Virus record (IMG/VR): IMGVR_UViG_3300042372_000146
Coordinates: 1 to 29,507 of that record
DNA length: 29,507 nucleotides
Strand: one strand, 5' to 3'
Source: a virus
Shown: positions 1-29,507 of the stretch, one piece after another
Numbering within the stretch: position 1 is the stretch's first letter
How the letters are laid out: every line of letters begins with the position of its first letter
Notes under the pieces: model-generated
What the model was told of the DNA's origin: nothing
Databases searched by the model: none
The model's input: only the letters and a program-made list of their open reading frames with translations
Made by a program: the position numbers and the translations under genes

Positions 1-310
1 TTCCAAGGCTTCCAACAATCGCCCCTGTTGGCTCAGTGCAAAGTGATAGCGTGATATTAATGTAAAAGTTAATGCCAACGGCATTGTACAAATACACGGC
101 TCCGCACAGATTGTTGCGTAGCAAAGTAAACGCAGTCGTTGTAGTCGGGGCTCCTCCGCACAGAAACGTGGGAGTAGATGTACACCGGTATGTGCCAGAT
201 AACGAGGCTGGAGGGTTAGCCCAGCCGCAACACGGCCAAGGTTTTGGCAACGCTGTCTCACCTTGAGAACCCGGAAAATTGTAGCATGTAAACGGTATCG
301 TAGTCGGCAT
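1..310 (-). CDS. Partial distal tail or structural protein, 3' end beyond the window
   Basis: An open frame runs from an ATG at 310 down to base 1 without a stop, giving 103 codons; the C-terminus lies outside the window. It begins MPTTIPFTCYNFPG and is rich in Thr, Pro, Gly and Cys, with eight cysteines in the visible part, including a Cys-Cys pair near residue 30. It looks beta-rich and has no signal peptide. The ATG comes 3 bases after the stop of the preceding gene, whose tail supplies a weak GGGTGA ribosome binding site. Following the tape measure and two other tail genes suggests a tail tip, fibre or adhesin role, which is inference. I do not recognise a family. Confidence 0.7.
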   Translation of the reverse strand, partial: MPTTIPFTCYNFPGSQGETALPKPWPCCGWANPPASLSGTYRCTSTPTFLCGGAPTTTTAFTLLRNNLCGAVYLYNAVGINFYINITLSLCTEPTGAIVGSLG

Positions 311-313
311 AAG

Positions 314-739
314 TCACCCGTAGGTTACGTAAAGAATATTGCCGACGCACTGGACACTACTGACCGCTCCTCCGCTTCCTCCACCTCCAACAGCAAACTC
401 GTACATCGCCACTACTGATCCACCCGCCCCTAGCGGAGTGGTGTCTGCGATGATGCGTTTGTACAAGACCACGATGGTGTTTGTCGCCACGCTAGACGAG
501 CCATTGATTTCGGAGGCGTATGCGGCCGTAGACGTGCCAGTGCGCCCTCCAGTGACGACCTCGTAGCCTGAGCCGTCCAGCAATGCGCGCACTTCTGACC
601 ATGTGTAGAATGTAATAGCCCCGATTGTAAAGGAGCCATTAATCTTGGCGTGAATCTTTTCGTCTGGAACGTAACGGACGGAATATCCACCGGGGATTGT
701 GTTAACAATTGTCTTTGGATCAGCGGATACAAGTCTCAT
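314..739 (-). CDS. Small tail-region structural protein, 141 aa
   Basis: I do not recognise the family. The frame is open further upstream, but the ATG at 739 is preferred because it follows the stop codon of the upstream gene by one base (TAAcATG), while the longer reading would overlap that gene by about 175 bases. The N-terminal half (MRLVSADPKTIVNTIPGGYS) is mixed, with an ITFYTWSEVRALL segment. The C-terminal half carries a glycine-rich stretch, FAVGGGGSGG, and ends in VGNILYVTYG. Glycine-rich, beta-prone C-termini of this kind are common in tail-tip proteins. Its place between two tail genes supports a structural role, but function is unknown. Confidence 0.7.
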   Translation of the reverse strand: MRLVSADPKTIVNTIPGGYSVRYVPDEKIHAKINGSFTIGAITFYTWSEVRALLDGSGYEVVTGGRTGTSTAAYASEINGSSSVATNTIVVLYKRIIADTTPLGAGGSVVAMYEFAVGGGGSGGAVSSVQCVGNILYVTYG

Positions 740-740
740 G

Positions 741-1817
741 TTATTGATCCGGGTTGGCAAAAAGGAGCGAAAACGGGAACGCTGGGTACGTTGGTTTTCC
801 CGTGTTTTGATTGACGGCATAGTACCACTGGGCCGTCTGAGGATTAAACAGCAGGTTGTGGCCGTATGCCACATCGTTGCCGGTTGCGGCAGCGTAAGCG
901 ATGGCTGGAGGTTCATCTCGCTCTAGCATCTGGAACGTGATGTCGCACAGTTTTTGCTGAGACGGTATGTACCCACCACCCGCCGTCTCAATCCATTGAG
1001 GAAAGATCGGAGTGTAAACTCTGTCTACCGCCGCTCCCAGCATCAGGAGCGATCCGGCTTTATGATTATTCCAGTCAAAGATGTTGACGTGACCAGTAGC
1101 TCGCGCAATAAACGAGTTAGGGCTTGTAATAAACGTATACGGCACCTCGTAAAACTTGTATTCAATCTGAGCTGACCGGATTAGCATACGGAGCTGTCCG
1201 CCAGCTACGGCTTTGTCTTGCAACGTAACTGTTGGTGGAGGTGTCGGGTTAGAGTCCATCTTCCAGATCATCTGACCGTTTTCTGCGGTCAGAAACTCAC
1301 TGGACGGTGTGCGTCTGTATTCGGTGTATCGTCGAAATTCCTCAGCGTATTCCTTGATCTCGACAGCACCCGCCTCAGTAGTCCAAGTTTCGGTAAACGT
1401 CTTGATTGAAGAGTCGGGCAAAACGGCATACGGCCTAGCAGTAAAATCTAACGAAAGTTCGTAACGTTTGTATCGTGCGTAATAGGTCAAAGGTGGGGCT
1501 TCGGGCTGAGTGTCAAAGAAGACGTCTTCCTCAGTCGCATCAATCTTGCTGTCAAATTCCACGCCCTCAATGTTGCTAATACGCTCACAGAACAACCATT
1601 GCCAGTGCGGATGCGCAACTGGAAGTTTGCGCTGAATTCCGGCTAGCAAAGGGATTGCTGACCCCATTGCTTCCTTGATTGCGGACTCCAGTTTGTTCTC
1701 TGTAACAATCAGTTTCATCGAGGCCCGTGCGCCCTCGCTCAGACTAAATCCTGAGTTGCTAACAGATCGGCTGGCGATCCTCTCTGTGGCAGCATTGATG
1801 TTGTCTAGTGGTGGCAT
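741..1817 (-). CDS. Tail protein downstream of the tape measure, 358 aa
   Basis: This is the first gene after the tape measure gene, four bases downstream of its stop, which is the usual place for a distal tail or tail-hub component. The N-terminus is helical (residues about 1-60). The rest is rich in aromatic residues and beta-prone: YYARYKRYELSLDF near residue 145, then YTFITSPNSFIARATGHVN, then repeated Tyr/Trp near the C-terminus (AQWYYAVNQNTG). I see no lysozyme, protease or lectin motif. The combination of position, size and aromatic beta content fits a distal tail protein, but I cannot match it to a named family, so the role is inferred from synteny only. Confidence 0.7.
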   Translation of the reverse strand: MPPLDNINAATERIASRSVSNSGFSLSEGARASMKLIVTENKLESAIKEAMGSAIPLLAGIQRKLPVAHPHWQWLFCERISNIEGVEFDSKIDATEEDVFFDTQPEAPPLTYYARYKRYELSLDFTARPYAVLPDSSIKTFTETWTTEAGAVEIKEYAEEFRRYTEYRRTPSSEFLTAENGQMIWKMDSNPTPPPTVTLQDKAVAGGQLRMLIRSAQIEYKFYEVPYTFITSPNSFIARATGHVNIFDWNNHKAGSLLMLGAAVDRVYTPIFPQWIETAGGGYIPSQQKLCDITFQMLERDEPPAIAYAAATGNDVAYGHNLLFNPQTAQWYYAVNQNTGKPTYPAFPFSLLFANPDQ

Positions 1818-1821
1818 GTTG

Positions 1822-3936
1822 TTACCTTGCGACCGCTGGTGCAGGAAGAGCTGGAGCTACTGGAGCAGGAGCCGCCACGGCTTGCTGCACTTCCATTGCG
1901 GCTTTCATTCCAGCTTGAACACCTTGGAGAATAATGTTTGGAAGATTGGCCACGTTATCCACGGCTTTCTTGTTTTGCTGCTCCTTCATTTGAGCTTGGC
2001 TGCTAGTGGCCGTAAATGCCTTTAGGATCGTTTCTCGACTCAGGTCGGCTATGGACTTAAACGCAGGATTTTGCGCGGCTGCAAGGCCCTGTGCGGAGCC
2101 TTTGCCAGCCTGAGCCTGTATCATTCGATCCATCTCAGCGTCTAGCCCTCCCAGTGAGTCGGCTAAATCTTTCATTGCTGGGCCGAGATCAGAAGGCTTA
2201 ACTCCAGCTTTTGCTTTGGTTTCCAAAGTAGCCGCCGCAATATCTGCTTTGTTCTTAGCTTCCGTGTACTTGGTATCTTTTGACGCCTCATCTGCCGGAA
2301 CTGCCTTTAAGAATTCTGCACGCTTGTTTAATAATGGTTCGTTAAACAGTTTGTTTTGTAGCTTTCCAAGTGCCTCAAGTTCACCCATTTTCTTTTTGAT
2401 CTCAGGGCTTTCCTCTCCTAATCCCTGTTTTTTTAACGCATCAATTTCTTTCATCATTGGAACCTTGATGTCCCACTCAATTCTTACGGCCTCGTCTCTC
2501 CGATCAAACGTGCCACCAAGCATGCCTTTTTGTGGGGCCATTGCCGTTGCCGCACGCTTAAGCGTCTCAGACAATGGGTCGGCTTTCATCGTGGCTTTTT
2601 CTTGTTTTTGTCTTTGAAATTGAAGATCCATTTGCATACGATTCATGTACATTTCAAGCAGCGGGATTAGATTTTTGATAGCTTCGGCAAACTTGTCAAT
2701 GTTCATCAGGAGGAAGTTGCCGATTGTGTTAGCAAGCTTTGCAAACACGGGTTCTAACTTTTGCAGTATTGGTCGGAGCGTGTCGGCAAACTTGCGAATA
2801 ACACCGGTAACAATTTTGACTACTGGGAGCAGGGCTTCGCCAAACACAGCCATCAGGTCGCGCATCGCCAAGTCAAACTCAATCATCGCTCCGGGGTTAA
2901 ACGTGTCGATAGCTTCACGAATGCGGCTCATTAGGTCGGGAATGGCCCCCATCGGATTGATTAGCAGGTCAGCGATGGTAGACTTGACGTTCTTAAAAGC
3001 GTCTTGAATCGCAACCTGAGGGGCTTTCATGGACTTAGCAATTGTGGCCACGTTGCCAAAGATTGACGCAAACACCTCAGCGATCATTTCGATCTGTATG
3101 GCGACGATCTCCATTGGTGTTCCAATAGATTCAATCACCTCTGCAATTGCGTCTACGATCATGCCGAAACCGTTAACGATGGCAATAACCGGCTTCAAGA
3201 TTGACGTAAGCAACTTGAGAAGACTTCCGAATACTTTAAGCACGCCCACGATAGGGGCCAATGCGACACTGAGCAGCACTTTAAACGCCTCTGCAATTGG
3301 ACGAACCGCATCAGAAAGTGCGTCGAATACATCTTCTACTGGCTCAAGTGCAATTGCTACAGATTCGGCAGCAATAGCAAGCAGTTTTGCTTCCACGCCA
3401 ACCGTGTTGAATATGCCCGATAGAGTCGTCAACGCTGTTTTTAACTCGGCCCCAATACCTTTAAAAACGGAACCGAACTGGTCCATCACGTCTTTAATCG
3501 GATCAGCTTTTGATTCCTCTTTAGGGGCCTCTGTCTTTTCCTCTGTGAGAGCAGCGGTTACAGGAACGGTCGGTAGCACGGGTTGCGGCAGTTGCGGCGC
3601 TACAGCGGCCTCTGGCAGCACGGGAGCAGCAATAGGGGCGGGTGGCTCTGGTTTCGGCCCGATGCCAAGAGCGTAGTCTAGGTCTGGATTGTATCGTGGG
3701 TCCACTTTTGGCTGAGGCAACGGTACAGAAGGAGGCTGAGCTTTCTGTACAATCGTAGTGACCGGAGCCGCACTGCTGGCTGTAGTTGAACCAGCTAATG
3801 CGGCCGCTTCTTCAAGCGCACGGGACACAGCGTTGAGCTGCTGTTGGTATTTATCCAGTGCCGTAATTAATGGCTTGAGCCCACCTGATGCGGGTGGGCT
3901 TCCTCCGGCGGCAGATATGTCAACCCCTCCCGCCAT
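1822..3936 (-). CDS. Tape measure protein, 704 aa
   Basis: The tape measure sets tail length and is threaded inside the tail tube. The protein starts with a short helical part, has a Pro/Ala-rich linker at about residues 66-125, then a long run of alternating hydrophobic helices at about 180-300 (rich in Ile, Val, Leu, Ala), then long charged helices at about 310-660, and a Pro-Ala tail (APVAPALPAPAVAR). That layout, and its position directly after the frameshifted tail chaperone genes, is diagnostic of tape measures. By the usual estimate of about 0.15 nm per residue, 704 residues suggests a tail of roughly 100 nm. The ATG at 3936 has TTGGAG eight bases upstream and overlaps the GT frame by 17 bases. 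No lytic domain is visible. Confidence 0.9.
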   Translation of the reverse strand: MAGGVDISAAGGSPPASGGLKPLITALDKYQQQLNAVSRALEEAAALAGSTTASSAAPVTTIVQKAQPPSVPLPQPKVDPRYNPDLDYALGIGPKPEPPAPIAAPVLPEAAVAPQLPQPVLPTVPVTAALTEEKTEAPKEESKADPIKDVMDQFGSVFKGIGAELKTALTTLSGIFNTVGVEAKLLAIAAESVAIALEPVEDVFDALSDAVRPIAEAFKVLLSVALAPIVGVLKVFGSLLKLLTSILKPVIAIVNGFGMIVDAIAEVIESIGTPMEIVAIQIEMIAEVFASIFGNVATIAKSMKAPQVAIQDAFKNVKSTIADLLINPMGAIPDLMSRIREAIDTFNPGAMIEFDLAMRDLMAVFGEALLPVVKIVTGVIRKFADTLRPILQKLEPVFAKLANTIGNFLLMNIDKFAEAIKNLIPLLEMYMNRMQMDLQFQRQKQEKATMKADPLSETLKRAATAMAPQKGMLGGTFDRRDEAVRIEWDIKVPMMKEIDALKKQGLGEESPEIKKKMGELEALGKLQNKLFNEPLLNKRAEFLKAVPADEASKDTKYTEAKNKADIAAATLETKAKAGVKPSDLGPAMKDLADSLGGLDAEMDRMIQAQAGKGSAQGLAAAQNPAFKSIADLSRETILKAFTATSSQAQMKEQQNKKAVDNVANLPNIILQGVQAGMKAAMEVQQAVAAPAPVAPALPAPAVAR

Positions 3937-4656
3937 GTTTTGCTCTCCAAGAGGTTTCCAGTTCTTCCAGCTTGATCCCTAGCGCCAGACCCATGTTTAA
4001 GAATTGCGCCTTCTCGTCTACCAAGTGCGTCTCTCGCTGGCTCGATCCAAACGATCCGGGTATCGGGCGTGCCCTTCCGTTCTCGTCTCTGTCCTTGCCG
4101 TAAATCCTCCAGATCTGATAATCAGTCAGGTCACCAATCTGGTCGATGCTCAGTAAATACGGCTCGTCTGTCAGGCTAGCAAAAATGGCCAGCGGATTGA
4201 TTACGCGGATGCCTCGTCGCCCGGAAGAGGGTCCGCATTCTTCCGGGCTTTGGGGAAAGATTCTGAGAACACCTGTCCGATAATTTGCCCGACTTCTTCG
4301 GCGTGTTCCATCAGCATGGAGCTTGCGTCCTCAGCCGGAATGTTTGCCAGCACTCGCAACAAGGCCTCAAGCCCGGAGCTTGAGGTCAGGAAGGTGCGGC
4401 AGATTACACCGCCAAACGAAAACGCACCGGAGCTGATTCTGTCCATGTAGGCACCGTATGCGAGTCGGTACTCCTCGTCGCTCATGTCCTGTTTGCTGAC
4501 GGCCAGTTCGTTTCTTACTCGATCTTGGATAATGCGCTCCAAGGCCGACTTTGACTTTTGCGTCAATAGTCCAAACTTGTACTGCTTGCCACCGATCGTC
4601 GCAAGGATCGGTGATGATTGACCGCCTAGACTTTGACTGACTGTCCCACCGCTCAT
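3920..4656 (-). CDS. Tail assembly chaperone GT fusion made by -1 ribosomal frameshift, about 245 aa
   Basis: After the G frame there is no independent start-led gene between 4201 and 3936, yet the -1 frame is open from well inside G to a TGA at 3920-3922. Reading G from 4656 to the CCC codon at 4254-4252 and then slipping back one base gives 135 G residues plus 110 more. The extension contains INPLAIFASLTDEPYLLSID and then LTDYQIWRIYGKDRDENGR, conserved-looking sequence, and its end overlaps the tape measure start by 17 bases. In lambda-like and many other siphophages, G and GT chaperone the tape measure and help recruit tube subunits; the extension is the T domain. The slippery heptamer, the open -1 frame and the position directly upstream of the tape measure agree. 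Confidence 0.85.
4201..4656 (-). CDS. Tail assembly chaperone G-like protein, 151 aa
   Basis: This is the unshifted product of the chaperone locus. The protein has a short beta part (ILATIGGKQYKFGLLTQKSK, about residues 17-36) followed by helices, a layout typical of phage tail chaperones that bind the tape measure. The ATG at 4656 is chosen over the upstream GTG at 4662, because the GAGG ribosome binding site lies five bases before the ATG but abuts the GTG. The acidic and proline-rich C-terminus (PLPGDEASA) lies after the slippery site and is replaced by another sequence in the frameshift product. It follows a tube-like protein gene by 7 bases and precedes the tape measure, as expected for this role. 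Confidence 0.85.
   Translation of the reverse strand: MSGGTVSQSLGGQSSPILATIGGKQYKFGLLTQKSKSALERIIQDRVRNELAVSKQDMSDEEYRLAYGAYMDRISSGAFSFGGVICRTFLTSSSGLEALLRVLANIPAEDASSMLMEHAEEVGQIIGQVFSESFPKARKNADPLPGDEASA
4252..4258 (-). promoter_or_regulatory. Slippery heptanucleotide for -1 programmed frameshift, T TTC CCC
   Basis: On the coding strand the G-frame codons TCT TTC CCC AAA place TTTCCCC exactly in X XXY YYZ register (last T of TCT, then TTC, then CCC). Slippage by one base lets the Phe and Pro tRNAs re-pair as TTT and CCC, with full pairing at the first two positions. The shift enters the open -1 frame that encodes the T extension. I did not identify a convincing downstream pseudoknot by eye, although G/C-rich sequence follows. 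Confidence 0.82.
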
Positions 4657-4663
4657 ACACACC

Positions 4664-5113
4664 TCAGAACATAAATGGTTCGGTATTCATATCCGTGCTA
4701 GTCGCATCAGTAAAGTTGCCGATGCATACTGCACTAATGGTACATTGTACGACGCCCTTGACATCAGTCGTCAGGTCCATTTTGTCGATCAACACCTGTA
4801 GCTGGTACGGAGGACATATTTCTTCTGTCTCATCAAGGTACAGAAACACCCTGATAATGTGACCGGGCATGATGGAATATCCGACTGAGTTGCCCAGACC
4901 AATCACGTCCGTGCGAGTCGGGTACGGCCCACGCATGGTCACAGTTGCAGTACGCATGCCGACTACGCCTCTGTAGGTGCGAGAGTCGTAGTCGCTAATG
5001 TCCACACGTTCGCCATCGACGGAGAGGGTCCACTCCGTCATGTTGCCGATCTGGGCCACGTTGCTATCCTCTGAATAGATAACAACGGCAGCTTTGCGGC
5101 CAACGAAAAACAT
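4664..5113 (-). CDS. Tail tube-like protein 2, 149 aa
   Basis: The protein has a tube-type pattern: an N-terminal strand, then TEWTLSVDGERVDISDYDSR at about residues 26-45, then RTATVTMRGPY, and an amphipathic beta C-terminal half. The upstream gene shows the parallel pattern TDWSMDTKVDLIDVTNFGSS followed by ASAEISASGPY, so the two look like diverged copies. Tail tube proteins form stacked hexameric rings; phages with two tube-like genes sometimes use one for the major tube and the other for a terminal or minor ring. The start ATG overlaps the upstream stop by one base (TAATG), implying translational coupling. The next gene is the tail chaperone, which also fits. Assignment rests on pattern and synteny, not on a database match. 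Confidence 0.65.
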   Translation of the reverse strand: MFFVGRKAAVVIYSEDSNVAQIGNMTEWTLSVDGERVDISDYDSRTYRGVVGMRTATVTMRGPYPTRTDVIGLGNSVGYSIMPGHIIRVFLYLDETEEICPPYQLQVLIDKMDLTTDVKGVVQCTISAVCIGNFTDATSTDMNTEPFMF

Positions 5114-5484
5114 TACACTGTGATTCCGCTAAGGGTGCCGTTAGACGTTGCGCTGTAGCTGACCTTGGCCACGTCCTTGACGCTCTGATCAATTTTAATT
5201 GACGAGATGCGAGCGGTAACCGTAAACGATGGGGCGCCTACGACAGACGATACGGCCAATATAAACACAGCACTGTCGCCAGCAGCCGCTCCGGCGCTAC
5301 CGTCATATGGACCGCTGGCTGATATTTCGGCGGAAGCAATTCCGGCCTCGTTGGCCGTTACGCCTGAGGAGCCAAAATTAGTTACGTCAATAAGGTCAAC
5401 CTTTGTATCCATTGACCAGTCAGTCAACGGCTGCGTCGTGCCGGCAACAGAAACTGACCCTAGCTTTCCTGAGTAAAAAGGCAT
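5113..5484 (-). CDS. Tail tube-like protein 1, 123 aa
   Basis: The ATG at 5484 (MPFYSGKLGSVSVAG) is chosen because GGAGG sits eight bases upstream and the ATG follows the previous stop by one base; a longer reading would start inside the upstream gene. The sequence is rich in Ser, Ala, Gly and Thr and beta-prone, with TDWSMDTKVDLIDVTNFGSS at about residues 20-39 and SAEISASGPYDG at about 51-62. These features fit the small beta-sandwich of phage tail tube proteins. It resembles the following gene product. Strong ribosome binding and small size are compatible with a highly expressed major tube protein, which is inference. Confidence 0.65.
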   Translation of the reverse strand: MPFYSGKLGSVSVAGTTQPLTDWSMDTKVDLIDVTNFGSSGVTANEAGIASAEISASGPYDGSAGAAAGDSAVFILAVSSVVGAPSFTVTARISSIKIDQSVKDVAKVSYSATSNGTLSGITV

Positions 5485-5485
5485 G

Positions 5486-5965
5486 TTACTGTCCTCCAAT
5501 TAAGGCTAATTCATACGTCCCAGAAGCCGCACCACTTGCATTGGTGATTTTGATAGTTTTGGCTGAGCCCGAAACCGTAAAAGCAGAGCCATCACCGACC
5601 AAAAAGAAACCGCCAGCTTTTACTGTTAGAGTCGGAGACGTGCCACCTAGAAACCACGTCAACCCGTTGGTGGCACCGGGTGAATAGATCATGTCCGTTG
5701 TCGTAGCTTTCATCATGATTGCAATAATGCCTGTTAGCGTCAACGATTGAGCAAGATAATCCGTTACACCCTGCAAGTCGATGGTGACGCTTGCTGATGC
5801 GGCAAGCGTTCCTGAGACGGCGTAGATGCGATTAAATGTAGTAGTACTGGGTGCCAAAGACGCCGTTATCTTGTCCGGTCCCTGTTTGGTTTTGACAAAT
5901 GCGGTGTTGGTCTTAGATTGCGACCAGTTGATCTCTCCAACGACTCCACTAATGTCTACGCTCAT
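5486..5965 (-). CDS. Beta-rich tail structural protein, 159 aa
   Basis: I do not recognise the function. The sequence is dominated by Thr, Ser, Ala and Gly with alternating hydrophobic residues: GTLAASASVTIDLQGVTDYL near residues 50-70, then IIAIMMKAT, then GTSPTLTVKAGGFFLVGDG, and a closing strand pair KTIKITNASGAASGTYELALIGG. This is typical of a beta-sandwich virion protein. The start overlaps the tail terminator-like gene stop as ATGA, and the tube-like gene follows after one base. Its position suggests a minor tail or tail-decorating protein. No enzymatic motif is visible. Confidence 0.7.
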   Translation of the reverse strand: MSVDISGVVGEINWSQSKTNTAFVKTKQGPDKITASLAPSTTTFNRIYAVSGTLAASASVTIDLQGVTDYLAQSLTLTGIIAIMMKATTTDMIYSPGATNGLTWFLGGTSPTLTVKAGGFFLVGDGSAFTVSGSAKTIKITNASGAASGTYELALIGGQ

Positions 5966-6396
5966 GTTGTGCGCTCCTCTAGGACTTGGTAGGTGACGCT
6001 CATGCCAGAAACATCGTAGTTCGATGTGTTACCGGTGACTGTTTCAAACGCTGGCTGCATGTCCAGTTCCATGCCGATGATATTCTCAATATCGGGCAAC
6101 GTTGGCTGATACAAAGCCTGCCTGATCTGCTGCCTCAGCAGGAGCCAGTCGCGCACGTCCTGCTCGAATAAACGATTGCCTGCTTGAACTAGGGTCACTT
6201 GCACCGTGTACGAGTAAGCGACCTGCCGGTTAAACGCTTCAAGATCAATCTTTTCGGCCGCTGGCGAGATGATAATCGTAGGAAGAGTGTCGGTTTCCAA
6301 GTAGATGGCACGTTTGCGAACTTTGATGTGATTGTCACCCATAACGCCCACAAGGCGTTGTTTGATGCTCATCAGGATGTCCCAGTAAACACTCAC
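5962..6396 (-). CDS. Probable tail terminator (tail completion) protein, 144 aa
   Basis: Tail terminators cap the tube and mediate joining to the head. The protein opens with MSVYWDILMSIKQRLV, then has strands around LPTIIISPAAEKID (about 38-51), VAYSYTVQVTLVQAGNR, and ends in VSGMSVTYQVLEE. The alpha-beta-beta-beta layout and the 130-150 residue size are those of the gpU/gp17-like terminator fold, and the gene sits between the connector region and the tube genes, where terminators usually lie. Translation starts at GTG (6396) overlapping the upstream stop as GTGA. An internal ATG at 6372 is a possible alternative but would remove the first helix. Medium confidence because the family is highly divergent. 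Confidence 0.6.
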   Translation of the reverse strand: MSVYWDILMSIKQRLVGVMGDNHIKVRKRAIYLETDTLPTIIISPAAEKIDLEAFNRQVAYSYTVQVTLVQAGNRLFEQDVRDWLLLRQQIRQALYQPTLPDIENIIGMELDMQPAFETVTGNTSNYDVSGMSVTYQVLEERTT

Positions 6397-7013
6397 AATG
6401 CGTGCCCTGCGTCAGCCGTCGAACTGATCTCCCACATGTTTTGTACCACAGATTGTACTACCGAATCAATTCGGTACCTGCGCCCATATGCATCAGTGAT
6501 CAGGGCGTTAATTTCAGGCGCAGTAGGACACTCTTGAATCCACATGTTCCACTGAGTCGTTGTGCCGTATGCGGTCAACGCTCCGGCTCCTCCGGTGTCC
6601 AGATTAGCTGGCAGCCTAAACACTCGGAGAACGGTTGACGTGACGCCAGAAAGGTCGGTAATCGAAACGGTCTCTAGATTATCGAACACTAGATGATCGC
6701 CAGCAGGAGTCCAAAAGCTGGACGGCACCACCCGTGAGGTTAGCACCGTAAATCCACCAGTGCGCGCCACCGTAGACGCTCCGGTGCTTTCCCAAACGTA
6801 TGAAACCGAGCCAGCAGTTGCCGCCGTGTAATTAAGAGTGTAGCTGCCGACTGTAGGGTTATTCAACTCAGGATGAGTGCCGTAGACGTAAACAGTCGGC
6901 ACTCCTGCCAGCGTAAACGTCAACGTCACCGTAGTAGGATCGACCAGAGCGTTTGCTGGATTGCGAAACGTGGCTGCAACTCGGATAGTGTCGCCGACGT
7001 AATAGGTGGACAT
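6393..7013 (-). CDS. Virion protein with Ig-like N-terminal domain, 206 aa
   Basis: The ATG at 7013 shares one base with the stop of the upstream gene (TGATG) and has GGAG eleven bases upstream; the frame is open for another 60 codons but that stretch is coding in the upstream gene. Residues about 1-90 look like an Ig or bacterial Ig-like sandwich (VGDTIRVAATFRNPANALVD, then TVTLTFTLAG, then GSYTLNYTAATAG, then VSYVWESTG). The C-terminal part (about 95-206) contains FDNLETVSITDLSGVTST and ITDAYGRRYRIDSVVQSV. Neighbouring genes place it in the head-tail joining or tail region. The exact role is unknown. Confidence 0.7.
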   Translation of the reverse strand: MSTYYVGDTIRVAATFRNPANALVDPTTVTLTFTLAGVPTVYVYGTHPELNNPTVGSYTLNYTAATAGSVSYVWESTGASTVARTGGFTVLTSRVVPSSFWTPAGDHLVFDNLETVSITDLSGVTSTVLRVFRLPANLDTGGAGALTAYGTTTQWNMWIQECPTAPEINALITDAYGRRYRIDSVVQSVVQNMWEISSTADAGHAL

Positions 7014-9469
7014 CAAGGCGTCTCCGAGTAGAGCGATGTGTAGTCGTGGCACGATCCATCGCTGCCCAATCCAGAAGTCGATGATACCACAATCTCGCTC
7101 GTCGTGATCGGTGCAACCGTTGCCTCTCCTAACACGATGGAGCGGATGACGGGTGGAGGTGGGGCAATCAGGATGGCCCCGACCCCTGACCAAGCAAACT
7201 GTCCCGTCCCCACGCTAATTCCGCGAGCGTACGTAAACGCCGTCGATTGTCCGGTCAGCAAAAACTGGCCCGTTGCTCCCAATGCAACACGATTGCAATA
7301 GAGGCCAACTATTTCCCCAGATTCTGTAAAACTTCCTGAATTCGGTGCGACCCGCCTCGAAGTAATAGTGGGGGCTGAGATACCTGTAAGAGCGAAGGCT
7401 CCCGTGCTAGACGAAACGACATAGCCACGGGGGAAGTTAGTGGGCGTGCCCGTCAGCCCGAATGAACCACCACCACATACAAATTGACGACCGTAAACGA
7501 GCTGAGCTAAAACACCAGATAATGCAAAGCTTCCTTCCCCAGCCACAACAGCCCGTCCGGCTCGGAGGCCAGCCGCTATGCCAGTCAGAGCGAAGGCGCC
7601 AGAAGTGGCCGACATGTTGTAGCTGCGGGAAAGCGCCACCGTATTCCCGGTGAGCGCAAACGTGCCCCGTGCTGCCTCTATAGAACGCTCAACTCTCAAA
7701 ACGGCTGGATACCCAACCAGACTAAAAGAGCCTGCCTGAGCGGTCGTAGTGCGCAATAAAGCGGCATTGTTGCCGGTTAGCGTGAACGTTCCTTTGGCGC
7801 ATACGACAAGGCGTTGAGTAGTTAGAGATGCCGCTACGCCTGTCAACGCAAACGGCCCAATAGTGGCCGTCAGGGCGCGTGTAGTTGCAAGTTGGGTGGA
7901 TTGACCAGCAAGCGAGAATGTGCCTGCTGAGGACGAAACGACATAGCTGCGAAGGAATTGATTTGCTATTCCTGTCAGGACAAAGTGCCCGGTAGCCGCA
8001 AACAGGGTCTTGGCTGTCGTCTTGACTAGGTTGGCATCGTATCCGGTCAGGGCAAACGTTGCAGCCGATGCCGTAATCGTGCGAGTGGTAACTAAGCGGT
8101 TGGCAATGCCTGTCAAAGCGAAAGAGCGTACTGCACCGGTAATAGTGCGAGTGGCTTTGAGGCCCGCCGCTATGCCGGTCAGGGCAAATGATCCAGTCGT
8201 CGCTGTGACTACACGTCCAGCTTTTAGCCCAGTGGTTATTCCTGTCAGGCTAAATGCGCCTTGTGCGGCCGTTACCTTGCGTCCTAATGGCAACCCAGTC
8301 GATTGACCGACTAGGCTAAAAGATCCGACTGATGCGACAAGAGTGTAACTAGCGGCCGTTGATTTTGTTAATGTCGCATCAACACCCGTCAGCGCAAATG
8401 ATCGAGTGTCCGCAGTTACTGTGCGTGTCGCCTTTAATCCCGATGCGATTCCTGTCAGTGCAAACGAGGCAACGTCCGCCGTCATGGAGTAGGCGTTTGA
8501 TGCCGGATAGGACGTGGCTATATTGTAAACTAATCCGCCCGGAGAGGTGGGCGATGTGAAAACTGAGCCTATACCGGCAATAGTAAAAGGATATGCAAAC
8601 AGATACGGAGACGTACTTTTTCCAAAAAAAACGGCGTCTTCCTCTTTGGCAAATGCGAAGGCGTTTGTGTTTGTTCCGCTTGTTGATGCCGTGCTAGTTC
8701 CAAACCCAAGTGACGACCATGCGTAAACCCTACCACCAATAGTACCTATGCTTGCAAACCCTACAGCCGTCTTTGAAATTGCCATTTCTACGGAATAACT
8801 TCCGCCATTCATTAAGACGCCCGGATTAGCGTATTTAGTGCCAACACCTGTACTATCAGACCATTGATATACATGAGTATATGGGCTGCTTCCATGAGCT
8901 ATGCTCATGTATTGATCATTTAAGTGAACCCCTCTAGTTCCGGTTCCACTTATTCCACTAAAGGATGAGTATCGTGTTCCAAATCCAGATGCCGACCATG
9001 TGTAAATATTCGCAAAAGGTGATTGGCCAGATGTTACGGCGACAGCCGTAGAGGTGCCACCAAGGTTGTTGTAAGCAGAGGAGGACGCATTCGGTGGCAA
9101 TGTAGCCGGATTAGAATACGCTGTGCCAAATCCCGTAGAGTTAGACCAAGGATATGCTGATATAAAAGGCGATCCATCGCCTGAGAAAAATACATTTGAC
9201 CCGATTCTTGTTACCCCACGCCCAAATCCTAAACTGGGACTGGTAGCGCTAGTATATTTAGTCCCAAAACCAGAAGCGACAGTCCACGCCCAAGCTTGCC
9301 CATTGTTGAGGTAAACTGTGGCGTTGTCTGGTGACGTGTCTACTGATACGCCTATCTGTGTAGATAGAGTTGCCGGGTTAGCATATTTAGCCCCCCAGCC
9401 GGATGCTGAAAAGGCATACCCCAAAATGTAAGGGGAGTTTGATGAGTTGCAAATTACATAATTGGCCAT
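7013..9469 (-). CDS. 818-residue repeat protein: predicted seven-bladed propeller plus 20 short beta repeats
   Basis: Residues 1-325 contain seven units of about 45 residues, each ending in an aromatic strand and SGxGT-like turn (SASGWGAKY, VASGFGTKY, NSTGFGTAY, SASGFGTRY, DSTGVGTKY, SSLGFGTST, TIAGIGSVF), the pattern of a seven-bladed beta-propeller. Residues about 335-770 hold 20 copies of a 22-residue unit with consensus GSFALTG, about 8 residues, R, and a short strand. The last 50 residues have a PPPP hinge. Such repeat-rich proteins are usually exposed virion fibres or adhesins that bind glycans or host surfaces; that is inference. It lies between connector genes and tail genes, not after the tape measure. 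The start ATG has GAGGTGAGCG upstream. Confidence 0.8.
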   Translation of the reverse strand: MANYVICNSSNSPYILGYAFSASGWGAKYANPATLSTQIGVSVDTSPDNATVYLNNGQAWAWTVASGFGTKYTSATSPSLGFGRGVTRIGSNVFFSGDGSPFISAYPWSNSTGFGTAYSNPATLPPNASSSAYNNLGGTSTAVAVTSGQSPFANIYTWSASGFGTRYSSFSGISGTGTRGVHLNDQYMSIAHGSSPYTHVYQWSDSTGVGTKYANPGVLMNGGSYSVEMAISKTAVGFASIGTIGGRVYAWSSLGFGTSTASTSGTNTNAFAFAKEEDAVFFGKSTSPYLFAYPFTIAGIGSVFTSPTSPGGLVYNIATSYPASNAYSMTADVASFALTGIASGLKATRTVTADTRSFALTGVDATLTKSTAASYTLVASVGSFSLVGQSTGLPLGRKVTAAQGAFSLTGITTGLKAGRVVTATTGSFALTGIAAGLKATRTITGAVRSFALTGIANRLVTTRTITASAATFALTGYDANLVKTTAKTLFAATGHFVLTGIANQFLRSYVVSSSAGTFSLAGQSTQLATTRALTATIGPFALTGVAASLTTQRLVVCAKGTFTLTGNNAALLRTTTAQAGSFSLVGYPAVLRVERSIEAARGTFALTGNTVALSRSYNMSATSGAFALTGIAAGLRAGRAVVAGEGSFALSGVLAQLVYGRQFVCGGGSFGLTGTPTNFPRGYVVSSSTGAFALTGISAPTITSRRVAPNSGSFTESGEIVGLYCNRVALGATGQFLLTGQSTAFTYARGISVGTGQFAWSGVGAILIAPPPPVIRSIVLGEATVAPITTSEIVVSSTSGLGSDGSCHDYTSLYSETP
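7159..8467 (-). repeat. Tandem 66-base coding repeat array, 20 degenerate copies
   Basis: The DNA encoding residues about 335-770 of the 818-residue protein repeats with a period averaging 66-67 bases. Each copy carries a form of the coding-strand motif for F-A-L-T-G, seen on the plus strand as variants of cctgtcagngcaaa. Third positions and some amino acids vary strongly, so copies are old or selected to diverge, though some neighbours, such as the units with GLKATRT, are closely similar. Confidence 0.85.
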
Positions 9470-9477
9470 CGCTCACC

Positions 9478-9909
9478 TCATACTGTGGTGCGTGCGGCCT
9501 TTAGTTCAGCGATAATTGTGCGGATCTTGTTGATGTCAGTTGCGCTTGCCACGGCAGACACTAGCATCATTTTCGACTTGTTGCACTCTATTTTTTCTGA
9601 CCTAATGCGAAACCTAAGCTCATCCCGAAACGCTAGTTGACTCGCAAGATCAAGATCGTCATCGTCAGCAATCGCCTGCGCCAGTTGATCTCTTCCCATG
9701 CCACGATACGGAAGGAGTCGCTGGGGCCACGGGTCCTGAATACAGGCCGCAAGCATGGCGGAATAATTATTGATATTTGTTTGGTATTGGTAGACTTCCT
9801 GCTCGCGCATCTCAATAGCTTGAGCGAGGTTCTTGTCGTGTTCGTCCTGAGTGACGCCCCCGTTTGGAGCGTCAAACTGATTGCCGTTACCCATGTCGAT
9901 CTCAGGCAT
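9478..9909 (-). CDS. Coiled-coil phage protein of unknown function, 143 aa
   Basis: I do not recognise the family. The N-terminus (MPEIDMGNGNQFDAPNGG) is flexible, and the rest is helical and charged: EHDKNLAQAIEMREQEVYQY at about residues 23-42, then a mid segment with DDDDLDLASQLAFRDELRFR at about 82-101, then a C-terminal helix INKIRTIIAELKAAR. No transmembrane segment. The start is supported by AGAGGACG about six bases upstream of the ATG at 9909. It stands after the largest intergenic gap in the structural region (76 bases) and before the large repeat protein, so it may be a partner or chaperone of that protein, which is only a guess. Confidence 0.7.
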   Translation of the reverse strand: MPEIDMGNGNQFDAPNGGVTQDEHDKNLAQAIEMREQEVYQYQTNINNYSAMLAACIQDPWPQRLLPYRGMGRDQLAQAIADDDDLDLASQLAFRDELRFRIRSEKIECNKSKMMLVSAVASATDINKIRTIIAELKAARTTV

Positions 9910-9932
9910 TACTTCGTCCTCTTTGCTTGTTT

Positions 9933-9970
9933 TCCTTATGTTACGCTTTGCATCATTTGCAACATAAGGA
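9933..9970. promoter_or_regulatory. Intergenic inverted repeat, 10-base arms
   Basis: The arms tccttatgtt (9933-9942) and aacataagga (9961-9970) are perfectly complementary around an 18-base spacer. The repeat lies in the 76-base gap between two structural genes. It is not followed by a run of T on the minus strand, so it is not a standard intrinsic terminator for the visible genes. It could be an operator, an mRNA-stabilising hairpin or a processing site. Confidence 0.45.
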
Positions 9971-9985
9971 CGGCAAAAAACAATC

Positions 9986-10408
9986 TTATGCGATTGTTAG
10001 CACGCCGTTGGAGGCGTCAAAGTCGATGGTAAAGGTTTCGGTGTCGGCCAGCGTGATTGACGACCCGTAGTCGTAGTAACCGATGACGGCCCCTGATGCG
10101 GTTGAATTGTAAAGGACAACATAGCGGAATGGCCCAATACCGCCAGACGTCGCCGTAAATACGGTGTCGCCTAGCACAAGCTTGTACGTTCCAGAGGTCT
10201 GAGACGAACTGGTGATTGTAGGAGTATTACCTCCTGCCGTGTAACCGTTCGCAGCTACGGGAGCCGGATAAACGGTTGTGTTCCAGACGGTGTCGGTCGC
10301 TGCTGGTGCCGTGTTAGTCAGGGCAACTTTTAACACGTCTGAGCCAAGATTGTGTACCTTCTCGGCCACGTTTTCGACAAAAATATTGTACTTGTTAAAC
10401 GTTGCCAT
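9986..10408 (-). CDS. Widespread phage structural protein family, 140 aa
   Basis: The sequence begins MATFNKYNIFVENVAEKVHN, then has DVLKVALTNTAP, then NGYTAGGNTPTITSSSQTSG, then GPFRYVVLYNSTASG, then GYYDYGSSITLADTETFTID and ends DFDASNGVLTIA. From memory this pattern is found in many phages and prophages, usually annotated as a hypothetical or putative tail or virion protein; I cannot run a search to confirm. The protein is beta-rich, with no signal peptide. The ATG at 10408 follows the upstream stop by one base. It sits next to the HK97 gp10-like gene, in the head-tail joining block. Confidence 0.75.
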   Translation of the reverse strand: MATFNKYNIFVENVAEKVHNLGSDVLKVALTNTAPAATDTVWNTTVYPAPVAANGYTAGGNTPTITSSSQTSGTYKLVLGDTVFTATSGGIGPFRYVVLYNSTASGAVIGYYDYGSSITLADTETFTIDFDASNGVLTIA

Positions 10409-10409
10409 C

Positions 10410-10871
10410 TCAGTCCCTCATAAGTTGTGTGGTAACAAAACGTAAAGGCATTCCAGCAATTGCCTGCAACTGTGGCAGCATATTCCTGAGTGTATGCGAA
10501 AGACCCAGTCGCTGGTAAACGACTTCTAGGTACGCGCCATACCATGCGCGCCTGCGAATTCCTACTTTGATGTGAGCAGTTCGCATGACTTCTTCAAGAG
10601 TCGTTTTCGGATCGATTGTAATTGCGTTGCGTAGCATGCCGGTGTCTGCCCGTGGATATTCTCCGGGGCTTGAACGTCCTGTCACACGTCTGCCACCATT
10701 CCGCGTGCGGACGGCCACTACAGGCTTACTTAAAAGGACTTTGTGGCGGTTGACTAACAGGACGGCAGCAGACAAGAATCTTGCCGCCTGCTCCTGAGTT
10801 AATCCGCCGTTAGTGCCGCCACCGGCAAGATCAGAAAGTGCTTGAGCAGCCCCGACTGAGATGTTAGCCAT
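10410..10871 (-). CDS. HK97 gp10-like head-tail joining protein, 153 aa
   Basis: The central signature SSPGEYPRADTGMLRNAITI (about residues 67-86), followed by VGIRRRAWYGAYLEVV and then RLGLSHTLRNMLP, matches the pattern of the HK97 gp10/tail-completion family, in which a basic segment, a pro-x-x-dTG-x-L motif and a Y-a-x-yLE motif are conserved. These proteins help finish the neck or tail. The N-terminus is helical. The start shares a base with the upstream stop (TAATG), and the downstream gene starts within two bases of the stop. The role follows from family knowledge and synteny. Confidence 0.75.
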   Translation of the reverse strand: MANISVGAAQALSDLAGGGTNGGLTQEQAARFLSAAVLLVNRHKVLLSKPVVAVRTRNGGRRVTGRSSPGEYPRADTGMLRNAITIDPKTTLEEVMRTAHIKVGIRRRAWYGAYLEVVYQRLGLSHTLRNMLPQLQAIAGMPLRFVTTQLMRD

Positions 10872-11194
10872 TAGACGTTTACCATGACGTAGGTGAGATG
10901 CCCACCGATTACCCCAGCGGTGCTAGTAGTCGTCAGGATCAGATCTTCTCCCGCAATAGTTTGCAGGACAGGCAACCCACCGGACGGCCAGTTGTCCCCA
11001 AGGTGGATTGCAATGTTGCCATTAGCACCCATGTGCATTTTGCCACTGAGTGCCGTGGTTGCAGAGAACCATTGCGCTTCAGCGGTCGTTGATGAACTCA
11101 TGGTATACGCCAACACTCGTATTCGCTTTCCTGCAACGCCGGTAATGACTACGGTGCTAGCGTTGCCAGTGGTAGAAATGATAGCGGTGTTCAT
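10871..11194 (-). CDS. Small beta-rich virion protein, 107 aa
   Basis: The sequence is almost entirely short strands and turns: MNTAIISTTGNASTVVITGV, then KRIRVLAYTMSSSTT, then AEAQWFSATTALSGKMHMGA, then LPVLQTIAGEDLILTTTSTA and a final GGHLTYVMVNV. I recall this layout (a surface-exposed jelly-roll or sandwich with a W-x-S motif and a G-G-x-L-x-Y-x-x-V end) from many small virion-associated phage proteins of unknown function. It lies between capsid and connector genes and overlaps the upstream gene as ATGA. It may be a decoration or neck protein. Confidence 0.7.
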   Translation of the reverse strand: MNTAIISTTGNASTVVITGVAGKRIRVLAYTMSSSTTAEAQWFSATTALSGKMHMGANGNIAIHLGDNWPSGGLPVLQTIAGEDLILTTTSTAGVIGGHLTYVMVNV

Positions 11195-11406
11195 GGGCGT
11201 ATCCTTGAGATTCGCTGGTACGGCCCAGCGAGAGTTTGTTGCGTCTGTTGCAGCTTTGTAATCTGCTCAGTCAGCATGGATAAATAGGATGCCCAAGAGA
11301 TTGACTGACCGTTGACGGAATAGTCCGGCTTAGGGTTTGCCGTAATATCCTTGATCTGCGCGGCGATCTGATTGATGGCCGCGCCAAGATCGTCAACGGC
11401 TGCCAT
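11191..11406 (-). CDS. Small helical phage protein, 71 aa
   Basis: Two amphipathic helices are visible: VDDLGAAINQIAAQIKDITA at residues 4-23 and SMLTEQITKLQQTQQTLAG at about 43-61, joined by a linker with DYSVNGQSISWASY. The heptad-like spacing suggests a helical hairpin or short coiled coil. The ATG at 11406 lies 14 bases inside the upstream gene and the gene ends in an ATGA overlap with the next. I do not recognise it. Its position in the block after the capsid gene implies a minor virion or assembly role. Confidence 0.65.
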   Translation of the reverse strand: MAAVDDLGAAINQIAAQIKDITANPKPDYSVNGQSISWASYLSMLTEQITKLQQTQQTLAGPYQRISRIRP

Positions 11407-11593
11407 TGGTCACCTTTTCCACAATGATTTCACGGGACGGGCATAGGTCAAACTTGTCCCTGTATTTGTTAGCAGCGTCTTCCTCGTTCCACGCTTCAAG
11501 CGTCACTTTTGGAAGGTACATGAACGAGGCACGATAAACGGACTGAGCCTGCTCAGCAGAGTCAGGCTCAAACGCTTGTTGTTTGCGCGACAT
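11393..11593 (-). CDS. Small phage protein after the capsid gene, 66 aa
   Basis: The ATG at 11593 has a strong AGGAGG site seven bases upstream, so this short gene is well supported. The sequence has a lysine/glutamine N-terminus (MSRKQQAFEPDSAEQAQS), a strand pair around SFMYLPKVTLEAWNEEDAAN, and ends REIIVEKVTNGSR. The pattern of a strand, a helix with W-x-E-x-E-D-A-A-x-K, and a strand resembles small domains seen in other phage structural blocks, but I cannot name one. It begins 12 bases after the capsid gene. Confidence 0.7.
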   Translation of the reverse strand: MSRKQQAFEPDSAEQAQSVYRASFMYLPKVTLEAWNEEDAANKYRDKFDLCPSREIIVEKVTNGSR

Positions 11594-11605
11594 AGTCGCC
11601 TCCTA

Positions 11606-12958
11606 TCAAACCTTGTTGCGAACAATATGCCATGGGGACCAGACCGATGGAATGCCACGCTCGTTGGCAAAGTAACTGGCCACAATGCCCCGATCCAGCA
11701 TTTCATACTGGTTTGGCGCAGACTGAGCAACACTGAGTGGATAGTTCTGCATGTAACGGAATGACTTTCCGCTTTCAAGCATCCACCAATATTCATCGGC
11801 ATCCGACTGGCTGAGTGCGAGGCCACCATCAGCAGCAGACGCCGTGCAAACCTGCTCAAGCAGAGGGCTTGACAGGATCTGGAATTGACCAGAGTAAGGG
11901 TTGCTTCCGGTGACGCTGATGTTGAGCGGATTGCTACCCGTCTGAGTCGGCGATCCTGTTCCGGTCCTGCGCTCCGTGCTAGTAGCTTGCAGGATAAGGT
12001 TTGCCGTCGCAACCTTAGCGGGATTGACAAGGATCGTATTGGGCATGGTTAGGATGCGCTTGCCGGTGCCGGGGTCCTGCATGCGCGCAAACTTCAACAT
12101 GTCAGCCTGAATGGCTGTCCAGTCGTTTAGTGGGTTGCTGAAGTCGTTGAAATACCCAAGGGCGCCCAGCGAAGTCGAGTAGGTGTTGTACGCTACACCG
12201 TTGTAATTGAAACTGTTGCTAGCTCCTACTACGAGTCCGAGGATTTCAAGCTCACGACGGTACGCAAGTTCCTCTCCGACCGATCCGGCAACGTTCATCA
12301 GGTCGCCAGTAAGATCGTAGAAAATGGTCTCTTTGTAGACGTCAACAGCGAGTGCGTTTTCACGGGTTTCTGGTGTCTGCACCCATCGCTCGTTAAACTG
12401 AGCTCTGGTATGCGCTTCACCGGGCAAACGCTTCTTGCCACGGTCGCCCAGACGATTGACCCCGATAATCTTCTGACCGTTGAGCTTAGTCGGCTCTGCA
12501 GGGCAAAGTGCATCGCCGATAAACGCTGGGTTCTTAAACGCTTCCAAAATCTTTACTTCTACCAAACCGCCAACAACGGAGGTAAAAGTATTGATATTTA
12601 AGAACGCAGTTGGATCAACACCAACGCCCGTTGACTCAATCAGGGCCCTGCTGCCACCGGCTGCTTCGACCAGCGAGCGAGCCGTGGTGTAGCGGCCCAG
12701 TTCGCGGCTGTCAGGGTTAAATAGGTTCTTCCAAGTTGGCCCTACGATGGCTTCGCAAAGCTCCGCAAGGCTGAAATCTTCAGCGCGCAGGTGACGATCC
12801 TTAAGGATGCGATTGCCAGCAAAGTCCTTGTAGTCGTTGCCTGCCTTATCGCATAACCCAAGGCCATTCTTCATTTCGGTCAAGAAACGAAGGCGGCCGT
12901 TAGATTGCTTTGATCGAGACTCAAACAGGTCGCGAAGCTTAATCGTGTTAACACTCAT
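11606..12958 (-). CDS. Major capsid protein, HK97-like fold, 450 aa
   Basis: It forms the icosahedral shell. Position after the protease and decoration genes, the 450-residue length, and internal sequence support this: a helical N-terminal arm (about 1-95), an E-loop-like region with KLNGQKIIGVNRLGDRGKKR at about 188-207, a long spine-helix region with AYRRELEILGLVVG, the P-domain style segment GKRILTMPNTILVNPAKVAT, and a C-terminal W-W-M-L-E-S-G-K motif followed by YMQNYPLSV. The start is supported by AAGGGG six bases upstream. Unlike HK97, the protease is not fused to it. The helical first 95 residues could act as a scaffolding-like delta domain, and cleavage there is possible but not shown. 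Confidence 0.88.
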   Translation of the reverse strand: MSVNTIKLRDLFESRSKQSNGRLRFLTEMKNGLGLCDKAGNDYKDFAGNRILKDRHLRAEDFSLAELCEAIVGPTWKNLFNPDSRELGRYTTARSLVEAAGGSRALIESTGVGVDPTAFLNINTFTSVVGGLVEVKILEAFKNPAFIGDALCPAEPTKLNGQKIIGVNRLGDRGKKRLPGEAHTRAQFNERWVQTPETRENALAVDVYKETIFYDLTGDLMNVAGSVGEELAYRRELEILGLVVGASNSFNYNGVAYNTYSTSLGALGYFNDFSNPLNDWTAIQADMLKFARMQDPGTGKRILTMPNTILVNPAKVATANLILQATSTERRTGTGSPTQTGSNPLNISVTGSNPYSGQFQILSSPLLEQVCTASAADGGLALSQSDADEYWWMLESGKSFRYMQNYPLSVAQSAPNQYEMLDRGIVASYFANERGIPSVWSPWHIVRNKV

Positions 12959-12978
12959 TCTATTCCCCTTTCGTTAAG

Positions 12979-13794
12979 TTAGGATCCGATGGTGGCGTAC
13001 CACGCCGCTCCGTCGCAAAAGAAGATTCCGGTCTTGGTTGCCGCCACCGATCCGATGGTTGTTGCGCCTGCGTTTTTCACCGTGAATGCGTGAGTTGCGG
13101 CCGCATTGTTTACCACGTAGAACACCAAGCCCTTGGATGATGCGACGGCTGGGAGCGTCACAACACGGGTGCCAGTTGGGACACCGACTTGAATGGAGGC
13201 GGAAGCCACGGTCAATGTGGTATCGGCAGCAGCGGCCAAAGTGCCGGGCCCTGCAACCTGACCGCTACCAACCTGTCGTGCGTTTGGATTAGCAAAACTA
13301 ACTTGGTTCTTTCCGAGCAGTCTCACTCGCACAAGTGTCGTTGCAGTCGAGTACTTGTTAACAACGTAACCGATTGCAAGATTTGGCTGTGATACCGCTA
13401 CCACAGATTGGTCTGCAATGTCACCCACGGCCCCTGTAGCAGCGGAAAGCACGCCGACTAGGTCTCCGCACTCAAACGTGGCCGAGGCGCAGGTAGCCTC
13501 GTATACGACGTCTGTGCCGATCAGGATCCCAGTGATTGGAAAATCGGGATACCCAGTGGTTGTCTGAGCAGCAATGCGGCCCTGTTGAGCGACTCCGACA
13601 AATGATGCGGCAATAGTTGCCTGATCAATTGCGGCCGTTCCCGAGCCGGTTGCTGCGCTAAGTGGCACGGCTGCTGTACCGTTCCAATAGAGCAGGTCGC
13701 CGATGCTAATCTGAGTCGAAGCAGGGACATTCAAAACAGTGGTTGTAATACCCGATGGCAAAACAAACCGACTTCCACCAAAAGTGCTGCCCAT
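12979..13794 (-). CDS. Probable capsid decoration or stabilising protein, 271 aa
   Basis: The gene lies directly upstream of the capsid gene, a usual place for head decoration proteins. The N-terminal part (about 1-160) resembles DUF2190/decoration proteins: strands with ISIGDLLYWNGTAAVPLSAA, then FVGVAQQGRIAA, then ATFECGDLVGVLSAATGAVG, then NLAIGYVVNKYSTATTLVRV. The C-terminal part (about 190-271) is a separate small beta domain with TRVVTLPAVASSKGLVFYVV and KTGIFFCDGAAWYATI, a unit I associate with several phage surface proteins. Ribosome binding is strong (AAGGAG). I infer an exposed trimeric head protein; the two-domain organisation suggests an added surface domain. Confidence 0.7.
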   Translation of the reverse strand: MGSTFGGSRFVLPSGITTTVLNVPASTQISIGDLLYWNGTAAVPLSAATGSGTAAIDQATIAASFVGVAQQGRIAAQTTTGYPDFPITGILIGTDVVYEATCASATFECGDLVGVLSAATGAVGDIADQSVVAVSQPNLAIGYVVNKYSTATTLVRVRLLGKNQVSFANPNARQVGSGQVAGPGTLAAAADTTLTVASASIQVGVPTGTRVVTLPAVASSKGLVFYVVNNAAATHAFTVKNAGATTIGSVAATKTGIFFCDGAAWYATIGS

Positions 13795-13804
13795 TATTTA
13801 CTCC

Positions 13805-15799
13805 TTAGGATCTGAGCCAGTTGAATACGTTGTCGCCCGTGTGAACCTTGCTTTCGGTCATTGGCATCATACTACCAGACGACTTTGGTTTGCGCGCCTT
13901 AGCTGCTAGTTTGATTCGCAAGATGCAACGTCGCTGTGCAATTTCAGGAAGCAACCGAAGATCTTTGTATAGGCCTTCGGTCAGCGTTACGCCATTGTTG
14001 CGACAGAATGTGTTTAATCGACGGCGCTTACTTTCCATGGGCATCCTATCCTCTTCGTTGTTGTCAACTGCTTCCTTAACTAAAGACTTTGCCCGTTTTG
14101 CTGCATCTGGATAAGACAAGCCGCGATGCAAGCCTACGTTTATTGCGGATTGCATCTTAGGGGACTGCTTTTCAAAGTGCGCATCCCACTCCCTAGAAGT
14201 TTTACCTACGTTATCCGATGAGCCTTCCATGGCCATCTTTTCTTCGTCATCTGAGTATTCTTCTTCGGTGTAGCGGTCTTCTGCCTCAATTGCCAATTCG
14301 TCGTCGGCTTCGTCCATTGGCATATCGTCGGCTTCAGGCATCATTTCATCTTCGTCGTTTATTGACTCATCAATATCCCAATCGCCTGATTTGGCCGCAG
14401 ACAAAGATTTTTCGGCGTCAAAACACTTTTGTTTTGAATCCGACAGCAAGTTGCCAATATTATTCAAATACTTCTTTAATTGTTTTCCGGAAACATGGTT
14501 GCTCAAATTCGACACTATCACTGAAGCATCATGCAACTTCTGCCTAGCCTCAGAAGCTAGGCTGTCTGCCTTTTGGACCAACGGCTTAACCTTGGCAGCG
14601 TACTCTTGCTTGCCGGAATCACTCGCTTCAGTCATCTCTTCTTCCGAAGGATCCTCTACGGGCATGTCTTCGGCTTCGGTCATCATTTCATCTTCGTCGT
14701 TCATGTTTTCTTCCTCAGAAAAGTTTTCCGATCCATCGGCTCCGGGGTGCAGCATGTGAACAAGATCTGTTTTTACTTTGTTAGCAACGTTAATAGCATT
14801 GCTTAGGTCGCTTCTTATTTTCGTAAACTTTTGCTTAGTCTTTGGACCTACATCATTGCTTTTGATAAAGTCACTAACTCCAGCGTTTATGCTATGCATT
14901 TGCTTTACAGCGTTTTCAAATTGTTTTTCAAGGCTCACGATGCTACTAGATATTTGATTTGACTCAGTCATCTCTTTGTCTTCGTCGTTAGGCATGTCGG
15001 CCTCCTCTATTGTTTTTACAATCTTTCCTCCACTCCATTCATAATGCATTTTTGGAGAAGTCCCAAGAGTTGAGTAACTTCCCGATTTTGGGCTTTTAGC
15101 AATAGCCAAAAGTAAGCCGTAATTGTTCACATTTTTTGTATCAGAAGTGCCACCGTTTGATGAGATGGTGGTTTCTGCTTCTTTTGATAAAACAAGGACT
15201 TTCTTGCCGCCTGAAATTTGATATGTTTTAAGATTCATCTTCCATACGTTTGCGCGTGAACTTTTATTGTCTTCGGCTTTTGATTCTTTAGCTTTCATGC
15301 GTGTGCGCGCCTCCCGTAGTGACTTTGTTGTGGCTGGGTCCGCTACTAAATCAACGTGTCGAACTTCCACGATTGAGTTTACCACAAAACAGCCATCGTC
15401 GTCTTCTTGCCCGTCGCCCTGCGCATTGTGGGATAGTCCAAACGTGTCGTTCATGTCGTTGCGTTCTGCCGCTTCGCAGATGCGTTCAGCCATAGGGTGC
15501 GACTTGAGGAACATCAGGTCGCCGTAAAGCCCTTCGCCTTCGACATACTTGACGTTGATCAGTTTGCCAAAACGATCTTCTGCGTTGCGAACGTCGCCCG
15601 ACTCAGCCGGGTGATTGATGTTTACCTTGATGCCTTCGTATAGGCTTTTAGCTTTTCGTACCGCTTCGGGCATATACTTGCGGTTGTTGTCGCTGACAAG
15701 ACCTAGAATTTTGACGCCACGAATGATGCCTTCGTCTCGATCCACTTCCATGGCGGCGGACGATGTGACTGCCTCGATTGTGCGAATGGTTCTTGCCAT
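13805..15799 (-). CDS. Modular prohead protease with long scaffold-like extension, 664 aa
   Basis: Residues 1-170 form a prohead serine-protease domain: VNINHPAESGDVRNAEDRFG (59-78, candidate catalytic His63), GLYGDLMF, then DTFGLSHNAQG (118-128, candidate Ser123), and RHVDLVADPATTKSL (147-161). The next 500 residues are unusual for a protease: a beta domain (about 185-265), two lysine/serine-rich helical modules (about 281-347 and 397-470), acidic Met/Glu/Asp linkers between them, and a basic C-terminal domain (about 530-664). Protease-scaffold fusions are known in tailed phages; the extension probably acts as internal scaffold and is then degraded. Codon use in the module region is more AT-rich than in the protease part. 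It sits between minor head and decoration genes. Confidence 0.85.
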   Translation of the reverse strand: MARTIRTIEAVTSSAAMEVDRDEGIIRGVKILGLVSDNNRKYMPEAVRKAKSLYEGIKVNINHPAESGDVRNAEDRFGKLINVKYVEGEGLYGDLMFLKSHPMAERICEAAERNDMNDTFGLSHNAQGDGQEDDDGCFVVNSIVEVRHVDLVADPATTKSLREARTRMKAKESKAEDNKSSRANVWKMNLKTYQISGGKKVLVLSKEAETTISSNGGTSDTKNVNNYGLLLAIAKSPKSGSYSTLGTSPKMHYEWSGGKIVKTIEEADMPNDEDKEMTESNQISSSIVSLEKQFENAVKQMHSINAGVSDFIKSNDVGPKTKQKFTKIRSDLSNAINVANKVKTDLVHMLHPGADGSENFSEEENMNDEDEMMTEAEDMPVEDPSEEEMTEASDSGKQEYAAKVKPLVQKADSLASEARQKLHDASVIVSNLSNHVSGKQLKKYLNNIGNLLSDSKQKCFDAEKSLSAAKSGDWDIDESINDEDEMMPEADDMPMDEADDELAIEAEDRYTEEEYSDDEEKMAMEGSSDNVGKTSREWDAHFEKQSPKMQSAINVGLHRGLSYPDAAKRAKSLVKEAVDNNEEDRMPMESKRRRLNTFCRNNGVTLTEGLYKDLRLLPEIAQRRCILRIKLAAKARKPKSSGSMMPMTESKVHTGDNVFNWLRS
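14319..14701 (-). repeat. Direct repeat of 41 bases in frame, flanking one scaffold module
   Basis: Bases 14319-14359 and 14661-14701 match at 37 of 41 positions, with the last 21 identical (catcatttcatcttcgtcgt plus t). The copies are 342 bases apart, exactly 114 codons, and encode the acidic linkers containing NDEDEMM. A partial third copy lies near 14970-14998. Recombination between the two would delete or duplicate the 397-470 helical module without breaking the frame. Confidence 0.8.
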
Positions 15800-15831
15800 G
15801 TGTACTTTGTACCTCTATTGCAATAGCCGTG

Positions 15832-17211
15832 TCAACTTCTGCGACGTTTTTGGCCCTTCCTAGCCTTTATTTTTGATCGTACTAGGTCAGCGAACCTTGA
15901 GCCGGTTGTCGATCTGCTAGGCCGTTTCTTGGGCTCAGGACGTTTTCTTGTTGCTGGTTCGGCTGGAAGATATCCGTACGTAGTAATTTGGCGATGCAAT
16001 TCAGAACGGTCAGCAATAATGTCGCTGACACGTTTGATTCTGTCAACTCTGCGCCGTGGTGTCTCTGCGACTATTTCGTTGTGCGGTAACAGTGTTCCTG
16101 ACCGTGGATCGACCATCGCTGCCCACCTGAGTGGTTCTCCGGGTTGCAACTTTTGACGGGCTGCGGCCATACGACGCGCGCCTACGGCCCAACGCCTTTC
16201 CGCTTCGCTGGCGTGATCAAACCATCGGTCGTATGTTCGTGGATCAGGGATGACTGACCCAGCAACGTCGGCGAATAATGCTTTAAGTGCGGGATCATCT
16301 TCTACCGCTTTAGACGGCTGCATGACCGCTGATAATGTGCATCGGCAATTATACGCAACAGATCCATCTTCCTCGATTGGTGGCCGTGGCATTTGAAGCA
16401 TAGACGGCTGACCGGGCTCCGGATTGCGATAGTAGATTGTGCCGTGTCGAGCCGCATGATGCGGGCGAACTCTCCAGTCTAGAATTGCGTGAATCTGGTA
16501 ACCGATGACAAGTGGCCCAAGATTCTCGTACATGGCTAGAGTTGCTTCGGTCGATGCGCGTAGTGATTCCGTGCGTGAAATCCTTCGGGCCGATGTCATG
16601 ACATTATCGACTACTGGTGCCAGCCGAGCAGTCAATTGTTGTACCGATTCACCTTGGAGTAGCGCCAGCGACACTTGTGCGGCTAGTACGGCAGGCGGTG
16701 CCAATTCCGATTGAGAAGCAAATCGTTGTTCCCAGCTTGTGCCGTGTGTTGGCGAATACACAATGCGATCGACATCTTGCTCGTCGTCGTTTGGGAGCAG
16801 CATCGCTTCGATTTGTGCGCGCTCGGCTGGGGTAGCACGGCGGCCTTCAGTTACCGGCACAATTGTCCTGTTGGCTATGTTGGCTCTGTTGCCTGCCAAC
16901 GCCAGATTGATGTATTCGACTGGCACTGATCCAACTAAGTCTTTGGCAGTTTGTATGCGCGATTGCTTTACGATGCGTCTAAGAGTGTCGCCTGTACCAG
17001 CGACTGCGGTCTTGTTGATCTCCGCTAGTAACCCAGCCAGCAAGTGTTGCGTATTAAGATTAATTGGTCGTTCAGCCAACAAGGCTTGAATCTTTTTCCA
17101 AATGCCTCGAATCTTTCTGTCAATAATGTCTGCGCGTTCGTCAGACTTTACAAGCGTATCTACACGCATGATTCCTTGTCGAGCCGCTATGCGTGATGAA
17201 ACGTAATTCAT
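15832..17211 (-). CDS. SPP1 gp7/Mu gpF-like head morphogenesis protein, 459 aa
   Basis: The family signature is present: SARRISRTESLRASTEATLA (207-226), then LDWRVRPHHAARHG (244-257), then a Pro-rich stretch and VAYNCRCTLSAVM with the NCRC pair at 288-291. In SPP1 and Mu these minor capsid proteins ride inside the procapsid with the portal and affect DNA packaging or ejection. The C-terminus is very basic (KRPEPKKRPSRSTTGSRFAD and KIKARKGQKRRRS), consistent with nucleic-acid contact. The start overlaps the portal stop as ATGA, matching the usual portal-gp7 order. Residues 300-459 extend beyond the core family domain. Confidence 0.87.
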   Translation of the reverse strand: MNYVSSRIAARQGIMRVDTLVKSDERADIIDRKIRGIWKKIQALLAERPINLNTQHLLAGLLAEINKTAVAGTGDTLRRIVKQSRIQTAKDLVGSVPVEYINLALAGNRANIANRTIVPVTEGRRATPAERAQIEAMLLPNDDEQDVDRIVYSPTHGTSWEQRFASQSELAPPAVLAAQVSLALLQGESVQQLTARLAPVVDNVMTSARRISRTESLRASTEATLAMYENLGPLVIGYQIHAILDWRVRPHHAARHGTIYYRNPEPGQPSMLQMPRPPIEEDGSVAYNCRCTLSAVMQPSKAVEDDPALKALFADVAGSVIPDPRTYDRWFDHASEAERRWAVGARRMAAARQKLQPGEPLRWAAMVDPRSGTLLPHNEIVAETPRRRVDRIKRVSDIIADRSELHRQITTYGYLPAEPATRKRPEPKKRPSRSTTGSRFADLVRSKIKARKGQKRRRS

Positions 17212-18857
17212 AGCCGATCCCTGATTGTGAAGTCGCTTGCTTCTTCCGTGTTTTCTTCAGGCTGATCGTCTTGTTGTTTAGGCGCAACCTGCGGTGCAGG
17301 AGCAGGGTAATCGGTGCCGCTATCCTCCTGAGAAACGCTACTGGTGTTACCCATCTGCTCGGCATATTCCTGCTGATTTGTTATCTCGGTGTCCCAGTCA
17401 AGTCCTAGCTCTTGCGCAACAGTTTGGCGTGATTTGATGCCCAGCGTCACATAGGTCTGGTTTGCGCTAGCCGTGCCACTTGCGTCTTGAACCTCAAGCT
17501 GCGGAGCGGTTGCCACGATGTCAATGTATTTCATCGTGGCCTGCGGAAGCTTTCCAGCGTCGATTGCGTTTTGAATGACCGCACGAATCACTCGTAGGAA
17601 AGTTCGCTCGTACAGCTTTTGCAGCCGTTTGCAATGGCGCAGGAATGGCGACTCGGCCGTCATGCTGGAAGCATAATTGTTATTTGAGGCGTCGGCGCTG
17701 ACTAGCCATTCTGGTGCGTTATGCCGATTCCCTGCGCTGCGTAGCAATGCCTGCATAATCTCAAGATGCCCGGATGAATTAGCGGCCGCTGGTGGTGGCA
17801 CGTAGTTCATGCCTTTCGGAATGTCCATAAACGTGCCGGACTTGATCTGCTGAAAGTCTGTGCCCTTCTGTGTGACTGGGCTGTACTGAGTGTAATCGGA
17901 AGCGGCATTGATGAACGTATCGACCTGCCCAACCGATGAAGCGTCGTGTTGTCGCACACCGGCAATTGCTGCTTGGACGGCTGCACCCTCGCCTAGATTG
18001 GTTCGCAGTTTCGTGGCTGTAGCAAATGCGTCTAACGTGTCGTAAGAGAAGTCGGATAGGCCGCGTTTGATGTTTCGCTTGACGTTCACCTTCATATGGA
18101 TCATTTCATCGGCTGGCACTTCCTCTGCTGACATTGGATTGCTCGATCCATCTTCGCCAGCAGATGCAACGTATGCGACCGAGTAGCCCAGAATGTTGCA
18201 CACATCGTCAGGGTCGGTTTTGATGCCGTAAGAAAAGTCGTACAAGGAGCCGCCGGGCGGCATGAATACTTGCTCAGGCTCTACGACCCGCACCATCGTG
18301 CTGCCGTCTTCTTGTGCAAATAGACGCAGGAAGAATTCGCCGTCTTCTCGTGAGCGAGTAAACAATTCCTGTTCCATTTCCGACCATGCGTTTTCTTCGA
18401 CAAACTTGTCGATCGTGTCTTGGATGCGAACCATGATGTTTTCGGGCACGTTGCGGTTTGGCTTTGCGACCACATCGTACTGATACCCAGAACCAATCAC
18501 GTATGAACAAAGGCCATTAACCAGCCCCTGAGCATTTGGGCTCATCGTGGCGATCAGGCGAGCTTGCGCACGAATCAATGACAGTTGCTGCTCGCTATAC
18601 CAAAATGGAAAGTTTCCGCCGTAGCGTCGATCAGTTGGCTGTGTAATTGGGTAGGCCATCTGGCCGCCGTCTTTGTAGCGTGCCAGCAGGTCCACGTAGG
18701 ACGACAACCAATAGTCTGAGTCGGCATACGATTCAGTGAGTTTTACCTTGCGCTGCAAGTGATTGATGCGGATTTGTTCTTCAAGGTTCTCACGGATTTG
18801 TCGCGGCGATTGTTGCTGCGGCCTGTTGCCGAACAGTCGCTCAAACCATGTAGTCAT
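17208..18857 (-). CDS. Portal protein, 549 aa
   Basis: Portals form the dodecameric ring through which DNA enters and leaves the head. Length, position directly after the large terminase (ATGA overlap) and before the gp7-like gene, and sequence all fit: MTTWFERLFGNRP start, a region with SLIRAQARLIATMSPNAQGL (112-131), the stem-associated EFFLRLFAQEDGSTMVRVVE (about 173-192), EPEQVFMPPGG, and IHMKVNVKRNIKRGLSDFSY. The C-terminal 50 residues (after about 500) are acidic and low-complexity, with runs of Gln, Pro, Glu and Asp, likely disordered. The family looks like the lambda/Phage_portal_2-like group, but I cannot confirm the exact subfamily. Confidence 0.88.
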   Translation of the reverse strand: MTTWFERLFGNRPQQQSPRQIRENLEEQIRINHLQRKVKLTESYADSDYWLSSYVDLLARYKDGGQMAYPITQPTDRRYGGNFPFWYSEQQLSLIRAQARLIATMSPNAQGLVNGLCSYVIGSGYQYDVVAKPNRNVPENIMVRIQDTIDKFVEENAWSEMEQELFTRSREDGEFFLRLFAQEDGSTMVRVVEPEQVFMPPGGSLYDFSYGIKTDPDDVCNILGYSVAYVASAGEDGSSNPMSAEEVPADEMIHMKVNVKRNIKRGLSDFSYDTLDAFATATKLRTNLGEGAAVQAAIAGVRQHDASSVGQVDTFINAASDYTQYSPVTQKGTDFQQIKSGTFMDIPKGMNYVPPPAAANSSGHLEIMQALLRSAGNRHNAPEWLVSADASNNNYASSMTAESPFLRHCKRLQKLYERTFLRVIRAVIQNAIDAGKLPQATMKYIDIVATAPQLEVQDASGTASANQTYVTLGIKSRQTVAQELGLDWDTEITNQQEYAEQMGNTSSVSQEDSGTDYPAPAPQVAPKQQDDQPEENTEEASDFTIRDRL

Positions 18858-20095
18858 ACTCCAACCCTCTTAACGATTCTTGAGTGACGGCCGTTGTATA
18901 GGTCGATCATAACACGCAGCGCCATTTCAAGCGAATCGGGGCCGTCGTCGTGTTTGCCTGTCGGAAAGTCACGCAATTGAGAAACGAGCAGCTTAGTGCC
19001 AATGCTATTAGATTTGAACCGGATCGTTCGCTGCGCCAAATATGGCCCAAGGCGACGGATACGAACTTGCTTGGACACCGTATTGACAAGCTGAATGACG
19101 GGACAAGGCATGCCAGCAGTCCTAGCACGCTCTTGAATTTGAACAGCCAGCAGTTGTTGGAATTGATTTGATTCGACAGCCACACCATCTGCCTTAAACT
19201 TTGTTTGTGTTTCAAGAACGGTGCTGACAATCTCTTCTGTACTGCGACGTTCTAGATTGGCTTCGCAGTAAAGTATCCCGTCAGCGTCCCTACCTAGTTT
19301 GACAATAGCGGAGTAGTCGCCGGACTTGCCGTCTGATCCTTTCGACGGATCAACGCCAATTGTTTTGATGACAACGGTGCTGGGCCACTCGTCGAACCAG
19401 ATCGAATCGGCAAAGTATTCTGACGGCCACTCGCTTCCGTCCGGGTCAACGAATAACCCAGCAAGCTCTTGATCCGCAAACTTTCCAGCGTATTCGCCTT
19501 GCAAGTTCTTAATAAATTGCTGGCTTAGGAACGGGTTGGCATAAGTCGAACTGTGATGAAGCGACGACCCCGGTCTATTCTTGCCAAATGTTTCATATGT
19601 CCAATGACTTTGGCCCTTCGGCGTGAATGTGGCAGACAACCAGCCCGCGCTGGATTGTTCACGCAGGCCACCGATTGCGATTAGGTAGGCGTCGTGATCC
19701 ATGATAGATGCTTCGTCTAGCCAGATGCCGGTTAGGTTAGGGCCGCGAAGACGTTCTGGTCGATCTGCTGATCGGAATAGGATTTCACTACCGCCGGGAA
19801 GTTTAATAGACGGCGGGCTGACACGCATCTTGGACGGATCAAAACAATGTAGTTGAATTGCGATTTGTTTAAACGATCTCAACGTCACATCGGCTAACAC
19901 GTTGTAAGTAGGGGCGATAACCATATACAAACGGCCACGACCTTCAGGACGGGTGGCACGACGAATCATGTCGTATGCGCCGATGAAAGTTTTGCCTGCA
20001 CCACGACCGCCCACGAATCCACGATACGGCTGCATGCAGGCAGTGAATTCAGCCTGTGTACGGTGCAACGGCACTGTCAGGCGTTTGTGGCGCAT
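18854..20095 (-). CDS. Terminase large subunit, 413 aa
   Basis: This is the ATP-driven packaging motor and nuclease. Walker A is GGRGAGKT (29-36), Walker B is LTGIWLDE (121-128), and the coupling motif is SATFTPKG (154-161). The RNase H-like nuclease domain has Asp249 in IGVDPSKG, Asp260 in GDYSA, Glu308 in VAVESN and the Asp cluster HDDGPDSLEMAL (382-393). All key residues are intact. The ATG at 20095 is chosen because GAGGAG lies seven bases upstream; the TTG codons before it are less likely. It overlaps the small terminase gene by 47 bases. At 413 residues it is on the short side for the family. Confidence 0.95.
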   Translation of the reverse strand: MRHKRLTVPLHRTQAEFTACMQPYRGFVGGRGAGKTFIGAYDMIRRATRPEGRGRLYMVIAPTYNVLADVTLRSFKQIAIQLHCFDPSKMRVSPPSIKLPGGSEILFRSADRPERLRGPNLTGIWLDEASIMDHDAYLIAIGGLREQSSAGWLSATFTPKGQSHWTYETFGKNRPGSSLHHSSTYANPFLSQQFIKNLQGEYAGKFADQELAGLFVDPDGSEWPSEYFADSIWFDEWPSTVVIKTIGVDPSKGSDGKSGDYSAIVKLGRDADGILYCEANLERRSTEEIVSTVLETQTKFKADGVAVESNQFQQLLAVQIQERARTAGMPCPVIQLVNTVSKQVRIRRLGPYLAQRTIRFKSNSIGTKLLVSQLRDFPTGKHDDGPDSLEMALRVMIDLYNGRHSRIVKRVGV

Positions 20096-20432
20096 CAACA
20101 ATCTCCTCTGCGATCTCTACCTGTATCGACTCGACCTGTTGATATTCTTGACGTTCAATGTAACCACGCTTCCTACCCTGCGTTTTAAGCAAGAAACAAA
20201 CGGCCCATGCCTGCCCATTGCCAACTGCTTCGATTAACTTTGCCTCAGCGAAGTCAAGTACCCGATTGCGTTCCGTCTCAATGATCTCACGAATAGCTGG
20301 TTTCTTTTGGGCACGGTGAAAGATCGTGGCGGGATCGCATCCTAAGTTTTGCGCCGCAAGATATACCAGTCCCCTCGCGCGGGTTATTGCGGCGATCATT
20401 TGTTTGTCTGTGAACTTGGGCCTGTTTGCCAT
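20049..20432 (-). CDS. Probable terminase small subunit, 126 aa
   Basis: The small subunit recognises phage DNA and regulates the motor. The protein starts MANRPKFTDKQMIAAITRAR, followed by YLAAQNLGCDPATIFHRAQK (about 24-43), a helix-turn-helix of the kind seen in small terminases, then ETERNRVLDFAEAKLIEAVG, a central helical oligomerisation region, and a flexible acidic C-terminus. The ATG at 20432 follows the glycosyltransferase stop by one base (TAAcATG), so it is preferred to an in-frame start 42 bases earlier. Location directly before the large terminase makes the call likely although the sequence family is divergent. Confidence 0.8.
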   Translation of the reverse strand: MANRPKFTDKQMIAAITRARGLVYLAAQNLGCDPATIFHRAQKKPAIREIIETERNRVLDFAEAKLIEAVGNGQAWAVCFLLKTQGRKRGYIERQEYQQVESIQVEIAEEIVDAPQTPDSAVAPYTG

Positions 20433-20433
20433 G

Positions 20434-21369
20434 TTATTGTTTCCGCTTAGACGATGCAATTTTAGGCGTGGCAATATGTGGCGGATTCTTTGCCTGCTTG
20501 CGAATCTCTTCGCGCAGGATCAAAGGGACCGCATCACGCCAACAAATCTTGTGATGAATCCTTCTATTAGTGGTATTCAGCATTGAAACTTTGACTGCGG
20601 ATGGGCAAAGCATGACCGTATAGAAAGACTTTTGATACGTGCCCGACTCAAGATAGGCGTCGCTCATGCCACCGCTGCTTTGCTGTGTCGAAGCTTGATT
20701 CAACGAGAAGAACGGGATCGTGCAAAACAATTCTCCAATGTTGCCAAGCGCCACATACGTGTTCACATCTTCGTTCAGCCTTCCTCGAAACGTGAACGGG
20801 CGTTCAGAGTCGCAGAAGAATGAATTCATGCACTTGCGCCTCATCTTTGGCTCTGCGGCAAATGGTTTGTTGTTTTTGCCTCCGATGAAATCTCCGCCTT
20901 GCGCCATGGCAACCGATGTGCAATTAGTCGCTTTCAAGAATTCAACGAACGCATGAAACACTTTGTTTAAGTATTTGGTGCCAAGTAAGTGATCTGGGTA
21001 TTGGCCAGAGCCTGTTATTCTGAATTGAAAGTTAGTGTAGTCGTCGTCAAATTGTACAAACCATCTATACCCTAGTTCTTTAGCAATACTGAACGATGCG
21101 TTTCGCGCATGCGCCGTGGTCCTACGTTTGTCAAAGTTGTCCATTTCATCTATCTTGTCTGCCCACGCCTTCTTGTCAAATATCTTTACTGCGTCACCGT
21201 AAAGCTTTTGATATTCAGCGATAGTATCGTCTTCGTTATCGACGATGTAAAAGATAGGCCCTGTGTACCCTGCATTGCGCACAGTAGTTGTGGTTTTGAT
21301 ATTGTTTGGCCTGCCGTGCGTGATAATAAAAACGGCAAAGTTGTCTGGGTGCGAATCACTCTTGCTCAT
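20434..21369 (-). CDS. TET-associated-type glycosyltransferase (TAGT-like), putative DNA base glycosylation, 311 aa
   Basis: The protein starts with a GT-A-like nucleotide-sugar fold (FAVFIITHGRPNN, 11-23; GPIFYIVDNEDD, 37-48) and has the metal-binding triad FDDDY (107-111). The conserved block AMAQGGDFIGG (154-164), MRRKCMNSFFCDS, FRGRLNEDVNTYVALGN (194-210) and SGTYQKSFYTVM matches my recollection of the TAGT family. Members were described in phages beside TET/JBP dioxygenases and ParB proteins and are thought to glycosylate hydroxymethylated bases. Here no TET gene is in view, so the hydroxyl-bearing base must come from elsewhere in the genome or from another route. The upstream gene is a ParB-domain protein, overlapping by 14 bases. 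The start has GAGGAAG upstream. Confidence 0.8.
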   Translation of the reverse strand: MSKSDSHPDNFAVFIITHGRPNNIKTTTTVRNAGYTGPIFYIVDNEDDTIAEYQKLYGDAVKIFDKKAWADKIDEMDNFDKRRTTAHARNASFSIAKELGYRWFVQFDDDYTNFQFRITGSGQYPDHLLGTKYLNKVFHAFVEFLKATNCTSVAMAQGGDFIGGKNNKPFAAEPKMRRKCMNSFFCDSERPFTFRGRLNEDVNTYVALGNIGELFCTIPFFSLNQASTQQSSGGMSDAYLESGTYQKSFYTVMLCPSAVKVSMLNTTNRRIHHKICWRDAVPLILREEIRKQAKNPPHIATPKIASSKRKQ

Positions 21370-22132
21370 GTTCTTCCTCGAATATCTGTGAAAGAGAATT
21401 GCTGATTTGAACGTAACCGTTTTCGATTGCCTTATTCATATCAATGATGACAAGTGCTGATCGTTCCATTAGGTCTTGGATATTAGCGGGCGAATGCGCA
21501 TAGTAATCCGCGCACAATTCATAGTTGAACACAATGTGGCGAGTGGCTGCAAGCCTTAATAGATTTTTGCAAGCGTCGTCGATACCTTCCGCAGCATTAA
21601 TTTGAGCAATAAGCTGGTCGTACTTTTGCAATCCAACGATGGCTTTCTCGGAAGGCTTCTCATTCTTTGGTTCGTATACTGGCGCTTCGATTGTGCGCGT
21701 ATACATTGGTTCCTCTTCGTCGCCATCAAGATTGTAATCCTGAGACAGCCCAGACAACATAGCAGCAAGCGCCTTGTTGTCGGTCTGCACGCTCTCCAAA
21801 ATTGCGGAAAGTTTTTCAGAATCTGCGTCGGCCATGCAAGAAAGTGGGTCGTACGTTGCAAGTATCTTGTCGGCTTCTGTTTCGTTAACGTCAAGAATCA
21901 ACACTGGGATGCTTGCGTTACCAACTGTTTCGGTTCGCAGGTGACCGTCAATCAGCATAAGCCCATTTGCGGTTTCACGCGCAAGAACTGCGCCAGCGAA
22001 TCCAATCTCTGATAACAAACCCTGCAAAGCTTCCTGTTGCTCTTTAGGATGCTTGCGCCAATTCTTTGGGTTAGGCAACAATTCATTAGCCGGAACGCGG
22101 CGAAACTCTTTGATGCGGTCTCTGATCTTCAT
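21356..22132 (-). CDS. ParB/sulfiredoxin-domain protein linked to DNA modification, 258 aa
   Basis: Residues about 13-95 are a ParB-N/sulfiredoxin-like domain: VPANELLPNPKNWRKHPKEQ (13-32), SEIGFAGAVLARE, then MLIDGHLRTET (59-69), where GHLRTE is the characteristic GxxR-type motif (GHLR box). In chromosomal ParB this fold binds and hydrolyses CTP; in phages it often accompanies DNA methyltransferases or glycosylating enzymes. The C-terminal half (about 130-258) is helical, rich in Glu and Ala, and has no obvious homologue. The start overlaps the RusA-like stop as ATGA, and the glycosyltransferase starts 14 bases before its end. No helix-turn-helix for parS binding is visible, so chromosome segregation is unlikely. 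Confidence 0.82.
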   Translation of the reverse strand: MKIRDRIKEFRRVPANELLPNPKNWRKHPKEQQEALQGLLSEIGFAGAVLARETANGLMLIDGHLRTETVGNASIPVLILDVNETEADKILATYDPLSCMADADSEKLSAILESVQTDNKALAAMLSGLSQDYNLDGDEEEPMYTRTIEAPVYEPKNEKPSEKAIVGLQKYDQLIAQINAAEGIDDACKNLLRLAATRHIVFNYELCADYYAHSPANIQDLMERSALVIIDMNKAIENGYVQISNSLSQIFEEEHEQE

Positions 22133-22569
22133 GCGATTGTTTCTTTCAGTGCCTGTATGACAACGCGCATGGACGACGGGCCACGACGCGGGATGAACTC
22201 CTGAGTGATCTTACGAATTACTTTGGTGTTGTCGTTTGCGATAATCTTTAGCTTCTGAAGCATATCAAGTGTAGGTTTCAGCGTGTTATCTAGGTCGCGC
22301 GAGTAAGACCATGAGTCGCCGCCGTAGATAGTTAAGTCTATAGACAATAGGCCTTCTACACGCCCTACGGTTGGCGCTACAAGGAATGCACATTCGGTTA
22401 GCCAAGTCTTGTAAGATTTGGAAGAAACAATCCTCGGCCTTCGAGTAGCGTATCCCGGTCGAGGCTTAGGGGCAATAAGCGTTGTCATTTGATTAGCAGA
22501 TGTTGGGACAGATAACTCAAGAACGACTTGATCAACTAACGCTCTGGTCTTGATCGTGAATCGTTTCAT
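22129..22569 (-). CDS. rusA: RusA-type Holliday junction resolvase, 146 aa
   Basis: RusA-type enzymes are metal-dependent endonucleases that cut branched DNA. The signature RDLDNTLKPTLDMLQKLKII (91-110) followed by NDNTKV supplies the acidic residues Asp92, Asp94, Asp102 and Asp113 plus Lys98, matching the catalytic pattern. The earlier part begins MKRFTIKTRALVDQ and has LLSIDLTIYGGDS before the active-site segment. The ATG at 22569 lies 38 bases inside the upstream GNAT gene and has GAGGACT about six bases upstream. Near the replication genes, it likely resolves replication or recombination intermediates before packaging. Confidence 0.9.
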   Translation of the reverse strand: MKRFTIKTRALVDQVVLELSVPTSANQMTTLIAPKPRPGYATRRPRIVSSKSYKTWLTECAFLVAPTVGRVEGLLSIDLTIYGGDSWSYSRDLDNTLKPTLDMLQKLKIIANDNTKVIRKITQEFIPRRGPSSMRVVIQALKETIA

Positions 22570-23011
22570 AGCCAGTCCTCAGGAATTCGATAGCGTCGCC
22601 TGAATGATAGTAATCTTTTACAATTCCAACCGCTATCCATCCGTGTGCTTTCATCCAGTATTGCTCCCTGACTGATCTTTCTGGCACGTAGCATTGGAAT
22701 ATAGACGTGACTTCGTGATCGATTAGTGCGTTGTGCAAGTACGTTCCAAGCCGATCTTGAAAGCGTCCTTCTTCTGTGACGCATAACCGTTCAAGCCTGT
22801 AGATGTTTCCGCGTCGCTTAGTCACGAAACCATATGCAAGTAAAACATTCTTGACGCTGAACCAAACGTTTAAACAAAGTCTTGAATTAAGCATCTTGTC
22901 AATCATTTGACCGTTCAACGCGTCCGGTCCAAATTCGGCAATCTCATGTTCTAAGATTGCCGCTTTCAGGGCCGCTCGGGTCATTTGATTGACAGAGTTT
23001 TTATCTGTCAC
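22532..23011 (-). CDS. GNAT-family acetyltransferase, 159 aa
   Basis: The C-terminal half has GNAT features: IYRLERLCVTEEGRFQDRLG (the CoA-binding turn with R-x-x-G-like RFQDRLGTYL), and REQYWMKAHGWIAVGIVKDY then YHSGDAIEFLR, the pattern of the final GNAT strands (x-YxxHGF-x-xVG-x-x-x-x-YY-x-GxDA). The N-terminal 45 residues are helical. Two starts are possible: GTG at 23011, preceded by GAGGG, and TTG at 23026; the GTG overlaps the upstream stop by 11 bases and is preferred. Substrate is unknown. In this cluster it might act on a modified base or on a protein; Mom-type DNA modification also uses this fold, but no Mom-specific signature is evident. Confidence 0.75.
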   Translation of the reverse strand: MTDKNSVNQMTRAALKAAILEHEIAEFGPDALNGQMIDKMLNSRLCLNVWFSVKNVLLAYGFVTKRRGNIYRLERLCVTEEGRFQDRLGTYLHNALIDHEVTSIFQCYVPERSVREQYWMKAHGWIAVGIVKDYYHSGDAIEFLRTGYETIHDQDQSVS

Positions 23012-25130
23012 CGGAATCGCCCTCAAGTTGAAGCGTCCAATACTTGCGGTTGTTGATCATTGACTCGGTGATAGTGTCTGGATCAGATCGCATGGCTCGA
23101 TACAATCTGTCCATAGATATACCAATCGCTTCTGCCGCGTCAATGATGGGTTTCACTTGCGACACGCCGTCCTGACCCTGTAAGTGAGCAAGCAGCCATG
23201 CCTTGTCCGAGTCAATAAACGATGGGCGTCCGGGGCGGCGTTGCTGCTGATTGCGTCCGGGCTCGTCCATAGCTGGCGCACTACCGGGCGGCGTTTCATC
23301 GTATTCGTTACCATGGTCGCTCATGGTTACACCGAGTGCTACAGGCTTTTTAGCGTTAGTCTTATCGACCCAGAGTTTGCGCCGATTAGGTTCTCCGTCA
23401 GGATCTGGGCAATCCAGTTTGATCACCTGCCTGCAAGCTCCCACAATGCGACGACCTAATGCTTCGCCACCCTTGTTTAGATGCGTAACAAGGATGATTG
23501 ATGTGTTGCAGCGTGTGGCAATCTCAGCAAGAGGCTTAAAGAACAATTTTGCCTCTTCGGGCCGCGTTGTGTTGCGGTCCGTTGCGCTGCCGCATGTGTC
23601 TACAAACACAAACGCAGGCTGAATGCGCTTGATGCGTCGCTCAAGATTAGCTAAGTCTTCCACTGTGTCTAAGTTAGTCCCCGCATAAGGATTTGATCGA
23701 CGCGAGTTAAGCACAATCGCTTCGGGAAGGAAGTCAAATTCCTTTGGAAGTGCGCCTAATTCTGACCACTGGCTGTCCGCAGCGATCCAGATTGCCCTGC
23801 TTCCTACGGGCAGGTTTGCAGGTGTTCCATCTGGCCATGGCAACCCAAGGAACACGCGCCGCAACAGGTCCGCACACAATCTGGTTTTGCCAACTCCCGG
23901 TTCGCTGGCTAGTGCGGTGATCGTGCCCTTCTGGATCCACCCCGGCCACGTCCATTGAACCTCTGCTTGCAGGGCTAGTAAGTCTGCAGCCGTAGCGTCG
24001 GGGTCTTCGTCATCTGTATCTGGTACATCTGTGGCAATTCTTTCCGGCCCTGTGTACAGCTCGACTGTTCTAGACCGTGGCGTTGATGTTGGCTGCGCAG
24101 GCTTGGCTGCAACAAGCAGATGGCCAAAGTTGGTTCCAATCTTACGAGCGTCTCGGATCTTGTGCAGCAATTCCCGCTCTGACCATTCAGGGGCGCAGCG
24201 TGAATTCCATTCAGCCATTGCGACAAGCGCGTCTGATTCCGAAAGGCCGAATCCTTCGACCGCAATCATTGCCGCATGAAATGCCCTGCTGTGACCGCTT
24301 TGGCCAGATATGGCTGGGGGTACTTTGGCAAGGTAAGCTTTGCACCTGCCGACTGTATCGGTTTGGCTTGAACCGCGCTGCCGATCAAGGCTAGCCAGTG
24401 CGGCGTCCTGATGCTGCCACGCGGCCAATATTGTATTCAATGCCGCATTGTTGCCAAAAGTAGACGATGAGTCCTTTTGTTTTGCGGCAGTGGTAACCCA
24501 TGCTAACCTATGTGGCCGCTCGGCGGTTGCGCCCCCTTTGCGCGCGTGCGTGCCGTACAACTTCCAGATGCGGCTTGCATTATAGGTTCGCGTGTCAACT
24601 TTGGCTCCTGCTGTCGAGCAGCGTTGATCAAGCCCTGATAGCAAAGATTTGATCTTATCGCGCGTAGGATCGTCGTTCGGCAAAAGTACTGGGTAACACA
24701 AATGCCAACCGTTTCCCGAACTTGCAACAATAGGATCGGCCCAACCAGATGCGGTCATTGTGGCCTGCACAGATGATAACACTCGCCACGCTTCCGCACG
24801 TTCGGTATCGGTAGCGGATACGTTAGCTGGGCGCGTTGGGTCAACGTCAATGAGTATCCAATGGCGTTTAAGCACATCAGCGTCTGTAGCGCATGTTCGC
24901 GCGGGTCCAATTCGATTGGTAACAGGCATCGCAATTGGCTGAGGCAAAAAGTACACGCCCCTGCTTGTTTGCATATCGGCGGCTGCGGCGGCCATCACAT
25001 GAATGTGTTCATAATCAAATACACCGGAAAAACTTCCACCGTCCGTGAATGCTCGCAGTTCGGTGATAGTGCCCGGTTCAATAAACAATTTCAAATACGA
25101 TTCGATTGTTGCGGCCCTGTCCTGTGTCAT
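23001..25130 (-). CDS. Primase-helicase fusion (AEP-like primase plus RepA/RecA-fold helicase), 709 aa
   Basis: Residues about 1-215 form an archaeo-eukaryotic-type primase domain: WILIDVDP (91-98, Asp95 and Asp97), SSGNGWH (137-143) and VDTRTYNASRIWKLYGTHAR (178-197). Residues about 260-335 resemble a PriCT-like helical linker. The C-terminal motor (about 395-600) has Walker A SEPGVGKT (409-416), Walker B FVFVDTCGS (507-515) and a sensor-like IILVTHLNKGG (545-555), typical of RecA-fold helicases of the RepA type. Residues about 640-700 carry a possible winged helix (GISMDRLYRAM). It unwinds and primes phage DNA. The start overlaps the sigma factor stop as ATGA. Length and intact motifs support a functional replisome core. 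Confidence 0.9.
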   Translation of the reverse strand: MTQDRAATIESYLKLFIEPGTITELRAFTDGGSFSGVFDYEHIHVMAAAAADMQTSRGVYFLPQPIAMPVTNRIGPARTCATDADVLKRHWILIDVDPTRPANVSATDTERAEAWRVLSSVQATMTASGWADPIVASSGNGWHLCYPVLLPNDDPTRDKIKSLLSGLDQRCSTAGAKVDTRTYNASRIWKLYGTHARKGGATAERPHRLAWVTTAAKQKDSSSTFGNNAALNTILAAWQHQDAALASLDRQRGSSQTDTVGRCKAYLAKVPPAISGQSGHSRAFHAAMIAVEGFGLSESDALVAMAEWNSRCAPEWSERELLHKIRDARKIGTNFGHLLVAAKPAQPTSTPRSRTVELYTGPERIATDVPDTDDEDPDATAADLLALQAEVQWTWPGWIQKGTITALASEPGVGKTRLCADLLRRVFLGLPWPDGTPANLPVGSRAIWIAADSQWSELGALPKEFDFLPEAIVLNSRRSNPYAGTNLDTVEDLANLERRIKRIQPAFVFVDTCGSATDRNTTRPEEAKLFFKPLAEIATRCNTSIILVTHLNKGGEALGRRIVGACRQVIKLDCPDPDGEPNRRKLWVDKTNAKKPVALGVTMSDHGNEYDETPPGSAPAMDEPGRNQQQRRPGRPSFIDSDKAWLLAHLQGQDGVSQVKPIIDAAEAIGISMDRLYRAMRSDPDTITESMINNRKYWTLQLEGDSGDR

Positions 25131-25612
25131 ATGCGTTCTCCAATGTATTGCCTGATGAAATTCAATCCCAATCGCAGCCTGTTTGAGGATGTGCTATAGC
25201 CTGTGCCACCAAGTAAACTTCTAAGGGGTATGCCAGAGAGTTTTAGTTTAACAAGAGAAGCTTGATCATCGGGCAACAAACCGATTGCCTCGTGAACTTT
25301 TTCTCTTAGTTCTTGTTTGACTGCAAACTCTTCTGGCAGCAAGTCGCCACAGTAATGGTCAGTCTCGTCTTCGTGAATCGAGAAAGTTGGTGTGCATCGC
25401 TTAAGTGCTTGCGAACGATAGATGTATTCGATTCGCATTCGCGCTACGACGCATGTTACCCACGTTGAGAACTTTGATTTTGTCCTGTCGTATAGGTGTA
25501 GTTTTTGCAGGACACGCAGGAGAGTTTCCTGCACCCAGTCCTCGATATCCATCGATGCGATCGGGTGTCTATTAGCGGCCCACCTAGTCAGCCGGATCTG
25601 ATCATTAGTCAT
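25127..25612 (-). CDS. Sigma-70-family RNA polymerase sigma factor, 161 aa
   Basis: The start ATG at 25612 overlaps the upstream stop as ATGA and has GGAGG six bases upstream; an in-frame codon 27 bases earlier is less likely. Residues about 14-70 match sigma region 2: DIEDWVQETLLRVLQKLHLY (22-41), DRTKSKFSTWVTCVVARMRI (42-61), the core-binding and -10 contact part. A linker with HEDETDHYCGDLLP follows, then EKVHEAIGLLPDDQASLVKL (104-123) and a helix-turn-helix-like end (GIPLRSLLGGTGYSTSSNRL), consistent with region 4. The size fits a small group-4-like or phage sigma factor. It sits between helicase and primase genes, so it may redirect host polymerase to later phage promoters. Region 4 is weak. 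Confidence 0.82.
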   Translation of the reverse strand: MTNDQIRLTRWAANRHPIASMDIEDWVQETLLRVLQKLHLYDRTKSKFSTWVTCVVARMRIEYIYRSQALKRCTPTFSIHEDETDHYCGDLLPEEFAVKQELREKVHEAIGLLPDDQASLVKLKLSGIPLRSLLGGTGYSTSSNRLRLGLNFIRQYIGERI

Positions 25613-25869
25613 GCGCCACCTCCGCACTGGCAGGTCCACACGTCACCTAGATCTTCAAACTTGCGAAGCGAAACTAAATGCCTCTGAGAAGAATATTTGG
25701 GCATGTTAAATGTGATCTTTATGTATCGCATTTCTTTTCGTTTGCTTGCGTTGTAGGCGATTATCTTTGCTTCGGCCATGGTACTACAACGGACAACAAA
25801 CTTATTGATCTTGCCACAAGCGTGGCCCCAGCCACTCATAAACTTATCGGTCATGGTCACGTAATACAT
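25609..25869 (-). CDS. Small conserved phage protein, 86 aa
   Basis: The sequence MYYVTMTDKFMSGWGHACGK at residues 1-20, followed by INKFVVRCSTMAEAKIIAYN and RKEMRYIKITFNMPKY, resembles a small uncharacterised family I recall from many phages and metagenomes, with the core tdkfmSGWG-x-A-x-gK-x-NK; I cannot confirm by search. The alpha-beta layout looks like a compact single domain. The C-terminus ends CQCGGGA, with three cysteines overall plus a His, which might bind a metal. The ATG at 25869 has a very strong AAGGAGG site. It overlaps the sigma gene as ATGA. Confidence 0.75.
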   Translation of the reverse strand: MYYVTMTDKFMSGWGHACGKINKFVVRCSTMAEAKIIAYNASKRKEMRYIKITFNMPKYSSQRHLVSLRKFEDLGDVWTCQCGGGA

Positions 25870-25897
25870 TTCAAACCTCCTTGAATAAGTTAACTAA

Positions 25898-27415
25898 TCA
25901 AACGCCACAACTAGCGGCCAGATCCGCCATTTTGCCAAGCCACTCTTCATTTGAATCGCAGCCGTGATCGCCAACGATAATCAAATCCTTCGTGGACCGG
26001 GTGATGGCGATGTACGCCAGATTGACTTCTTGGATGCAAGCCTGCGAAGTGCGGCCAAAGCGTCCGAGTTTCTCGGGGCATAGTATGGCCACACGGCTTG
26101 ACTGAGACCCCTTGGCGCGGTGAATGGATGACAACACTACTTGCTTGGACTCGTCTACAGCGTCGCCAAACATCGCATCGAGTGAATGATGTAACCCATC
26201 AAGGCTTTCCACGTTGTCGATCATGACCGATAAGCAATCGCACTGATCGGTATGTTTTTGCATGACCGCTTCGGTCACATCCTTGGCAGATAACAACTCG
26301 GCCTGATTCTGACGATACTTAGCGAGCTTTCCGGCAAGGTCGTTTAGGTTTGTGGGCTTGAGGCGCTTGATCAGGTTGTACAGTCCAGCACCAATATCAC
26401 GGCCGCGAATCTTGGCGGAGCGTCCTGAGGCAATCAGTCTGTAGGCCATGCCAAGAAGTGGCGCGTTAGTGCGGCAAATCACCATGTCGCCTTCCTCGAG
26501 CATATTGGTTACGCCCTGCGAACTGGATTCGATCACCGATCCGGCTGGCGCGTTAGGTCTGTCCTGAATGGTGGGCACCAAAATTCTGGCAAGATCAAGG
26601 TGACTGCTAGGGCATCTCCAGCATACCGTCAGGGGCAAGCTGACAGACCCAAGCTGATTTGTCATATTGTGAAATGAGTCTGTGTCTGCGCCAGCAAATC
26701 CCATGATCGCCTGCCTAGGATCACCAACGTGCATGACGCGTGGCGCAAGCCGTGTGATCAGTTGCTGCTGCGCAGGATTGAAATCCTGAGCTTCGTCAGC
26801 AATTATCAAATCAGACTGATATCGAGTAAGGTTCAGATAGTGCGGCATCGTGATCATATCCGTGAAATCCATTGTGCGCTTGCAATGAATCCCTTCGCCT
26901 ACCGCAGCCTTGGCGATTGGGAACATCATCTGATGAACATCTAGGTTCTCTGGCGCTTCCCAGCCCATACTGGCTAGTGCGTCGCCAAGATTCTGAAGGT
27001 CTTGCTGAGAGGGGCTGAGCGGGATCAGTTGATTCCTCCACGCTTCAACGACCGTGAACACTGGTGTGTATTCGTCTTTAAGTCGTTTCGTCCTGCTGTC
27101 TACAAGATTAGGATTCTGCCGTGCGATAATATCGCGATACTTATCCTGCACAACCTGCCGCCTGCCACTGGACTGGACAAGACGGCATCCAATCGAATGC
27201 AGCGTTGATGCGGTCCCAGCACCGCCAAGTCGCTGATTAAGTTCTTCCGCAATGTGACGATTAAACGCTGTGAATTGAACTGATCCCTGTGCTTCTTTAG
27301 CGGAATCTACCGCTGTGTGCGTCTTGCCTGTCCCCGCTAATGCGTTGACCGCAATGTTGTTATCTGTACCCTTGATCGCATCATAAATAGCAATTTGTTC
27401 AACAGTATTCGCCAT
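25898..27415 (-). CDS. UvrD/Rep-like superfamily 1 DNA helicase, 505 aa
   Basis: SF1A helicase motifs are intact: Walker A ALAGTGKT (25-32), Ia FTAFNR (48-53), Walker B IIADEAQD (204-211), motif III GDPRQAIMGFAGAD (231-244), a motif IV-like CWRCPSSH, motif V-like VVLSSIHRAKGSQSSRV, and motif VI-like NLAYIAITRSTKDL near residues 465-480. The protein is shorter than UvrD or Rep and probably lacks large 1B/2B insertions. The ATG at 27415 is used because GGAGG is eight bases upstream; the earlier TTG at 27421 is too close to that site. It probably unwinds DNA during replication or recombination. A possible promoter region lies just upstream. Confidence 0.92.
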   Translation of the reverse strand: MANTVEQIAIYDAIKGTDNNIAVNALAGTGKTHTAVDSAKEAQGSVQFTAFNRHIAEELNQRLGGAGTASTLHSIGCRLVQSSGRRQVVQDKYRDIIARQNPNLVDSRTKRLKDEYTPVFTVVEAWRNQLIPLSPSQQDLQNLGDALASMGWEAPENLDVHQMMFPIAKAAVGEGIHCKRTMDFTDMITMPHYLNLTRYQSDLIIADEAQDFNPAQQQLITRLAPRVMHVGDPRQAIMGFAGADTDSFHNMTNQLGSVSLPLTVCWRCPSSHLDLARILVPTIQDRPNAPAGSVIESSSQGVTNMLEEGDMVICRTNAPLLGMAYRLIASGRSAKIRGRDIGAGLYNLIKRLKPTNLNDLAGKLAKYRQNQAELLSAKDVTEAVMQKHTDQCDCLSVMIDNVESLDGLHHSLDAMFGDAVDESKQVVLSSIHRAKGSQSSRVAILCPEKLGRFGRTSQACIQEVNLAYIAITRSTKDLIIVGDHGCDSNEEWLGKMADLAASCGV

Positions 27416-27510
27416 GACCAAAACCTCCGTGTGATATCGAATGACAAAACGCCACCCGATAAGTTTAATATAAACATTGTTGCGTCAAATGAAATACTAT
27501 TTTGACGAGT
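27416..27510 (-). promoter_or_regulatory. AT-rich leader with inverted repeat before the helicase gene
   Basis: About 80 bases separate the MerR-like gene from the helicase. On the coding strand they contain an imperfect palindrome with arms GTCAAAAT and ATTTGAC (27484-27507, partly over the upstream stop), a TTGACG at 27488-27483, and AT-rich TATATT/TATTAA elements at 27472-27465. The -35/-10 spacing is not standard, so a sigma-70 promoter is only possible. GGAGG before the helicase ATG is the one certain element. Confidence 0.3.
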
Positions 27511-27853
27511 ACCGCAAAACTTTTTCTAGCTTGGCAATTCTTTCTTCTAGATTGATAATTCGTTTTCTAATCATCAACGTGTGGTCAGTCCAAAACTTGC
27601 GCATGTTTTTAGCAGTTGCGTCCCGTAGTTGCTTTTTATGCTTAAGCTGCTTTAAGTGCGCAGTGACCTTTCGTGCCCCAACTCCATGTAACGGGCGCGG
27701 GAATAGCTTTCGCACCATGCTGACATGCCACACATGCGGACTTCCTTCGCGCGCTGGACGTGGAATCAATCCACGTTTCAGCCATCCTAATACAGTGGGT
27801 GTTCCAACCTTGACCAACTCGCCAATTGCTTCCGTCGTGACCCACGTCTTCAC
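27497..27853 (-). CDS. MerR-like helix-turn-helix protein with C-terminal coiled coil, 118 aa
   Basis: Residues 3-33 (WVTTEAIGELVKVGTPTVLG, then WLKRGLIPRP) match the helix-turn-helix of MerR/excisionase-type proteins, in which the second helix is followed by a wing starting near residue 30. The middle contains VGARKVTAHLKQLKHKKQ, and residues about 75-118 are a basic coiled coil (MIRKRIINLEERIAKLEKVL). No effector-binding domain or cysteines for metal sensing are seen. Translation starts at GTG (27853), overlapping the CsrA-like stop as GTGA. Role: probably a DNA-binding regulator or a small replication accessory protein. Excisionase function is unlikely without an integrase in view. Confidence 0.75.
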   Translation of the reverse strand: MKTWVTTEAIGELVKVGTPTVLGWLKRGLIPRPAREGSPHVWHVSMVRKLFPRPLHGVGARKVTAHLKQLKHKKQLRDATAKNMRKFWTDHTLMIRKRIINLEERIAKLEKVLRYSSK

Positions 27854-28050
27854 TTGCCAGCCTCCTTGCTTAATAAGCTTCGTCGCAAAACTTCTACGTT
27901 GCCGGGTGCGTCAATAATCACTTTGACCTGATTGCTGTGAAGTGGGTGCGGGATGATTCGCACCGTGAAGGTTTGGGTTTCCTTATGACTGTGAACCTTA
28001 AAGAATAGATCGTCTTCGTCCTTATCCGGTCGAATCGAAAGGACTAACAT
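27850..28050 (-). CDS. csrA: CsrA-like translational regulator, 66 aa
   Basis: CsrA binds GGA motifs in mRNA leaders and usually blocks ribosome binding. The N-terminus MLVLSIRPD and the C-terminal part VKVIIDAPGNVEVLRRSLL match the CsrA pattern (MLxLxR at the start; VxxxxxAPxxVxVxR near the end). Leu4 and Arg56 in APGNVEVLR align with the RNA-binding Leu4 and Arg44 of E. coli CsrA. The central loop is about 12 residues longer than in E. coli. The ATG at 28050 has AAGGAG seven bases upstream. It precedes the MerR-like gene with a GTGA overlap. The family call is mainly from these two blocks, so the long loop deserves a structural check. Confidence 0.72.
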   Translation of the reverse strand: MLVLSIRPDKDEDDLFFKVHSHKETQTFTVRIIPHPLHSNQVKVIIDAPGNVEVLRRSLLSKEAGK

Positions 28051-28065
28051 AAACTCAACTCCTTG

Positions 28066-28200
28066 TTATTCTATTTCAAAAAGCATTTGAACCGCCCACA
28101 TGGCCCAGTACAAAGAATAGCCTATCAAACTACAGACTATTCCTGCTCCGAACCATGCGAGCGTTTCGTCAAATCGAGTGGGTGGCAACCGCTCATCCAT
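28066..28200 (-). CDS. 44-residue single-pass membrane microprotein
   Basis: The ATG at 28200 overlaps the preceding 23-codon gene by eight bases (ATGGATGA) and the frame ends with TAA at 28066. The peptide begins MDERLPPTRFDETLAWFGAG, has a hydrophobic stretch at about residues 15-41 with aromatic and small residues (IVCSLIGYSLYWAMWAVQML) and ends FEIE. The net-acidic soluble ends and single hydrophobic helix suggest an inner-membrane protein. It could be part of a holin, a lysis inhibitor or superinfection-exclusion factor; nothing in the sequence decides. The next gene (CsrA-like) follows after 15 bases with its own AAGGAG. Confidence 0.6.
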   Translation of the reverse strand: MDERLPPTRFDETLAWFGAGIVCSLIGYSLYWAMWAVQMLFEIE

Positions 28201-28264
28201 TATCGTTGGCCCACATCATCATTATCAAAAACAAGACAAAAAGTATATATGTTGTGCCGCTCAT
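28193..28264 (-). CDS. 23-residue hydrophobic microprotein
   Basis: An ATG at 28264 overlaps the stop of the secreted-protein gene as ATGA, and the frame ends with TGA at 28193-28195. The product MSGTTYILFVLFLIMMMWAN, followed by DNG, is one hydrophobic helix. Because the start is coupled to the upstream stop and its stop is inside the next start, translation is likely by reinitiation. The size is typical of small membrane toxins or regulatory peptides, but function is unknown. It is too short for coding statistics; evidence is the tight coupling on both sides and the helix. Confidence 0.5.
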   Translation of the reverse strand: MSGTTYILFVLFLIMMMWANDNG

Positions 28265-28530
28265 CGGTACCTCACGCATGCGTACCAGCCATTGCGGCCA
28301 CGTACTACCGATTGCTCGACGATTGGCCGTTGACCGTAGTAGCAACAATTGCGAAGTGCTTGGCCTGCCGAACTGGAAGAGAACCCAACGCCCTCGTAAC
28401 GATATGACCCGCCACGATGCGCCATGCGGCATTGTGCTGCGGACTGGCAGGCTGATTCGTGTGCGGTCAATCCACCAGCGGCTTGAGCCATCGGTGCAAA
28501 CAGCAAGCAGGCAAACAAGGATCGAATCAT
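28261..28530 (-). CDS. Small secreted cysteine-containing protein, 89 aa
   Basis: A signal peptide is clear: MIRSLFACLLFAPMAQAAGG, with positive Arg3, a hydrophobic core and an A-x-A cleavage site after residue 17 or 18. The mature part has GSYRYEGVGFSSSSAGQALR (about 41-60), the Cys pair NCCYYG, and ends RGRNGWYACVRYR. This Y-E-G-V-G-x-S and NGWYA pattern is one I associate with planctomycete secreted proteins, from memory and uncertain. There are five cysteines in the mature chain, so disulfides are possible. The ATG at 28530 has GTAGGAG about six bases upstream. A phage gene with a signal peptide may act at the envelope, for example in lysis or exclusion. Confidence 0.72.
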   Translation of the reverse strand: MIRSLFACLLFAPMAQAAGGLTAHESACQSAAQCRMAHRGGSYRYEGVGFSSSSAGQALRNCCYYGQRPIVEQSVVRGRNGWYACVRYR

Positions 28531-28699
28531 AAGAAACTCCTACTCCTCACTATTGAGGATCGCACCAGCCGGGAGACGATCCCAGCCGCCACCAGAGTGG
28601 CGAACCCCATTGGTGCGAATCGTGGGTGCGAGGGCGGTTCCCACGATCACGGCGGATACTTCAGACGGGCATGAGTAGCCGTCCCCTCGCCTTCCGTGG
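28531..28699 (-). other. Intergenic region with two hairpins, 170 bases
   Basis: This stretch lies between the ssDNA-binding and secreted-protein genes. One stem pairs CGCCAC (28587-28592) with GTGGCG (28597-28602) over a 4-base loop; another pairs ATCGTGGG (28619-28626) with CCCACGAT (28640-28647) over 13 bases. The leader before the next ATG contains two GGA motifs in GAGGAGTAGGAG. An open frame (ending GAILNSEE) crosses the region but lacks an ATG or plausible ribosome binding site, so I do not call it a gene. Neither hairpin is followed by a T run. Confidence 0.5.
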
Positions 28700-29152
28700 T
28701 CAGAACGGTAATGGTCCCTCTGTTGGCATATCGGAATTCCCAGCAATGCTGAGAATCTTTATGTTGTGATAAGTTTTAGACCCATCAACCGATGTGGTCT
28801 TTTGTGCTCGAAAACGCACACCTGCCAATGTTTTTAACGCTCGTGGAAGCTCTTGAGAAAACATCTTGCCATTCGCTTCGGTCCATGTGTTAGTGGCAAC
28901 ACCAAGTATCAACAAGTCCGATCCTAGAGCATTGGCATTCGCTTGTGACCGCAAAAAAGTTGCCGCTTCAATTGTATGAGCGCCTTCTACCATGTAGGAC
29001 CAACGCACAATGTCGTCGCCTGTTCTTGCCGTCTTGGTTAGTTCCGCAGACAGTATAGTGAACACCCACGTGCCGTCTGCGATCGAATCCAAGCCCGGTG
29101 CAATACCGGATGCTTTGGGAGCAAATCCACGATCAAAATGCTCAAGACTCAT
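28700..29152 (-). CDS. Probable phage ssDNA-binding protein, 150 aa
   Basis: The protein begins MSLEHFDRGFAPKASGIAPG, has a small OB-fold-like beta core (IADGTWVFTILSAELTKTAR, about 25-44; VRWSYMVEGAHTIEAATFLR, about 49-68; then KMFSQELPRALKTLAGVRFR) and ends in a short tip, NSDMPTEGPLPF. Bacterial SSBs end in an acidic tip with a Pro-Phe pair that recruits partners; the PLPF end is similar though less acidic. The pattern also resembles DUF669-type phage proteins. It is next to a RecT-like gene and a short distance from helicase and primase genes, which fits. Start overlaps the upstream stop as ATGA. Confidence 0.65.
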   Translation of the reverse strand: MSLEHFDRGFAPKASGIAPGLDSIADGTWVFTILSAELTKTARTGDDIVRWSYMVEGAHTIEAATFLRSQANANALGSDLLILGVATNTWTEANGKMFSQELPRALKTLAGVRFRAQKTTSVDGSKTYHNIKILSIAGNSDMPTEGPLPF

Positions 29153-29507
29153 GCTGCACCTCCTTCGGTTTTGATAGCGTCACGTTCTTCGATGATTGAA
29201 ACCATGTGCTTGATAACCTCGTCCGCTTGTGCGGCCGTTAGTTGATGCGTACGAGTCACATTGTATGCTGACAGTACATTCCGCCAAGCATCGGCATCGA
29301 GTCCAGACTGTTTGAATAGTTCTGAAATCCTAAGAATTGTTATAGGGGACAAACGCTCCTCGACAGCAGGCGTTGGCTCCGGTGCGGGTGTCGCATTGGG
29401 GACCACATGCGCTGTCAAATCGATAGGAATATCCTGCGCTTCTTCTCGCGTGATCAGCCCACGCAAGACATCTGGGAAAGCATCGCGCAGACAAAAGCCT
29501 CGCGCTC
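29149..29507 (-). CDS. C-terminal part of a RecT-like recombination protein, 5' end beyond the window
   Basis: The reading frame is open to the right edge without a stop. A TTG 15 codons inside the window is not a convincing start, because the frame upstream encodes RGFCLRDAFPDVLRGLITRE, a block I associate with the part before the C-terminus of RecT-type single-strand annealing proteins (pattern LRxAFPDVLxGLxTxEE). After about residue 20 of the visible part the chain is proline- and charge-rich (TPAPEPTPAVEE) and then has a helical tail (ITILRISELFKQSGLDADAW and then LTAAQADEVIKHM). The tail may be a partner-binding helix domain. Only about 119 residues are visible, so the family call is tentative. 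Confidence 0.5.
   Translation of the reverse strand, partial: ARGFCLRDAFPDVLRGLITREEAQDIPIDLTAHVVPNATPAPEPTPAVEERLSPITILRISELFKQSGLDADAWRNVLSAYNVTRTHQLTAAQADEVIKHMVSIIEERDAIKTEGGAA

Follow-up and report, generated by a model that had tools for sequence, protein, structure and literature searches.

The TAGTs of phages T6 and T2 are reported to act on DNA, and the TAGTs of reported activity use hydroxymethyl or glucosyl-hydroxymethyl cytosine (PMC13216743). The α-glucosyltransferase of T4, which has a GT-B fold and acts on 5-hydroxymethylcytosine, binds the clamp gp45 through a contact of its own (PMC13216743). A 2026 NAR survey counted a TAGT without α- or β-glucosyltransferase in 288 of 753 phage genomes, and left the role of these enzymes open (PMC13216743). 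In Coopervirus, ParB (gp1) and TET (gp2) are encoded by overlapping genes upstream of the terminase gene (L173, 1-1759; the PHROG name for this TET family is 'queuine tRNA-ribosyltransferase'), and in Stenotrophomonas phages a related ParB domain is fused to DNA methyltransferases. The genes that surround TAGT and TET, with ParB perhaps among them, are reportedly discussed by Iyer et al. (2013) and Burke et al. (2021). No paper on a phage ParB-glycosyltransferase pairing, on a clamp-type partner or on YnaK was found in a literature search that lay mostly outside the subscription journals. We analyzed a viral stretch of 29,507 nucleotides (IMGVR_UViG_3300042372_000146, positions 1 to 29,507; hereafter the window), in which a TAGT gene is preceded by the gene of a ParB-domain protein, here called the partner.

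The preliminary description of this DNA had joined four overlapping genes, for a GNAT acetyltransferase, a resolvase, a ParB-domain protein and a TAGT, into one hypermodification cluster. All four ORFs were present on the minus strand at 20434-23026 (Table 1), and the partner gene end overlapped the TAGT gene start by 14 bp. The resolvase call was borne out by the RusA profile, and the TAGT call by two family profiles and a fold model. The GNAT call was not confirmed, as this ORF matched no acetyltransferase family in Pfam at E ≤ 10 and no PDB sequence, and had no relative in the phage collection. Its product is an orphan protein that resembles GNAT by eye only. A single hypermodification cluster including acetylation would agree with the overlap of the genes in the window, but it is highly improbable: besides the missing acetyltransferase profile match, relatives of the GNAT-like gene occurred in this phage only among 94 loci, and those of RusA in few of them. 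Such poor conservation alongside the TAGT-partner pair ruled out both genes as module members. The earlier DNA modification reading thus applies best to the TAGT and the partner, with no part for acetyltransferase or resolvase. The real conserved unit is a two-gene operon of partner and TAGT.

Table 1. Genes, domains and conserved motifs of the locus (positions in the window).
Feature	Position	Strand	Basis
Putative GNAT-like ORF	22532-23026	minus	ORF list
RusA	22129-22569	minus	PF05866 E 1.3e-5, above cut-off
Partner protein, 258 aa (putative adaptor)	21356-22132	minus	phrog_620 and adjacency to TAGT
TAGT-family GT-A glycosyltransferase, 311 aa	20434-21369	minus	PF20691, phrog_842, GT-A model
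ParB/Srx-fold N-terminal domain of partner, aa 1-138	21719..22132	minus	model vs ParB/Noc CTPase domains, Z about 14
Partner C-terminal domain (conserved), aa 140-245	21398..21715	minus	precedes TAGT with or without ParB domain
DDD motif D108-D110, putative nucleotide-sugar/metal site	21040..21048	minus	invariant or almost invariant across 47 relatives
E200-D201 of (N)ED motif, candidate catalytic base	20767..20772	minus	conserved in relatives; role by comparison with GT-A enzymes
H272-H273, C-terminal HH motif	20551..20556	minus	conserved in relatives

Judged by its sequence, the window enzyme is a member of the TAGT family PF20691, which it matched at E 3.8e-33 (115.6 bits, curated cut-off 27.5); the match to phrog_842 had an E value of about 3.4e-68. 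The AlphaFold model showed a GT-A fold (pLDDT 84, pTM 0.83), and TarP, SunS and ppGalNAcT are among the solved structures closest to it (Foldseek/VIA). Conserved residues comprised R20, D47, D74 and R89 in addition to those of the three motifs in Table 1, a pattern to be expected if the enzyme is active. The HH motif was missing in most of the extra TAGT copies found in tandem at some loci. The β-glucosyl-HMC-α-glucosyltransferase of T2/T6 shares PF20691, and its DDD and ED motifs align with those of the window enzyme. However, the T2 family member adjoins a dCMP hydroxymethylase gene, which takes the place of the partner, whereas in the window clade the partner is present and the searches gave no hydroxymethylase.

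The ParB call of the preliminary description held for the N-terminal half of the partner; the C-terminal half, a distinct conserved domain, had been missed. The window partner did not match Pfam ParB, and Pfam ParB_N was matched in its relatives. With the PHROG ParB profile the window partner gave an E value of 8e-18, and it also matched phrog_498, the family of ParB-DNA methyltransferase fusions. The two share a related ParB N-terminal domain, but in phrog_498 the methyltransferase lies within the same family model, while in the window clade the glycosyltransferase is a separate protein. The Coopervirus gp1-gp2 pair resembles the locus in that a related ParB N-domain gene overlaps the gene of a base-modifying enzyme upstream of the terminase gene; it differs in that TET replaces TAGT and gp1 lacks the C-terminal partner domain. 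ParB modules therefore accompany three enzyme types, TAGT, methyltransferase and TET, two of which modify DNA bases. A ParB partition protein would be recognized by a helix-turn-helix parS-binding domain and a ParA partner; the residues after the ParB domain of the window protein form a different conserved domain, and no ParA was seen among the neighbour genes inspected. The ParB domain could also bind nucleotide or protein instead of DNA. The C-terminal domain, of about 105 aa, is strongly conserved, with P151, A196, R198, A208, Y211, E223 and D231 invariant in 39 partners, and is the conserved element of the partner. Its model was helical, with pLDDT mostly 76-98 at aa 151-230 and below 50 at aa 134-147. 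The PDB matches of this domain (Z 2-3.2) were too weak for use.

A partner gene lay directly upstream in 84 of 93 TAGT genes, a set that includes a few copies from one phage. Four of the nine unpaired TAGTs stand where their contigs end (L028, L031, L047, L086), one reflects a start-codon artefact (L004), one is separated by a single inserted gene (L033), one belongs to a deletion fusion in Lactobacillus phage Ld25A, and two are distant TAGTs of Kuja. Annotated phages with the pair have Escherichia, Haloarcula, Lactobacillus, Nocardia, Porphyromonas and Vibrio as hosts. Scanning bacterial and archaeal genomes added 38 loci, spread over many phyla, and partner-TAGT pairing was seen in nearly all of these.

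About half of the viral relatives have no ParB domain before the C-terminal domain, only a short N-terminal peptide, and in T4-like Vibrio phages the partner is the C-terminal domain alone. The leader of these short partners is typically MKQINLFG, which agrees with the β-sliding-clamp-binding consensus QLxLF (PMC4549789). The motif Q..[LMI]F was found directly before the C-terminal domain in 39 of 42 distinct short partners, which are mutually related and hence non-independent samples, compared with 18 of 1850 other ORFs and 0 of 26 ParB-fused partners. When the set was reduced at 60% identity, six leaders were left and four of them had the motif, against a mean of 0.10 and a maximum of 3 in 2000 shuffles. 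The window partner has a ParB domain in place of this peptide, and a clear clamp motif is missing in L143, L089 and the L054 group. A DnaN-like clamp gene follows directly after the TAGT gene both in L127, whose short partner carries KQSELF, and in L143, which has a short partner as well. The ParB or clamp label changed at least three times on the TAGT tree (FastTree, which flagged long branches). Because the ParB and clamp-like modules are alternatives on one protein, the partner looks like an adaptor taking the glycosyltransferase to DNA. Clamp-associated DNA glycosylation would also be the point of likeness to the T4 α-glucosyltransferase (PMC13216743), which differs in the fold, clamp contact and acceptor given above.

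The two partner types also differed in gene context. Among loci with enough sequence, ParB-type pairs lay beside a terminase gene in 42 of 45 and clamp-type pairs in 1 of 11, divergent terminases possibly escaping detection (Fisher 8e-8, a p-value inflated by shared descent). Apart from terminase, no third gene family common to most loci was found. Some loci also encode a sugar-nucleotide epimerase, a UDP-sugar dehydrogenase, a radical SAM enzyme or a SAM methyltransferase, or have the TAGT gene in two to three copies; these additions suggest varied or multi-sugar products. In L066 (1154-2781), the epimerase and UDP-sugar dehydrogenase genes lie between TAGT and terminase. In L152 (5255-8629), one partner gene is followed by three tandem TAGT genes and then a radical SAM gene; its second and third TAGT copies have lost several conserved motifs. 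A radical SAM gene comes directly after the TAGT gene in L126 (2695-3630, weak SPASM match) and in L091, L134, L137 and L139.

Genes that would make a hydroxylated base were sought in the window and beyond. Among the window proteins scanned, none came up as a TET, hydroxymethylase or methyltransferase, in line with the preliminary description, which had offered as one option that the base-hydroxylating step lies elsewhere. A 40-kb version of the phage (IMGVR_UViG_3300044530_000503; 39,987 bp, 99.5-99.98% identical to the window) has ends that overlap by 259 bp, and the genome is therefore probably complete. Profile searches of it gave no TET, thymidylate-synthase-family or C5-methyltransferase match. 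No TET was found in 30 records, the 40-kb genome and 29 of the clade. The other two families were searched in 30 records made up of the 40-kb genome, 27 clade members and the two T4-like phages Va1 and Kuja; none of these gave a C5-methyltransferase match, and thymidylate-synthase-family (PF00303) matches were confined to single strong copies in Va1 and Kuja, which are taken to be thymidylate synthase. Overall, neither TET nor a thymidylate-synthase-type hydroxymethylase nor a C5-methyltransferase could be detected in the 40-kb genome and 27 relatives, and no candidate for a step elsewhere emerged. The records searched include some fragments, and c5, jlb1, HHTV-2 and NTR1 are annotated complete. 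As positive controls, T2 gp42 was detected with PF00303 (E 1e-16) and the Coopervirus TET with PF12851 (E about 4e-8, under the curated cut-off). An association of TAGT with TET or another hydroxymethylpyrimidine source was thus not found in the 40-kb genome and its 27 relatives; family membership stands, since the TET link behind the TAGT name is a genomic association and no feature of the sequence family. For HHTV-2, no modification or restriction data were found in the literature passages covered.

Taken together, we consider it probable (about 0.68) that partner and TAGT make up a DNA glycosyltransferase system of phages. With its modelled GT-A fold and motifs, the TAGT would take the sugar that it transfers from a nucleotide sugar. 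The near-invariable gene pairing suggests that the C-terminal partner domain binds the TAGT, while motif and context suggest that the N-terminal module carries the complex to phage DNA. The ParB-like domain would be the delivery module in the window phage and in terminase-linked operons, and the β-clamp-binding peptide would serve in operons away from terminase. Glycosylation of phage DNA would then take place at the replication fork or shortly ahead of packaging, and would probably serve as protection against host nucleases. Gene context likewise favors DNA as the putative acceptor.

An action of the TAGT on a protein or other non-DNA acceptor, such as the partner itself, terminase or a host protein, appears improbable. 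It would agree with the protein glycosyltransferases SunS and ppGalNAcT among the closest solved folds, where glycan glycosyltransferases are also neighbours, and with the failure to find a source of a base hydroxyl. However, the clamp motif and the ParB domain, alternatives on one partner, point to DNA, and family members of T-even phages act on DNA. Points against DNA glycosylation are these structural neighbours, the loci without a clear clamp motif, the other possible ligands of the ParB domain, the loss of the pair in some dairy phages, and the 28 records without a detectable base-hydroxylating gene, when TAGTs of reported activity act on an already modified base. As no hydroxylated-pyrimidine pathway was found, the acceptor on DNA would be a base that an unrecognised enzyme has made reactive or, by direct transfer, an ordinary base. 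The first course, a sub-case of DNA glycosylation in which a phage or host enzyme hydroxylates the base, is possible, if rather unlikely. The acceptors of the TAGTs with reported activity (PMC13216743), the many genes of these genomes without family assignment and the radical SAM enzymes after TAGT in a few loci speak for it; the searches of the 28 records, in which the controls were detected, speak against it, as do the lack of a third common gene family besides terminase and the small genome of Lactobacillus phage c5, with about 50 genes, where the 25 Pfam families listed of 31 include no oxygenase. The second course, a widespread direct glycosylation of ordinary non-hydroxylated bases (for example, N-glycosylation of an exocyclic amine) via interchangeable ParB or clamp-binding modules, is speculative and also unlikely; if true, it would represent a DNA modification of a new kind. 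At least one clade of solitary TAGTs gains a constant partner with two alternative putative delivery modules, and its smaller genomes without a detected hydroxylated-base pathway pose a chemical puzzle.

The pair has decayed or been deleted in some dairy phages, and so is dispensable there. In Lactobacillus phage Ld25A (L092, 90-515), a deletion joins the ParB N-terminus to the TAGT C-terminus, and the TAGTs of LL-Ku and Ld17 appear partial. The E. coli homologue of the partner is full-length YnaK, and a TAGT gene follows it. DNA of the pair was matched in 1559 of 5426 complete E. coli genomes, and at least 80% of the query was present in 885 of the 5426, about one in six. Because E. coli prophages carry the pair, a laboratory strain can be used to look for its substrate. 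In K-12, on the other hand, only an N-terminal ynaK remnant is left in the Rac prophage (L154, 1378-1641), so that ynaK itself is the truncated copy. RefSeq labels ynaK an incomplete pseudogene in E. coli NZ_CP033884.1 (L155, 3959-4216), a label that probably derives from the K-12 reference; the DNA of this strain is identical to phage DNA carrying the full-length partner ORF.
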